64,000 nucleotides of DNA, from assembly GCA_027063065.1 (NCBI GenBank), contig JAMOSO010000012.1, positions 6,623 through 70,622 on the forward strand. Direction: 5' to 3'. The position numbers and the translations under genes were made by a program. The stretch comes from Planctomycetota bacterium. GTDB taxonomy: Bacteria > Planctomycetota > JAMOSO01. The notes below the pieces were generated by a model that saw nothing but the letters and a program-made list of their open reading frames with translations, was not told the origin of the DNA and made no database searches. Shown one piece after another: positions 1-64,000 of this stretch (within the stretch, counting starts at the first letter, position 1; each line of letters starts with the position of its first letter).

Positions 1-204
1 AGTAGAGATGTATGTTTTTAAAATTAAATACTAAAGTCAAGGAGGGGTTGTAGGTTGATACAAACGGTGGACAAGCCCACTTGTGAGTCTTAGCTGTACA
101 CTTGTTGATGTGAAAAGTTAGATTTTTTAAACCAATTACGGGCTAGATATTTATTGGGAATGGTTTATCAAATATTGTTTTGTAAGATTGGTATTGCAAT
201 AAAA
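1..204. other. Left-edge non-coding stretch
   Basis: This is the 3' flank of the minus-strand histidine kinase gene. I see no convincing ORF, RNA gene or terminator in it. The only structure is a 5-bp inverted repeat, ACAAG/CTTGT, near 91-104. Confidence 0.4.
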
Positions 205-2151
205 TTAATTGATATTTTTGTTAACAGTGGCTTCGTTGTGATTAGAATTGTCTGTAAAAGAAATGGTAAAAGTAGCTCCATTTATATGGTTAGAAGCCTG
301 TAAATTACCGCCCATTTCAGTCATAGCATTTGCTGAGTGATGTAGTCCAAAGCCATGGCCAGATTGTTTGGTTGTAAATCCATAGGTAAAAATTTTAGCT
401 AAATAAATTTCGGGTATGCCAGGGCCATTGTCGCTGATTTTAATAATGGGTTTTTTGTTGTCTATATATTTAATTTCTATTTCTATAATATTGTCTTTAG
501 GAGTGGTTGACATAGCCTCATAGGCGTTTTTAATTATGTTTGTTATAATATGAGCCAATTTGCTGCGGTGACATTTAGCTATTACGTTTTTTTCAAAATG
601 CGTTTCAACTGTTACTTTATATTGTTGTAAATCAGTTTTCATTAATGCTAAAACTTTTTGGGTTTCTTCTGCTAAGTTTACTGTTTCTGTAAAATAGCCA
701 CCTTTGGCATAATCTTGTTGAGAATAAATGGCTTCTTTAATCATATAAATGGATTTGTCGGCACGCTGTATTAGTTGTAACTGTTCTATTTTTAGTGACT
801 CAAACGTATGCGCCATTGCTATTATAAAATCAGGTATTTTTTTACCGCGTTTATCATTGGTTAAAAAATCATTAATGTTTTGTTGATTGGCTATAATTAA
901 ATCACTTAATTTGCGGACTTGTTCGGCAGGGCAGGCATTAATGCTTTGTTTAATTTGATAAAAACAAGTGCTAGTAGTGTTTAAAATATTACCAATGTTA
1001 TGTAATATACCTGTGGATATTTCAGCCATACCTGCTTTATGTGCCGATTCTAGTAAGGCTTTTTGTGCTTGATTACGCTCGTTTAAAAGAGAGTCAATAT
1101 CATGTTTTAGTAAATTTAAAGCATCATATACCTCACTATATTTGTCATTTGGATTGATTGGAAATAAATCTTGATTCACTTCATCCCATGATAATCTAGC
1201 GATTGTACTGACAAGTTTATTAATTTCATCATCCGTGTGTGGTGTATTATCATTGGTTGCTAAATCTTGTTTTTCAAACGTATAAATTAAATCAAACGCT
1301 TCTTGATCATTATTGACAAAATAGATATTTTTTTTAACAAAATATTGAAATGCCTTAATTGCAAATTTGTATAAGGTCGATCCACCTATAAAAATAATAG
1401 TTTGAGGTAGTATATTGTTGCCGTTTAAGTACTGCCACATTTGTTGAGAATATGCTCGTCTGGTGCGCCAGTCTCTTACATGAGTATTTATAACATTTGA
1501 TATACGATAATAATTGGCATTGTTTAGCAAGCCACTGTCGTATACTTTTTTTTGTATCGCAATCATAGGTTTTATATCGGTGTGTTTTAAATGTCCAGAA
1601 CTAGTGATATACAAAATATTGTTGGCAATTATTTTAATATCTGATTTCCAATTATTAGATTTGTATACCCAATCAGGGTTAGTTGTAATGTTGCTTTGAC
1701 CGTGTTTATATAGTATTTGATGAGCTTCTTTAATAGCTTGTTCTAAAGAATTTAAAAATAAAAAAGGAAATGGCGGGTCGTAGATTTTTAGGGCTAATTG
1801 ATATATAAATTTTAAACGTGTAGGAGTATTAATGGATATAGTTGCTAATATACGTCCTTTATCAGCAAAATATTGATTTTTTTGCAGGGTACGATTTGAT
1901 TTGTTAGGACGACCTTTAACAGAATTGTATTTGTGAATTTCTACAAAGGCGGTTTTATTTTTTAAATATTTATTGATAAATTGTTCTCTTAAGAGGTTGT
2001 AGGTAGCTATGTTTGCATTGGCTAAAGAACCTTTTATAATCACATATAATATACAGTTATCAATTACAGCAAATGAAATGTAATAATTTGGACCTATTTC
2101 AATATTTTGCCATTCATCAGGTTGAAAAAAATGTTTAGAAGTATCTAACAT
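205..2151 (-). CDS. Soluble sensor histidine kinase with duplicated N-terminal module
   Basis: A 648-aa protein without signal peptide or membrane segments, so a cytoplasmic kinase. The C-terminal third is a histidine kinase core: H384 in GILHNIGN (the LHNIGN type of H-box), an N-box NIIKNAYEAM, a G1 box DNGPGIP and a G2 box GHGFGLH. Residues about 20-150 and 170-300 resemble each other (both contain an ILY start, an Arg-rich middle and an end like the FLNSLEQAIKEA / FVNNDQEAFDLI pair), which suggests a tandem duplicated sensory or STAS-like module that I cannot name. It is last in a minus-strand run, 17 bp after queF. No response regulator is adjacent, so its partner is unknown. The kinase call is firm; the signal is not known. 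Confidence 0.85.
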   Translation of the reverse strand: MLDTSKHFFQPDEWQNIEIGPNYYISFAVIDNCILYVIIKGSLANANIATYNLLREQFINKYLKNKTAFVEIHKYNSVKGRPNKSNRTLQKNQYFADKGRILATISINTPTRLKFIYQLALKIYDPPFPFLFLNSLEQAIKEAHQILYKHGQSNITTNPDWVYKSNNWKSDIKIIANNILYITSSGHLKHTDIKPMIAIQKKVYDSGLLNNANYYRISNVINTHVRDWRTRRAYSQQMWQYLNGNNILPQTIIFIGGSTLYKFAIKAFQYFVKKNIYFVNNDQEAFDLIYTFEKQDLATNDNTPHTDDEINKLVSTIARLSWDEVNQDLFPINPNDKYSEVYDALNLLKHDIDSLLNERNQAQKALLESAHKAGMAEISTGILHNIGNILNTTSTCFYQIKQSINACPAEQVRKLSDLIIANQQNINDFLTNDKRGKKIPDFIIAMAHTFESLKIEQLQLIQRADKSIYMIKEAIYSQQDYAKGGYFTETVNLAEETQKVLALMKTDLQQYKVTVETHFEKNVIAKCHRSKLAHIITNIIKNAYEAMSTTPKDNIIEIEIKYIDNKKPIIKISDNGPGIPEIYLAKIFTYGFTTKQSGHGFGLHHSANAMTEMGGNLQASNHINGATFTISFTDNSNHNEATVNKNIN

Positions 2152-2168
2152 AGCTGTATAACTATGTT

Positions 2169-2567
2169 TTACTTTGTGCCTTTTTCAATTGCGCAACTGG
2201 CATCTATTCCGCCCCTAGTATTATATTTAGTAAATACTTTTAAGTATTGAGGGGATAAAAGGTCAAAAATATCCTTAAAAATACGGTTTGTAGCATCTTC
2301 TTGGTAGATGCCGACATTGCGAAAGCTAACAAAATAATATTTTAAACTTTTTAATTCCACGATATTATCCTGTGGGATATAGGTAATTTCTATATCGGCG
2401 ATATCAGGCAATCCAGAAAAGGGACATACGGCAGAAAACTCAGATGTTTTGTATTCGATTAATTGGCGTTCTCCTTTATATGGAAAACACTCTAATATAT
2501 TTGTGTTTATTGTGTCTTGACTTTGAAAAGATAAAACTTTTCCTTCTGCATAATTTTCATCAATCAT
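2169..2567 (-). CDS. queF: NADPH-dependent 7-cyano-7-deazaguanine (preQ0) reductase QueF
   Basis: QueF reduces preQ0 to preQ1 in queuosine synthesis. The family signature is clear: Cys48 in SAVCPFSGLPD is the thioimide-forming residue and Asp55 follows at the usual seven-residue distance. The NADPH-binding ELKSLKYY motif and SFRNVGIYQE follow. The reading frame extends upstream to a TTG at 2597, but that codon sits inside a hairpin. ATG 2567, preceded by a weak GAGA, gives a normal 132-aa unimodular QueF, so I chose it. It lies between a lipoprotein gene and the kinase. Another queuosine-type gene, the PTPS fusion at 44.0-45.1 kb, is in the same window. Confidence 0.93.
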   Translation of the reverse strand: MIDENYAEGKVLSFQSQDTINTNILECFPYKGERQLIEYKTSEFSAVCPFSGLPDIADIEITYIPQDNIVELKSLKYYFVSFRNVGIYQEDATNRIFKDIFDLLSPQYLKVFTKYNTRGGIDASCAIEKGTK

Positions 2568-2585
2568 TATTTTCTCGTTATGATA

Positions 2586-2619
2586 ATCCCGATACAACCA
2601 TTAATGATTGTATCGGGAT
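2586..2619 (-). terminator. Perfect 12-bp hairpin between lipoprotein gene and queF
   Basis: Arms 2586-2597 and 2608-2619 are exact reverse complements around a 10-nt loop. The hairpin lies just after the lipoprotein stop and about 19 bp upstream of the chosen queF ATG. No U-run follows on the minus strand, so it may be a weak terminator, a processing site or an attenuator for queF. I see no preQ1 riboswitch features. Confidence 0.5.
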
Positions 2620-2625
2620 ATTGGA

Positions 2626-3063
2626 TTATTGAGGTTGATAATATGAGGTTGAGCTTATTTCGGCTAAGCCTTCGGTGTCACTCATTTTTACAAGTGTATA
2701 AGCGCCAAAAAGACCTGGTTTAGCTTTTAAATAATATGCTTTGCCAGCTTCAAGGTTGTCGTATGTAATTGTATCTAAAGTAGATTTTGGAAACCCATTT
2801 TTTTGTAATTTTAATTTAAACGCACCTGCTTTAACGTGGATTGGGATATAAGCATTGTTAATTAAAGGGGTTACAGTCTTGTTGTCGTTTATAATCGCAC
2901 TAAAATGTAATCCACGACTGATAAAGCTCTCAGGGCGATATAAATATACAACCGCTTCGTCAGTTTTAATTTGCTCTGCTTTAAAAGGCGTGCGAGGCAT
3001 AACACAGCCTTGTAGTGTTATTAACACAAGCATTCCTACCATTAAAGTTAATTTGTTAATCAT
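2626..3063 (-). CDS. DUF2846-like lipoprotein
   Basis: A 145-aa protein with a lipoprotein signal: MINKLTLMVGMLVLI then lipobox LQGC, so the mature protein starts at Cys19. After it comes a DUF2846-type beta domain (VVYLYRPESF, then an alternating pattern ending in GKAYYLKAKPGLFG). Members are small envelope lipoproteins of unknown role. The start is supported by AAGGAG about 7 nt upstream of ATG 3063 and a good promoter 30-56 bp further up. It is first in the run lipoprotein-queF-kinase. Function unknown. Confidence 0.75.
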   Translation of the reverse strand: MINKLTLMVGMLVLITLQGCVMPRTPFKAEQIKTDEAVVYLYRPESFISRGLHFSAIINDNKTVTPLINNAYIPIHVKAGAFKLKLQKNGFPKSTLDTITYDNLEAGKAYYLKAKPGLFGAYTLVKMSDTEGLAEISSTSYYQPQ

Positions 3064-3090
3064 TCCTGCTCCTTAGATATAAGTATAGTG

Positions 3091-3119
3091 ATTATATTCA
3101 TAAAGATGGCATTTGTTAA
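3091..3119 (-). promoter_or_regulatory. Sigma70-type promoter of the lipoprotein gene
   Basis: Read on the minus strand: TTAACA, a 17-nt spacer, then TATAAT, followed about 20 nt later by AAGGAG and the start codon. Spacing and boxes are close to consensus. Confidence 0.6.
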
Positions 3120-3149
3120 TAAAATTATCGTAGCTTTTTGAATCAAAGC

Positions 3150-3171
3150 TAATTGGGCAACTAGGCAATTA
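3150..3171. promoter_or_regulatory. Candidate operator upstream of the GntR-type regulator
   Basis: The arms TAATTG and CAATTA form an inverted repeat around a 10-nt centre. The central word GGCAACTAGGC (3156-3166) recurs at 8125-8135, in the gap before the pseudopilin gene of the same cluster. This suggests a regulator binding site; the assignment is inference. Confidence 0.35.
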
Positions 3172-3222
3172 ACCCGATGATAATATTTGTTTAAACTAAA
3201 TATATGCTTATAGTTGCTGATT

Positions 3223-4218
3223 ATGATAGGTAAAACAAATTTAATTATTAATTGGCTTACTGCTGAAATTGAATCGGGTAATTTTGCGGTGGGAGCGCCA
3301 TTGCCAACTCGCATAGAAATTATGAATCGTTTTGGTGTTGCTCGTGCGACAGCAGATAAGGCAATTGCTAAATTAAGAGCTGACGGCCACATCTTTGGAA
3401 GACGTGGAGCTGGTACTTTTGTGGCTGCTAGATCTAGTCGGAATAGGGTGTTTTTAGTAAATCCGTCTCAAGAATGTTTAGATTATCTAACTCCATTGTT
3501 AAATGGCAAAATCGCTTATGAGATAGTCCAAAGTGATTTATTAGAGTCAATTTTTGAGCGTATTACACGTCCTGGAACACGTATTATTTGGGATAGACCC
3601 CGCGCGTGTGATAAGGGTTTGATTTTAAAATTAAATAAATGTGTGCCGTATCAATTAGTTATTAATAGGCGCGATCCCAATTTAAATTTTATCACTACAG
3701 ATACGCAATTAGGAATAGGTAAAGGTATTGATGTAGTGCATAAAAAGATGGGCGATGATATTCCTTGGGTGGTGGTGTCGCCACCTGTTAATCCACAATG
3801 TTTTTTTTGGGCAGAACGTGAAGTGTTTTTTTATCAAGAACTCAATGCGCTTGGCAGGTTAGTTACGCTGAGTAAACGTATAGATTATGGTGGTTCATTG
3901 GCTACGGCCGAAGCTATGCAAGTATGGATTAATGAATTGCCAAAACGATTTGCGGTTTTTATCCCAGAGCGAGAATTAGTCAGAACGTTTTTGAAGGTAT
4001 CATCTAAAATGGGATTGGTATCGGGTAAAGATTTTTGCATATTAATGACCGATCGTGATGATACTTTTGATATGGCTCCTGGTATTGTAGCTTTAGAACA
4101 AAACATAGTGTCTATGTTTTATGAAGCAGCCACATGGGCTTTGGATGAAGCACCTAAAAAATTAAAAAAATTAATTAGTCATAAAATACATAAAGGAGAA
4201 TTTTATGGAACAGCTTAA
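3223..4218 (+). CDS. GntR-family regulator with sugar-binding-like effector domain
   Basis: The first 70 residues are a GntR winged helix: SGNFAVGAPLPTRIEIMNRFGVAR, ATADKAIAKLRADGHI and GRRGAGTFVA. The remaining 250 residues look like a degenerate LacI/periplasmic-binding-type sensor domain, the AraR-like arrangement often used for sugar control. Start choice is open: the frame begins at TTG 3214 and ATG follows at 3223, neither with a clear ribosome site; I prefer ATG. The 3' end overlaps the next dehydrogenase gene by 14 bp, so it heads the sugar cluster and probably controls it. The ligand is unknown. Confidence 0.8.
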   Translation: MIGKTNLIINWLTAEIESGNFAVGAPLPTRIEIMNRFGVARATADKAIAKLRADGHIFGRRGAGTFVAARSSRNRVFLVNPSQECLDYLTPLLNGKIAYEIVQSDLLESIFERITRPGTRIIWDRPRACDKGLILKLNKCVPYQLVINRRDPNLNFITTDTQLGIGKGIDVVHKKMGDDIPWVVVSPPVNPQCFFWAEREVFFYQELNALGRLVTLSKRIDYGGSLATAEAMQVWINELPKRFAVFIPERELVRTFLKVSSKMGLVSGKDFCILMTDRDDTFDMAPGIVALEQNIVSMFYEAATWALDEAPKKLKKLISHKIHKGEFYGTA

Positions 4219-5365
4219 AAAAGTTAAAGTGGCTGTTATTGGTGTTGGCAATATGGGTGCAGCGCATATTGATGTAATTAAAACAATAGATAATATGCAA
4301 GTAGTGGCTCTGTGTGATATAGATAAAGAAAGAGCAGATAAAATAGCTAAAAAAGCTGATGTGTCTGTTTATTATGATTATAAAACACTATTTAAAGAAG
4401 CAGATATAGATGCTGTTATTGTAGCTACACCACATTATGACCATACTACAATAGGGATTGCTGCATTGAAGGCAGGTTTTCATCTTTTGGTAGAAAAGCC
4501 TATCTCGGTACATAAGCAAGATTGTCAAAAACTTATTAAAGCACATACTAATAAAAAACAAATTTTTGCAGCGATGTTTAATCAACGTACTAATCCTCAT
4601 TATAAAAAATTAAAACAATTAATAGATACAAACGCTTTAGGAAAAATCACACGTATCAATTGGATTATTACTGATTGGTTTCGTACAGAAAGTTATTATA
4701 AATCTGGTGGTTGGCGTGCCACTTGGAGCGGTGAAGGTGGCGGCGTTTTGTTAAATCAATGCCCGCATCAATTGGATTTACTGACATGGTTATTTGGTAT
4801 GCCAAGCACTGTGCGTGCCAATATTGCAATTGGTAAATATCACGATATCGAAGTAGAAGATGAAGTAACCACTTATTTAGAATACCCCAATGGTGCAACT
4901 GGTATTTTTATTACTTCAACAGGAGAAGCTCCGGGTACCAATCGTTTTGAAGTTACTGGCACAATGGGCAAAGTAGTTATTGAAGGTAGTGATGGTATTA
5001 CTTTTGTGCGCAACGAAGTGCCTTGTGATGAACATAGCCTTAAGAGTAGTGCTGGCTTTGCGCCTCCAGAACTTTGGAATGTTAAAATTCCTATTGACGG
5101 CTGTGGTTCTCAACACGAAGGCATTTTACGTAATTTTGCCAATGCTATTGTCAAAGGAGAGGATTTAATTGCTCCCGCATCTGAGGGTATTAATTCAGTG
5201 GAATTGGCCAATGCTATGTTGTATTCGGGCATGTTGAATAAAACAGTAACAATGCCTTTGTCAGCCTCTGGTTACGCTAAGAAATTAAAAGAATTAATAG
5301 CTACTTCTAAACCTAAAAAAGAGGTGGTAAAAATTAATATCGATGATTTTGAAGACTCATTTTAA
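4205..5365 (+). CDS. Gfo/Idh/MocA family oxidoreductase
   Basis: A 386-aa NAD(P)-dependent sugar or inositol dehydrogenase-type protein. The N-terminal Rossmann fold shows VAVIGVGNMGAAHI, an acidic ALCDID at the end of strand beta 2, and the family motif VEKPIS near residue 98. A C-terminal alpha/beta domain carries GGWRATWSGEGGGVLLNQCPHQLDL, with the His of the substrate pocket. AAAGGAG precedes ATG 4205. It starts inside the regulator gene and is followed 11 bp later by an isomerase gene, an operon layout typical of carbohydrate or cyclitol catabolism. Exact substrate not predictable. Confidence 0.88.
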   Translation: MEQLKKVKVAVIGVGNMGAAHIDVIKTIDNMQVVALCDIDKERADKIAKKADVSVYYDYKTLFKEADIDAVIVATPHYDHTTIGIAALKAGFHLLVEKPISVHKQDCQKLIKAHTNKKQIFAAMFNQRTNPHYKKLKQLIDTNALGKITRINWIITDWFRTESYYKSGGWRATWSGEGGGVLLNQCPHQLDLLTWLFGMPSTVRANIAIGKYHDIEVEDEVTTYLEYPNGATGIFITSTGEAPGTNRFEVTGTMGKVVIEGSDGITFVRNEVPCDEHSLKSSAGFAPPELWNVKIPIDGCGSQHEGILRNFANAIVKGEDLIAPASEGINSVELANAMLYSGMLNKTVTMPLSASGYAKKLKELIATSKPKKEVVKINIDDFEDSF

Positions 5366-5376
5366 GGTAAACTATT

Positions 5377-6255
5377 ATGTATATGACAGGATTTGCCGAC
5401 GAAGCGGCAATTACATTAGATGGTCAAATTAAAGCCACTCAAGAATTGGGTTGGCAATATATTGAATCGCGTTCCATTGATAAAATTAATATTCATAATT
5501 TAGATAATAAAGCATTTGATGAAGTAGAGGCTAAGCTAAAAGATGCAAACATTAAGATTAATTGTTTTGGATCAACTATAGCTAATTGGCAAAAAGAAAT
5601 CAATCAGCCTATTGATTCTTCTATCGAAGAAGCCAAGCGCGCCATTGAGCGTATGCATCGGTTAGATACAAAACTAATTAGGATTATGAGTTTTGCATTA
5701 TTAAAAGATAATGAGCCAGATAATCAAATGAAAGAAGAACGTTTTAAAAGATTACGATTAATTGTTGATATGTTTCTAACAGAAGGTCTAACCCCTGTAC
5801 ATGAAAATTGTATGAACTATGGAGGCTTAAGCTATAAACATACATTAGAGTTAATTGATAATGTACCGGGATTAAAATTAGTCTTTGATACGGGTAATCC
5901 AGTTTTTACCGATGATAGATCTCAGCCCAAACCTTATCCAAAACAAAATTCTTGGGAGTTTTATTCAGCTGTGCGCGAACATATCAGTTACATTCATATC
6001 AAAGATGGCGTTTGGAATAACGCCAAAGAAGATTGTGATTATACATATCCTGGACAAGGTCAAGGGTGTGTAAAAGAAATAATGGCAGATTTGATTAAAA
6101 ATAATTATGACGGTGGGATTTCTATTGAGCCACATATGGCTGCTGTTTTTCATGATAACAATCAAGATGTAGACGAAAATGAGATGTATAATATATATGT
6201 AGAATACGGCAAACAAATGCAAAAAATGATTTTGGATTTAGGCGGTATTTTATAA
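5377..6255 (+). CDS. Sugar phosphate isomerase/epimerase-like TIM barrel
   Basis: A 292-aa xylose-isomerase-like TIM barrel (AP endonuclease 2 superfamily). Metal and catalytic positions typical of the family are visible: Glu in PVHENC, Asp in LVFDTGNP, His in YIHIKDG and Glu in ISIEPH. Such proteins isomerise or epimerise keto-sugars or act as dehydratases beside Gfo/Idh dehydrogenases. ATG 5377 or ATG 5383 could start it; AAGGTAA lies upstream. Its stop overlaps the next ATG (TAATG), so translation is probably coupled. Substrate unknown. Confidence 0.82.
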   Translation: MYMTGFADEAAITLDGQIKATQELGWQYIESRSIDKINIHNLDNKAFDEVEAKLKDANIKINCFGSTIANWQKEINQPIDSSIEEAKRAIERMHRLDTKLIRIMSFALLKDNEPDNQMKEERFKRLRLIVDMFLTEGLTPVHENCMNYGGLSYKHTLELIDNVPGLKLVFDTGNPVFTDDRSQPKPYPKQNSWEFYSAVREHISYIHIKDGVWNNAKEDCDYTYPGQGQGCVKEIMADLIKNNYDGGISIEPHMAAVFHDNNQDVDENEMYNIYVEYGKQMQKMILDLGGIL

Positions 6256-7313
6256 TGAAATTGCGCTGTGCTTTAATTGGGTGCGGTACAATAGCACCGA
6301 CCCATTTAAATGCTATTGATAATTATCCTAATGCAGATGTAGTTGCCGTTTGTGATATACGATCCGAGCGTATGCAAGCATTGGTGATTAATCATCCGGA
6401 TATAAAGCAAGTGGCTGATTACAATGATTTATTAGATAAATCTATTATTGATGTGATTGTGGTGTTAACGGAACACGACCAGCACTTGCCTGTAGTGCAA
6501 GGAGCTTTAAATGCAGGTATTCATGTGTTGTGTGAAAAACCAGTAGCGGTTAATTTATTGCAATTAGACTCTTTAATGCAGGCGCTGAAAATTAAAAAAA
6601 GTATTGCAGGGGGTGTGTTTCAGCATCGCTTTGAACCATATAATATAGTTTTAAAAGAATGTTATAATTCAGGTTTATTGGGCACTGGTTTAACTATTAC
6701 ATTAGAGCATCGTTGTTTGCGTGCAGCTGACTATTATAATCAGGATAAATGGCGTGGGACGTTAAAACACGAGGGAGGGTCTGTATTAATTAATCAATCA
6801 ATCCATTTTTTTGATTTGTTATTATTTATTGCTGGGGATATACAATCGCTTAGTTGTTCATTAGCTAACCGAACTCATGGAGATTTAATCGAAACAGAAG
6901 ACTCTGCAGTTGGTACGTTAAAATTTAAATCAGGTTTATTGGGTAGCTTTGCAGTTACCTCGTCTAGCCAATGTGAATCGTGGTCATATCGCATTACTTT
7001 AGCAGGTTCTAAGGCTACTGTAATTATTGCCGACGGTAAGCCGATGGTCGTTGCCGATGATACATTAAAACAAATTATTGAAGATAAATTTAAGCGTCAT
7101 TTAAATTTAGATAATGATAGTGCAGAAAAACATTATTACGGCGGTGGTCATAGCGATAATATTTGTGATTTTTTAGATGCAGTAATTAACAATAGTAATC
7201 CAAAAGTTACTTTAGAATCAGCATCAATATCGACAGCTTTAATACATTATTTATATAAATCAGCTCAATTAAAACAAACAATTAATTTTAATCCACCATA
7301 TTTGGAGATTTAA
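6255..7313 (+). CDS. Second Gfo/Idh/MocA family oxidoreductase
   Basis: A 352-aa dehydrogenase with Rossmann motif CALIGCGTIAPTHL, AVCDIR at the end of beta 2, and CEKPVAVN near residue 95. The C-terminal domain holds DKWRGTLKHEGGSVLINQSIHFFDLL with the expected His. It is distantly similar to the dehydrogenase two genes upstream, so the two may act on successive oxidation states of one sugar or on related sugars. Start overlaps the previous stop by one base; the next gene starts 2 bp after its stop. Confidence 0.88.
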   Translation: MKLRCALIGCGTIAPTHLNAIDNYPNADVVAVCDIRSERMQALVINHPDIKQVADYNDLLDKSIIDVIVVLTEHDQHLPVVQGALNAGIHVLCEKPVAVNLLQLDSLMQALKIKKSIAGGVFQHRFEPYNIVLKECYNSGLLGTGLTITLEHRCLRAADYYNQDKWRGTLKHEGGSVLINQSIHFFDLLLFIAGDIQSLSCSLANRTHGDLIETEDSAVGTLKFKSGLLGSFAVTSSSQCESWSYRITLAGSKATVIIADGKPMVVADDTLKQIIEDKFKRHLNLDNDSAEKHYYGGGHSDNICDFLDAVINNSNPKVTLESASISTALIHYLYKSAQLKQTINFNPPYLEI

Positions 7314-7314
7314 T

Positions 7315-8109
7315 ATGGGTGCTAAAACAGCAGTTCAATTATTTACAGTTAGCGAATTTTGCAACACACCAAAAGATTTTGCTACAAGCATAAAAAAATG
7401 TAGTGATATAGGTTTTAAAGCAGCGCAAGTAAGTGGCGTAGCCTGTTTAAATGGTTTAAAACCAGATTTGTCAGCCCCAGAAGCTAAAAAAATATTAGAT
7501 GATAATGATATGCAATGTATCATAACTCATCGTCCATGGGCATCTTTAGTAGATAATCTAAGTTATGAAATTGATTTTCATAAAGCTTTAGATTGTGATT
7601 ATATTGCCATTGGTGGTGTGGATCAAAATATGTATGAACATACCGCTCAAGGTTATCGTCAATGGCTAAATGATGCTCGTCCTATTATTGCTAAGTTAAA
7701 AGAAAATGGCATTAAATTTGGTCATCATAATCATGCTCATGAATTTCAAAGAACTGAGTTTCATGGTATTACTTTAGAGGATATTTTAATCGAAGAGGGC
7801 GGTGAAGATTTATTATTAGAGTTTGATTTGTACTGGATTGCCCATGCAGGAGCTAGTGTTACAGAATATCTCAATAAAGGTAAAGGGCGTGTACCTGTCG
7901 TGCATTTGAAAGACAAAGAAATTATTGAGTTGAGTAACGATACGCATATGGCGCCTATTGGCGAAGGTGTTATGCCATGGAGTGAAATTATCCCAGCTTG
8001 CGAAGCCGCTGGCGTGCAGTGGTATGCTATAGAACAAGATGTGTGTCGTCGCGATCCTTTTGACTGCTTACAGTCCAGTTGGGATTTTTTAACGTCGCTA
8101 GGTGTGTAA
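7315..8109 (+). CDS. Second sugar phosphate isomerase/epimerase-like TIM barrel
   Basis: A 264-aa xylose-isomerase-like barrel. Visible elements: VQLFTV at strand 1, FGHHNHAHEF in the middle, Asp in LEFDLYW, His in VVHLKDKE and Glu in YAIEQD near the C-terminus. GGAG precedes ATG 7315. It ends a four-gene catabolic run. The paired dehydrogenase-isomerase arrangement suggests oxidation to a keto-sugar, rearrangement and reduction; this is inferred from context only. Confidence 0.82.
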   Translation: MGAKTAVQLFTVSEFCNTPKDFATSIKKCSDIGFKAAQVSGVACLNGLKPDLSAPEAKKILDDNDMQCIITHRPWASLVDNLSYEIDFHKALDCDYIAIGGVDQNMYEHTAQGYRQWLNDARPIIAKLKENGIKFGHHNHAHEFQRTEFHGITLEDILIEEGGEDLLLEFDLYWIAHAGASVTEYLNKGKGRVPVVHLKDKEIIELSNDTHMAPIGEGVMPWSEIIPACEAAGVQWYAIEQDVCRRDPFDCLQSSWDFLTSLGV

Positions 8110-8173
8110 TTGCTTAAAGGACAAGGCAACTAGGCTGATAAAATAGGGCTAAAAATTGTTTGTTGGGGTTATC

Positions 8174-8201
8174 TGTCTATTATTACTTGTAATGATAGAC
8201 A
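8174..8201 (+). terminator. 13-bp inverted repeat before the pseudopilin ribosome site
   Basis: Arms 8174-8186 and 8189-8201 pair over 13 positions, one of them a G-U pair, with almost no loop. The pseudopilin Shine-Dalgarno AAAGGAG begins 3 nt later. It could end the sugar-gene transcript, mark a processing site or be a protein-binding palindrome. No U-run follows. Confidence 0.4.
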
Positions 8202-8218
8202 TTAAAGGAGAGTTTAAT

Positions 8219-8833
8219 ATGAAGCATATAATTAAAAAATTTACACTGATAGAATTATTGGTTGTGATTTCAATTATTTCAATTTTGGCCAGTATGCTTT
8301 TGCCTTCCTTAAATAACGCCAAACAAAAAGCATTACGTATTTCATGCTCTAATAATTTTAAGCAAATAGGCTTGGCAATGGTTAATTATTCTAATGATTA
8401 TCGCTCAATTTTGCCTAGACCAAGATTGATAGGCTCTGCTTTGTATGGGAATTATGCCAATCATACTGCTACTGGTGATGGAAATGGTGGTTTGGGATTA
8501 TTGTATATAGATAATTATATAAATAATTGGAATGTTTTTATATGTCCATCACAGGAAAATCCAAACACAACTACCAATTGGTTGACTTATACAATGCGAG
8601 TAAATGCCATGCCAGATTGGTTAGATGGTGTTCATCAAGATGCTAAACCATGGAGCGCTTGGCGGTTTCCAACCAATGGTGCTTATTGGTTGTCAGCGGA
8701 TTATTATTCAAATAATACGCATAAATATGCTGGATTAAATGTGCAATATAGTGATGGCCATGTAGTTTTTGAAGATTTTGATTGGGCAAATAAGTCCTAC
8801 GATACGATGAATAAGTCATATGATTATAAATAA
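8219..8833 (+). CDS. Type II/IV pseudopilin-like protein with class III prepilin signal
   Basis: A 204-aa protein beginning [16 protein letters not shown], a prepilin N-terminus followed by the hydrophobic pilin helix ending in LASMLLPSL. The residue before the +1 Phe is Lys rather than the usual Gly, a form I associate with the very large pseudopilin families of Lentisphaerota. The C-terminus has [10 protein letters not shown], close to the H-X9-DG processing-associated motif of this family (here His is ten residues before DG). ATG 8219 is chosen over an upstream extension because AAAGGAG sits 8 nt before it. Its placement between sugar enzymes and GH31 suggests a role in substrate capture or export, unproven. 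Confidence 0.82.
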
Positions 8834-8843
8834 TGGAGATTAA

Positions 8844-10931
8844 ATGAATATCAGTACAGTATATTCTGGCGTACAAAAAATTACTTTTGGCAAGCCAGAA
8901 TCAATTACCCCAGTTAGTTTAAGAAATATAGAAGCAGATATGGCTAATGCTAAAAATTTGCCAGAGGCTTTAGATTTACCATTTGATTTAAATGAAATTA
9001 AATTTAAAACAACTGCAAGGGGTTGCGTAGTAGAGTTACCACTTGTGGAAGGCGAAGATGTACACGGGTTGGGTTTGCAATTAAAATCTCATTGTCAGAC
9101 AGGCAAAAAAAAGGTATTGCGTGTAAATTCTGATCCAGTTGCGGATACGGGTGATTCTCATGCGCCAGTGCCATTTTATTTGTCGACTAATGGATATGGG
9201 GTTTTTGTTGACACTGCCAGATACACTACTTTTTATTGTGGTTCGCATCAAAGGCGTCAAGATTCACAGGCGTCTTTTGATAGTTGCCAAAACGAAAATA
9301 TCGGCACCAGCACAGAAGAGTTATATGACTCTAAAAAGAATACAAGCTCATCTATGATGATTGAGATTCCATCTGTACAAGGTATAGATCTTTATATTTT
9401 TGCAGGGCCTAATATGCAAGTGGCGTTGCAAAGATATGTTATGTTTTCAGGAGGTGGATGTTTGCCACCTATGTGGGGTTTAGGTGTTTTATATCGTGGT
9501 TACGCTAAAAATAATCAAGATGATAGTGTTAAATTAGCTAAACATTTTAGAGAAAAACACATTCCTTGTGATGTGTTTGGTTTAGAGCCGGGTTGGATGG
9601 ATAAATCATATTCTTGTAATTTTGCATGGAATGATACTAATTTTCCAGATACCGACACTTTTTTAAATCAAATGTATGATATGGGTTATGAGCTTAATCT
9701 ATGGGAACAGTTGTTTGTTCATCCAACAGCTTCTTTTTATAAAGATATGCAACCATATTCAGGTGATTTTGATGTATGGGAAGGCTTAGTGCCAGATTTA
9801 TCTATGTCAGAGGCAAGGGATATTTATTCTAAGCACCAGTTTGATAATTTTATTCAACGTGGTATTCACGGTGTTAAAGTTGATGAATGTGATAATTCTG
9901 ATTTTATCAGATTTCCTTGGTCATTTCCTGAAACTTCAGAGTTTCCTTCTGGTATGGATGGGGAACAAATGCATTCTAGTTTTGGCAGATTAGGTCAAGA
10001 GGCTATTATGCAAGGGTTTCGTAAAGCCAATAAGCGTACATATAGTAATTGTCGTTCTTCCCACGCTTTAGCATCCCCATATCCTATGGCTGTATATAGT
10101 GATTTATATGATCATGATGATTTTATCCGCGGTACTGTAAATGCTAGTTTATCTGGTTTGTTATGGACGCCAGAAGTTAGACGTTGTAAGTCCGTTGATG
10201 ACTTAATCCGCCGTATTCAATCGGTGGTGTTTTCGCCAATGACCTTGGTCAATGCGTGGACTATTAAAAATCCTCCGTGGTTACAATTTGATGAAACTAA
10301 AAATAACCAAGATATATTATTGGATAACGCCACTGAAGTAGAAGCTATTTGCAAAGAATTATTTGAATTACGTATGAGTTTACTACCGTATTTATATAGT
10401 GCCTTTGCAAAGTATAGGTTTTCTGGTTTACCTGTATTTCGTGCTTTAGTAGTTGATTATCCAGAAGATTTAGCGGTGAGGGATTTGGATACTCAATATA
10501 TGGTTGGTGATTCATTGATGTTTGCACCATTAACGGCTGGCAATACACAGCGAGAGGTGTACTTTCCTCAAGGCAAATGGGTAGATTTCTTTTCTCATCA
10601 AATATATGAAGGTGGGCAAGCCTATCAGTTAAAGGCAGATGTAAACCAGTTATTGTTGTTTGTTAAACATAATACTCTTTTGCCTTTTGCTAAACCAGTT
10701 GAGCATATCACAAAAGATATTTGTTTTGATATAACCGTCAGGGTTTATGGAGATACTCCCCAATCTTGCGAATTATTTAGTGATGATGGCTATAGTTTCG
10801 ATTATGAAAATGGTCAATATGACAAATTAATTTTAAATTGGGATACAATTAATGGTGGTTCGTCGACAGTTTTATCTAATGATAAATCGTTATCTAAATA
10901 CAATATTACAGATTGGCAAAAAAAATATTAA
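8844..10931 (+). CDS. Glycoside hydrolase family 31 (alpha-glycosidase)
   Basis: A 695-aa GH31 enzyme, retaining alpha-glucosidase/alpha-xylosidase type. The N-terminal beta-sandwich precedes the barrel, which begins near CLPPMWGLGVLYRG. GLEPGWMD and GVKVDECDNSD follow, with the likely nucleophile Asp at about residue 347. Later come YDHDDFIRGTV and the C-terminal beta domains with AGNTQREVYFPQGKWVDFF, a classic GH31 segment. No signal peptide is seen, so it should be cytoplasmic and act on imported oligosaccharides. TGGAGA precedes ATG 8844, 10 bp after the pseudopilin stop. It gives the strongest hint that the cluster degrades an alpha-linked glycan. Confidence 0.9.
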   Translation: MNISTVYSGVQKITFGKPESITPVSLRNIEADMANAKNLPEALDLPFDLNEIKFKTTARGCVVELPLVEGEDVHGLGLQLKSHCQTGKKKVLRVNSDPVADTGDSHAPVPFYLSTNGYGVFVDTARYTTFYCGSHQRRQDSQASFDSCQNENIGTSTEELYDSKKNTSSSMMIEIPSVQGIDLYIFAGPNMQVALQRYVMFSGGGCLPPMWGLGVLYRGYAKNNQDDSVKLAKHFREKHIPCDVFGLEPGWMDKSYSCNFAWNDTNFPDTDTFLNQMYDMGYELNLWEQLFVHPTASFYKDMQPYSGDFDVWEGLVPDLSMSEARDIYSKHQFDNFIQRGIHGVKVDECDNSDFIRFPWSFPETSEFPSGMDGEQMHSSFGRLGQEAIMQGFRKANKRTYSNCRSSHALASPYPMAVYSDLYDHDDFIRGTVNASLSGLLWTPEVRRCKSVDDLIRRIQSVVFSPMTLVNAWTIKNPPWLQFDETKNNQDILLDNATEVEAICKELFELRMSLLPYLYSAFAKYRFSGLPVFRALVVDYPEDLAVRDLDTQYMVGDSLMFAPLTAGNTQREVYFPQGKWVDFFSHQIYEGGQAYQLKADVNQLLLFVKHNTLLPFAKPVEHITKDICFDITVRVYGDTPQSCELFSDDGYSFDYENGQYDKLILNWDTINGGSSTVLSNDKSLSKYNITDWQKKY

Positions 10932-10960
10932 TAATTTAATTTGATAAATAGGAGAAACAA

Positions 10961-11689
10961 ATGAAAAAAAAACTAATACTGTTGTTGTCTATGGCTATGT
11001 GTGGTCAATATGCAAATGCTAAAGTAACTTTACTAGAGCATTTTACAAAAGCTAATAAGATTGATAATAAATTCTATGTAGCTGAGGATGTTTCTTCAGA
11101 GCATAAAGGTCAATTAAATGGTAAATTTAAATTTGTTGATGCCCGTTTTGGCAAAGGTGCAATAGGCAGTTCTGATTTTGATGATATAGTGTTTAATGCT
11201 AATAATATTGTTAATCCGTCGGAAGGTTCTATTGAATTATGGATTACAGTGGATAAAGATTTTGACAAATTAAATACAAACCAACGTATTCTTCGTGTGA
11301 ATTTTGATAAGCATAATCAAATTGTTTTGTATTATAATTTAAAAGAACAACATCTTGTTTTTTGGATGAAAGATGAAGATACTGAACCAAGTGTGTCACG
11401 TTATCATAGTAAAAATATTGCGGCTTTAATAGCTTCTCAAGGTGCGTTGGATTGGAAAAAAGGCGAGCATCATCACATTTGTCTGTCTTGGTCTCCTAAA
11501 GTACAAAAATTATATATTGATGGCGTACTAAATAGCCGTGCATATTTTAGCTCTGTTACTGCAGTTCCTACAGATAACAGTAAGTTGATTATGTTTACAG
11601 AAGAAGACAAAGCATTGATTTTTGATGAGCTAAGAATATGGGACAATATGAAAGAGCCCGAAAATATCACAGTTCGCCCAAGTCGTTAA
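10961..11689 (+). CDS. Secreted LamG/concanavalin-like protein
   Basis: A 242-aa protein with signal peptide MKKKLILLLSMAMCGQYANA. The rest is one LamG/concanavalin-type jelly roll: RFGKGAIG, NPSEGSIELWI, HHICLSWSPK, LYIDGVL and IFDELRIWD are the standard landmarks. It is a clear paralogue of the N-terminal domain of the next protein (same TLLEHF start and same FDE-RIWD end). LamG domains bind carbohydrate, so it may present or tether substrate. AGGAGAAA precedes the ATG. Confidence 0.82.
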   Translation: MKKKLILLLSMAMCGQYANAKVTLLEHFTKANKIDNKFYVAEDVSSEHKGQLNGKFKFVDARFGKGAIGSSDFDDIVFNANNIVNPSEGSIELWITVDKDFDKLNTNQRILRVNFDKHNQIVLYYNLKEQHLVFWMKDEDTEPSVSRYHSKNIAALIASQGALDWKKGEHHHICLSWSPKVQKLYIDGVLNSRAYFSSVTAVPTDNSKLIMFTEEDKALIFDELRIWDNMKEPENITVRPSR

Positions 11690-11710
11690 TTAAATTATTA
11701 AGGAAACTAT

Positions 11711-14263
11711 ATGAAAATTAAATCCATATTATTAATATCGGCATTGATATGTACTAAGACTATTTATGCCAATCCCCAAATTACATTGTTAGAACATTTT
11801 AATAATACTAAAAACATTGCTGGCCAACAGGTGGTTACACCTGAATATCCAGACACTAAATTTGGCAAAATTAACGGTGATGTTAAATTTGTTGATACTC
11901 GTTTTGGTAAAGGCGTATTGTGTTCTACTTATAAAGATAATGTAACTTTTGGTGCAAAAGGTATTGTTAATCCAGCTAGGGGTACAGTTGAGGCGTGGAT
12001 TACACCGTCAGTTGATTTGGAAACAGTCAAAACTAATCAACAAGTATTTAAAATTAAATTTGATAACAATAATGCTATTTCATTGTATTATAACGCTAAG
12101 GATAATAATTTTGTTTTTTATATTGTTGATAAAGATGATCCCTCTAGTTATCACCATAGTAAGGGCTATCCCATTATCCAACCAACGGTTAAGGTGTTTT
12201 GGAAAAAAGGCCAATCTCATCATATTGCTGTAAGCTGGTCAGATAAGGTGCAATTTGTGTTTCTTGATGGCAAAATGGCATGTCATGCTTATTTTAATTG
12301 CGCTATTAAAACCAGTGTAACACAAAGTAGTAAGGTGTTTATTTCTGGAGAGGGTGGTGATAGTTGTTTTATTTTTGATGAATTTAGAATTTGGGACGAT
12401 GTTCGTGCCCCTAGAAAATTAGATGTTGCACCTGTCTATGTGGATACTAATTTTGATGCTAAAAACCCAACTTGCAAACGATGGTTAAATGCTAAAAATA
12501 TTAGTTTAGGTTTTAATAAAGATAATGCATTGCCTATGGCAATTAAACCTTTAAATTCTAAAACATCTTGGACCACAGGAGCCTCTTCGCTAGAAGCCGA
12601 TAAAAAGTTAAGCAAGATAATAACATGGTCTCAAAAAGACGGCGTAGCTATTTGTACTGTTAAATTTAACAATAAAACAGAAGCTGATATTACAACTGAT
12701 GTGGCGTTAAAATTTCCTATGTTAAAAGCCAGTGATATGGCTTTTATTCCTGTTGATGATGGTGTCTTTAAAGTTGGAACAGGACGCACTACTAAAGGTT
12801 ACATTAAAGGTGCTAGGTATGGCGTCAATGCAGCCTCTATCCCATTAATTAGTATTTACAGGCCAGAAATTGATGCTGGTTTGACAATCATTTCATCTCT
12901 TGATGATAAAAATGAAATCAAATGGGATTTGGGCGACGAAAATAAATCTAACATTTTAAGTATCACCCATAAAAAAATAAAAATACCAGCAGGTCAGTCT
13001 AAGCAGATGCAATGGATGTTTGCCGGTCATCAGGCAGATTGGCGTTGTGCCCTTGATGTTTATACTAAAATCTATCCAGGTATTTTGGTGCCACCCCAAG
13101 GTGCGGTTGCTAAAGGCGATCAGGGTATGGTTATTGGTGGGCGTTCTAACCGTGAATTTTTAAAAGAGTTAGTTGATTTAGGGGTAGGTTGGCGTGAAGT
13201 TTCTATGGATCATCTTGGCAAGGGTGCTAACGAAGAAGGTCGTTTGCCAATTGGTTTTGGTAATTATATTCCTGATGATTTAACTCCTTATCAACAAAAT
13301 ATAGAAGCCTTTAGGCAAAGCTTTGTCAATATGGATAAGGCAGGTATTGATGCTTTATTGTATATACAAGCTCGCGATTGCCAAAATTTAGAACAAGCAT
13401 TGAGGGACTTTCCAGATTCTGTGCAATATTATTCTAATGGCAAGCCTATGAATGGTGTCTTTGGTGCTACAATGACCTGCGAAAAAGGTTCTAAGTGGTA
13501 TTTGCACTTAATTGATCAGGCTAAGCGCCAAATGTCTGTTTTTCCAAATGCTGATGGGTTTTTCTTTGATAACTCTTGGAATCCAGAATTTGCTGATATC
13601 ATAGAAGCTATTGCAAAGGTAGCGCACGATGCAGGTCGTTCCATGACTACCAATGGTGCTAGTGCAAAATGTGTAGAGTTTTCTGATTCTATTATGGCAG
13701 AGACTCATTTAAGTCAGTTGGGTAATATGCAGTATTTGGGATTGGTTACGCCTATACATTATATCCCTATTTATATTGCAGGTGCTCCATTAGATGCTAA
13801 GCCACGTCATGGGGCTCCAGGTGTTATGCAAAATCTTAAGCGTGATTTAGGTGCTTGTTTGGTAAGAGGTGGCTTTTATAGTTTTAATTCTTTTGGCACC
13901 AAATATTGGTCGCAAAAATCAATAACTTACTTTAAGCAGTATTTGCCTTTGCAAAAAGCATTGTATGGGCGTAAGTGGGTTCTTTCGGCTCATGCTTTAG
14001 AGTTGCCAGATAAATTAAAGGGCAATGTATTTGAAGCAAGAGACGGGGCGTGGTTAGTTGCGTTGGCAAAAGATGCCTATGATGCTGGTGCAGCTGTGAT
14101 TAAAGTAAGAGTGCCAGATACGTCTAAAGTATTGCAACAGGTTTTAATTAGGAAAGTAGGTGAAAGCTGGGCGCCTATAGCTTTTAGCCAAATAGGTCAA
14201 GACATCACTATTAATTTAAAAGAAATTCCAGATTTAAGTTTGTTAAAGTTATATTGGCAGTAG
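11711..14263 (+). CDS. Secreted LamG plus TIM-barrel glycosidase-like protein
   Basis: An 850-aa protein with a signal peptide ending near IYANP. Residues about 22-235 are a LamG domain homologous to the preceding gene. A beta-rich linker follows to about residue 430. The last 400 residues look like a glycosidase-type TIM barrel: GVGWREVSMDHLG, IDALLYIQARDC, NADGFFFDNSWN, and SMTTNGASAKCVEFSDSIMAE, then a beta tail. Acidic residues at strand ends (DGFFFDN, MAE) are candidate catalytic groups. It may be an uncharacterised GH-type enzyme; I cannot assign a CAZy family. It ends the cluster. Confidence 0.72.
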   Translation: MKIKSILLISALICTKTIYANPQITLLEHFNNTKNIAGQQVVTPEYPDTKFGKINGDVKFVDTRFGKGVLCSTYKDNVTFGAKGIVNPARGTVEAWITPSVDLETVKTNQQVFKIKFDNNNAISLYYNAKDNNFVFYIVDKDDPSSYHHSKGYPIIQPTVKVFWKKGQSHHIAVSWSDKVQFVFLDGKMACHAYFNCAIKTSVTQSSKVFISGEGGDSCFIFDEFRIWDDVRAPRKLDVAPVYVDTNFDAKNPTCKRWLNAKNISLGFNKDNALPMAIKPLNSKTSWTTGASSLEADKKLSKIITWSQKDGVAICTVKFNNKTEADITTDVALKFPMLKASDMAFIPVDDGVFKVGTGRTTKGYIKGARYGVNAASIPLISIYRPEIDAGLTIISSLDDKNEIKWDLGDENKSNILSITHKKIKIPAGQSKQMQWMFAGHQADWRCALDVYTKIYPGILVPPQGAVAKGDQGMVIGGRSNREFLKELVDLGVGWREVSMDHLGKGANEEGRLPIGFGNYIPDDLTPYQQNIEAFRQSFVNMDKAGIDALLYIQARDCQNLEQALRDFPDSVQYYSNGKPMNGVFGATMTCEKGSKWYLHLIDQAKRQMSVFPNADGFFFDNSWNPEFADIIEAIAKVAHDAGRSMTTNGASAKCVEFSDSIMAETHLSQLGNMQYLGLVTPIHYIPIYIAGAPLDAKPRHGAPGVMQNLKRDLGACLVRGGFYSFNSFGTKYWSQKSITYFKQYLPLQKALYGRKWVLSAHALELPDKLKGNVFEARDGAWLVALAKDAYDAGAAVIKVRVPDTSKVLQQVLIRKVGESWAPIAFSQIGQDITINLKEIPDLSLLKLYWQ

Positions 14264-14278
14264 TCAATATTGTATAAA

Positions 14279-14322
14279 AAAGGGTTGTTTAGAATGTGAT
14301 ATATTGTTTTAAACAATCCTTT
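14279..14322 (+). terminator. Hairpin after the LamG/TIM-barrel gene
   Basis: AAAGGGTTGTTTA (14279-14291) pairs with TAAACAATCCTTT (14310-14322) with one G-U, around an 18-nt loop, starting 16 bp after the stop codon. It is probably the cluster terminator, though only a short T stretch lies within the right arm. Confidence 0.5.
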
Positions 14323-14460
14323 GTACAGATTGTTATAGTAATAGATAAAAAGACAGATGTGATAAAGTCTTTATTTGTCCGTTTGTTTATATATAATATA
14401 TATAACCTTATGGTTGTGTATGATGATTCTCAAAGGGAGAAGCTCGTGTTTTTAACAATG
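14323..14460 (+). promoter_or_regulatory. Leader region of the signalling cassette with an orphan ribosome site
   Basis: A very AT-rich stretch includes TATAAT at 14392-14397 without a good -35. At 14432-14440 there is a strong Shine-Dalgarno, AAAGGGAGA, 5 nt before GTG 14446. That GTG opens a 9-codon ORF (MFLTMCNNV) whose stop lies in the decamer array. The ribosome site therefore serves no long ORF at the present repeat number. Confidence 0.5.
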
Positions 14461-14580
14461 TGTAACAATGTGTAACAATGTGTAACAATGTGTAACAATG
14501 TGTAACAATGTGTAACAATGTGTAACAATGTGTAACAATGTGTAACAATGTGTAACAATGTGTAACAATGTGTAACAATG
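14451..14580 (+). repeat. Tandem array of the decamer TGTAACAATG, 12 exact copies plus one variant
   Basis: Copies run without interruption from 14461 to 14580, preceded by a variant TTTAACAATG at 14451-14460. The period of 10 bp is close to one helical turn and is not a multiple of three. Every unit carries an ATG opening a five-codon ORF (MCNNV) that ends in TAA 2 nt before a later ATG. The final copy contributes ATG 14578, in frame with the response regulator gene. There are no spacers, so it is not a CRISPR. Confidence 0.98.
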
Positions 14581-14589
14581 GGGTGTTAT

Positions 14590-15834
14590 ATGCAAAAAAA
14601 CATTACTATCTTATATGTTGAGGACGAAGATGTTATTCGTGAGAATACCAAACGTCCGCTTACGCGTTTGTGCGATACTTTAATAGTGGCTTCAGATGGT
14701 CAAGAGGGTTTAAATTTATATAAAAAATATCGTCCTGATATTGTAGTCTCGGACATCAAAATGCCAAATATGAATGGCATTGAAATGTGTAGGGCTATTA
14801 AAAATATCGATAAAGACCAACATATTGTTTTTACTACCGCCCATAGTGAATGCGGATATTTTATGGACGCCATTGATATGCAGATTGATTGTTATATTTT
14901 AAAGCCCATCGATTATGATTTGTTAGAAAACAAAGCAAATAAAATTATTGATACAATTAGTAATAAATACAAATTACGTCAACAAGAAATTTTAATAAAT
15001 GAAATAGCTAAATTACAAGATAATTTATTAATAGTCTTAGACTGTAAACAGAATATCGTGTTTTCTAATGATAGATTTTTACATTTTTTTGATGTAAATA
15101 CATTGGATGATTTTAAAGAAACATACAGTATATTAAGTTCTTTATTTATAGAAGGTGAAGATTTTTTTACTGCTTGTAATGAAAATTGGTTATTAGATTT
15201 GCAAAAACTACCTAAAAAAGAACAAGTGGTTTCTATTATGAATAAGGCCTTGGCTGAACCGCAAGTTTTTTTAGTGTCTGTCAAAGAAATATCAGAAACC
15301 TCTCATACTATTTTAATTTTAACTGAAATCACTCATATAGCTGATGAAACAAAAGAGTTAAAGCAAAAGGCTTTTACAGATGATTTGACATCTATTTATA
15401 ATCGAGCTTATTTTAATAAAATGCTCATCAAACAAATGCAGGATAATCAAGATTGTTTAAGTTTGATTTTATTGGACGTGGATAGATTTAAAGATTTTAA
15501 TGATGTTTATGGTCATCAGGTTGGTGATAAAGTGTTACAATCTTTAGCTTCTATTATTAATGCTAAAATCAGAACAGCGGATATATTTGCTAGGTGGGGT
15601 GGCGAAGAATTTACTATAATTTTATCTGATACTAATTTGGCAAATGCTTTAAAAGTTGCAGAAAATTTACGACAGACTATAGAAGAGTATATCTTTATAG
15701 GCGATTTAAAAGTAACTTGTAGTTTTGGTGTGGCGGAAGCTACCAAAGAAGATGTGCCAGATACCTTAATAAAACGAGCGGATGATGCATTATATCGGGC
15801 TAAAACTGGGGGGAGAAATAGGGTTGCCCAATAA
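14590..15834 (+). CDS. Response regulator diguanylate cyclase (REC-GGDEF)
   Basis: The N-terminal REC domain starts ITILYVEDED, with phospho-acceptor Asp55 in VVSDIKMPN and a typical switch Thr in VFTTAHSE. A PAS-like middle (about 130-250) is followed by a GGDEF domain with RWGGEEF near residues 335-341, so an active diguanylate cyclase making c-di-GMP is expected. ATG 14590 has GGGG just upstream; ATG 14578, inside the last repeat, would add MGCY. It is followed 20 bp later by the peroxidase fusion gene. The repeat array in front makes its translation a candidate for phase variation. Confidence 0.92.
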   Translation: MQKNITILYVEDEDVIRENTKRPLTRLCDTLIVASDGQEGLNLYKKYRPDIVVSDIKMPNMNGIEMCRAIKNIDKDQHIVFTTAHSECGYFMDAIDMQIDCYILKPIDYDLLENKANKIIDTISNKYKLRQQEILINEIAKLQDNLLIVLDCKQNIVFSNDRFLHFFDVNTLDDFKETYSILSSLFIEGEDFFTACNENWLLDLQKLPKKEQVVSIMNKALAEPQVFLVSVKEISETSHTILILTEITHIADETKELKQKAFTDDLTSIYNRAYFNKMLIKQMQDNQDCLSLILLDVDRFKDFNDVYGHQVGDKVLQSLASIINAKIRTADIFARWGGEEFTIILSDTNLANALKVAENLRQTIEEYIFIGDLKVTCSFGVAEATKEDVPDTLIKRADDALYRAKTGGRNRVAQ

Positions 15835-15854
15835 TAAATACAGCGGGAGGAAGT

Positions 15855-17678
15855 ATGCGTAAATTATTATTATGCTTATGTGTGGTAATTAATATCTGTG
15901 TTTGTGATTTTGTATATGCTATAAATCATAAAGTTTCGGTGCAGTTATTATGGAAACATCAATTTGAATTTGCGGGCATTTATGTAGCAAAAAATAAAGG
16001 TTTTTATCAAGAAGCTAATTTAGATGTGGATATAATACCTTTTGATGCCAATAGTGATATGGTGCAAAATGTATTGCAGCAAAAAATCACATTTGGCATA
16101 GGGTATCCCAGTATTATTTTACATGGCAATGATGTTGTTTTATTAAATGCTTTTTTTCAAAGCTCACCGCATATAATTGTTACGACAAATCCAAACATAA
16201 AAAACATTAAAGATTTTAAAAATAAAACTATTATGATTAATATGGATGCTGTTAAAATTGCTGCATTTGCAGGAATGTTATCCTCTGGAGGTATAACATT
16301 TGCTGATTTAAAAAAAGTTAAGCATCAATATAATTTAGATAGCATTATACATCATAAGGTAGATTTGATGCCTATGTATATGTCTAATGAGTTATACCTA
16401 TTAGATAAAAAAAACATATATTATAAAATTTTTGATCCACGTGATTTTGGTTTTGATTTTTATACGGATATTTTATTTACATCGCTTAATTTTGTCAAAC
16501 AGCACCCAAAAGAAGTCGCCGCATTTCAGAAAGCCACCATTAAAGGATGGTTATGGGCTTTTGAACATATTGAAGAATCTGTAGATTTAATTTTAAAATA
16601 TTATAATACCTCAAAAACTAAGGATGCATTATTGCATGAAGCACATGTGTTAAAAAATTTAGCCTTTTATAAGACAGAGGTTTTTGGACAGATTAAAGCT
16701 AGTAAACTCAAAGAAATTTATAATACATATTATATGCTAGATATAGTTAAAAAAGATTTAAATGTTCAAAAATTAATATTTGGTTTTGTATATCAAGAGC
16801 CAATAATACCTATCCCACAGCATATTGAGTATAATGTTCAAAAGGCCAAATTAGGTAAAAATTTATTTTTTGATACACGATTAAGTGCCGATAATACGGT
16901 TAGTTGTGCTACTTGTCATGTTATTGAAGAGGGTGGAGATGATAATGCTCAATTTTCTACTGGTATAAAAGGTAGTTTAGGCCATATCAATTCGCCAACA
17001 GTATTAAACGCTAGATACAATATAGCGCAATTTTGGGATGGCAGAGCAAAAGACTTAAAAGAACAGGTTAAAGGACCAATAGAAAACCCTGTAGAAATGG
17101 GACATTCTTTAGAAGGCGTCGAACAGGTTTTAAAACGTGACCATAAATTACTTAATGAATTTAACCATATATATACTACAGATTTGACACAAGAGAATAT
17201 TATGGATGCCATAGCTGAGTTTGAAAAAACTTTAATTACACCTAATTGTCAATTTGATAAATATTTACGCGGTGACAAAACTGCTATTACAAAATATGCC
17301 CAAGATGGTTATAACTTATTTAAAAAATACGGTTGTATTAATTGTCATAATGGGATTAATATAGGTGGTAATTTATTTCAAAAAGTTGGTATTTATCCTA
17401 AGTTTTCAACAGAAGTACATAATTTAGGTATGACATCATTGGCTGGAAATCTGGTTGATAAGTTTTATTTTAAAGTTCCTTCTTTAAGAAATATTTGTAA
17501 AACAGCACCTTATTTTCATACAGGTGATATTAATAGTTTAGAACGAGCAGTAAAAATTATTAGTTATATGCAATTAGGAATAGTTTTGAGTCAAAGGGAT
17601 ACTGATAAAATAATGAGTTTTTTGCAATCGTTAGATGGTGAATATCCTGAATTTATGAAAGCTCAAACATGCGAATAA
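15855..17678 (+). CDS. NMT1/THI5-like binding domain fused to di-heme cytochrome c peroxidase
   Basis: A 607-aa exported protein with a signal peptide ending near FVYA. Residues about 25-300 are an NMT1/THI5-like periplasmic substrate-binding domain (VQLLWKHQFEFAGIYVAKNKGFY, KTIMINMDA, ATIKGWLWAF). Residues about 315-600 are a MauG/CcpA di-heme peroxidase: CATCH at 351-355 and CINCH at 494-498, NSPTVLNARYNIAQFWDGRA, GPIENPVEMG and KVPSLRNICKTAPYFHTG. It should bind a small ligand and two c-type haems in the periplasm. GGGAGGAAG precedes the start. Its 3' end overlaps the kinase gene by 10 bp, so the pair is probably one sensing unit. The fusion is not one I recall as common. Confidence 0.88.
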   Translation: MRKLLLCLCVVINICVCDFVYAINHKVSVQLLWKHQFEFAGIYVAKNKGFYQEANLDVDIIPFDANSDMVQNVLQQKITFGIGYPSIILHGNDVVLLNAFFQSSPHIIVTTNPNIKNIKDFKNKTIMINMDAVKIAAFAGMLSSGGITFADLKKVKHQYNLDSIIHHKVDLMPMYMSNELYLLDKKNIYYKIFDPRDFGFDFYTDILFTSLNFVKQHPKEVAAFQKATIKGWLWAFEHIEESVDLILKYYNTSKTKDALLHEAHVLKNLAFYKTEVFGQIKASKLKEIYNTYYMLDIVKKDLNVQKLIFGFVYQEPIIPIPQHIEYNVQKAKLGKNLFFDTRLSADNTVSCATCHVIEEGGDDNAQFSTGIKGSLGHINSPTVLNARYNIAQFWDGRAKDLKEQVKGPIENPVEMGHSLEGVEQVLKRDHKLLNEFNHIYTTDLTQENIMDAIAEFEKTLITPNCQFDKYLRGDKTAITKYAQDGYNLFKKYGCINCHNGINIGGNLFQKVGIYPKFSTEVHNLGMTSLAGNLVDKFYFKVPSLRNICKTAPYFHTGDINSLERAVKIISYMQLGIVLSQRDTDKIMSFLQSLDGEYPEFMKAQTCE

Positions 17679-20011
17679 TATTATTAATACTTGTATCTAT
17701 TTGTGCAGGTTGTACAAGTACTAATGTTGATTTGGAGTCTCTTCAAGAAAAGTTATTAATTGAAAATCAATATATTGACAATATCGCTAGTGATATATTG
17801 TGTATAGAAAATTTGGACAAAATTAATGCTCGTATTAGTAAAATAGAGTCTATTTTAGACGATCCAAGCTTAGCTGAGATTAAAAATTTTGAACAATTAA
17901 AAAAAGAATTTAAGTTAAAAATAAAATTATTACAAAGAATCATTTCTTATGGTGCTATATGTTGTAATTCTTTAGATTATGTTCGTTTACATAAAAATGA
18001 TAGCACTTATCGAATCATAAATATTAAAAGTGTAAATATTGATAATGAATTAACAAAGTTATATAAATTACCTTATAATACTATTAATAGTAATATGTTG
18101 CATAAACATTACATTATCTTATTAAAGCATTATAAAGACTATAAATATTTGTTAAATAAATCTAATAAGCTAGATATTAAAAGTTTAATATATAAACTAC
18201 ATTATCCAAATCCAAATTATTCTTTTATATATACTATTTGTATAATTGTTTTTTTATTAGCTATTATCATATTTGTTTTATATAAAATAAATCGTAGCAA
18301 TATGCGATGTGCAGTAATTTTATTAATTAGTTTTTTACTATTAATTTTTATTGTTTATCACAGTTTAAAATATAACTATCACCAAAGAGAGCTCGTATAT
18401 AAGCAACGTTATTTAGATAATGCCTTAAATAATTGTAAAGTTATAGAAAATACTAATAAGATTATGGCACAATTAATTTTTGATGGTTATATCAATAAGC
18501 CAATTATTAAACAATTATTTAAAAAACAGGATAGATTAGGGCTTTATAATTATTTAAAAAGTGATTATGAGAAATTAAAAAATAAATATTCTATTTTTGT
18601 TATACAGTTCCACTTGCGAGATACTACAAGTTTTTTAAGAATGAATGATCCAGGTAGATTTGGCGATCAATTAGGTAATATTAGGGAAAGTGTTAATTAT
18701 GTTAATAATACTTTTAAAACTTATTCTGGTTATGAAGTTGGTAGAATAAAAGGCGCTTTTAGAAATGTATTTGCGCTTACTGACAATAAAGATTGTTTAG
18801 GCAGTGTAGAAATTAGTTTTTCGGTTAATTTTTTTATTCGCCAATATTTAAGCAATCATAAAGATACAAAAATTAATTTTTTAATTAATGGCAATAACTT
18901 ATTACCCTCTGTCAAAAATTATTTTAAACCATCATCAATTGATGGTTTCTTTTATGATAAATCAGTTTTAAATGATTCACAGGATAAAAATGTTCTACAA
19001 ACAAATAAACATAAAAGACAGGAGAACTTAAAATTAATTTCTAAAAAAATTAAACTAGGCAAACCTTTTGTTGTTTATTTTTCAAACGTACAAGAATTAG
19101 TTGCTATTATTCCTATTAAAGACAAATTTACAAATCAGGTAGTATCTGTAATACAGATAGACAATATAGATAAAGAAATTGGTATTTTAAAACAGGAATT
19201 TTATAGGATGTTATTGGTTGTAATTTCAGCAATTTTTATTTTATTTTTATTTATTTATAAACAAATTGTAGCTAAATATAATTTAGAGATTAAAATTGAT
19301 AAAGCTTTGTATGAAAACACTAAACATTTGCAGGCTTTACAGCATCAGTCAAAATTGGCGCAAATGGGCGAAATGATAGGTGCAATTGCACATCAATGGC
19401 GACAACCTTTAAATGCCATTAGCACATCTATTCAAAATTTAAAATATGATTATCAAGATGGCTATTTACAAGATAAAAAATTTATTCATAAATTTATCGA
19501 GACAAATAAAACGACAATTAAATTTATGAGTAAAACAATAGATGATTTTAGAAGTTTTTTTAGGGTAGATAAACAAAAGTATCATTTTCAAATTAAAGAA
19601 GCTACACAATCTGTGATTAATATGCAATCGACACAGTTGTCTAATAATGGTATTATAATTAGTTTAGATGGGGATGACTTTAGTTTTTATGGTTTTCCGG
19701 GAGAGTATCAACAAGTTATATTAAATATAATTAATAACGCCAAGGACGCTTTAATAGATAAAACAACAGCTAGGTTATTAATTAAGATTACTATACAAGA
19801 CAAGAAAATTATGATTAAAGATAATGCCGGAGGTATACCTAAGCATATTATTAATAGAATATTTGAGCCTTATTTTACAACTAAAGAACAAGGAAAAGGC
19901 ACAGGTATGGGCTTATATATGTCTAAAATGATAGTAGAAGATAATATGGGTGGTAAATTAACAGTGTATAATGAACAAGACGGGGCGTGTTTTTGTATAG
20001 ATTTTTCTTAA
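17669..20011 (+). CDS. Membrane sensor histidine kinase with Cache-type periplasmic domain
   Basis: A 780-aa kinase. The N-terminus has a lipoprotein-like signal (ISICAGC region, Cys near 15) and an extracytoplasmic helical part to about 185. Two membrane segments (about 190-210 and 213-235) then precede a second extracytoplasmic domain resembling dCache_3 (FVIQFHLRDTTSFLRMNDPG, FGDQLGNIRESV). A third membrane segment near 515-535 leads to the kinase core: H575 in IAHQWRQPLNAIS, NIINNAKDAL, KDNAGGIP and GKGTGMGLYMS. The HQWRQPLN box is typical of Campylobacterota and some Deltaproteobacteria-type kinases. Overlap with the peroxidase fusion and the GGDEF regulator two genes upstream suggest a cognate set. 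Confidence 0.88.
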   Translation: MRIILLILVSICAGCTSTNVDLESLQEKLLIENQYIDNIASDILCIENLDKINARISKIESILDDPSLAEIKNFEQLKKEFKLKIKLLQRIISYGAICCNSLDYVRLHKNDSTYRIINIKSVNIDNELTKLYKLPYNTINSNMLHKHYIILLKHYKDYKYLLNKSNKLDIKSLIYKLHYPNPNYSFIYTICIIVFLLAIIIFVLYKINRSNMRCAVILLISFLLLIFIVYHSLKYNYHQRELVYKQRYLDNALNNCKVIENTNKIMAQLIFDGYINKPIIKQLFKKQDRLGLYNYLKSDYEKLKNKYSIFVIQFHLRDTTSFLRMNDPGRFGDQLGNIRESVNYVNNTFKTYSGYEVGRIKGAFRNVFALTDNKDCLGSVEISFSVNFFIRQYLSNHKDTKINFLINGNNLLPSVKNYFKPSSIDGFFYDKSVLNDSQDKNVLQTNKHKRQENLKLISKKIKLGKPFVVYFSNVQELVAIIPIKDKFTNQVVSVIQIDNIDKEIGILKQEFYRMLLVVISAIFILFLFIYKQIVAKYNLEIKIDKALYENTKHLQALQHQSKLAQMGEMIGAIAHQWRQPLNAISTSIQNLKYDYQDGYLQDKKFIHKFIETNKTTIKFMSKTIDDFRSFFRVDKQKYHFQIKEATQSVINMQSTQLSNNGIIISLDGDDFSFYGFPGEYQQVILNIINNAKDALIDKTTARLLIKITIQDKKIMIKDNAGGIPKHIINRIFEPYFTTKEQGKGTGMGLYMSKMIVEDNMGGKLTVYNEQDGACFCIDFS

Positions 20012-20021
20012 TTGTATCATA

Positions 20022-20051
20022 TTGACTAAATGATAGGTCTAAGATTACAAT
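20022..20051 (+). promoter_or_regulatory. Promoter of the thiC operon
   Basis: TTGACT (20022-20027), an 18-nt spacer, then TACAAT (20046-20051). The 66-bp gap has no room for, and no motifs of, a TPP riboswitch. Confidence 0.45.
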
Positions 20052-20077
20052 AAAGGTTTTTAATAATTGAGTAATCT

Positions 20078-23517
<3,440 letters not shown>

Positions 23518-23526
23518 AGGTAGAAA

Positions 23527-24801
23527 ATGCTTACAGAAAAAAAAATATTAGATGCGCTTAGTTCTATAATTGATCCTGATTTAAACAAGGATATTGTTAG
23601 CTTGGGTTTTATTAAAAATTTAAAAATAGATAATGCTCATGTCAGTTTTGATATTGAATTGACTACTCCAGCTTGTCCTATTAAAGATAAATTTAAAACC
23701 GATGCTCAAAATTGTGTCAAGGCTGTCGCAGGAGTGCAATCGGTTGAAGTAACAATGACCGCTATTAAAAAAAAGTTAAATGATAGTCGTACAAGTGGAT
23801 TATCCGATGTAGGTTCTATTATTGCCATTTCATCTTGTAAAGGTGGCGTGGGCAAATCGACCATAGCTGCTATGGTGGCTAGGGAGTTAGCGTCCCAAGG
23901 TCATAGGGTAGGTTTGTTAGATGCTGATGTACATGGGCCTTCGGTACCAACTTTGTTTAATAAACGATGTGATGGGGTTCGCGTAACGGAGGACAAGTTT
24001 TTTGTGCCAGTAAAAGCTGAAGGCTTGCAGTTGATGAGCTTTGGTTTTTTATCTGGTGATGCTCCAGCGGTTATGCGTGGGCCTATGGTTGGTAGTTATA
24101 TGCAACAGATGTTGCATAATGTTGCATGGGGTGAATTGGATTATTTGATAATTGATATGCCTCCTGGAACAAGCGATATTATGTTGACTATTACTCAGCA
24201 AATCCAAATTGATGGGGCGGTTATTGTAACTACGCCACATAGTTTGTCTTTGACAGATGTCGGCAAGGGCATTATTAGTTTTGATAGGGTTAATGTGCCT
24301 TGTTTAGGTGTTATAGAAAATATGTCTTACTATGTTTGTGATGGTTGTAATAAAAAACACTATATTTTTGGTAAAGCTGGCGCAAAACAAATACAGGAGA
24401 GATTTGGCTTAGATATTTTAGCAGAGTTGCCAATAAGTGATGATTTGGGTAATAAACCTAAGGAGATTGTTGGTGAAATTATCAAAGCTGTCGGCAAGCA
24501 GATGTTATCATCTGATAAAACCCCAGAGTTGAGTTTTGATGAGCAATATATAAGTTTAAAATGGTCAAGTGGCAAAGTAATAAAAGTGGCTAATCACGAT
24601 TTACGTGTAGCTTGTCAATGTGCGACTTGCGTAGATGAAATGACAGGCAATGCTATTTTAGACCCGACAACTGTACCTATTGATGTTAAGGCGGAAGAAG
24701 TAAAAATTATAGGTAATTATGCCCTACAAGTAGCTTGGAGTGATGGCCATAATACGGGATTATTTCCATTTAAACGTATTAGGCAATTGGCAGTAAAATA
24801 A
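23527..24801 (+). CDS. mrp: Mrp/ApbC-type Fe-S carrier ATPase with MIP18 and DUF971 domains
   Basis: A 424-aa P-loop protein in the NBP35/ApbC family that loads Fe-S clusters onto targets. The N-terminal 90 residues are MIP18/DUF59 (IIDPDLNKDIVSLGFI, TTPACPIKD). The ATPase follows with SCKGGVGKST, DADVHGPSVP, MRGPMVG, DMPPGTSD and the cluster-binding CDGC. The last 85 residues are a DUF971 domain (ACQCATCVDEMTG, VAWSDGHNTGLFPF), a fusion I know from Planctomycetes-Verrucomicrobia relatives. With ThiC and the DUF1858 protein in the operon, Fe-S supply to ThiC is a reasonable role. Confidence 0.93.
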   Translation: MLTEKKILDALSSIIDPDLNKDIVSLGFIKNLKIDNAHVSFDIELTTPACPIKDKFKTDAQNCVKAVAGVQSVEVTMTAIKKKLNDSRTSGLSDVGSIIAISSCKGGVGKSTIAAMVARELASQGHRVGLLDADVHGPSVPTLFNKRCDGVRVTEDKFFVPVKAEGLQLMSFGFLSGDAPAVMRGPMVGSYMQQMLHNVAWGELDYLIIDMPPGTSDIMLTITQQIQIDGAVIVTTPHSLSLTDVGKGIISFDRVNVPCLGVIENMSYYVCDGCNKKHYIFGKAGAKQIQERFGLDILAELPISDDLGNKPKEIVGEIIKAVGKQMLSSDKTPELSFDEQYISLKWSSGKVIKVANHDLRVACQCATCVDEMTGNAILDPTTVPIDVKAEEVKIIGNYALQVAWSDGHNTGLFPFKRIRQLAVK

Positions 24802-25568
24802 TGAAGTACTTAATATCTTGGAATGTTAATGGCATTCGTGCGTGTTTAAAAAAGGGATTTGCCAATTGGTTGGTAGAAGCTGCACCAGATGTTTGTTGTT
24901 TACAAGAAACAAAAGTCTTGGAAGAACAGTTAGACTATGATGCCAAAAATCCAGAGGGGTATGTTAGTCATTGGATATCCGCCAAAAAAAAAGGTTATTC
25001 TGGTGTAAGCGCATATATTAAAAAGGGTTGCGAGCCTTTGGCAATTGGCAATTTAGGCATAGAAGAATTTGACGATGAAGGCAGGGTTATGATTTTGGAA
25101 TACCCCGCGTATAGTATTATAAATTGTTATTTTCCAAATTCCCAAAGCGAGGGTAAACGTTTGGATTATAAACTGGCATTTAATAATGCTGTTTTACAAA
25201 AATGTAACGAAATAGTATCTAATGGCAAAGGTGTTTTATTGTGTGGCGACTTAAATGTGGCGCATACCGAAATAGATTTAAAAAACCCAAAGACTAACCA
25301 TAAAAATCCTGGTTTTTTACCAGAAGAACGCCAGTGGATGACCAGTTTTTTAGAGGCTGGATATGTTGATACCTTTAGAATGTTTACCCCTGAAGCGGGG
25401 CATTATTCGTGGTGGAGTTATCGTTTTCAAGCACGTCAAAAAGACATAGGTTGGAGAATAGACTATTGGTGCGTCAATGATGGTTTTAAGCATAATGTAA
25501 AATCTGCTAAAATACTTAAAGAGGTAATTGGTTCAGATCATTGCCCTGTGACTATTCAAATTACTTAG
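24801..25568 (+). CDS. xth: Exodeoxyribonuclease III (AP endonuclease)
   Basis: A 255-aa exonuclease III-type enzyme acting on abasic sites and 3' blocks. The start LISWNVNGIRACLKKGF carries the metal Asn, LQETKV the metal Glu, LCGDLNVAH the catalytic Asp-Asn pair, and GSDHCPVTI the terminal Asp-His. WRIDYWCVN is the substrate loop. The length is standard. Its ATG overlaps the mrp stop by one base (TAATG). Confidence 0.95.
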   Translation: MKYLISWNVNGIRACLKKGFANWLVEAAPDVCCLQETKVLEEQLDYDAKNPEGYVSHWISAKKKGYSGVSAYIKKGCEPLAIGNLGIEEFDDEGRVMILEYPAYSIINCYFPNSQSEGKRLDYKLAFNNAVLQKCNEIVSNGKGVLLCGDLNVAHTEIDLKNPKTNHKNPGFLPEERQWMTSFLEAGYVDTFRMFTPEAGHYSWWSYRFQARQKDIGWRIDYWCVNDGFKHNVKSAKILKEVIGSDHCPVTIQIT

Positions 25569-25569
25569 A

Positions 25570-26421
25570 TTATTTGCTTTGCAATAAAATTTTGTGCTCA
25601 GTAATTTTAATTAAACGTTGTTTATATAATTTGCCAATTGCCATTTTATAGCGTTTTTTGCTTATGCCAAAATAATGTTTGATAGCACTAGGCGAGCTTT
25701 TGTCGGTTAGTGATAGTTCTCCTTGATTTTCTTTTAATGTGGTTAATATTTGGTTGGCAACATCATCTAATTGTTCGTACCCGCCTAGTTGTAAGCATAA
25801 ATCTATTTTATTGTCTTCACGAATTTTCTTTATAAAGCCAGTTAGTTTTTGTCCTATATGAATAGGGGTAAATATTTCATTGGTATATAGAACTCCGCGA
25901 TATCTGTTATCAAAGATGGCTTGATAGCCTAGACGTGTTTTGTGGTGAATTAATATATCGACTTCTTGGTTTTCTTGTAATTGACTATGATCTGTGCTGA
26001 TATATTTTTTGAGACGACTTGAACCCGCTATGCGGTTAGTGTCATCAATCATAATATAAACTGTATAGCTTTTACCTTCTTCCATTGGCACGCGTTGTTC
26101 ACCTAATGGGACAAATAAATCTTTGCTTAATCCCCAGTCCAAAAAAGCACCAATATCGGTGGAGGAAACAACTTTTAAATTGGCATATTCTCCAACTATT
26201 GCTAATGGGGTTTCAGTGGTTGCAACGGGACGGTCTTCTGAGTCAAGATATAAAAACACTTTTATCTCATCGTTAATTTTTAAATCATCAGTTGCATATT
26301 TCAAGGGTAATAAAATTTCACCAAGTTCGCCCGCATCTAAAAAAAAGCCAAAGTCTACTTCTCTATTGACGCGAAGGGTGGCATATTGACCTATTTCAGG
26401 AGGTAATGTTTCATTGTTCAT
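25570..26421 (-). CDS. cvfB: CvfB-like S1 RNA-binding protein
   Basis: A 283-aa protein built of S1-like OB folds and a C-terminal winged helix, the YitL/CvfB family. Landmarks: IGQYATLRVNREVDFGFFLDA, VGEYANLKVVSSTDIGAFLDWG, DILIHHKTRLGYQAIFDNRYRGVLY and the final SKKRYKMAIGKLYKQRLI. CvfB binds RNA and affects virulence gene expression in staphylococci; its role here is unknown. GAGGAAA lies 6 nt upstream of ATG 26421, so the longer frame from 26460 is rejected. It overlaps the upstream metallopeptidase gene by 11 bp. Confidence 0.88.
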   Translation of the reverse strand: MNNETLPPEIGQYATLRVNREVDFGFFLDAGELGEILLPLKYATDDLKINDEIKVFLYLDSEDRPVATTETPLAIVGEYANLKVVSSTDIGAFLDWGLSKDLFVPLGEQRVPMEEGKSYTVYIMIDDTNRIAGSSRLKKYISTDHSQLQENQEVDILIHHKTRLGYQAIFDNRYRGVLYTNEIFTPIHIGQKLTGFIKKIREDNKIDLCLQLGGYEQLDDVANQILTTLKENQGELSLTDKSSPSAIKHYFGISKKRYKMAIGKLYKQRLIKITEHKILLQSK

Positions 26422-27334
26422 CGATTGTTTCCTCAGTTTTAAATGTATTGATAACCTCAAGACGTATCTCAGATATATGTTTAGATACTTCTGTCCAAGG
26501 TAAATATGATAATTTGTCTATTTCATTGTCGGTTAATCTAAATAATACGGCATGGGTTTTTTTGCCAAAATCTTTTTGCAATTGTTGGTGAGCTTTTTGG
26601 TATTGTTGATGTAATTTATAATTGCGGATAATAAAAAATATTAACAGTAATATAAAAGGAGTTTTACCTAATATACTAATTATTAAGTTTGGAGAATATA
26701 TTATATCAGCTACTTGGGATAGTAGGCACAGTAAAATACCGCAAAAAAATAATAAGACATCAGTTGGCTTGCGGATGCTTGATCCCCACCATCGTCTAAA
26801 CTTACTTGAGCTAATATTATAGGCTAATAATTCTTCGTATTTGTGTGAATCGAGTGCCATACGGGCGATATGACAGCTTTCATGGGCAATAATTTCGGTT
26901 TTGGTATACATTAAAAACTTTTCTTTATGTTTAAATGAACTACGCAATTGAAAAAAAGAAAATTCGGCATCTGTTTGAATTATTCCATCATCATCTTTAA
27001 AACCGATAGCCATTCCGCCAAAAATAAAGGATAGACCTTTGTTGCAAAAAAAAGCAGGCACCCAAGGGGTTTGACAACAATATAAATCACTAATAGGTTT
27101 TTGGCACTGTGCTAGCTCTGTGTCATTTAAGCGCATACAAGGTTTATAAGATAAATCAAAAATATCAAATTGCCCTTTTGTATCAAATTGGCTTTGGATA
27201 TATTGGTTGAATTTAGTGTTAGATTGCCATCTATTTTGTAAATTTTCTAAGGAATCGTTAACCCCTAGAATAAATCCAAGAGAATCAAATTCAATGACGT
27301 TATTAGGTGGACTGGGACTATCTTCTAGAGGCAT
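26411..27334 (-). CDS. Putative membrane-bound zinc metallopeptidase
   Basis: A 307-aa protein I cannot place in a named family. Near residue 155 it has IIAHESCHIARMAL, an HExxH zinc motif, followed about 15 residues later by KYEELLAY, whose Glu could be the third ligand as in gluzincins. Two hydrophobic segments follow (PTDVLLFFCGILLCLL and ILGKTPFILLLIFFI), so the site would face the cytoplasm or membrane. A charged C-terminal tail ends the protein. It lies directly upstream of cvfB and probably shares its transcript. Confidence 0.6.
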   Translation of the reverse strand: MPLEDSPSPPNNVIEFDSLGFILGVNDSLENLQNRWQSNTKFNQYIQSQFDTKGQFDIFDLSYKPCMRLNDTELAQCQKPISDLYCCQTPWVPAFFCNKGLSFIFGGMAIGFKDDDGIIQTDAEFSFFQLRSSFKHKEKFLMYTKTEIIAHESCHIARMALDSHKYEELLAYNISSSKFRRWWGSSIRKPTDVLLFFCGILLCLLSQVADIIYSPNLIISILGKTPFILLLIFFIIRNYKLHQQYQKAHQQLQKDFGKKTHAVLFRLTDNEIDKLSYLPWTEVSKHISEIRLEVINTFKTEETIDEQ

Positions 27335-27423
27335 AATCTGACATAATAACTGATTAGAATAGTTTTGTCTCTTTGAAATTTCATAACTTATAATTATAGT
27401 GTTGTAAGGTAAAAAGGAAATAT

Positions 27424-27726
27424 ATGAAAAAATTAAATCCAGAAACTGATAATATGGATATGTTTTACAATTTAGCTCGTAAATTACGTCAAGATATTAG
27501 ATCTGGCGACGAAGATTTACAGAATGCAACAGCTCAAAGAATCCGTATAATACCAGGATGGCGCAGTTTAGATGATGCGGAGATTATCTCTACTGCTATC
27601 TCATTAAAAATGGGTAAATTAGTTATAGCTTTAGAACATGGTTTTGATTCTTGGGGAGAATTACGTACCTTTGTTGGTGAAAAGGAGTTAGAGCGCATGG
27701 AGCAAGAAAATTTGGAGGATAAATGA
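27424..27726 (+). CDS. Small protein with EHGFDSW motif
   Basis: A 100-aa protein, charged and probably helical. The segment LVIALEHGFDSWGELRTF resembles the A-EHGF-SW-L motif found beside ankyrin-like and other small repeat proteins. AAGGAAAT precedes the ATG and its stop overlaps the mltA start (ATGA), so it is a real gene coupled to mltA. Function unknown. Confidence 0.65.
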   Translation: MKKLNPETDNMDMFYNLARKLRQDIRSGDEDLQNATAQRIRIIPGWRSLDDAEIISTAISLKMGKLVIALEHGFDSWGELRTFVGEKELERMEQENLEDK

Positions 27727-28874
27727 ATAAATACCTCGTGATAGTATTGTTGGTATTACTTAGTGCTTGTAAGTCTAAACAGATAGATGTTGTTGGGCAG
27801 ATGGGTAAAGCTTCGTCATTGGCATTTGAACAAGTTGATTTTGCTCAGATTCCCGGTTGGCAAGCAGATACTTTAAAACCAGCCTTTAAAGCCTTTTTAA
27901 AAAGTATACCTAAAATTAAAAATAAACCAGATTGGCAATATGTATGTGCTACTGCTTTAAATGTAAATGCTGATAGGGAATATGAAGTACGCAGATTTTT
28001 TGAAAATAATTTTCAAGCTTTTGCCTTGATAGATAAAAATCAAAATAAAACAGGTATTATTACGGGTTATTATGAGCCATTATTACATGGTTCACGCACC
28101 AAGACAGCTTTGTATAAGTATCCTATTTATACAAAGCCCAAAGATTTAGTTAGTGTTAATTTAAGTAAAATATATCCAGATTTAAAACATTTACGATTAT
28201 GCGGACGTTTGTCAAACAATAAGCTTGTGCCGTATTATACCCGCTCTGAAATTGACAGTACTGACAACCCTTTAAAGGGCAATGAAATTTTTTGGGTAGA
28301 AAGTCGTATTAATCTTTATTTTTTGCATGTGCAGGGTTCGGGTCGTATACAATTAAATACGGGTGAGATAATCAAGGTTGGCTACAACGGTCAGAATGGC
28401 TATCCATATACTTCAATAGGTAAATTATTAGTAACATTGGGTGAAATTCCTGCCGAGGAAATATCTATGCAATCTATAAAAAAATGGTTTGCAAGTCATC
28501 CACAACGTTTTGAAGAGATTTGTTATGCAAATGATAGATATAATTTTTTTATGGAAATGCACAATGATTTTAGTGGTCCTATAGGCTCTTTAAATGTTCC
28601 CTTAACTCCTGGACGCAGTGTAGCTGTGGATAGAAAACATATTGAATTAGGAACGCCTGTTTTCTTATCTACACAGTATCCAGATACTAACAAACCATTT
28701 AGACATTTAGTTATGGCGCAGGATACAGGAGCCGCTATTGTTGGCAGAATTCGTGCAGATTTGTTTTGGGGATTTGGAGCAACCGCCCAACATAGAGCGG
28801 GTATGATGAAAGAAAATGGCGAGATGTGGGTTTTATTACCAAATGGTGTTTTGCCAGAAAATGATGATTTATAG
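27723..28874 (+). CDS. mltA: Membrane-bound lytic murein transglycosylase A
   Basis: A 383-aa lipoprotein (lipobox LLSAC) that cleaves peptidoglycan at the outer membrane. The MltA barrel shows TGYYEPLLHGSRTKT, the central domain VQGSGRIQLNTGE with KVGYNGQNGYPY, and the C-terminal 3D domain SVAVDRKHIELGTPVFL with the catalytic Asp region MAQDTGAAI and RADLFWGFG. GGAGG of the upstream gene serves as ribosome site. Confidence 0.95.
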   Translation: MNKYLVIVLLVLLSACKSKQIDVVGQMGKASSLAFEQVDFAQIPGWQADTLKPAFKAFLKSIPKIKNKPDWQYVCATALNVNADREYEVRRFFENNFQAFALIDKNQNKTGIITGYYEPLLHGSRTKTALYKYPIYTKPKDLVSVNLSKIYPDLKHLRLCGRLSNNKLVPYYTRSEIDSTDNPLKGNEIFWVESRINLYFLHVQGSGRIQLNTGEIIKVGYNGQNGYPYTSIGKLLVTLGEIPAEEISMQSIKKWFASHPQRFEEICYANDRYNFFMEMHNDFSGPIGSLNVPLTPGRSVAVDRKHIELGTPVFLSTQYPDTNKPFRHLVMAQDTGAAIVGRIRADLFWGFGATAQHRAGMMKENGEMWVLLPNGVLPENDDL

Positions 28875-28904
28875 TTAGTTATATTTATAAAAGGTTAAAA
28901 TTTA

Positions 28905-30176
28905 ATGTTTAAAAAATATTTGCATTCCGCCAAATTTGAAATTTTAACTGTTTGGGCAATAGCAGTATTTGTTTTTTTAGCACCATTTAGATTGCATACA
29001 CAAGGGGCAAAGTCTATTGCTTACGCGATAATAATAGTGTATTTATTATCGCATTTATCAAAATTAAAAGTTTTTTTAATAAAAAACAAACCAATGTGGG
29101 TGTTGGTGATAATAACGATTCTTATATCAATATCGATAGGTTATTCTGTATCTAGTTATGAAACTATTCACGCTTTACGCAAATGGTTAAAATTAGTTGT
29201 TATTTTATGGGCTATTGCATTATTGTCAGTAAATAGTAAATATCGCGATTATATTATTGTGGCAGTTGCGTTAGGTGGAGCAGTTGTTTCGTCTGTGGCT
29301 ATGTTTAATTTTTATGCTGGCATACCAGATTCTTGTATGCAATTTATTCCTCATGCATTTGAATTGGTACATGTTGGACTGTCAAAATTTATGATCTGTA
29401 TAGTACCATTTGGTTTATGGTTGTTTTTGTCTTCTAAGAAGTATTCTTTATATTTCTGGATAGGTTTTTATAGTTTTGCCTCAGCTATATTGGTTGTGTT
29501 TTCAGGTATTGCGCGCGGAGGTTGGGTAGCTTTGGTGTGTTCTGTAATTCCATTATTGTTTTTATTTAAAAAACAAATATTTCGGCGTAGAATGATATTA
29601 TTTTTTGTTGTATTTTGCCTAAGTATAATTGTAAACATAAGTAGAATTAATAACAGAATAGTTAATGATGGGCATACTTCTAATAAGGTATTATCCGCAG
29701 AAATAGTTACAGAAGGTCAGAATGGCTTATTGAAAGGTCGGCCATTATTTTGGCGTGTTGGTTTAAATATGTGGTCAGATTCAGCACAAAGTATGTTATT
29801 TGGCACAGGTTTTGGATGGCATAATTTTAAATCAATGTTTGTGCATAGATATAAAATGTTGTATCCAAATAAACCTATTTTTGAAGTGCCATCGCATATG
29901 CATAATTTTTATATTAGTTTATTATTGCAACTAGGTATAGTTGGTGTAGTTTTGTTTTTATATTTCTTTATATATTTATTGTCAATAGCTAAACAATTAT
30001 TGGTTAGTGTTAGTTTAGATACAGCGTATTTATCTAGTTTGATGTTTATATCTTTATTTATGGCATTTATGTTTCAAAGTTTAATAGAGGAAGTTTCTTT
30101 AGATCAAGAAGGTTTATTGTTTTTTGCTATGGCAGGATTGTTAATGGCTACAAAATCAGAAGTGTGTGATGAATAA
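28905..30176 (+). CDS. O-antigen ligase / polymerase-like membrane protein
   Basis: A 423-aa protein with about ten to twelve membrane segments. Features typical of Wzy_C/WaaL proteins are present: ARGGWVAL near residue 205 with the conserved Arg-Gly, and a large periplasmic loop with FGTGFGWHNF and PSHMHNFYISLLLQLGIVGV, where the His is the conserved loop residue. It probably attaches or polymerises surface glycan. The downstream glycosyltransferase gene starts inside its 3' end. Confidence 0.82.
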   Translation: MFKKYLHSAKFEILTVWAIAVFVFLAPFRLHTQGAKSIAYAIIIVYLLSHLSKLKVFLIKNKPMWVLVIITILISISIGYSVSSYETIHALRKWLKLVVILWAIALLSVNSKYRDYIIVAVALGGAVVSSVAMFNFYAGIPDSCMQFIPHAFELVHVGLSKFMICIVPFGLWLFLSSKKYSLYFWIGFYSFASAILVVFSGIARGGWVALVCSVIPLLFLFKKQIFRRRMILFFVVFCLSIIVNISRINNRIVNDGHTSNKVLSAEIVTEGQNGLLKGRPLFWRVGLNMWSDSAQSMLFGTGFGWHNFKSMFVHRYKMLYPNKPIFEVPSHMHNFYISLLLQLGIVGVVLFLYFFIYLLSIAKQLLVSVSLDTAYLSSLMFISLFMAFMFQSLIEEVSLDQEGLLFFAMAGLLMATKSEVCDE

Positions 30177-31302
30177 GGTTTTTCATATAGTACCGCCATT
30201 TCAAACTATACCCTTGTCTAAAAGTAGCGGTATTAATTTGGTAGTTCAAAAAATTGCTGAGGGTACAAGTGATTTTGAAAACCATATTGTTTGCATTAGG
30301 CACCCAGAATATGTTGATGACGAATATCGTAATGGCGTGTATTATCATAGAGTTTATATAAGTGCAATTTATAAAAGAGTATTTCAAAAATGGACTAGAT
30401 GGGATCCTAATAGTTATGTAAAACGTGTTGCAAGGATAATTAATAAATATAAACCTCAAATATTACATTTTCATAATAAGCCAATGGTCATGGGTGGTGT
30501 AGTAAAACTGCTTACATATAAACCTAAAATTTTATATGAAGTTCATAATGAAAGTTCTGATCCTATACCTCATTGTTTTGATTGTTTGGTAGGGTGTAGT
30601 AAATTTATTATGAATAATATGGCTCAACGTAATAATTGGCATGGTATGTCTAGGGTTGTTTATAATGGAGTAGATTTAAACCGCTTTCATGCCACTATTG
30701 ATACACAGCCTAAAGTGTTTCAGAATCATAATTTAGAGAATAAATTTGTTATATTATGTATAGCACATATTTCTGAAATTAAAAATCCATTATTTTTAGT
30801 AGAAACAATAGTTCAAAAATTATCCAATTTTTCACAGATTAGACTATTAATTGCTGGTCAAATAAGGCGTGATAAAAACCCTAATGAGGATAGAACTAAA
30901 TATGCACGCAAAGTAATAGAAGCTTCTGACGAGCGTATTATTTTGTTAGATCATGTTGATTACCAAGATATGCCAAGGTTGTTAAATATGTGCGATTTGT
31001 ATATTCAACCATCCAAAAGCGAAGCTATGTGTTTAAGTGTTTTTGAAGCAATGGCAACTAAAAAGCCTGTGATTGTAACTCGTGCAGGTGGTTTGCCAGA
31101 ATCAGTTGGTTTAAACCAAGAGGGTGGGATTATTGTCGATTTAGACAATAAGCAAGAGTTGGCAAATGCCATTAAGTCTTTTATTGAAGATAAGTCATTT
31201 TTACAAGCTCAAGCCGAAAAAGCGTACAATAGGGTAGTTGATTTTTCTTGGCAACGCACAGTTTCAGAAGCCCAAGCTTTATATACTGAAATTTTACAAT
31301 AA
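30169..31302 (+). CDS. Glycosyltransferase family 4
   Basis: A 377-aa GT-B retaining glycosyltransferase. The N-terminal half has SSGINLVVQKIAEG and the acceptor-side HFHNKP. The C-terminal Rossmann half has ILCIAHISEIKNP, the nucleotide-sugar site SKSEAMCLSVFEAMA (EX7E motif) and GGLPE. ATG 30169 is used rather than the GTG three bases before it. It overlaps the ligase-like gene by 8 bp and likely builds the glycan that protein handles. Confidence 0.9.
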   Translation: MNKVFHIVPPFQTIPLSKSSGINLVVQKIAEGTSDFENHIVCIRHPEYVDDEYRNGVYYHRVYISAIYKRVFQKWTRWDPNSYVKRVARIINKYKPQILHFHNKPMVMGGVVKLLTYKPKILYEVHNESSDPIPHCFDCLVGCSKFIMNNMAQRNNWHGMSRVVYNGVDLNRFHATIDTQPKVFQNHNLENKFVILCIAHISEIKNPLFLVETIVQKLSNFSQIRLLIAGQIRRDKNPNEDRTKYARKVIEASDERIILLDHVDYQDMPRLLNMCDLYIQPSKSEAMCLSVFEAMATKKPVIVTRAGGLPESVGLNQEGGIIVDLDNKQELANAIKSFIEDKSFLQAQAEKAYNRVVDFSWQRTVSEAQALYTEILQ

Positions 31303-31350
31303 TACTTAACTTAATTTTAATTTGTTTTTACAGAAATTACTGAGTTTGAG

Positions 31351-31671
31351 TTATTCATACATATCAACAAACCCGCCGTCTGGAAAACGCAATCCACTTA
31401 GTATTAAACCAATGTCTTTGGCACAGCGACGCATATAAAAATTCATAGTAGCAAGTTCACGATGGTTTGATAATAAAAAAGGTATTGCAACGGCATTACA
31501 TTCTTTGCCATTTAGCAAACCTGTACAGGGTTCGATTTTATCTAGTATAACTGCTTGTGCAAAATCGAATGTCAGCCTATGTCTGTCAATAAGTATCCTT
31601 AATTGGGTAATTTTATCCTTAAAAGAGTCTTCATCTAAATTTTGACATAATATATAAGTCAATTCTTGCAT
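31351..31671 (-). CDS. Small protein of unknown function
   Basis: A 106-aa soluble protein with no recognised domain. It begins MQELTYILCQNLDEDSF and contains three Cys (9, 49 and 58) spaced too far apart for an obvious metal site. AAGGAA lies 9 nt before the ATG, supporting it as a real gene. It converges with the GT4 gene and follows aroC by about 95 bp. Confidence 0.5.
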   Translation of the reverse strand: MQELTYILCQNLDEDSFKDKITQLRILIDRHRLTFDFAQAVILDKIEPCTGLLNGKECNAVAIPFLLSNHRELATMNFYMRRCAKDIGLILSGLRFPDGGFVDMYE

Positions 31672-31765
31672 ATTTGCATTCCTTAGAGTGTTTTATATGT
31701 AATCTTTGAAATAGATTAAAATTATTTGCTTAGATTTGTTTGTTTTTACAGTATTTATACATTTA

Positions 31766-32854
31766 TTAATGTAATTGCATCGCATTTTGACGTAAGGCGT
31801 GGTCGGCTAGTGTAATAGCTACCATTGCTTCGGCGATTGGTATAAAGCGTGGCAATAAACAAGGGTCATGACGTCCTTTGGTGCTGATGGTAGTTTTTTG
31901 TTTGTAGGTGTTGACCGTGTTTTGTGTTTGAGGTAATGACGAAGTTGGTTTAATAGCTGCGCGAATTAATATCGGCATACCGCTACTGATACCGCCTAAA
32001 ATACCACCATGATTATTTGTTGATGTGATGATATGATTGTCTGCAATATTAAAACAATCGTTATTTTCAGAGCCTTTTGCAGTGGCTACTGCAAAGCCTG
32101 ACCCAAATTCTACACCCGTAACAGCGGGAACGGAAAACAATGCCTTGGCTAAATCTGCTTTGAGTCTATCAAATACGGGTTCACCCCATCCTGCCGGTAA
32201 GCCTGTGGCGATAATTTGTGCAATACCTCCTATAGAATCTTTTTCTTCGTGTAATTTATGAATGAGAGCTTCCATTTTAATGGCAGTATTGACATCAGGG
32301 CAACGTACAGGATTGGCTTCAATTTGTGATGATGTAATTAATTCAGGGTTATTAATATTGGCGATAATATCGCCTACTTGTTGGGTATAAGCTAAAATAT
32401 TGACATTCCAATATTGTTTTAATAATTTTTTTGCAACTGCACCAGCGGCTACTCTGACGTTGGTTTCTCTGGCACTAGCCCGTCCACCACCGCGATAATC
32501 TCTAAAGCCGTATTTAGCATTATAAGTAAAGTCTGCATGTCCAGGGCGGTAGTTATCTTTAATGTTAGAATAATCTTTAGAGCGTTGATCTGTATTGCGG
32601 ATTAAAACTGCTAATGAAGTGCCTGTAGTGCGCCCTTCAAAAACTCCAGATAAGATTTCGGCTTGATCTGCTTCTTGGCGTTGGGTTACTATTTTGCTTT
32701 GCCCAGGGCGACGACGGTCTAAATCGGGCTGAATATCGTCAATGGATAATTTTAAGCCGGCAGGTACACCATCAATGATAACCACATTGCCAGGACCATG
32801 AGACTCTCCAGCAGTTGTGATTTTAAAAGTAGTTCCGATGCTGTTGCCTGCCAT
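31766..32854 (-). CDS. aroC: Chorismate synthase
   Basis: The last enzyme of the shikimate pathway, FMN-dependent. Signatures: GTTFKITTAGESHGPGNVVIIDG at the start, RRPGQSKIVTQRQE, ARETNVRVAAGAVA, and GILGGISSGMPI with the later RHDPCLLPR motif. Length 362 aa is usual. GGAAA precedes the ATG. It follows aroK by 9 bp in a htpG-aroK-aroC run. Confidence 0.97.
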   Translation of the reverse strand: MAGNSIGTTFKITTAGESHGPGNVVIIDGVPAGLKLSIDDIQPDLDRRRPGQSKIVTQRQEADQAEILSGVFEGRTTGTSLAVLIRNTDQRSKDYSNIKDNYRPGHADFTYNAKYGFRDYRGGGRASARETNVRVAAGAVAKKLLKQYWNVNILAYTQQVGDIIANINNPELITSSQIEANPVRCPDVNTAIKMEALIHKLHEEKDSIGGIAQIIATGLPAGWGEPVFDRLKADLAKALFSVPAVTGVEFGSGFAVATAKGSENNDCFNIADNHIITSTNNHGGILGGISSGMPILIRAAIKPTSSLPQTQNTVNTYKQKTTISTKGRHDPCLLPRFIPIAEAMVAITLADHALRQNAMQLH

Positions 32855-32863
32855 AGTAATTTC

Positions 32864-33382
32864 CTAAGAGATAAAGTTAAATTCTGCTAAAATTTTATCA
32901 GCCACTTCTTCGATGGTCAATAAATCAGTATTAATGCAAGAGTTTGCTAGTTGTTTATAGATTGGTGTACGTTGATTTAAAATTTCTTGTAAATATTCAA
33001 CGGTAGGATTATTTTGTAAGAAAGCAGGTAATCCTTTTTTGATTTTCATTCTATCAAATAATGTTTTTGCTGACGCATTTATCCAAACTATTTTACCTAT
33101 TGTATTGAGCAATGAATGATTGGCTATACATAAAGGAGTACCACCACCTGTCGACAATACTGTTTTGGTTAAACTGCTACAATTTTGCAAAGCTTGGGCT
33201 TCTAACTTTCTAAATGCATCCTCGCCGTCCTGAATAAAAATTTCACGACAACTGCGTTTATGTTTGTCTAATTGGATAATTTCTAAGTCTAAATCTAAAA
33301 ATTGATAATTGAGACGGTGGGCAATTACTTTACCCACCGCCGATTTACCACAACTGGTAAAACCAATTAAAACTAAATTCAT
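32864..33382 (-). CDS. aroK: Shikimate kinase
   Basis: A 172-aa P-loop kinase phosphorylating shikimate. The Walker A-like GFTSCGKSAVGK, the shikimate-binding DLDLEII (D33 region), SCREIFIQDGEDAFRKLE and LSTGGG (the Gly-rich substrate loop) are all present. Its start overlaps the htpG stop as TAATG, so it is translated after htpG. The gene order with aroC is functionally sensible. Confidence 0.95.
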   Translation of the reverse strand: MNLVLIGFTSCGKSAVGKVIAHRLNYQFLDLDLEIIQLDKHKRSCREIFIQDGEDAFRKLEAQALQNCSSLTKTVLSTGGGTPLCIANHSLLNTIGKIVWINASAKTLFDRMKIKKGLPAFLQNNPTVEYLQEILNQRTPIYKQLANSCINTDLLTIEEVADKILAEFNFIS

Positions 33383-35196
33383 TAGCTAGCTAATATGCTA
33401 ATAATTTTATTACTACGGTTAATAAATTCACCCATTTTAGTTGGATCAAAATTGTTTTGACCTATTAGGGCTAGATCGTGCACGTGCTTACAGATTAAAT
33501 CTACTTCTGTAGTCTTTTTGGCAGCATCTAAGCTAGTTAATTTGGCTGCTAAAGGACTAGCTGAATTAATAATCAAATCATATTCATCGACAAAGGTGCG
33601 TTCGGTTAAGTTCATCGCCTGCATTTCATGTAAGCGGCGTTGATGTTCTGGTAAAATCACTACAGCAGGGATATCAGCAGAACCTAATTCTTTGACTTCT
33701 ATTTTGACTTTTTTATCACCAATTGATTTTTTAAATAACTTGATAATCTGTTTATTTTCTTTTTGCTCTTCTTTACTGTCTTCTTTGTCGGCATTAGTAG
33801 TAGCATCTTCTAAATTAGAATCAATACGTTGAAATTTCATACCGCCGCCACCATATTCTAAAAATTGAATTAGATGTGGATCTATAGAAGAGTTTAAAAT
33901 AAGCACTTCTTTATTTTGTTTTTTAAACATTTCTATGTAACTGGCTTGTGCGTGTTCATCACTGGCGTAATAAATTTTATTTTCGTGATTTTCTTTGGCG
34001 CGCTCTAAGTAATCGCTTAAATTTGTCCATTCACCAGAATTAGCACTTTTAAATATAATGCTATCTTTGACTCGATCATAAAATTCGCGATCTTGAATAG
34101 CGCCAATTTTAACTACAGGGTTAATATCTTTCCAAAAGCCAACGTAGTCGTCAAAGTTGTTTTTGCGTAAACCATTTAATTTATCGGCGATTTTTTTGGT
34201 GATACGTGCGGCAATTTTCTTTAATTTTGGATTGCCCTGCAATGATGAGCGGCTTACATTTAATGGCATATCTGGCCAATCGATAACACCGCGTAACATC
34301 TCTAAAAATGGAGGTACTATATCCTGGGTTTCATCAGTTACGAATACCTGATTGCTAAACAATTTAATGCGACCTTTATTGCCATTAGGATCATTGGTTA
34401 ATTTTGGAAAATATAAAATACCACGTAGATTTAATGGTAAGTCAAAATTTAAATGAATCCAAAACAAAGGTTCTTCGCCAGTTGGAAACATTTTAGTGTA
34501 AAATTCTTTATATTGTTTTTCTTTAACTTGAGAAGGGTTTTCTGCCCAAATAGCTTTTTCAGTATTAATTTGATTGTCGTTTAATTTTAAATCAAACGGG
34601 CAATATTGCCAATAGCGCTCCATAGTTTGACGTGTGGAATACTCATCGGCAAAATTTTCAGAATCTTTATCCAAGTATAGTGTTATTTCTGTGCCAACAT
34701 CCGTTTTGTCGCAACTGTCCATTGAGAACGATGTAGAACCATCGCATTCCCAGTAAACTGCTTCTGCGCCTTCTTGAAATGAAAGGGTGCGGATTTCGAC
34801 TTTAGTAGAAACCATAAAAGAAGAATAAAAACCCAACCCAAAGTGCCCAATAACTTGAGCGTCTTGGCCAGCATCTTTAAACTTTTTAACAAAGTCCTCT
34901 GCGCTAGAAAGAGCTATTTGATTGATGTATTTTTTTACTTCTTCAGCGGTCATACCAAGACCGGTATCTTTAATAGTGATGGTCTTTTTTTCAGAATCGG
35001 TGGTAACAGTAATGTTATGTTTAATATCCTTGTGATTGCTTTCACCAGTAATAATTAAATGATGATGTTTAGTGATAGCATCCACTGCATTTGAGAGCAA
35101 TTCACGCAGAAAAATATCGTGCTCAGAATACAGCCATTTTTTAATAATTGGAAATAAGTCATCTGTACTTACAGAAATAGTGCCTTTTTCAGCCAT
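33382..35196 (-). CDS. htpG: Hsp90-family chaperone HtpG
   Basis: A 604-aa bacterial Hsp90. The ATPase domain has FLRELLSNAVDAI, DTGLGMT and IGHFGLGFYSSFMV; the middle domain has PLNVSRSSLQGN; the C-terminal dimerisation region is shorter and ends FINRSNKIISILAS. A near-consensus promoter lies 38-65 bp upstream of the ATG. The acidic, Lys/Glu-rich linker near residues 455-480 is in the expected position for a variable segment. Confidence 0.97.
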   Translation of the reverse strand: MAEKGTISVSTDDLFPIIKKWLYSEHDIFLRELLSNAVDAITKHHHLIITGESNHKDIKHNITVTTDSEKKTITIKDTGLGMTAEEVKKYINQIALSSAEDFVKKFKDAGQDAQVIGHFGLGFYSSFMVSTKVEIRTLSFQEGAEAVYWECDGSTSFSMDSCDKTDVGTEITLYLDKDSENFADEYSTRQTMERYWQYCPFDLKLNDNQINTEKAIWAENPSQVKEKQYKEFYTKMFPTGEEPLFWIHLNFDLPLNLRGILYFPKLTNDPNGNKGRIKLFSNQVFVTDETQDIVPPFLEMLRGVIDWPDMPLNVSRSSLQGNPKLKKIAARITKKIADKLNGLRKNNFDDYVGFWKDINPVVKIGAIQDREFYDRVKDSIIFKSANSGEWTNLSDYLERAKENHENKIYYASDEHAQASYIEMFKKQNKEVLILNSSIDPHLIQFLEYGGGGMKFQRIDSNLEDATTNADKEDSKEEQKENKQIIKLFKKSIGDKKVKIEVKELGSADIPAVVILPEHQRRLHEMQAMNLTERTFVDEYDLIINSASPLAAKLTSLDAAKKTTEVDLICKHVHDLALIGQNNFDPTKMGEFINRSNKIISILAS

Positions 35197-35233
35197 ATTA
35201 AGTCTCCATAATGTGAATAAAATAAAGGCAGAA

Positions 35234-35261
35234 TTATAGCCTTAATATGCTTTGGTTCAAG
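35234..35261 (-). promoter_or_regulatory. Promoter of htpG-aroK-aroC
   Basis: On the minus strand TTGAAC, a 16-nt spacer, then TATAAT. It lies in the 126-bp divergent gap with rlmC. No CIRCE or obvious heat-shock operator is seen. Confidence 0.6.
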
Positions 35262-35322
35262 CTTAACAATTGGTATTTTTTCAGCTTTATTCATACAAAA
35301 AAACCTTTAAGATTAACTGCAT

Positions 35323-36456
35323 ATGATTAAATGTATTTATTTTGATACACAGCAATGTAATTCATGTAATTTTATGGATATTGGCTATGCAAAAAGCATA
35401 GCGGTTAAACAACAAATATGTGATAATGCCTTTGCCGGTATTGTTAATCCTATAGTTCCTAGTGATTATGTAATACAATCTCGCAATAAAGCTAAAATAG
35501 GAGTGTTGGGTTCGGTTGATGAACCAATTTTTGGTTTTTTAGATAGAGATGGCAATGCTCATGATATTGTACATTGCCCATTGCATTTGGCAGATATTAA
35601 CAGTTTATTATCTTTGATTAAGGATAATCTTAAAAATTATAAATTAATTCCTTATGATATTATAACGCGTAGAGGTGAGTTAAAATATCTATTAGTTACC
35701 CAAAGTGAACAAACTCAAGAGATTATGTTGCGTTTTGTTTTGCGTTCTAGTGAATCAACACCACGCATTAAAAAACTATTTAAAGAAGTTTTAAAAGATA
35801 AATTTGCACAATTAAAGGTGCTGACAGTTAATATTCAACCTGAACCTAAGGCTGTTCTGGAGGGGCAAAAAGAGATTTATTTAACTGATGCAACTGTGAT
35901 TAATGCTGATTTAGATGATGTTAAATTAGTGTTGGGCACGCGTAGTTTTTTTCAAATCAATTCAAATGTAGCAATTAAACTTTATAGACAAGTAGGTCAA
36001 ATTTTAGACAATATCCAATCTAAATCGTTATTAGATTTATATTGTGGGGTGGGCGCATTTGCTTTATTTGCAGCTCAATCTAATCGCAATGTGCTTGGGG
36101 TTGAAATTTCTAAAGAGGCTATAAGATGTGCTAATTTAGCTAAACAGCAACATAAAGCATCTAAGTGTATTGAATTTATTGCAGACGATGTATCAAATTT
36201 TATTAAAAATAATAGCAGATTTTTTGATGTTGTTTTAGTTAATCCGCCACGTAGAGGCTTAAACGATATAATTATTAAGCATATTATTAAACTCTCTCCC
36301 GAGCATATTATTTATTCTAGTTGTAACATTAAGACACTAAAACGTGATATTAATGAGTTGAGTTCGCAATATGTTTTAATGGAGATAACTCCTTTTGATA
36401 TGTTTGCCATGACAGCACATATAGAGTGTTTGGCTCTATTTAAAAAAAGGATTTAG
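35323..36456 (+). CDS. rlmC: 23S rRNA (uracil-5-)-methyltransferase RlmC-like
   Basis: A 377-aa RumB/RlmC-type SAM methyltransferase. The N-terminus MIKCIYFDTQQCNSCNFM and the later VHCPLH supply the four Fe-S cysteines. The catalytic domain has LLDLYCGVGAFALFAA for SAM, VNPPRRGL, and the nucleophile Cys in YSSCNIKTLKRDI. There is no TRAM domain, which separates it from RlmD. No clear ribosome site is seen. Confidence 0.9.
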   Translation: MIKCIYFDTQQCNSCNFMDIGYAKSIAVKQQICDNAFAGIVNPIVPSDYVIQSRNKAKIGVLGSVDEPIFGFLDRDGNAHDIVHCPLHLADINSLLSLIKDNLKNYKLIPYDIITRRGELKYLLVTQSEQTQEIMLRFVLRSSESTPRIKKLFKEVLKDKFAQLKVLTVNIQPEPKAVLEGQKEIYLTDATVINADLDDVKLVLGTRSFFQINSNVAIKLYRQVGQILDNIQSKSLLDLYCGVGAFALFAAQSNRNVLGVEISKEAIRCANLAKQQHKASKCIEFIADDVSNFIKNNSRFFDVVLVNPPRRGLNDIIIKHIIKLSPEHIIYSSCNIKTLKRDINELSSQYVLMEITPFDMFAMTAHIECLALFKKRI

Positions 36457-36491
36457 ATTTGTTTGTGGAATATATTTAAGACGTTATATCG

Positions 36492-36515
36492 ATAAGACAA
36501 GTTGTCTTATATAAT
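36492..36515 (+). promoter_or_regulatory. 19-bp palindrome abutting a -10 box, upstream of the HD-GYP-hemerythrin gene
   Basis: ATAAGACAA (36492-36500) and TTGTCTTAT (36502-36510) are perfect reverse complements around a single G. TATAAT (36510-36515) overlaps the last base, and the gene starts at 36537. The position suits a repressor or activator site. A hairpin reading (7-bp stem, AAGTT loop) as the rlmC terminator is possible but no U-run follows. Confidence 0.5.
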
Positions 36516-36536
36516 CTGTAATTTAAGGAAATTTAA

Positions 36537-38126
36537 ATGGATGTTGATAAAAGTATTTTTACAACGACCGCTGAGGTTGTTTCAGAGCTGTTACAAACTA
36601 CGTTTAAGGAATATTCAATCCAAATGCATTTTGCAGAGCTCTTGCGGATATTATCTAAGTTGGCTTGGTTAAAGATAGACGATAAGGGCTGTGTGTTTTT
36701 GCTTAATAAACACAATGAGCTTGTCATGATAGCTCATAAAAATTTTAATAAAAATGAGTTAACTACTTGTGCTAAAGTTGCAGCTGGTCAATGTTATTGC
36801 GGTAAAGCTGCCGCTTTAAAAACAATTGTTTATCGAGATAACAATGAACACATAGGTGTTGAGTTTCAAGGCGAAACAACTCAAAAACATTATTCTATTC
36901 CACTGTTGGCCGGTAAAGAATTATTAGGTGTTGTAGTTCTTTACTTTGCAGAGGAGCATAATCCGCAAGAAGAAGAAAAAAGCTTTTTAACTTTTTTATC
37001 AACGGCCTTATCCACTGTTATTGGTAAAAAGATTTTAGAGGAAAAATTTAAAATTAATCAGTTTAGAGCGGAGTATTTTCAAAGGGAGCTTTTGCATAAA
37101 TTGGTAATAGCTTCAGAATTTAGAGATAACGAAACAGGCAACCATGTTAGACGGGTAACAGATTATGCTGTTTTATTAGGTAAAAAATTAAATTTATCTA
37201 ATCATCAAATTGAATTATTAAAAAATGGTATCCCTTTGCATGATGTTGGTAAGATTGCAATTCAGGATTCTATTTTGTTAAAACCAGACAAATTAACAAA
37301 AGCCGAGTTTGACATTATCAAGACGCATACTACAGCAGGTGCTAATTTGTTAAAAGAAACAACTAGCGAATATTTAGAAGTAGCTAAAGATATAGCTTTA
37401 AGCCATCATGAAAAATGGGACGGTAGCGGTTATCCACGTGGCTTAAAAAGAGAAGAAATACCTCTATTTGCTAGAATTTGCGCAGTGGCAGATGTTTTTG
37501 ATGCGCTTAGCTCTGCTAGGCCGTATAAACAAGCGTGGGCATTAGATGATATTTTAAATTTATTAAAAAAAGAATCAGGTAAACATTTTGACCCTAATTT
37601 AATTGAAATATTCTTGGATTCTATAGATGAAGTATTACAAATTCAGTCTTTATATCAAGATGCTGTTATTGATATTGAACAACGTGAAATAGGTATAAAA
37701 TTTGCCAATCAGGATGAGACTTTTGTAGCTTGGTCGGATAATCTTTTAACAGGTATCGATGTTGTCGATAATGAACATAAATATTTAATTAGATTGATTA
37801 ATAATTTATATAGCAATATAGAGCATGCATTAGGTATAGAAACTATTATTGCCACTTTACGAGAGTTACGAGAATATACTTTTATCCATTTTAGAGATGA
37901 AGAGAAAATATTGAAGAAATACAAATATAATGATATTAAACATCATATTCGTTTGCATAGATTTTTTGAAAAAAGACTTGAAATATTTGAAAACGAAATT
38001 ATGGAAATGCCGTTTTTAATAGGCTTTGAGATTTTAGATTTCTTAAAAGATTGGTTAGTAAAGCATATTTTGCTAGTAGATACTAAAATAAAAGAAAACT
38101 TAGAGGGTCTCCAAGAAATTAAGTAG
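36537..38126 (+). CDS. GAF - HD-GYP phosphodiesterase - hemerythrin fusion
   Basis: A 529-aa predicted c-di-GMP phosphodiesterase with an oxygen-binding tail. Residues about 20-175 form a GAF domain containing the conserved GQCYCGKAA. HD-GYP follows with H235-D236 in HDVGKIAI and HHEKWDGSGYP. Residues about 395-525 are a bacteriohemerythrin with all expected di-iron ligands: DNEHKY, HFRDEE, HIRLH and HILLVD. Oxygen or redox state should tune c-di-GMP breakdown. AAGGAAA precedes ATG 36537. The last 27 bp overlap the convergent rnd gene. Confidence 0.93.
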   Translation: MDVDKSIFTTTAEVVSELLQTTFKEYSIQMHFAELLRILSKLAWLKIDDKGCVFLLNKHNELVMIAHKNFNKNELTTCAKVAAGQCYCGKAAALKTIVYRDNNEHIGVEFQGETTQKHYSIPLLAGKELLGVVVLYFAEEHNPQEEEKSFLTFLSTALSTVIGKKILEEKFKINQFRAEYFQRELLHKLVIASEFRDNETGNHVRRVTDYAVLLGKKLNLSNHQIELLKNGIPLHDVGKIAIQDSILLKPDKLTKAEFDIIKTHTTAGANLLKETTSEYLEVAKDIALSHHEKWDGSGYPRGLKREEIPLFARICAVADVFDALSSARPYKQAWALDDILNLLKKESGKHFDPNLIEIFLDSIDEVLQIQSLYQDAVIDIEQREIGIKFANQDETFVAWSDNLLTGIDVVDNEHKYLIRLINNLYSNIEHALGIETIIATLRELREYTFIHFRDEEKILKKYKYNDIKHHIRLHRFFEKRLEIFENEIMEMPFLIGFEILDFLKDWLVKHILLVDTKIKENLEGLQEIK

Positions 38127-39230
38127 GTCGTCGCCAAAGCTTTGTTTTTGCCAATTGCGCACAATAGGATTGCTAAAGCTTTGTTTTGCTTCGGTGCGGT
38201 TATTACATTGGGCTAATATTTCTAAATGTGTAGCTTGCCAAATTAATGGGGCAGCAATGTTTAAATTTTCGCCTAAATTTGTACGCCATTTTTTTAATTT
38301 TTTTAATTTTTTGGCTTGGTTATCGTTTAGCATCTTTGCAATTGGCATTTCTGGTGAATAATAAAATGGTTCGCTATCTAGGCCTTTTTGAATTGCCTGT
38401 TTAATACCGTCTATATTTGGGCGTGGCAATTTTAGTTCTCGCGAAGGTAGTTTTTCTGTTTTGGCACAATGTTCAGCGAATTTTAAAATTAAATCATTAT
38501 GAAAAATTCTAAAAGGAGGCACGCCTTTTTCTAAGGCAATTTTATCGCGATATATAAAAATTTCACGATATATAGCCTTAGCTTTTGGTGATAGTCGTTT
38601 AACAAATTTGGCTTTTAAAAAATTTTCTTCTGGTGGTGATGGTTGACGATAGGGTATTGCCTTGGACAGGGCGCTTTCTTCTTGAACCCATTCTAAACGG
38701 TTTAATGTTTTTAACTTTGCAGTTTGTTTAAAATATAACTCATGTAAAAATTTAACATCTGCTTTGGCGTATGTAATTTGTTTAGAGTTCAAAGGACGTT
38801 TTGTCCAGTCGCTACGTTGTAAACTTTTATCTTTTGGTATATCTATATTTAGGGTTTCTTTAATAATGTTGTCTAAACCCAGTTTGGTGTGTCCTAAAAA
38901 AGCAGCCGCAATTGATGTGTCATATAGGTTGCCAAAGGTGCAATTATAATCTCGTTTAAAACTAGTAACATCATAAGAACCACTGTGTAGTAATAATAAG
39001 TGTTTTGGGTTTTGAAAAATCTCGATTAATGGGTCAATATTTTTTAAGGCGATAGGATCGACTAAAAATTGTTTGTTATCATAACCTACCTGAATTAAAC
39101 AAATAAATTCTGGGTAGCGAAAAAAGCCATTTGATTCCATATCAATGGCTATGATTTTTTGTTCGTGTAATTCGTTACATATTCGTTTTAAATCACCTTG
39201 ATTGTCGATGTAGCCATTATAGTAAGTCAT
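38100..39230 (-). CDS. rnd: Ribonuclease D
   Basis: A 376-aa 3'-5' exoribonuclease of the DEDD-y type, acting in tRNA maturation. ExoI is IAIDMESNGFF, ExoII is LLHSGSYDVTSFKRDY and ExoIII is YAKADVKFLHELY. The C-terminal half carries one weak HRDC-like region. The start overlaps the stop of the rmlD-like gene (ATGA). Its 3' end overlaps the HD-GYP-hemerythrin gene tail to tail. Confidence 0.92.
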   Translation of the reverse strand: MTYYNGYIDNQGDLKRICNELHEQKIIAIDMESNGFFRYPEFICLIQVGYDNKQFLVDPIALKNIDPLIEIFQNPKHLLLLHSGSYDVTSFKRDYNCTFGNLYDTSIAAAFLGHTKLGLDNIIKETLNIDIPKDKSLQRSDWTKRPLNSKQITYAKADVKFLHELYFKQTAKLKTLNRLEWVQEESALSKAIPYRQPSPPEENFLKAKFVKRLSPKAKAIYREIFIYRDKIALEKGVPPFRIFHNDLILKFAEHCAKTEKLPSRELKLPRPNIDGIKQAIQKGLDSEPFYYSPEMPIAKMLNDNQAKKLKKLKKWRTNLGENLNIAAPLIWQATHLEILAQCNNRTEAKQSFSNPIVRNWQKQSFGDDLLNFLETL

Positions 39231-40123
39231 TTATTATTAAGTCTTTCGTTTTCTTTATTTATAAAATTTTTAATTATATCAGAAGGGCTGTGAGGTGAGT
39301 AGCCTATGTTAAAAGCTTTTTCACTTTTTAAACTTACGTCTTTTGCGCGCGGGGCAGGCATATTAATATCGTCTTGATTGACAGTAATAATGTTTGGATT
39401 GTTAATTTTTAATTGCATGGCTAATAGATGTCCAAGTTCAAATCTGGATAGGCTTGTTTTGCCTCCTAAGTGAAATATGCTAGAAGGTTGTGTAATGCTT
39501 AACAATAAGCCTTGAGCGGCATCAAATGCGTCAACTGGTGTGCGAACTTCATCCACAAATAGTTTTAAAGGTTGGTAAGTTTTAATGGCATTGGCCATGC
39601 TTCTTAAAAGGCATTTTGTTTGTGGTGGTGCCCAACCAAACATTAATGGCAATCTGCAAATAGTAGCTTGATCATATCTTTGCAAGATTTTTGTTTCGGC
39701 AATTACTTTTTGTTCGCCATATCTGCTTAAAGGGTTATATGGTGATGTTTCGTCGTAAGGGGCGTGTTGACCGTCAAAAATTAAATCACTAGAGCTAAAC
39801 ACAAATGGGATATGCGTATCGCTAGCTAAGCCAGCTAAATCAGCTGCTGCATATATATTTAATTTGTCGGTGTGTGGATTGTTTTGACATTCGTTGGGGT
39901 TTGAATGAGCAGCTAAGTGTATAATTGCATCTGGTTTTGTATTTTTTAAATATGTTTTTATTTGTTTGTAATTACACAAATCTACATTTTGTAAATAAGG
40001 ATATTGATGTTTTTGGGCGCTTTGACAAGCAAGTCCCCAAGCATCCCAATTGTTTTTAGATGCTTTTAAAAGGTTATGGCCTACAAAACCAGTTGCTCCA
40101 GTTATTAATAGTTTTGGTTGCAT
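39227..40123 (-). CDS. RmlD-like NAD-dependent sugar nucleotide reductase/epimerase
   Basis: A 298-aa extended short-chain dehydrogenase. It has TGATGFVGHNLL for NAD(P), the DAIIHLAAHSNPNE segment, and the catalytic YGEQK (YxxxK). It most resembles dTDP-4-dehydrorhamnose reductase (RmlD) but no rml partners are nearby, so the substrate is uncertain. It lies between the cyclase gene and rnd, with a 3-bp gap and a 4-bp overlap. Confidence 0.8.
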   Translation of the reverse strand: MQPKLLITGATGFVGHNLLKASKNNWDAWGLACQSAQKHQYPYLQNVDLCNYKQIKTYLKNTKPDAIIHLAAHSNPNECQNNPHTDKLNIYAAADLAGLASDTHIPFVFSSSDLIFDGQHAPYDETSPYNPLSRYGEQKVIAETKILQRYDQATICRLPLMFGWAPPQTKCLLRSMANAIKTYQPLKLFVDEVRTPVDAFDAAQGLLLSITQPSSIFHLGGKTSLSRFELGHLLAMQLKINNPNIITVNQDDINMPAPRAKDVSLKSEKAFNIGYSPHSPSDIIKNFINKENERLNNK

Positions 40124-40126
40124 ATC

Positions 40127-41485
40127 TTATGCGTGTGAACGCAATCGCTTTACCATAATAGAAGGTAAATTATCATAGGAGCTACGGCGTTCTAAACGTC
40201 TAAAAAACATATATGCTTTTTGTCGGTTGTTTTGTTCCAACAGTTCAAATGCGTTGTCTGTTTCTTTTGAGTTTTTTAGTTTTTCTTCGCGTACTCTAGG
40301 TTCATCTGCGTTAAATACTTCGTATAGTTTTATGGATTTTTTTAATCCACGGATGTTTGATTTACCCAAATATCTAACTAAAAAAGCTTTAGGATTGTTT
40401 AAACGTTGGTAGGTATATTCTGTGATTATAATTTTAGCACTTAGTTCTTTGGTAATACCCTCGCAGCGTGAGGCTAAATTAACAGTTGAGCCAAAAGCCC
40501 CCGATCCCATACGGTGATTTGTACCTGCAATGCCTATGGCTACTTGTCCAGTATTGATGCCTATGCCAATTGAGATGGGCTCATATCCAGCACGTTTGCG
40601 TCCAGTATTATATATAACAATGCGATCTTGCAATGAGATAGCAGAATGTAGGGCGTTGTTGGCAGCCATTTTATTATCGTATTTATATAATGCCATGATA
40701 CCATCGCCAATATATTGATATACAAAGCCACCAAAACCGCGAATGTCAGGTTCCATAACTCTAAAGTATGAATTTAAAAATTTAAAACATTCAGTGGATG
40801 ATATGCTTTCTGAAAATGTGGTAAATTTACGAATATCACAAAATAGTACGGAATATGGTTCTTCACGACTATGTACAGAGTCAATGTCAAAATTTCTTTG
40901 TCCAACGGCTTGTTCAAAAGGGCTTGGTACAAATTTTCTAAATAGTTCAATTTGTTCAAGGAGCTTATTATTTTGATCAATTACTTTTAATGATGCTAAC
41001 TTGGCTTGTTGTTTGGCTTTTTTTCTTTCGGCTGTTTCTCGTTCAAGAGCCATTTTTAATTCGGTTAACTCTCTTTGATTATCTTTGGCAATATTACGAA
41101 TATCAGATACATCATAGCTTATTTTATTTGATGTACTTGGCGATATTTGTAAAAATAACCCTTGTACTTGTGTGCCATCACTTAAAGGTGTTATATGCAT
41201 TGCAAATTCAAAATCGCGTCCATCACTTTTTATTAAATTAACACGTTTTTTACTTTGATTTTCACCGTTTTCTAAACATTCTTTAAATAGGGTTATATAT
41301 GGGTCAGCTAAGCGAAAGTCTCTTAAATAATGACGGGTTTCATAAGAATCAATATCGAGCGTCTGGTGATATTTTGGATTAGAATATGTAATTTCTAGTT
41401 GATTATTTAAAATAATAATTAAATCACTACTATTTTTAAATAACTCAATATGCCCTAATGTGGTTTCTAATGAAGTTTGTAGCAT
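40127..41485 (-). CDS. PAS - class III adenylate/guanylate cyclase
   Basis: A 452-aa soluble cyclase. A PAS domain spans residues about 10-120, then a coiled coil (about 130-180, rich in KMALERETAERKKAKQQ). The catalytic domain starts SVLFCDIRKFTTFSE, with metal Asp residues there and in YIGDGIMALY. GSTVNLASRCEG supplies the transition-state Asn and Arg. A short helical tail follows. It should make cAMP or cGMP; which one cannot be told from sequence alone. Confidence 0.92.
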   Translation of the reverse strand: MLQTSLETTLGHIELFKNSSDLIIILNNQLEITYSNPKYHQTLDIDSYETRHYLRDFRLADPYITLFKECLENGENQSKKRVNLIKSDGRDFEFAMHITPLSDGTQVQGLFLQISPSTSNKISYDVSDIRNIAKDNQRELTELKMALERETAERKKAKQQAKLASLKVIDQNNKLLEQIELFRKFVPSPFEQAVGQRNFDIDSVHSREEPYSVLFCDIRKFTTFSESISSTECFKFLNSYFRVMEPDIRGFGGFVYQYIGDGIMALYKYDNKMAANNALHSAISLQDRIVIYNTGRKRAGYEPISIGIGINTGQVAIGIAGTNHRMGSGAFGSTVNLASRCEGITKELSAKIIITEYTYQRLNNPKAFLVRYLGKSNIRGLKKSIKLYEVFNADEPRVREEKLKNSKETDNAFELLEQNNRQKAYMFFRRLERRSSYDNLPSIMVKRLRSHA

Positions 41486-41584
41486 AAAATGGTATAATCC
41501 TTTGTAAGATATAACTCTTCTACCTAAGAAAGTAGTATATGAACATTATGGTTAAATTCAAGATGATATTCGTGGAGATAGTGG

Positions 41585-43027
41585 GTGTTTAGTATATTAG
41601 ATTGGTGTGTTTTAGTGGTCTATTTAGTGCTGTCTTCTGGTTTAGGTTTGGCTTTAGCTGGTAAAAGTAAAAATGCAGGGGAGTTTTTATTTGGTGGTCG
41701 TAGTATGCCTTGGTTTGCGGTGGGGGTGTCATTGATTGCTACATCGGTTAGTGTAAATACTTTTTTAGGTAATCCATCAGAAGCGTATCAGCATAATATG
41801 ACTATGTTGATGTATAGTCTTGGGGGATTATTGGCCATACCCGTAATATGGTTTATCTTTATACCACGATTTGCCCAAGCTAATGTTTCTTCTGCGTATC
41901 AACTTTTAGAATTGCGTTTTAATCGTTCTGTACGTTTGGTTGCGGCTGGTTTTTATACGGGGCATTTAGTGTTGCGCACAGGCGTTACTATATTTGGACC
42001 CTCTTTAATCTTATCTGAAATATCAGGATTATCGCCTAGTTTATCAATTATTATTACTGGCGTTATTGCAGTAGCTTATACTTGTGTTGGCGGTATTCGT
42101 GCTGTTATTTGGACAGATGTGATTCAGTTTATAGTATTGTTTGGTGGCGGTGTATTTGTGTTGGTTTATATAGGTATGCAATTTAACTCTTTTTCAGATG
42201 CGTGGAATATTGCTTCGCAAGCGGGGCATACACAAATAATAGATTTGGATATGGATTTGGCAAATGCTAGGACGTTATTTTCGGCAAGTTTAATTTATGT
42301 TGTTTTTGAAATTGCCATACGCGGTTGTGATCAACAGTTTGTTCAACGCTATATATCGGTTGGTTCGGCACGGCATGCTAATTATTCTTCATTGCTTTCG
42401 GTGGTAATAGGTTTTTTTGTAGCCTTTTTATTTTATACAGTCGGTATATTTTTATGGAGTTATTATCACGCTGTAGCGCCGTTGCCCGAGTCGATTAGGG
42501 TGGATAAGATTTTTCCTTATTTTATTACTCACGCATTGCCAGTAGGTTCGGCAGGTTTATTGGTAGCTGCTATTTTTGCCGCGGCGATGAGTTCGTTAGA
42601 TTCTGCAATTTCAGCATTGGCTAATACTACAGTAATGGATTTTTACAATAAGGACGATTCTACTTCGGTTAAGTTGGTACAAATTTGGACTGTGATTTGG
42701 GGGTGTGTCGGTATCGCAGCAGCTTTTATTTGCTTAAATGATAGTAGTAATTTATTGCAGATGGCTTATAAATATTTATCTTTATTTACGGGGCCACTAT
42801 TGGGCTTTTTTTTAGCGGCTTTCTTTTTTAGTAATATTAAGCCTTATGCTTTGATTATAGGGGCGTTATCTGGAATGCTATTTTTAGGTGTCTATCCTTA
42901 TTTAGTTGCGTATTATGGGTTTGTTAAACTTGCTTGGGTATGGAATCCAATCATAGCTTTGTGCGCAATGTTTAGTATGATATTGATTATTCATATCTTT
43001 GGTAATTTCATATTTAAATGTAAATAA
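41585..43027 (+). CDS. Sodium:solute symporter (SSS family)
   Basis: A 480-aa transporter with about thirteen membrane segments. SSS landmarks include FLFGGRSMPWFAVGVSLIATSVS near residue 45, YTCVGGIRAVIWTDVIQF and AAIFAAAMSSLDSAISALA, whose Ser-Leu-Asp-Ser belongs to the Na2 site. The substrate is probably a sugar or organic acid. The GTG start at 41585 is supported by GGAG 7 nt upstream. trxB follows 17 bp downstream. Confidence 0.9.
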   Translation: MFSILDWCVLVVYLVLSSGLGLALAGKSKNAGEFLFGGRSMPWFAVGVSLIATSVSVNTFLGNPSEAYQHNMTMLMYSLGGLLAIPVIWFIFIPRFAQANVSSAYQLLELRFNRSVRLVAAGFYTGHLVLRTGVTIFGPSLILSEISGLSPSLSIIITGVIAVAYTCVGGIRAVIWTDVIQFIVLFGGGVFVLVYIGMQFNSFSDAWNIASQAGHTQIIDLDMDLANARTLFSASLIYVVFEIAIRGCDQQFVQRYISVGSARHANYSSLLSVVIGFFVAFLFYTVGIFLWSYYHAVAPLPESIRVDKIFPYFITHALPVGSAGLLVAAIFAAAMSSLDSAISALANTTVMDFYNKDDSTSVKLVQIWTVIWGCVGIAAAFICLNDSSNLLQMAYKYLSLFTGPLLGFFLAAFFFSNIKPYALIIGALSGMLFLGVYPYLVAYYGFVKLAWVWNPIIALCAMFSMILIIHIFGNFIFKCK

Positions 43028-43056
43028 TATAAATTAAATTTTTAATGGAGAAAAAA

Positions 43057-43980
43057 ATGAGTGATGTAATTATTATTGGCTCTGGCCCAGCAGGTTGTAC
43101 TGCGGCCATTTATGTGGCACGTGCTGGATATACCCCAGTTGTATTACATGGCAATCAAGCAGGTGGCCAGTTAATGACAACCACTGATGTTGAAAATTTT
43201 CCTGGTTTTCCAAATGGTATTATGGGGCCTCAGCTTTGTATGGATATGATTAAGCAGGCAGAAAAATTTGGAACAGAATTTAAAACAGAGTTAGTCAATA
43301 AAGTTGAGTATGGTAAAGAGGGCTCAAAGCATAAGGTTATTACTGATTCTGCAACTTACGAGGCTCATGCAGTTGTCATTGCCACCGGTTCGAGTGCTAA
43401 ACTTTTAAGCCAGACAAAAGGCCATGATGATTATTGGGGCAAGGGGGTAAGTGCTTGTGCTACTTGTGATGGTTTTTTCTTTAGAGGTAAAGATGTTGCT
43501 GTAGTTGGCGGAGGGGATACTGCCATGGAAGAGGCTACTTATTTAGCTAAAATTTGCAATAAAGTGTATTTAATTCACCGTCGCAATGAGTTTCGTGCTT
43601 CTCAAGTAATGATAGATCGCTGTAAAGAAGTAGAGAATATTGAGATGATTACTCCAGTAGTTATTGATGAAATTACAGGGGATGATACTAAAGTTACAGG
43701 ACTTAATATTAAAAATATGCAAGATGAATCAATTAGTAGTATATCTGTAGATGGGTTGTTTTATGCGATAGGTCATAATCCAAATACTTTAGCTTTTGGT
43801 GAAGAGTTAGCCAAAGACGAAGAGGGCTATGTTATTAATGATTATCGCACACAGACTAATATAGCAGGTGTCTTTTGTGCAGGAGATGTTGGCGATAAAC
43901 TATATCGTCAAGGTATTGCTGCGGCTGGTTCTGGTTGTAAGGCAGGCATAGAAGCTATTCGTTATATAGAAAATTTATAA
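43057..43980 (+). CDS. trxB: Thioredoxin reductase
   Basis: A 307-aa FAD/NADPH enzyme reducing thioredoxin. Seen: VIIIGSGPAGCTAAIYVARAG for FAD, redox-active CATCD, VVGGGDTAMEEATYLAK for NADPH, and GVFCAGDVGD near the end. ATG 43057 is chosen because GGAG lies 6 nt before it; ATG 43045, four codons upstream, has no ribosome site. Confidence 0.96.
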   Translation: MSDVIIIGSGPAGCTAAIYVARAGYTPVVLHGNQAGGQLMTTTDVENFPGFPNGIMGPQLCMDMIKQAEKFGTEFKTELVNKVEYGKEGSKHKVITDSATYEAHAVVIATGSSAKLLSQTKGHDDYWGKGVSACATCDGFFFRGKDVAVVGGGDTAMEEATYLAKICNKVYLIHRRNEFRASQVMIDRCKEVENIEMITPVVIDEITGDDTKVTGLNIKNMQDESISSISVDGLFYAIGHNPNTLAFGEELAKDEEGYVINDYRTQTNIAGVFCAGDVGDKLYRQGIAAAGSGCKAGIEAIRYIENL

Positions 43981-43985
43981 TATAA

Positions 43986-44016
43986 TTAAGGTGTAGCATT
44001 TTATGTTACACCTTAA
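43986..44016. terminator. Bidirectional terminator between trxB and the PTPS gene
   Basis: TTAAGGTGTA (43986-43995) and TACACCTTAA (44007-44016) are exact complements around an 11-nt loop. T-rich sequence follows on the plus side. It sits between convergent stops. Confidence 0.75.
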
Positions 44017-44023
44017 ATTTTAT

Positions 44024-45118
44024 TTATGATGGTAAAGCGGGACCAAGGTTTCCCCATGACAATGATGCACCATTGCCAGGTGTATTAAATAAATCAATTC
44101 GGTCAAGTTGAGGTAAATCGGATAATAGTTGTTTTTTAATCCATTTTAAGGTGGATTCTAGCGAGCCATTACTGTTGCTTGTTAATGTGTCTAAGCGATG
44201 ATGGTCTAATAGTATGTAGCTGGGCTTAAAGATACTTTTTACATCACCGTAATCAACTGTCCACCCCATTATTTTATCGAGTGGAGCAGATAAATGTAAT
44301 CGGCATATATAGCTGTGGCCATGCATATTACGGGCTTTGTGATTTTTTGGAGCATCAGATAGTATTAATGCACTTTCAAAGCGTTGTTCTTTCCATATCC
44401 TATAATTAGTGCCATCAAAATGGCAACCTGCAGTAGCGGTTTCGTAAACAGTTATCCAGCTTAATGGAAGGGTATTTTTTAATTTATGCCAAATCCAAGC
44501 GGATAGCATTTCGCTAGTAGGATTTTCTAAGCCTTTTATATCATTAAGACATTTATAATTTAATTGATTAAATATATCCTGCCAAGCCCGATCTATAACC
44601 GCATAATTTATGCCCATATTTTGGTTGTCAGCTAATGTTTGATTGCAATGAATAACAACTTCAAAGCCGTGTCCGTGCATTCGTCCGCATTGGTGTCCTT
44701 TTTCCACATTTGGAAGATAGTGAGCGGATTCAAATCGGTATTTACGCCATATATGCAATTTGTTTTCAATGTCTAGGTCAACACCATTATCATCGGTGCT
44801 TTGTACACCAACTTGGGTTATATTTGGTATTTGTAATTGGTTGCGAATAAACCGGACGATATTTTCATCAGTTGGTATATCAATTATCTTGTTAAGATGG
44901 TTGTAATTAAGGGGGCTGATTGCACGGTTGATTTCTGTGGTTAACATATCAGATTCACCACCTTTAAAAGATTTCCAAGCTTGAGGAAGATTGGCAAATA
45001 CTCTTGCAGAAAATGTATGGCCATGTAGCGCATTGGCAGGGTCAGATTCTTTAAATATGGGTATTTGTAGCGCGCTATGAAATTTAGCAGTAGAAATATA
45101 TATTAATTGAGAGTTCAT
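44024..45118 (-). CDS. Triple PTPS/QueD-type protein (three fused T-fold domains)
   Basis: A 364-aa protein of three 6-pyruvoyl-tetrahydropterin/6-carboxytetrahydropterin synthase repeats (about 1-118, 122-238, 240-364). Each has the HGH zinc motif (32-34, 148-150, 266-268). Repeat 2 alone has the complete zinc triad with Cys144 in GHQCGRMHGH and Glu226 in VYETATAG, but its Asp-His pair is NYK (187-189). Repeat 3 lacks His, Cys and Glu yet keeps LDHHRLD (305-307). Repeat 1 lacks Cys. QueD makes 6-carboxytetrahydropterin for queuosine, which fits queF in this window. GGTGATAT precedes the ATG, which is 6 bp past the HD-GYP stop. Confidence 0.85.
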   Translation of the reverse strand: MNSQLIYISTAKFHSALQIPIFKESDPANALHGHTFSARVFANLPQAWKSFKGGESDMLTTEINRAISPLNYNHLNKIIDIPTDENIVRFIRNQLQIPNITQVGVQSTDDNGVDLDIENKLHIWRKYRFESAHYLPNVEKGHQCGRMHGHGFEVVIHCNQTLADNQNMGINYAVIDRAWQDIFNQLNYKCLNDIKGLENPTSEMLSAWIWHKLKNTLPLSWITVYETATAGCHFDGTNYRIWKEQRFESALILSDAPKNHKARNMHGHSYICRLHLSAPLDKIMGWTVDYGDVKSIFKPSYILLDHHRLDTLTSNSNGSLESTLKWIKKQLLSDLPQLDRIDLFNTPGNGASLSWGNLGPALPS

Positions 45119-45124
45119 TTTATA

Positions 45125-46672
45125 TCACCATTGATAATCTTTGATTTGTTCAGGGCTAAGCTCTTCTTGGCAATATTGTTTCATAACGCCTTCATTGATG
45201 AAACATTCAAATATATTGCCATCGATATGGTTGTCTTTAATCATAAGGCCCATAATTTTTAATGCCTGATTTAATGACATAGGTTGTTTATAAGGTCTGT
45301 CTTTAGCTGTTAATGCTTCAAAAATATCTGCTACCGCCATAATTCTTGCGGCTAAAGATAGGTCTTTTTTAGATTTGCCTTTGGGATATCCGCTACCGTC
45401 AAGTTTTTCATGGTGTGAGCCTGCTATTTCTGGTACGTGACATAAATCTTTTGGAAACGGCAATTCTTCAAGCATTTCTATCGAATGCACCACATGATCT
45501 TGAATAATTTGTCGCTCTTGATTATTGAGTGTTCCTTTGGCAATTTTTAAATTTTCACATTCCCATTGAGCTAGCAGTGGTTGTGTTTTATTGTTGATTG
45601 TGCATGGTATCTTTGCAATTTGATCTATTTTGGCTTGATCTTCTTTGCTCATAAATTCACTGCCAGTATTGGCATTCATAACAAAGTTTTGATTTTCTTC
45701 AATATCACTAACGTCAACTATAATATTTTTGCCCAGGGCTTTTTTTAATGCTGCTATTTCACGATCTCTTTTTAAAATTTCAAATCGTAAATTAATAGTT
45801 TCGGCACCATCTAAGATTGTTTCGAGTTTAGTTGCCTTACATAGTATATGATCTGGTGTGATAATTTTACCAATGTCATGTAGTTGCCCAGCAATGCGTA
45901 TTTCTTCTAGTTGTTGTTGGTTAAACTTATAGGTTTTAAAAGGACCTGTTTTGATGTTGGATATTTTTTTGGCTATCATACAAGCTATTTTTGTTACTCG
46001 CCTGACATGACCTGTTTGAAATGCACTTTTAACATCGATAGCATTTGATATTGACGAAATAAATGAATACAAAAAGTTTTTTAAATCGGCAACTAACTGG
46101 GTATTGTTAATGGCGACGGCAGCTTGTGATGCCATTGCTTCAATTAATTTTTTATCTTCCTTATTAAAGGCAATAACTTTATTGTTGTCGTCTAATGCAT
46201 TTAATAATTGTAAAACCCCAATAACATTATCTAAATGGTCTTTGAGCGGAACAACAATCATTGATTGTGATTTATATCCTGTCCGCGAGTCAAATTCTTT
46301 TGTGCCGGTAAAGTCAAAACGATTACATTTGTATACGTCGGCTACGTCAATAACCTCTCCTATAGTCGCTGCAGCAGTGCTTACGCTAGCTAAATTAGGA
46401 TATTTGCCTATTTTCATAGGTAGGGGTGGCCATGTTATTTGGCTATGTGAAGCACCCATCCAAATTTTAAGTGTGGTATTGGCAACTATTTTAAAATGTA
46501 AATACTCATTTTTATTGTCTAGTATGTATAAGGTAGCTCCATCGGCGTGGGTTAATTCTTGGGCGCCGTTGACAATCAGTTCTAATAGTTTATTTAAATC
46601 TTTTTCGCTAGATAAAGCCGTATTGATTACTTGTAGACGGTTAAAGCGTATATCTTGATTTACTGGGCTCAT
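45125..46672 (-). CDS. GAF - HD-GYP phosphodiesterase with large insert
   Basis: A 515-aa predicted c-di-GMP phosphodiesterase. GAF spans residues about 15-195 (DGATLYILDNKNEYL, GYKSQSMIVVPL). HD-GYP begins with the conserved TGHVRRV, H265-D266 in HDIGKI and, unusually late, H420-H421 in HHEKLDGSGYPKG. Between them lie roughly 100 extra residues compared with the paralogue at 36.5 kb, including IEENQNFVMNANTGSEF. The core ends in RPYKQPMSLNQALKIM. It lies downstream of secG and just before the PTPS gene. Confidence 0.9.
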   Translation of the reverse strand: MSPVNQDIRFNRLQVINTALSSEKDLNKLLELIVNGAQELTHADGATLYILDNKNEYLHFKIVANTTLKIWMGASHSQITWPPLPMKIGKYPNLASVSTAAATIGEVIDVADVYKCNRFDFTGTKEFDSRTGYKSQSMIVVPLKDHLDNVIGVLQLLNALDDNNKVIAFNKEDKKLIEAMASQAAVAINNTQLVADLKNFLYSFISSISNAIDVKSAFQTGHVRRVTKIACMIAKKISNIKTGPFKTYKFNQQQLEEIRIAGQLHDIGKIITPDHILCKATKLETILDGAETINLRFEILKRDREIAALKKALGKNIIVDVSDIEENQNFVMNANTGSEFMSKEDQAKIDQIAKIPCTINNKTQPLLAQWECENLKIAKGTLNNQERQIIQDHVVHSIEMLEELPFPKDLCHVPEIAGSHHEKLDGSGYPKGKSKKDLSLAARIMAVADIFEALTAKDRPYKQPMSLNQALKIMGLMIKDNHIDGNIFECFINEGVMKQYCQEELSPEQIKDYQW

Positions 46673-46696
46673 TTACTTTCCTTGTTACACAGTGTT

Positions 46697-46721
46697 AAAG
46701 GCGGGTTAAATACCCGCCTTT
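46697..46721 (-). terminator. Hairpin terminator after secG
   Basis: AAAGGCGGGT (46697-46706) pairs perfectly with ACCCGCCTTT (46712-46721), loop TAAAT. It is GC-rich against an AT-rich background and lies between the secG stop and the next gene on the minus strand. The stem ends in a short U run but no longer tract follows. Confidence 0.65.
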
Positions 46722-46724
46722 ATA

Positions 46725-47114
46725 TTATTTCTGTAAACCAGGCTCAGTTGCAAGTTTTTGTTTGTTGCCAGATGTTGTTTCTGGAGTTTTAACATTTGTC
46801 GCTGGCTTAGCTGTTTTTGTTGCTATTTTTTTAGATGTTGCTTTTGGCATTGTGGATGATACGGGAACATCGTCCATTAAGCTTTTGTCCGAACTGCCCA
46901 TTTTACCTAAAACAACAATTAAAACTAGCATTACTACAGCTAGTATAGCGGTAAATCTAGCTAATACATTAATAGTTTTTGTGCCAAAAATGGCCTCGCC
47001 TTGACCGCCGCCAAGCATACCTGCTACACCGTCGCCCTCGCTGCGTTGCATAAGCACAACGAGAATCATAATGATACAGCATAAAACATAAAAAATTTGT
47101 AGTGCAAGTAGCAT
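46725..47114 (-). CDS. secG: Preprotein translocase subunit SecG
   Basis: A 129-aa inner-membrane protein assisting SecYE. Two membrane helices (MLLALQIFYVLCCIIMILVV and about 50-70) flank the cytoplasmic loop LMQRSEGDGVAGMLGGGQGEAIFG, the SecG signature. A Lys/Thr/Pro-rich cytosolic tail of about 55 residues is longer than in E. coli. It follows tpiA by 8 bp, the tpiA-secG order known from many bacteria. Confidence 0.95.
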   Translation of the reverse strand: MLLALQIFYVLCCIIMILVVLMQRSEGDGVAGMLGGGQGEAIFGTKTINVLARFTAILAVVMLVLIVVLGKMGSSDKSLMDDVPVSSTMPKATSKKIATKTAKPATNVKTPETTSGNKQKLATEPGLQK

Positions 47115-47122
47115 ATTATTTT

Positions 47123-47878
47123 TTAGCTATTATAAGTAGCAATACCTTTAAAAGAGTCAGCTTTTAGAGCAGCGCCACCAACAAGTGCACCGTCAATATC
47201 AGGTTGGTTCATAAGTTCTTTAGCGTTTTCAGGTTTTACACTGCCACCATATTGAATACGTACTTTTTGAGCTAGCTCATCGCTGTATAGATTGGCAAGA
47301 ATTTGACGTGCTTGAGCATGTGTTTCTTGAGCCATTTCAGGTGTAGCAACTTTACCAGTTCCTATTGCCCATACTGGTTCGTAAGCTACGGTTATTTTTT
47401 CCATATCTTCGGCACTAATGCCGTCAAGGGCAGCGGTTAGCTGTGTTTTAATTACTTTTTCAGTAATGCCACCTTCGCGTTCTTCTAAAGTTTCTCCAAT
47501 GCATAAAATTGGCAATAAGCCTTCCGCTAGGATTTTTTTAGTTTTTGCATTTACGATAGCGTCTGTTTCGCCAAAAATGGTGCGACGTTCAGAATGGCCA
47601 ACTAATGCATAAGTTGCGCCTACAGCTTTTACCATTTCAGTTGTTACTTCACCAGTAAATGCACCTTCGTTGTTTTCAGAACAATTTTGCGAACCGACAC
47701 CTATGTTTGAACCAGCTAATATCTTAGCAACGCCTTCAAGGGCAATGGGGTTAGTGCATACTGCTAAATCAACGTCATTAATGTCCGCTAAGGCTTCTTT
47801 TAATTCAGTGGCATAAGCACGAGCCTTATCGGCAGTAAAAAACATTTTCCAATTTCCAGCGATAAAAATTTTTCTCAT
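47123..47878 (-). CDS. tpiA: Triosephosphate isomerase
   Basis: A 251-aa glycolytic TIM barrel. The catalytic set is complete: Lys in AGNWKMF, His in VGHSERR, Glu in VAYEPVWAIGTG, and the phosphate-binding YGGSVKPENAKEL and GALVGGAAL. AAGGAG lies upstream of ATG 47878. It is the middle gene of pheA-tpiA-secG. Confidence 0.98.
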   Translation of the reverse strand: MRKIFIAGNWKMFFTADKARAYATELKEALADINDVDLAVCTNPIALEGVAKILAGSNIGVGSQNCSENNEGAFTGEVTTEMVKAVGATYALVGHSERRTIFGETDAIVNAKTKKILAEGLLPILCIGETLEEREGGITEKVIKTQLTAALDGISAEDMEKITVAYEPVWAIGTGKVATPEMAQETHAQARQILANLYSDELAQKVRIQYGGSVKPENAKELMNQPDIDGALVGGAALKADSFKGIATYNS

Positions 47879-47889
47879 AATATTACTCC

Positions 47890-48969
47890 TTAGTTGTTTT
47901 GTGGTGTTGTAATAGGAAATGACCCAAGAACCTGTACTTGTTTAGCTATTTGACTGAGCTCTTTAATTAAATTAGCTACATTAGGATCTTCGGCATGACC
48001 GTTAAAGTCTATAAAGAAAATATAATCCCAAGCTCTAGTTCTTAATGGACGGGATTCTATTTTAGTTAATGTTACGTTATGCGTTTTAAAAGGTGATAGT
48101 ATATTTATTAATGCTCCAACTTCATCATGGGCTTCAACAATAATTGATGTTCTATCTTTGCCAGTTGCACCTGCAAATGTATCGGCAATTACAAAAAATC
48201 TAGTAGTATTTTTACTATCATCTTCTATGTTTGTTTTAATTGTTTTTAAGCCATATAGTTCAACTGCTTCGATAGAGCATATTGCAGCAGAGCCTTCTTC
48301 GTCAACTACTAGCTGGGCTGCTTTAGTTGTGGAAGCGGTTTCAATTAGTTCTGCATCAGGGTAATGATTTGCCAAGTATTTGCGACATTGAGCAAACGGT
48401 TGAGGATGAGAATAAATCCTTTTTATTTTAGTGTCGCTTTTAACTGCCAAATTTTGATGAATTGCACAATAAATATCGGCACAAATTTTAAGGTTATTAT
48501 CAGCTAACATATCTAATGTTTGATAGATAGATCCTTCCATAGAGTTCTCAGCAGGAACAACGCCATAGGCAATGGTGCCGCTTGAAACGGCTTTGAATAC
48601 TTCTGGTATTGAGGCTTGTGCAACCGTTTCAATAGAGTTGCCAAATTTGGATTTGGCAGCTAAATGTGTAAAGCTTGCTTCGGGGCCTAAATAAGCAACT
48701 TTAATAGGTTTTTCCATAGCAATAGATGCCGACATTATTTCTCGCCATATATTACGCATCATAAAATCAGGTATTTTTTGTCCCGCTTCTTGATTTAGTT
48801 TTGTAATTTTGTCATATACAGCTTTTTCACGGTCTGGGGCAAATGGGTTTGCATTGTTTTTATGTTTTAAAGCACCGATTTGTTTTACAATATTAGAGCG
48901 TTCACTAAGGATAGATACTAACCGTTGGTCAATTTCGTCGATATTTTGTCGTAAATCCTTTAAACTCAT
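47890..48969 (-). CDS. pheA: Bifunctional chorismate mutase / prephenate dehydratase
   Basis: A 359-aa P-protein for phenylalanine synthesis. Residues 1-85 are an AroQ chorismate mutase (LRQNIDEIDQRLVSILSERSNIV). Residues about 90-270 are prephenate dehydratase (VAYLGPEASFTHLAA, VPAENSMEGSIYQTLD, NTTRFFVI with the catalytic Thr). The final 80 residues are an ACT domain with the ESRPL motif, so Phe feedback is expected. A near-consensus promoter lies directly upstream. Confidence 0.97.
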   Translation of the reverse strand: MSLKDLRQNIDEIDQRLVSILSERSNIVKQIGALKHKNNANPFAPDREKAVYDKITKLNQEAGQKIPDFMMRNIWREIMSASIAMEKPIKVAYLGPEASFTHLAAKSKFGNSIETVAQASIPEVFKAVSSGTIAYGVVPAENSMEGSIYQTLDMLADNNLKICADIYCAIHQNLAVKSDTKIKRIYSHPQPFAQCRKYLANHYPDAELIETASTTKAAQLVVDEEGSAAICSIEAVELYGLKTIKTNIEDDSKNTTRFFVIADTFAGATGKDRTSIIVEAHDEVGALINILSPFKTHNVTLTKIESRPLRTRAWDYIFFIDFNGHAEDPNVANLIKELSQIAKQVQVLGSFPITTPQNN

Positions 48970-49005
48970 ACGGTTACACTATCCAAAAACATTAATAAAG
49001 GCGTT

Positions 49006-49033
49006 ATTGTAGTGGTTATGATTTCAGTGTCAA
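49006..49033 (-). promoter_or_regulatory. Promoter of pheA-tpiA-secG
   Basis: On the minus strand TTGACA, a 16-nt spacer, then TACAAT, about 37 bp before the pheA ATG. I see no attenuator-like leader peptide rich in Phe codons. Confidence 0.65.
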
Positions 49034-49078
49034 TGAATTAAGATTTATAGACTAAGACTGATATTAGACAGTATTATA

Positions 49079-49609
49079 TTATTTGCGTCTTTTGGTGTAT
49101 TCTATAATTTTACTATTTGGCAGTTGGTCACTTGATGGGCCATTGCGTATAAAAAAGACTTTCATTTTTTTATGCTTTAAAAAAGCAGGTTTTGATGAAC
49201 TCTAACATACTATAATGGCAATTTGCTTATCGCTAATAGTTATTATGTGCAACTTGAATATGTGGCAAATTCTGCACCAATATGTTCAGCAATAAGATTT
49301 TTAAAATGCAAATGACACCTATCCTCATTTTCAAATTTATCTTCATTTAGACCAAATGTCTCACCGCTATCTGTTACTCCAATTAAGATAATACCACCTT
49401 TAGTATTTAAAAAAGCAACAATACCTTTAAGCCATGCTGTTTCTATTTCTTTGCCAAACTATTGGTGTGTAGATTCATGCGCATGGTGGATTAAATTCGA
49501 CAGTGTTGCTTTCACCAATTTTAATAATATCTTTGATACTTTCTATGGGGTTGTTTGTGTCAAATAGGTTTGCAGTAACAGAGAGGGCAATATTTTTTTT
49601 ACCAGCCAT
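49079..49609 (-). pseudogene. Decayed AlbA_2 (Schlafen-like) putative DNA-binding domain gene
   Basis: Joining reading frames on the minus strand recovers a recognisable protein: ATG 49609, then [96 protein letters not shown] and FFIRNGPSSDQLP up to TAA at 49079-49081. This is the AlbA_2 family pattern. At least two frameshifts (near VEF and near HTNS), a stop after [10 protein letters not shown] and a stop within IIVC-SSS disrupt it. Such proteins are often accessory or defence-associated. The remnant fills the gap between pheA and fabV. Confidence 0.8.
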
Positions 49610-49642
49610 AATGCCCCATATAATTGCTATATGGGGCATTAT
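49608..49642. terminator. 15-bp perfect inverted repeat at the 3' end of fabV
   Basis: Arms 49608-49622 and 49628-49642 are exact complements around loop ATTGC; it starts 3 bp beyond the fabV stop. There is no U-run on either strand. The start codon of the AlbA_2 remnant lies within the outer arm. Probably the fabV terminator or a processing stem. Confidence 0.55.
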
Positions 49643-49644
49643 TG

Positions 49645-50835
49645 TTAAGTTAGTTTTAAATCTATTTCGACATCGGCATCGTAGTCGACGCCTTCAAAGC
49701 CAAAACCAAAAAGCGAGAGAAATTCTTGCTTGTAGCCTTCGATGTCTGTGATTTCAGTGATGTTATCAGAATCTAAATTGTCCCATATTTTGCCTATTTC
49801 TTCTTGAACATCTTCACGCATTTCTAAATCATCAACTCTTATACGTCCTTTTTCGTCCAATAAAGGCTCTTGTCCAGAAAATAATTTACTGGCAAACAAC
49901 CGGTAACATTGTTCGATGCATCCTTCTTGAATGCCTTTATCTTTCATTACTCTATATAATAATGAAATATATAAAGGCATAACGGGAATGGCCGAGCTAG
50001 ATTGAGTTACTAAAGCTTTGTTGACAGAAGCGTAAGCTTTGCCATTAATGTCTTTTAAAAGCTCGGTGATTTCAGGAGCTGTGGCTTCTAGATGGTCTTT
50101 TGCTCCGCCGATTGTGCCTTTACCGTATATGGATTGGGTAATTTTTGGGCCTCTATAGCTATATGCTACTGTGAGGCAGTCTTCTGCTAAAACATTGGCT
50201 TCTTTTAACGCCTTCATCCACATAAACCAATCTTCACCACCCATTACTATTTTTGTATGCTCAATTTCTTCTTCAGAGGCGGTTTCTATTGATACTGGTG
50301 TTACTTTACAATTGTTGACATCTAAAGTTTTACACTCATATTTTTTTTCGATGGGTTTTAAAACAGATGCGTAGTTTATGCCTGTATCAGGGTGTGTTCT
50401 TCTTGGTGAGGCCAATGAGTATATGACTAAGTCCACAGATTTCATGGAAGATTTAATTTCTTCGATGGTTTGCTGTTTAAGTTCGTTAGAAAAAGCGTCA
50501 CCGTTTATGCTTTTGGCGTACAATCCTTTTGCTCTTGCTTTTTCTTCAAAAGCTACCGAGTTGTACCAGCCTGCAGATGCGGGGCGTTTTTTCTTGGTGT
50601 CGGCAGGGCGTTCAAAGAAGACTCCTAATGTGTCTGCTCCGTATCCAAATGCAGCGGTTATGCGTGATGCTAAACCATAACCATTTGATGCGCCTATAAC
50701 TAACACTCGGCTTGGGCCCTTGCCTGCTTTGGGTTGGGCTTCAATGTAATCGATTTGCTGCTGTACATTTGCGGCACACCCTTGTGGGTGAGCTGTTGTA
50801 CATAGAAATCCACGTATTTTTGGTCGTACTATCAT
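49645..50835 (-). CDS. fabV: Enoyl-[acyl-carrier-protein] reductase FabV
   Basis: A 396-aa FabV/TER-type NADH-dependent enoyl reductase for fatty acid synthesis. Typical features: MIVRPKIRGFLCTTAHPQGC at the N-terminus, VLVIGASNGYGLASRI for NADH, RPASAGWYN, and the Y-X8-K catalytic pair in YSYRGPKITQSIYGKG. The C-terminal GFGFEGVDYDADVEIDL is also usual. FabV is usually insensitive to triclosan. No other enoyl reductase is in the window. Confidence 0.97.
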   Translation of the reverse strand: MIVRPKIRGFLCTTAHPQGCAANVQQQIDYIEAQPKAGKGPSRVLVIGASNGYGLASRITAAFGYGADTLGVFFERPADTKKKRPASAGWYNSVAFEEKARAKGLYAKSINGDAFSNELKQQTIEEIKSSMKSVDLVIYSLASPRRTHPDTGINYASVLKPIEKKYECKTLDVNNCKVTPVSIETASEEEIEHTKIVMGGEDWFMWMKALKEANVLAEDCLTVAYSYRGPKITQSIYGKGTIGGAKDHLEATAPEITELLKDINGKAYASVNKALVTQSSSAIPVMPLYISLLYRVMKDKGIQEGCIEQCYRLFASKLFSGQEPLLDEKGRIRVDDLEMREDVQEEIGKIWDNLDSDNITEITDIEGYKQEFLSLFGFGFEGVDYDADVEIDLKLT

Positions 50836-50964
50836 TTTAGATATTCTATGTTTTTAAAGTTAAAATACAAGAGGCTTTATTTCTTTATTTTGAGATGATA
50901 GAATAAGGTTTTAGTTCTGCTGCTCTTTGTGGTTTGGACATAATCCAGCATAAAGGACGTGTAA

Positions 50965-52164
50965 ATGAAATTTGATGAAATTAACTTAAAACCCGAGCTT
51001 CAGAAGGCTTTTAAAAAAATGGGTTTCACCGATTTAACCCCTATTCAAGAAAAAACTTTACCTTTGGTAATGGATGGTAAAGATATATTAGGTATTGCTC
51101 AAACAGGTTCTGGTAAGACGTCTGCTTGTGCAGTGCCAGTAGTTCAACGGGTTGACGATACTAAAAATACCTTGCAAGCTTTGATTTTAGTGCCTACAAG
51201 GGAGCTTGCTTTACAATATGAAGAAGAGGTTTCGAGGGTTGCTAAATTTAGTAAGGTAAAGGCGTTTGCTGTGTGTGGCGGTATGGATATGTCTCCTCAG
51301 TTGGCAAAGCTTAAAGATGGTGTCCATATATTAGTAGCTACTCCGGGTAGGTTGATAGATATGTTGTATAATACTGATTTAAAGTTATCTGATGTTGCTA
51401 CGGTTGTGTTGGATGAGGCTGATGAGATGTTGAAAATGGGTTTTGTTGAGGATGTTGATTTTATTATGTCCTGTCTTGTGCATAAGCATCAGACTTTGCT
51501 GTTTTCAGCTACGATGCCCAAAGAAATAGAGCGTTTGACAAAAGCTATATTGCATGAGCCTGTTACAGTTCGTTTGACTACAGGTGAAAAGAGAATGCCC
51601 ACTAGTTTGGAACATTTTTTTAAAAAGGTGCATTGGAAAGAACGTTTAAATGATTTGTTTCAATACTTAGAGACGGAACAGGTGGGTCAAGCTATACTAT
51701 TTGTTAATAGTCGCGATAAAGTTACGGAATTATCTAGCGCATTAAATAAAAAATTTGATTCAGTTGAATGTATTCATGGTGGTTTGGAGCAAATTAAAAG
51801 ATCTAATATTTTTAATAAATTTAAAAGTAAAAAAATCAAATTTATGGTAGCTACAGATGTTGCTGGTAGGGGTTTAGATTTTGATCATGTAACCCATGTA
51901 ATTAATTATGATTTTCCTTTTAATTTAGAATCTTATACGCACAGAACGGGGCGTGCAGGACGTATGGGGCGCAAGGGTGTGGCTTTGACTTATGTGGGTA
52001 ATAGGGATTTGTTTGAGGTGAAAAAATTAGAAGATAAATTGCAGTTAGATGCTAAATGGCTTGGAGTACAGCCAGATTTGTCTAAGGCTAAGAAACAGTC
52101 GGGGGCGTTTCAAGGTGGTAAAAAAGGTGTTTACAAAAAACACAGATCTAAGTCTGCGAGATAG
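50965..52164 (+). CDS. DEAD-box ATP-dependent RNA helicase
   Basis: A 399-aa helicase. Q-motif [15 protein letters not shown], motif I AQTGSGKT, Ia [35 protein letters not shown] and [12 protein letters not shown] are all present. The basic tail after the core is short ([14 protein letters not shown]), like small RhlE/DeaD-type proteins acting in ribosome assembly or mRNA turnover. AAAGGA lies 10 nt before the ATG. Confidence 0.94.
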
Positions 52165-52172
52165 GTAAAGCG

Positions 52173-52496
52173 TCTACGCACGATAATCCAATTTATATAG
52201 TCGATGATATTGTACATTATACAGTTGCAAATATGCCAGGGGCAGTTGCGCTTTCTTCTGCATAGGCACTTACCAGTACGACGTTGTCGTATGGTGTAAG
52301 TTAAGTATTGCTGATAACGGGGCTGAAAAAAGCTTGTTTGCTAAATAGTGGCTTGTTAAAAGGTTTAAATGTTTATAAGGATAGTTGTGTGTATCGTTCG
52401 GTGGCCGACGGTTTAGGTGTTGGGTATGTTTCTGCAAATGAATTAATTGCTCGATATAAGATAGATATTAAAGCTCTTGATATTGTTTTTTTTTGA
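52173..52496 (+). pseudogene. 3' remnant of an alanine dehydrogenase gene
   Basis: One reading frame gives [18 protein letters not shown], then [11 protein letters not shown], a TAG stop, ALTSTTLSYGVS, a TAA stop, and LLKGLNVYKDSCVYRSVA with VGYVSANELI. This is the C-terminal third of alanine dehydrogenase (Ald). The first two thirds are missing and no start or ribosome site is present. It begins 8 bp after the helicase stop and explains most of the 420-bp gap. Confidence 0.85.
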
Positions 52497-52513
52497 GCTA
52501 TTATACTACGTGT

Positions 52514-52544
52514 GATATATGTAATATATCAGTTGTTTTATAAT
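52514..52544 (+). promoter_or_regulatory. Palindrome and -10 box before the secreted-protein gene
   Basis: GATATAT (52514-52520) and ATATATC (52524-52530) form a perfect 7-bp inverted repeat, 9 bp ahead of TATAAT (52539-52544). No good -35 is visible, so activator dependence is possible. Confidence 0.3.
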
Positions 52545-52584
52545 ATATATTAGAAAGTTAACCCTTATTATTTAGGAGAAGATT

Positions 52585-53169
52585 ATGGGGATATGTAAAA
52601 ATGTAGCAGTAACAGTGTTAATGGTTGGTTTGTTAGCAACCACAGCTTTTGCAAGCGGTAAAGTAAATACGTGGGGTCGTGTTGATATAACCGGCTTAAG
52701 CCCACGGATAAAACTGGATATGGTTAGATCTGAAACTAGCAAACAGGTAAATTTTTTACGTCAAACTTGGCGCAAAAATTTAGCACCATATTGTTTGTCA
52801 TCACATATTTTTTTTACTGAAGATGTGTGGCGTCATATTCGCTTAACTATTATGCCTGGAGCTAGCGGTGAAATAAATGTAATGTTTTTAGGTGCATATC
52901 GTCCTAAAGCTCAGGAAGAGGAATTTGGTTCGCCTTGGTATCAATACACCAATATCAAAATTAATGGTAATGAAGTCAATTTAGAAGATGATACAAATTG
53001 GAAATTTAAAGGTGGTTCAAAGTTTATTAATGCAGTTGGACCAAACGGTGAAAATGTCAAATGTGTATTGGGCAAAGTGCACTCTAATGCTGTATATCGT
53101 GCTCCGGCTATAAAGAACACTAAAATGGTTATCGAATTTGACGTAAAATTAAATAAAATAGCTAAATAA
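52585..53169 (+). CDS. Secreted protein of unknown function
   Basis: A 194-aa protein with signal peptide ending TTAFA-SG. The mature part looks mainly beta (VDITGLSPRIKLDMV, HIRLTIMPGASGEINVMFLG, KMVIEFDVKLNK) with a conserved-looking WYQYTNIKINGNEV. It could be a carbohydrate-binding or DUF-type jelly roll, but I cannot name it. TTAGGAGAAG precedes ATG 52585, and a strong terminator follows, so it is a single-gene unit. Confidence 0.7.
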   Translation: MGICKNVAVTVLMVGLLATTAFASGKVNTWGRVDITGLSPRIKLDMVRSETSKQVNFLRQTWRKNLAPYCLSSHIFFTEDVWRHIRLTIMPGASGEINVMFLGAYRPKAQEEEFGSPWYQYTNIKINGNEVNLEDDTNWKFKGGSKFINAVGPNGENVKCVLGKVHSNAVYRAPAIKNTKMVIEFDVKLNKIAK

Positions 53170-53192
53170 TACAAGTTAATTATATAATTAAT

Positions 53193-53227
53193 AAAAAAGG
53201 CCTCAATGTAATGTTGAGGCCTTTTTT
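53193..53227. terminator. Strong bidirectional intrinsic terminator
   Basis: AAAAAAGGCCTCAA (53193-53206) and TTGAGGCCTTTTTT (53214-53227) pair fully around a 7-nt loop, giving a U-run in both directions between convergent genes. Confidence 0.92.
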
Positions 53228-53228
53228 A

Positions 53229-55886
53229 TTAGTCTTTTAATATTTTTAAATTATTAGGTAACACAAAGTATGGCATACATTGTTTGTAGACTAATTTATT
53301 TTTATAAAATAATAATTTACCTGCTTCTTGGGCACTTTTTTCAAAAAGACGATAATGTCTACGCCAATTCATTTTATCATTTTCATCTTTGTATATCATT
53401 GCTTTTTCTCGTGCTTCTTTTGATTTATGTCTAAAATCCCATCGGCATCTGGCAAAAGCTGCTACAAAGGTGTCGCTTGTGACCCAGTTAGAACCTGCCG
53501 AAGCAATGCAACTATCCCATCTAAAATCTGATAGGCAATCTACAAGCTGATAACGCAAACCCATATTGTTATTAATAAACATAGGTAATATAAGTCTCCC
53601 CTCTGAAGAGTCTGTGGCAGGCTCCATACTAAAGCCTGTTTGTCCACCGCCTGGAGCTATAATGCAGATAGCAGGACATGATGTTATTAATGAGTTTTTG
53701 CGTGCTTTATGGGGTATTAATGTTAAATCAAAGAGGCTGGGATCATTATGTAAAATATTGTTTAGGTTGTTTGAAACTTGTTTAACAGTGCTAATTTGAG
53801 GTTTATTGACTTGTAATTCTTCTGCTAAAACTTCTGGAATATGCGATTCTTTTAGTTTATTCATAAGTCGTATTTTGGCGCGTAGATTTTTAACTTCTTT
53901 AGAAATCCAATGTTTTTGTGGAAATTCATCTGTAAAATGATTTTTTTCAAAATCGCCAGATAAGTTTTCTTGCATCTCTATTATCTTTTTTAGCATCGTT
54001 TTAGCACGACTTTTTTTGATGCGCGCACTATGGGCTAATTCATCGATTTGATCATATTTTTCTCTATTTGACTTTTTAGTTTCTTTTAATTGTTGTAAAT
54101 AATATTTATGATCACGACTTGTATCTTGAATACGTTGGTTTAACACTTCTATTTGTTGTGTATAAATCCGTTCTAATCTATATTCTGTTGCTACTCTTCG
54201 CAAGATTCTATCTTGTTTCCATTCTGTTGAGCCACGTTGGTTGAGTTCCATAAATTCATCAAAACTGGGCGCTACTTTATGTTTTATTAATAATTCGATT
54301 AATTCATCAAAATATACACAATGCATTTCTTGGTGGTTAAATTTAAAATTAATAGAGCGTATTTTCATAATCTCCGGTATATAAGCTTTGGCATTTTTTG
54401 GCATATTAATTAGTTGCTCAGGTACTTTTCCACATCTTAAAAATTGACGTAGTGCCATAGCACGTTTATTTTTTTTATTTGCTAAATCACCCCATAAAAT
54501 TGCGATATCTGTATATAAGTGCCAAAATTCATCAATGATATTTAAATTTAAATCATTAATTTCTAAATCTATAAAGCTTGCCCAACTGTGTTGATATTTT
54601 AATAAGTATCTTTTTAAGGCAATGTCAGCTTCGTTGGTTAATTTGTCTTGTTTATTTAATTTTAATGATGTGTCAGTTTCTATCCGGTTTTTTAAATTTT
54701 TAATAAAATCTGTTAAAAATTTTTGCAATTCATTTCTAAATAGGATCTTAGATATGTAATTAATTGCAGAATTAACTTCTATCCCCCAGATATTAAGGCA
54801 ACTTTGACCAAGTTTGCTATAACTGATGGTTTGGCATATTTCTAAGCGTGTTTTATATATATTTTTGACAATTTCGCTTTGTTCTTCAATTAATAAATTA
54901 ATTTGATCCCATTGCGCGGATAAATTTGCACTATTTTTAGGACAAGGTTTTGTGGGGTATGGTTTGAAATTGTTTAAAGAATTACGATAGTTTAGTATGG
55001 TTTTATGCCATCGTTTTATCTGAATATGTAATGTATGTAATGGGGAATCGGCTGCAAATCCTGCGCTAAGTTTTTCTAGGTATGACGAATAGGCTTTGAA
55101 TTGATGTAATAATTCTAAGTATGTTTCAAACAGTTTATCGATGCCAAGTTGCGTGGTTGTATTAGTATGATTAATGTTTGTGTTAATGGCGTTTTGTTTT
55201 GTTACGGTGTTTTTTGTTATGGGTATTTCTAATTTAAATTGTGTATTTAATACATTTTTCCAATTATTTTTTGATATTAAAATTGGTTTGGTGTCCATCA
55301 TTTTTTCTAATACCACCGCTATTCTATGGTATTCTTTGGGAGAATCTATATCGGCCCATACAAATATAAAATCGGCATTTTTTACCCGTTCTTTAAATGT
55401 CGAAACTTCTTCTCGGTTTTGCATAGAAGGGATTTGGCAAGTTCTAGGTATTGCCCCATACTTACTTAAAGTGCTTTCTAAGCTGGAATAATTTGTATTT
55501 GGAGGGATAATTAAAATTATATGTTTATCTGTTAAATTAAAATCTATTAAATCATTGTTTTGTTTATTGTGTTTTCTTGTGTCTATGCTGGCAGTTATTG
55601 GTTTTATCTGTTTTATCAATCTTTGTTGTATTTCAATTTTAATTTTATCTGATGATCCGGCGATGATTTCGATATGGGGCAGAGTATACATTAAACGTAA
55701 AAATTTGCCTAAGCCAGATTCTTTACTTGGTGGGTTTTCCCAAATAATTAGGGCTTGCTCTTTAAAAATATCCAAAGAAATATTATTGTCGATAGTTTTA
55801 ATTTGTTTAACCTTCTCAGCCAACTTTTTTATAATAGTGCTTTTAAGAATATTGTTAGTTTTTAAATAAACAGTGGTATTGTTCAT
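53229..55886 (-). CDS. Large protein of unknown function (885 aa)
   Basis: I do not recognise this family. Residues about 1-110 and 120-230 each look like a small alpha/beta fold (SLDIFKEQALIIWENPP; KHIILIIPPNTNYSS then ADFIFVWADIDSP). Residues about 250-690 are long, charged and helical, probably coiled coil around 580-660. The last 160 residues are compact and Trp/Arg-rich (CIIAPGGGQTGFSMEP, LVDCLSDFRWDSC, FARCRWDFRHKS). There is no signal peptide or membrane segment. It starts 11 bp after truD and appears to be the last gene of hldE-truD-885. Confidence 0.6.
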   Translation of the reverse strand: MNNTTVYLKTNNILKSTIIKKLAEKVKQIKTIDNNISLDIFKEQALIIWENPPSKESGLGKFLRLMYTLPHIEIIAGSSDKIKIEIQQRLIKQIKPITASIDTRKHNKQNNDLIDFNLTDKHIILIIPPNTNYSSLESTLSKYGAIPRTCQIPSMQNREEVSTFKERVKNADFIFVWADIDSPKEYHRIAVVLEKMMDTKPILISKNNWKNVLNTQFKLEIPITKNTVTKQNAINTNINHTNTTTQLGIDKLFETYLELLHQFKAYSSYLEKLSAGFAADSPLHTLHIQIKRWHKTILNYRNSLNNFKPYPTKPCPKNSANLSAQWDQINLLIEEQSEIVKNIYKTRLEICQTISYSKLGQSCLNIWGIEVNSAINYISKILFRNELQKFLTDFIKNLKNRIETDTSLKLNKQDKLTNEADIALKRYLLKYQHSWASFIDLEINDLNLNIIDEFWHLYTDIAILWGDLANKKNKRAMALRQFLRCGKVPEQLINMPKNAKAYIPEIMKIRSINFKFNHQEMHCVYFDELIELLIKHKVAPSFDEFMELNQRGSTEWKQDRILRRVATEYRLERIYTQQIEVLNQRIQDTSRDHKYYLQQLKETKKSNREKYDQIDELAHSARIKKSRAKTMLKKIIEMQENLSGDFEKNHFTDEFPQKHWISKEVKNLRAKIRLMNKLKESHIPEVLAEELQVNKPQISTVKQVSNNLNNILHNDPSLFDLTLIPHKARKNSLITSCPAICIIAPGGGQTGFSMEPATDSSEGRLILPMFINNNMGLRYQLVDCLSDFRWDSCIASAGSNWVTSDTFVAAFARCRWDFRHKSKEAREKAMIYKDENDKMNWRRHYRLFEKSAQEAGKLLFYKNKLVYKQCMPYFVLPNNLKILKD

Positions 55887-55897
55887 AATTTATTGTT

Positions 55898-56923
55898 TTA
55901 GGTTATAAAGAACTCTCTTAACAAATTGGTTGCATATGAGCCTTTCGGTAAGCTAAATTGAAAGCTTAATCCTTGTGGGTGTTGGGTTATATCTAGTGCA
56001 TTTAACCAGATAATTCCCATACGTCTACTTCCTGGTAGACGAGCTTTTTTAAATAATTCACTGTCTATACCTTCTTGAATAAATATTTGTGTTTCAATTT
56101 CAGCAGGTTTACCTTGTGTTGGTGGTATTTTATAGCCAGGTAATGCGCCTGTATAACATATTTCACGATTTTCAAAACGTTGTTGTTCGATAGTTGGTTC
56201 TTCTACAGTAAATAATCCGCCACGTTGTGTGCCTTTGGCTAAATCTCCAGCTAAAATATTTTGGTAATCCCCATTTTCAATGCGAGTTTTGAGCCATAAA
56301 TTAAAAATATAACTTTGATATGCACTGTGTAATAAATCGCGTAAGTTGCGCTTGCGTTCGCGATATTCGCCGTTTAGCAATGCTTTGCCTTTGTTGATGT
56401 TTTTTTCGTGAAATCCAAAACGCTGTTCACCAAAAAAGTTTGGTAAACCGTATTTTAAAATGGTTTTTTTAATTGGTAAAATATCATCTAACAATGCACC
56501 GGTATGCACATTGATTATAAATCTATTACCTAACAAATGCCCCATTCTTAATTTGTTGATATGCCTACCATAGCTATTGATTTTGTATGGTAGGGCATCT
56601 TTTATTTTTTTGATTAGGTCGTCTTCGTTATCGTGTGGTAAATTGATACTAAAGGTTTGTGTAGTAGTAGCCCATTTATCTTTACGTCCAGCACAACCTA
56701 TATCACGACTGCGAATGTTTAACAGTTTACTCAGGTTTTCTAAAACCTGAGTGGTGCTTTCTTCTTGGCGCGTTAATGAGATATACAAGTGGTCTCCATG
56801 TCCAACGGGTTTGTAAAGCGGTATTTCTGAGACGATAAAGTCTTGAGCAGTGGTTTTAATTTCGCCTTTTTGGCGTAAATTTTGATGTAGGTAGGGCAGG
56901 CTTTGTATATGGTTAATTGGCAT
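55898..56923 (-). CDS. truD: tRNA pseudouridine(13) synthase TruD
   Basis: A 341-aa pseudouridine synthase. Landmarks: IKTTAQDFIVSEIPLY at the N-terminus, the catalytic Asp in GCAGRKDKWATTTQ, LRMGHLLGNRFIINV, LPNFFGEQRFG, and the TRUD insertion with AYQSYIFNLWL. Starts 3 bp after the hldE stop. Confidence 0.95.
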   Translation of the reverse strand: MPINHIQSLPYLHQNLRQKGEIKTTAQDFIVSEIPLYKPVGHGDHLYISLTRQEESTTQVLENLSKLLNIRSRDIGCAGRKDKWATTTQTFSINLPHDNEDDLIKKIKDALPYKINSYGRHINKLRMGHLLGNRFIINVHTGALLDDILPIKKTILKYGLPNFFGEQRFGFHEKNINKGKALLNGEYRERKRNLRDLLHSAYQSYIFNLWLKTRIENGDYQNILAGDLAKGTQRGGLFTVEEPTIEQQRFENREICYTGALPGYKIPPTQGKPAEIETQIFIQEGIDSELFKKARLPGSRRMGIIWLNALDITQHPQGLSFQFSLPKGSYATNLLREFFIT

Positions 56924-56926
56924 AAT

Positions 56927-58342
56927 TTATAATTTTTTAATTTTCGATATGGTATCAGTAGTCGATGGGCAATTATGTTTGTCTATTAAATGCAATCGGC
57001 CGTTTAACTCACGCATTACGGGGGCTTCTACACAATCTTGACCATAGGTAGCATCATTGATGTGTACGTTTGGTCGTAATTCTCGCAGTAGTTCTACAGG
57101 TGTTTCTTCGTCAAATTCAGTGATAAAATCAACCATGCCCATGGCGGCCATTACGGCAGATCGAGAATGTAAATTGTTAATGGGTCGGTCTGAACCTTTA
57201 GATCGTTTGATTGATTGATCGGTGTTTAGCGCCACTACTAAATAGTCTGCTTGGGCTTTGGCTTGATTTAAAATAAAAATATGACCTGGGTGAATAATAT
57301 CAAAGCATCCGTTTAAAGTAGCTACGGTGTGTCCTTTTTGTTGTAGTTCAGCAATAATATTAGCTAGTTGAGGTCGTGTTTTAATTTTAGAATCATCTGT
57401 TTTAAAGGCAGAGCTTAATTGACTGGCAGTGATGGCAGCGCAACCCACCTGCGCTACAGCAATGCCAGCAGCATGATTGGCTAAATTCATAGCTTCAATG
57501 GTTGGCAATTGTACGGCTAAGCCCATTGCTAGGGTTGCGATAACGGTATCGCCTGCTCCAGTAACATCAAAAACATCTCTAGCTACAGTAGGCACATGGG
57601 TGGCTTTGCCGTTTTTGGGTGTAAATAACATACCTTTTTCACTTAGGGTCATTAATATATCACAGTTGGTGTTTTTGACTAATGTAGAGGCAACTTCGTC
57701 GATACTTGCTAGAGCATCGCATCCGCTCATACCGTAGGCTTCTTTGCGGTTTGGTGTCAACAAAGCAGAATGTGGATATAGATGAGTATTTTGTGGCTTA
57801 GGATCAATTAAAACAGTTTTGCCTTGATTGATTAAATCTGACAACATCATACAAAGCTCTTTGGTGATAATGCCTTTGGCGTAGTCAGAAAGTATGATAA
57901 TATCGGCAGAGGCTGCCAAAGATTTAGCTTTTTCAATTAATTCTTTATGATCGTATTGAGCTGCTTTATCTTCAAAATCAACACGCATTAATTGTTGATG
58001 TTGGGCTATTACTCTGCTTTTGCGTATTGTAGTAACATTGTCTATCCGCAAGACTCCTTCTGTGTCAATGCCTCTGTTTTGCATTTCTTGACATAAAATG
58101 TCGCCATCGCGGTCTTTACCAATTATTCCGCACATTAATGCTCGTCCGCCTAGAGATGCTATATTGCTGGCGACATTGGCAGAGCCTCCGGGGATGTATT
58201 CTTCTTTAGTTACTTTGACTATGGGTATGGGGCCTTCGGGACTTATGCGTTCTACAGTTCCATAGGTATATTTATCCAACATAATATCACCAATGACCAA
58301 AACTGTAGCATCGCCAAAGGCACATAGAGCATTTTGATACAT
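56927..58342 (-). CDS. hldE: Bifunctional heptose kinase / adenylyltransferase HldE
   Basis: A 471-aa fusion making ADP-heptose for LPS core. The N-terminal PfkB kinase (1-310) has DIMLDKYTYG, GGSANVASNIASLGG and DVTGAGDTVIA. The C-terminal nucleotidyltransferase (about 330-471) has ATLNGCFDIIHPGHI and RPINNLHSRSAVMAAM. Its presence argues for an LPS outer membrane. ADP-heptose can also be an innate immune signal, relevant if the organism lives with a host. Confidence 0.97.
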   Translation of the reverse strand: MYQNALCAFGDATVLVIGDIMLDKYTYGTVERISPEGPIPIVKVTKEEYIPGGSANVASNIASLGGRALMCGIIGKDRDGDILCQEMQNRGIDTEGVLRIDNVTTIRKSRVIAQHQQLMRVDFEDKAAQYDHKELIEKAKSLAASADIIILSDYAKGIITKELCMMLSDLINQGKTVLIDPKPQNTHLYPHSALLTPNRKEAYGMSGCDALASIDEVASTLVKNTNCDILMTLSEKGMLFTPKNGKATHVPTVARDVFDVTGAGDTVIATLAMGLAVQLPTIEAMNLANHAAGIAVAQVGCAAITASQLSSAFKTDDSKIKTRPQLANIIAELQQKGHTVATLNGCFDIIHPGHIFILNQAKAQADYLVVALNTDQSIKRSKGSDRPINNLHSRSAVMAAMGMVDFITEFDEETPVELLRELRPNVHINDATYGQDCVEAPVMRELNGRLHLIDKHNCPSTTDTISKIKKL

Positions 58343-58415
58343 AAAAATCTCAATAGAAAAAAATTATATTATACTAAACTCGCCAGAAGAATAGAAGTAT
58401 GTTACAATTTGTTCT

Positions 58416-59174
58416 ATGAAATTAACTTCTCAAGAAATAATAAAACGTAAGGGTTGTACCCCTATAGCGGTCTTGACGGCATATTCGGCAGTTATGGCAC
58501 AATATTTAGAGCTAGCGGATATACCAATGATTTTAGTGGGCGATTCTGTTGCTATGGTTGAACTTGGCTTTAAAGCTACAAGTGATATTGATATGGCGAC
58601 TATGTGTCATCATATCAGCGCCGTTAGACGAGGTGCTCCAGATACTCACATTATTGGTGATATGCCTTATGGTAGTGATGTAACTGTTAATTTGGCTTTG
58701 AAAAATGCTAAGATGTTGATTGAAGCGGGTGCAGATTCTGTAAAAATTGAAGGCCCTCGTTTACAAGAAATTAAGGCTATTGTGGCTTCTGGTATAGATG
58801 TGGTTGCGCATACGGGTCTGTTGCCTCAAACAGCCAAAAATTTCAAACAGGTGGGGCGTAATCCTGCCGAGGCGCAAACAGTTAAAAATGATGCAAAGGC
58901 GCTGGAGTTATCTGGATGTTTTGCCATTGTTTTAGAGCATATCCCAGATGATTTAGCGCAAGAAATAACTACCGATTTATCTATCCCAACTATTGGAATA
59001 GGCGCTGGTAATAGTTGTGATGGACAAGTTTTAGTGTTAAATGATATGCTTGGTTTAAGCGATAGAAAACCTCCTTTTGTGAAAACATATGCGCAATTAG
59101 GTAAAACAGTTAAAGATGCAGTATTAAATTACCGTATTGATGTAGAGACTAGAGACTTTCCAAATCATGGATAA
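58416..59174 (+). CDS. panB: 3-methyl-2-oxobutanoate hydroxymethyltransferase
   Basis: A 252-aa ketopantoate hydroxymethyltransferase for pantothenate/CoA synthesis. VLTAYSAVMAQYLELADIPMILVGDSVAMV, GDMPYGS, DSVKIEG, HTGLLPQ and TIGIGAGNSCDGQVLV are family motifs. No ribosome site is seen; TACAAT ends 7 bp before the ATG, so the transcript may be leaderless. Its end overlaps mnmE by 8 bp. Confidence 0.96.
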   Translation: MKLTSQEIIKRKGCTPIAVLTAYSAVMAQYLELADIPMILVGDSVAMVELGFKATSDIDMATMCHHISAVRRGAPDTHIIGDMPYGSDVTVNLALKNAKMLIEAGADSVKIEGPRLQEIKAIVASGIDVVAHTGLLPQTAKNFKQVGRNPAEAQTVKNDAKALELSGCFAIVLEHIPDDLAQEITTDLSIPTIGIGAGNSCDGQVLVLNDMLGLSDRKPPFVKTYAQLGKTVKDAVLNYRIDVETRDFPNHG

Positions 59175-60462
59175 TATTGCCGCCATTGCTACTGGTAACC
59201 AGTATTCTGAGTTAGGTATAATACGCCTTAGCGGATCTAGTGTGGTGTCCGCATTGAATGGTTTTATAGATGTTGTAGATTATAAACCGCGTATGTATAC
59301 GCCTTGTTATTTTACGCTCAAAGATAATATCGCATATCCTGCTGGTATTGTGTATTTTAAGGCTCCACATAGTTATACAGGAGAAGACGTTATTGAGTTG
59401 CATTTGCCAGGAAATCCTGTGCTATTAGATGATGTTTGTCGAGAATTATTTAAAGCAGATGTTGAACCTGCCCAACCGGGAGAGTTTACTAAGCGTGCTT
59501 TTTTAAATGGTAAAATGGATTTAACCCAAGCTCGTTCAGTAATGCAATTAATTCAGTCCAGTGACGAATCTCAGCGCAGACATGCGCTTACCATGTTAGA
59601 GGGTGATACTTCAGATAAATTGCAAAAAATAGCTGAAGGTTTAGTGTCGGTGATAGGTTTGTTGCAAGCTAGTTTAGAATTTAGCCCAGATGAAATAGGT
59701 GCTATAGATGCACAAGAAATACATCAATTATTAAAAAATATTATTAAAATGTGTCAAGAAACAACTCCTAGTGAAGGTAGTCAACGTAGTGGTAATTTTA
59801 CAAGAGTGTTAATAACAGGTGCAAGCAATACTGGCAAATCATCATTATTTAATGCTTTATGTAAGAAACGGCGTTCATTTGTTAGTCCAGAGCCACATTC
59901 TACCCGTGATTCAATAGAAGCTGTTTTGGATATAGGCAGTGGACAGGTTTGTTTAGTTGATAGTTGTGGAACGCACTTAGCTGATGATGAATTTCGATAT
60001 GGTTTACAAAAACAGTATCGCAATTTGATAGAACAAGCAGATGTAGCCATTGTATGTTTTAACGGCTCTACAGCAATAGATTTAGAGCAAATAAATTATT
60101 ATAAAAACATTAATTTACCTAAAATAGCAATAATAACCCATCGGAATACAGATTTAGATTTAGACAATATGTTATTTATTGATTTAATTACAGGTGATGG
60201 CTTAGGTGCACTTAATAATGCTTTAATTGATATTGTATCCAAAACTAACACGGCATCTTTAGGTGCGCAGTGGTCAAAATCACATGCTGATATTTTAGAA
60301 CGCTTAGAGCAGGCTTTAGAAATGTTGCAAAATGATGAGCCTGAAGAATTTGCGGTTACGTTTTTAGAGGAGGCCAAGGATATTTTAGATAATTTACGCG
60401 GTTCAGAAGTAAGTGAAGATATTTTAGATGGTGTTTTTAAGCGTTTTTGTGTAGGAAAATAA
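59167..60462 (+). CDS. mnmE: tRNA modification GTPase MnmE, divergent G domain
   Basis: A 431-aa MnmE/TrmE. The N-terminal tetrahydrofolate domain has DNIAAIATGNQYSELGIIRLSG and KAPHSYTGEDVIELHLPG; FTKRAFLNGKMDLTQA follows. The G domain keeps GASNTGKSS, but G3 reads VDSCGTHL instead of the usual DTAG and G4 is THRNTD instead of NKxD. The C-terminus FKRFCVGK keeps the essential Cys. Slightly shorter than usual (about 450). tRNA U34 modification with MnmG is the expected role; GTP recognition may be altered. Confidence 0.92.
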   Translation: MDNIAAIATGNQYSELGIIRLSGSSVVSALNGFIDVVDYKPRMYTPCYFTLKDNIAYPAGIVYFKAPHSYTGEDVIELHLPGNPVLLDDVCRELFKADVEPAQPGEFTKRAFLNGKMDLTQARSVMQLIQSSDESQRRHALTMLEGDTSDKLQKIAEGLVSVIGLLQASLEFSPDEIGAIDAQEIHQLLKNIIKMCQETTPSEGSQRSGNFTRVLITGASNTGKSSLFNALCKKRRSFVSPEPHSTRDSIEAVLDIGSGQVCLVDSCGTHLADDEFRYGLQKQYRNLIEQADVAIVCFNGSTAIDLEQINYYKNINLPKIAIITHRNTDLDLDNMLFIDLITGDGLGALNNALIDIVSKTNTASLGAQWSKSHADILERLEQALEMLQNDEPEEFAVTFLEEAKDILDNLRGSEVSEDILDGVFKRFCVGK

Positions 60463-60932
60463 TGCAACGAATATTAGGTGTAGACTTAGGCAGTAGAAGA
60501 GTTGGTTTGGCCATAAGTGATTCGCTAGGTGTAACGGCGCAGCGATTAGAAACTTTACAAGTTACAAATTTAAATCAGGCTGTCGATGGCTTGGTGGCAA
60601 TTTTAAAAGAAAAACAATGTCAGATTATGGTGTTGGGTTTACCTAAAAATATGGATGGTAGCGAGGGCGAAAAAGCCAAAGAGTCCAAAAAATGCGCAAC
60701 AAAAATACATGAGAAAATAGATGTTCAAATAGAGTTTATCGATGAAAGGCTTACAACAGTAATCGCTCATAAAGCTATTATTGCAACCGTTGGTAAGCAG
60801 AAAACACGTCGTAAAAAACGTAAAGAAGAAGTCGACGGCATAGCTGCTCAGCTTATTTTACAATCTTATTTAGACTCTAAACGTCCAGTTTTGGATTTAC
60901 ACGATCCATTTACACAAGAATTTTCAGATTAA
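60462..60932 (+). CDS. ruvX: RuvX/YqgF-type putative Holliday junction resolvase
   Basis: A 156-aa RNase H-fold protein, also implicated in 16S rRNA 5' processing. It has ILGVDLGSRRVGLAISD, VLGLPKNMDGSEG and EFIDERLTTV. The terminal EEVDGIAAQLILQSYL supplies the last acidic residue. ATG 60462 overlaps the mnmE stop (TAATG); the frame opens five codons earlier at a GTG that I reject. It abuts coaD tail to tail. Confidence 0.92.
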   Translation: MQRILGVDLGSRRVGLAISDSLGVTAQRLETLQVTNLNQAVDGLVAILKEKQCQIMVLGLPKNMDGSEGEKAKESKKCATKIHEKIDVQIEFIDERLTTVIAHKAIIATVGKQKTRRKKRKEEVDGIAAQLILQSYLDSKRPVLDLHDPFTQEFSD

Positions 60933-61430
60933 TCACCCAAGCGTATCGGGGTATTTTTTTCTAAGAGCTTGTTCTACCTCAGGGGTTACAAAAGGTGATA
61001 AATCGCCGCCATGTTTAGCGATTTCGCGGATTAGCCTAGAGCTAATATGTGCCATATCTTGACTGGACATAATAAATGCTGTTTCTATTGTTTCGTTTGA
61101 TAGCTTACGGTTTGTTATTGCCATTTGAAACTCATATTCAAAATCACTATAGGTTCGTAATCCGCGCACTATTCTTGAACAACCAATAGATTTTACAAAG
61201 TCCACAACCATGCCAGAAAACGGCATAACACTAACATGATGGTTGTTTTTAAAAACAAGTTCAGCTATTGCAACTCGTTCATTTAGATTTAGTAATGGGG
61301 ATTTTTCTTTGTTGTCGGCAATACTGATTACAACATCACCAAATAAATCAATAGCACGATTTACTAAATCGATATGGCCTTTGGTGATAGGATCAAATGT
61401 ACCTGGGTATACTACGTTGTTTTTATTCAT
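60933..61430 (-). CDS. coaD: Phosphopantetheine adenylyltransferase
   Basis: A 165-aa CoA biosynthesis enzyme. VVYPGTFDPITKGHIDLV contains the T/HxGH nucleotidyltransferase motif. RIVRGLRTYSDFEYEFQMA and SSQDMAHISSRLIREIAKHGG follow. Third gene of hisI-ispD-coaD. With panB nearby, two CoA steps are in the window. Confidence 0.96.
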   Translation of the reverse strand: MNKNNVVYPGTFDPITKGHIDLVNRAIDLFGDVVISIADNKEKSPLLNLNERVAIAELVFKNNHHVSVMPFSGMVVDFVKSIGCSRIVRGLRTYSDFEYEFQMAITNRKLSNETIETAFIMSSQDMAHISSRLIREIAKHGGDLSPFVTPEVEQALRKKYPDTLG

Positions 61431-61449
61431 GGCGTGATTATATGCTTTT

Positions 61450-62151
61450 TTATTGGTTTGCCAAGATTACTTCAGCTTGGATTAAATCTTCAGGGGTTGT
61501 GATTTTTATATTATCATAATTGCCTTGGATAATATTAATGTCAAAACCTTGAGCTTCGACTATAGAACAATCATCTGTATAGTGTTTGTTGGGCGTTAAT
61601 GAATTGTTGCAAGATATAAATATATCACGCTTAAATACCTGCGGTGTTTGGGCTTGAAATACTGTTGCACGATTAGGAGTATTAATAACTATACCAGATG
61701 GGGACACTATTTTGATGGTATCTTTTGCAAAAACTCCTACGAGAGCAGTGTTTTTTAAAAACGCAGTTTTAAAAGCCTCTAGTATGGTTGTTTGTTTGAC
61801 AAATGGGCGCACGGCATCGTGGACAGCAATTACATCAACATTATCAATAACAGCTTTGACGCCATTTTGGACAGATAAATATCGTTCAGCACCACCTTCA
61901 ATAATATCCCATTGCCATTGAGAACAGGAAGCTTTATTAATATTTTTTAATAATTTAGCCATATATGCCATTTCTTCAGTTCGGCAGACTAAAATTATTT
62001 GTTGAGTTTCTTTTAAAGAGGCAAATAGATTTATGGTGTGTTCTAGTATAGGTTTGCCGTGTAGGTTCAGCATGGTTTTGTTTTTGTCGTAGCCCATACG
62101 ACTACCTAATCCAGCGGCAGGTATAATAATTGATGCCTTTATATTAGTCAT
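61450..62151 (-). CDS. ispD: 2-C-methyl-D-erythritol 4-phosphate cytidylyltransferase
   Basis: A 233-aa MEP-pathway enzyme. IIPAAGLGSRMGYDKNKTM binds CTP; VAVHDAVRPFV, the GVFAKDTIK segment and FQAQTPQVF are characteristic. Its ATG overlaps the hisI stop by one base. The gene implies isoprenoid synthesis through the MEP route. Confidence 0.95.
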   Translation of the reverse strand: MTNIKASIIIPAAGLGSRMGYDKNKTMLNLHGKPILEHTINLFASLKETQQIILVCRTEEMAYMAKLLKNINKASCSQWQWDIIEGGAERYLSVQNGVKAVIDNVDVIAVHDAVRPFVKQTTILEAFKTAFLKNTALVGVFAKDTIKIVSPSGIVINTPNRATVFQAQTPQVFKRDIFISCNNSLTPNKHYTDDCSIVEAQGFDINIIQGNYDNIKITTPEDLIQAEVILANQ

Positions 62152-62525
62152 TATTTTTTATAGATTTTATCAGGATTTACAAGTGGTTTACCTTGAACTT
62201 CGCTTGTGCCATCAAAATTTATTTTGGTAAAAAAACAAGATCTGTAACCTTTATGACAAGCGGCACCAGTTTGGCGTATTTTAATTAGGAGAGTATCCTT
62301 ATCGCAGTCATAGTACATAGATTCTACATCTTGAGTATGTCCAGATGATTCACCCTTAATCCAAAAGCTTTGCCTTGAGCGTGACCAATATGTTGCTTTG
62401 CGTGTTTGGCAGGTACGTTTAAAAGCTTCTTCGTTCATCCATGCCATCATTAATATATCGCCATTTTCGGCGTCTTGAGCTATTACAGGTATTAATCCTT
62501 GTTCATTGTATTTTAATTTAATCAT
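62151..62525 (-). CDS. hisI: Phosphoribosyl-AMP cyclohydrolase
   Basis: A 124-aa single-domain HisI for histidine synthesis. MAWMNEEAFKRT, YWSRSRQSFW, ESSGHTQ and the metal-binding YDCDKDT and AACHKGYRSCFF are diagnostic. There is no fused HisE domain. First gene of hisI-ispD-coaD, away from other his genes. Confidence 0.96.
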   Translation of the reverse strand: MIKLKYNEQGLIPVIAQDAENGDILMMAWMNEEAFKRTCQTRKATYWSRSRQSFWIKGESSGHTQDVESMYYDCDKDTLLIKIRQTGAACHKGYRSCFFTKINFDGTSEVQGKPLVNPDKIYKK

Positions 62526-62608
62526 TTTTTCTCTTTAAATATAATTATATTCTTAATGTTTTAATTTACTTGGGTAAAATAGTCCAGTTAATTTAAAAAT
62601 TAAATTTA

Positions 62609-62636
62609 TTGACAGGGTTATGTTGCTCAGTAGAAT
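62609..62636 (+). promoter_or_regulatory. Promoter of rpsG
   Basis: TTGACA (62609-62614), 16-nt spacer, TAGAAT (62631-62636). The predicted transcript starts about 45 nt before the coding sequence. Confidence 0.65.
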
Positions 62637-62650
62637 ACTGTGTTTTACAG

Positions 62651-62671
62651 AAGGTTCCATGGTGGAACTTT
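62651..62671 (+). promoter_or_regulatory. Leader hairpin before rpsG
   Basis: AAGGTTCCA and TGGAACTTT pair over 9 positions (one G-U) around loop TGG. The Shine-Dalgarno AAGGAG follows within 3 nt. Placed in the short leader, it is a candidate S7 autoregulatory site; inference only. Confidence 0.4.
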
Positions 62672-62686
62672 AAAAGGAGACTGTAC

Positions 62687-63148
62687 GTGAAAAAGCCCAA
62701 ATACCTAGAGATCAAACCAGATGAGAAATACAATTCTACACTGGTAGCCAAGTTTGTTAATAACTTGATGGTCGACGGAAAGAAAAGTGTTGCTTTCCGA
62801 GTAATGTACGATGCTCTTGATGTCATTGAGAAGAAAATCGAAGAAGATTCTCCTCTTGCTGTTTTCGAGAAAGCGTTGGACAACATCAAACCACAATTAG
62901 AAGTTAAATCTAAACGTGTTGGTGGTTCAACTTATCAAATTCCAATGGAAGTAAAACCAAAACGTCAGCAAACTTTAGCTATTCGCTGGATGCTTGCAGT
63001 AGTGCGTGGTGGTAAAGGTAAGCCAACTCATATTAAACTTGCTAATGAGTTAATGAGTGCTTATAAAAAAGAAGGTGCGGCATTTCGTAAACGCGAAGAT
63101 ACACACCGTATGGCTGAAGCTAATAAAGCTTTTGCTCACTTTCGATAG
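62687..63148 (+). CDS. rpsG: 30S ribosomal protein S7
   Basis: A 153-aa S7. The start is GTG 62687, with AAGGAG 7 nt before it; upstream in-frame codons to 62609 do not resemble S7 and overlap the promoter. [35 protein letters not shown] and AIRWML are invariant S7 stretches. Unusually, rpsL and fusA are not next to it: it has its own promoter and terminator. Confidence 0.97.
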
Positions 63149-63167
63149 TAGTCAAAACATTACTAAT

Positions 63168-63197
63168 AAAAAGCCCCAAGTTTTGGGGCTTTTTTTA
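63168..63197 (+). terminator. Intrinsic terminator of rpsG
   Basis: AAGCCCCAA and TTGGGGCTT pair around GTT and a run of seven T ends the right arm; A-rich sequence precedes. Textbook form. Confidence 0.93.
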
Positions 63198-63684
63198 TGC
63201 AATAAAACAATGGTGATGGAGACTATTTGACTATGTAATATATTAAACTATAGATAATTTATAACATTGCAAAGGGGAAATTATGCGAAGTTTTAAGCTT
63301 ATTTCAGGAAAGTAAAATTTTATGTGTGTCAAGTGTCATTATATTTTATCTATAAGGGATGTTCAGTTTTACAAGTTTAAATTTTTTTAAAAAGCAATCT
63401 GGCTCATGCTATGCTCAAAATGTGGCAACATAACTATGCCGTGCTGTTTTTAGATTTCTAATTGGCAAACGGTTATTGCTTAAAAGTGACTCCCAAAAAT
63501 CGACTATAATATTTAGCCCACCATTTTGAGCCTAATTCTATAAAACGACTTGCTACATAGTCTTTTTAGCTCCTGTACTTGCTAGCGATACCGTTGTTTA
63601 TGCAGGCACTTCAAAAGTCCTAACACTTTTGTTTGATAGATTTGTATTAATGGTTTTATCGTTATTTACTTTTGTGTTTTATAA
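63198..63684. other. Non-coding gap between rpsG and the Rpn gene
   Basis: I see no intact gene here. A plus-strand reading around 63570-63625 contains LASDTVVYAG, reminiscent of Maf proteins, but frames are broken on both sides. The Rpn gene's 3' flank is also included. Possibly decayed sequence. Confidence 0.3.
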
Positions 63685-64000
63685 TTATTTAAGCTCATTA
63701 ATAAATTCTACATCTAAACCAGTCTTTAACGATATAGTCTCAACATCTAAAACATCTAATAAATTTTTAGCTATTTCTATTTGTTTCTTTCTTTCGCCTT
63801 CTTCAAGTCCTTTTTGCATTCCTTTTTCAAGCCCTTTCTTTTCAGCAGTTTTTAAAGCATTTATCTCATCAAATTCTTTTAATGCTATGTATTCATATAC
63901 TTCTAGCTCTTTTGAGTTCCAAGCCGTTTGAGTAACTATGTCAAATGCTTCTTTAAACTCTTCTATATTTTCGTACTCTTTTGGAATTATGCTTAAATCA
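63685..64000 (-). CDS. 3' end of an Rpn / PDDEXK_2 family nuclease-transposase gene (partial)
   Basis: The visible 104 codons, running off the right edge, end TAA at 63685-63687. They contain EEFKEAFDIVTQTAWNSKEL, then the family's repetitive charged helix (KKGLEKGMQKGLEEGERKKQ) and the tail IAKNLLDVLDVETISLKTG. This is the C-terminal region of Rpn/PD-(D/E)XK_2 proteins, recombination-promoting nucleases often carried as mobile genes. The nuclease core would lie beyond the window. Confidence 0.85.
   Translation of the reverse strand, partial: DLSIIPKEYENIEEFKEAFDIVTQTAWNSKELEVYEYIALKEFDEINALKTAEKKGLEKGMQKGLEEGERKKQIEIAKNLLDVLDVETISLKTGLDVEFINELK

Follow-up and report, generated by a model that had tools for sequence, protein, structure and literature searches.

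A perfect tandem array of a 10-bp unit sits in the leader of a REC-GGDEF diguanylate cyclase gene within the window, the 64,000-nucleotide stretch of DNA analyzed here. Judged from its sequence, an array of 13 such units could plausibly be a hot spot for slippage, and an effect on expression is possible because the array lies in the leader. The reading we favor, tentatively and at somewhat under even confidence, is that this leader repeat is prone to slippage and affects the cyclase, if at all, in a graded way; neutral expansion is the nearest competitor.

TRF resolved the array as 12.8 copies of TAACAATGTG on the forward strand (14453..14580), with a period of 10, 100% matches, no indels and a score of 256, versus a score of 50 for the next best array in the 64-kb window. 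The earlier note had read the same repeat in another phase, as 12 identical units of TGTAACAATG (14461-14580) and one variant, TTTAACAATG (14451-14460), and TRF bears out this description; when phased as TAACAATGTG, the variant becomes the final unit, TAACAATGGG, and its inclusion gives 13 units, a copy number taken from one draft assembly in 71 contigs that could be off if the reads were short. The longest perfect self-match at periods of 4 to 30 spans 118 bases at the array versus 16 in the remaining window, and reached 11–16 bases in ten Markov-shuffled windows; the array is far beyond chance. Its length and perfection (12.8 copies, 100% match) are those of the long, near-perfect repeat that marks an SSR/VNTR contingency locus. 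A whole-genome pattern search placed the unit pair at the array locus only, and the runner-up across 387 kb of the same genome, window included, has 4.2 copies. This second-best array in the genome sample consists of perfect copies of AAGGCATTGAGC with a period of 12 (L075:8810-8860). The array was not found in 391 other genomes of the phylum or in about 400 genomes from the order of the closest relatives; two weak matches there, each with 2 mismatches, are not arrays, and the backward control matches too. The decamer is itself a mirror repeat, and the backward-read control is uninformative for the array because the reversed unit is a rotation of the unit and yields equal counts. Searches found no exact match to the array in viruses and no known RNA family in the window.

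The array lies upstream of the start codon and between two strong Shine-Dalgarno (SD) sequences on the forward strand. Upstream, the SD-like AAAGGGAG (14432..14439) ends 6 nt before GTG14446 and has a duplex energy of −8.4 kcal/mol, stronger than in 88% of 43 window genes; downstream, the SD-like GGGGTG (14580..14585) ends 4 nt before ATG14590 and has a duplex energy of −8.6 kcal/mol, stronger than in 91% of the same set. The canonical anti-SD applies in both cases because the 16S gene of this genome ends in GGATCACCTCCTTTCT. GTG14446 opens a putative leader ORF of nine codons (VFLTMCNNV*; 14446..14475, forward strand) that runs to a TAA in the third unit. The array ends at the start of the REC-GGDEF gene, as had been described, and Pfam confirms the gene's identity (Response_reg E=3.3e-23, GGDEF E=2.3e-44). 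ATG14578, initially taken as the gene start, lies in the last unit in frame with ATG14590 and has no SD, and the ATGs within the array likewise lack one. Homologue alignments begin at about residue 5–7 of the longer, 418-aa reading, which points to ATG14590; together, Pfam, these alignments and the SD energies make ATG14590 the better supported and likely start of the cyclase (14590..15834, forward strand). A possible −10 box, TATAAT, can be read by eye upstream of the array (14392..14397, forward strand), and a promoter scan returned no more sites than expected by chance.

Copy number could act through several properties of this leader, and the earlier note had proposed three: reading frame, distance to the ribosome site, and the face of the DNA. 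None of them holds for this locus. The array ends at or before the start codon, and no ORF can cross three or more units because TAA occurs in all three forward frames; the ORF from GTG14446 is the 9-codon VFLTMCNNV* at any copy number of at least 3, extends to 21 codons with two units, and opens into a 422-codon fusion in frame with the cyclase only with exactly one unit. A translational frame-switch repeat, which would lie within an ORF, is rejected on these stops and on the restriction of the fusion to one unit. The one-unit allele is possibly ancestral, which is only suggestive, as an open in-frame join is not unlikely by chance. Neither SD–start spacing changes with copy number because each SD adjoins its own start outside the array, that of GTG14446 upstream and that of ATG14590 downstream. 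Each additional 10 bp rotates the helix by about −17 degrees at 10.5 bp per turn, and the face is kept. What stands of the earlier interpretation is its broader part, a plausible slippage hot spot with a possible leader effect.

Predicted leader folding energy grows steadily as copies are added, from −31.5 at 1–3 units to −57.8 at 13, and the predicted accessibility of both SDs is nearly constant from 5 units upward. Folding of the leader RNA is not stronger than that of shuffled sequences (z=−0.07), and single-stranded DNA folding is weaker than that of shuffles; a special RNA or DNA structure was rejected on these values. Read on the minus strand, the array has no stop in any of the three frames and would encode the repeat peptide HCYTLLHIVT. 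The minus-strand ORFs across the array have 42–56 codons, consist mostly of repeat and are probably meaningless, and an antisense gene was discarded as a candidate.

The cyclase gene heads a cluster that is probably foreign. Upstream of the array lies a gene encoding a LamG-like domain, with its end at 14263, and the cyclase is followed on the forward strand by a gene for an NMT1/THI5-like domain fused to a CCP_MauG di-haem peroxidase (15855..17678) and by a histidine kinase gene (17669..20011; HisKA, HATPase_c and a weak dCache_3 in Pfam) whose product is the likely partner of the REC-GGDEF protein. The style of the prepilin and LamG/GH31 genes may point to a Lentisphaera-like lineage for the source organism. 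In the family of a Campylobacteraceae MAG, the REC-GGDEF protein has full-length matches with up to 49% identity and 438 bits; those in 58 further genomes of the phylum to which the window belongs score at most 133 bits and mostly cover the GGDEF domain alone. In a GGDEF-domain tree the window cyclase nests within a Campylobacterota group (support 95/87), a histidine kinase like that of the window adjoins REC-GGDEF in most Campylobacterota homologues, and one relative MAG has the gene order REC-GGDEF followed by an NMT1-kinase, in which the NMT1 domain is fused to the histidine kinase. Within the groups sampled, the homologue matches, the tree and the adjoining kinases point to Campylobacterota as the most likely source of the three-gene cluster (14590-20011), which would be a two-component c-di-GMP module gained by transfer. 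Among the matches listed for the NMT1–CCP_MauG fusion in 100 sampled genomes of the Campylobacteraceae family, each covers one half or the other in separate proteins, with no fused ORF. The REC-GGDEF query matches at least 31 times in the same 2.1-Mb genome as the window, a high c-di-GMP signaling load. The array was not found upstream of homologous loci in the relatives examined and, as these relatives carry none, the probable course is that it formed after the transfer or that they lost it; its absence from all homologous loci examined also indicates that it is not a conserved regulator.

Under the favored explanation, a recent expansion produced this tandem repeat (VNTR/SSR) in what would be the untranslated leader of the acquired REC-GGDEF/NMT1-peroxidase/histidine-kinase cluster. 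A repeat this perfect implies that slippage is recent or still ongoing, and for this reason the number of copies probably varies among cells and strains. Transcription would run through the array, with initiation of the nine-codon leader ORF, which stops in unit 3, predicted at the upstream SD and initiation of the cyclase at the downstream SD. Given the position of the array between the two SDs, a change in copy number would alter leader length, structure, stability and ribosome traffic between them, and would leave the frame of the gene intact. The array, if it has an effect, would then be a tuner that grades cyclase translation or the mRNA level and not a frame on/off switch. The downstream SD makes the cyclase gene locally independent of the array, which counts against such a tuner.

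Neutral slippage, a chance recent expansion in a tolerant intergenic leader without effect on the gene, is the rival to which we give the most weight, as a less probable but serious account. It draws support from an array that is single in the genome, has no counterpart in relatives and shows no unusual structure, and from a cyclase gene with its own SD, but it has to accommodate a very long and perfect array that sits exactly between two SDs in a genome with hardly any other such arrays (387 kb scanned). Recognition of in-phase direct repeats by OmpR-type response regulators fits a 10-bp period, and the array could present tandem 10-bp sites for such a regulator (GTAACA-N4-GTAACA) or for an RNA-binding protein. 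Its forward orientation in a leader is like that of TAACTGA repeat sets, for which an RNA-binding-protein role has been suggested (PMC4679880). This protein-binding account is nonetheless unlikely: GTAACA-N4-GTAACA occurs at only 7 places in the genome outside the array with at most 1 mismatch and is not enriched, and it would be unusual for a regulator to have only one target array. An OmpR-type tandem operator, with its direct repeat at other promoters, was likewise set aside on the lack of enrichment elsewhere in the genome.

Every unit also carries TAA-CA-ATG, with a TAA stop 5 nt ahead of an ATG start, and ribosomes from GTG14446 could in principle terminate at such a TAA, reinitiate and advance by two units per round, arriving in frame at ATG14578 with odd copy numbers and passing the gene start out of frame with even ones. 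Simulated chains do reach the gene at n = 3, 5, ... 15 and miss it at even n, and the assembled copy number, 13, is odd; yet an odd number in one assembly is no evidence, six successive SD-less restarts would be very inefficient, and ATG14590 has its own competing SD. Such a stop–restart relay is quite improbable, and we give slightly less credence still to its full form, in which the copy-number parity of these minicistrons decides whether ribosomes from the upstream SD are delivered in frame to the cyclase. If it were true, a non-coding array within an operon from another phylum would, through its slippage, determine c-di-GMP synthesis. Least probable of all is an assembly effect, in which the draft gives a collapsed count of a truly longer or mixed array. 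The draft genome in 71 contigs was probably built from short reads, and MacGregor describes assembly trouble at long repeat arrays (PMC4679880), but common read lengths suffice to span 128 bp, the flanks are clean on both sides, and an assembly effect would alter the count of the array and not its existence.

If the array of the favored leader-repeat reading varies and affects expression, repeat slippage would exert control on c-di-GMP synthesis in an uncultured lineage, and a recently acquired regulatory cluster would have been fitted with a hypermutable leader. The cases of c-di-GMP phase variation named in a review involve promoter inversion or epigenetic switching of a fimbrial operon (PMC11868660), and no paper on repeat-controlled diguanylate cyclases was found in the literature collection searched. 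Among the cases cited in that review, the Clostridioides difficile pdcB and pdcC genes encode c-di-GMP phosphodiesterases made phase-variable by site-specific promoter inversion. They share with the window locus a c-di-GMP turnover gene with an upstream element, which here is a candidate for hypervariability, and differ in that the element here is a tandem repeat and the gene encodes a diguanylate cyclase.

Tandem repeats in leaders have experimental precedents at surface-protein genes. In Moraxella catarrhalis, AGAT repeats in the 5′ UTR of uspA2 range from 6 to 23 copies with peak expression at 18, as cited in PMC4679880. As cited there, uspA2 resembles the window locus in that its tandem repeat lies within the leader, ahead of the start codon, and acts in a graded manner and not as a frame switch, an action that is only proposed here; its unit is 4 bp, its product is a surface protein, and both variability and expression changes have been demonstrated, whereas the 10-bp array before a c-di-GMP gene is known from DNA sequence. 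Upstream of Haemophilus influenzae hmw1A, more copies of a 7-bp ATCTTTC repeat give less transcript and protein (PMC8262952). That repeat, too, is not a multiple of three and lies between promoter and gene, although the promoter in the window is only a candidate, and the hmw1A array is part of the 5′ UTR in transcripts from the active P2 promoter; in contrast, the hmw1A array overlaps promoter elements, serves a surface adhesin and has a demonstrated copy-number effect (PMC8262952). The intergenic TAACTGA repeats of Beggiatoaceae, Cyanobacteria and Bacteroidetes likewise begin with TAA, have stops in all three forward frames and stand in forward orientation directly before start codons, but they have a 7-bp unit of other sequence, number 169 sets in one genome and are usually SD-less (PMC4679880), whereas the window holds one 10-bp set with SDs present. 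Membership in the TAACTGA network was rejected, given the unit TAACAATGTG with a period of 10 and not 7 and the single array in the genome. The uspA2 and hmw1A repeats are the closest experimental precedents and the TAACTGA repeats the closest in sequence layout, and by this comparison the decamer array appears to belong to a known kind, the 5′-leader tandem repeats, placed here before a c-di-GMP gene as a candidate only for phase variation.
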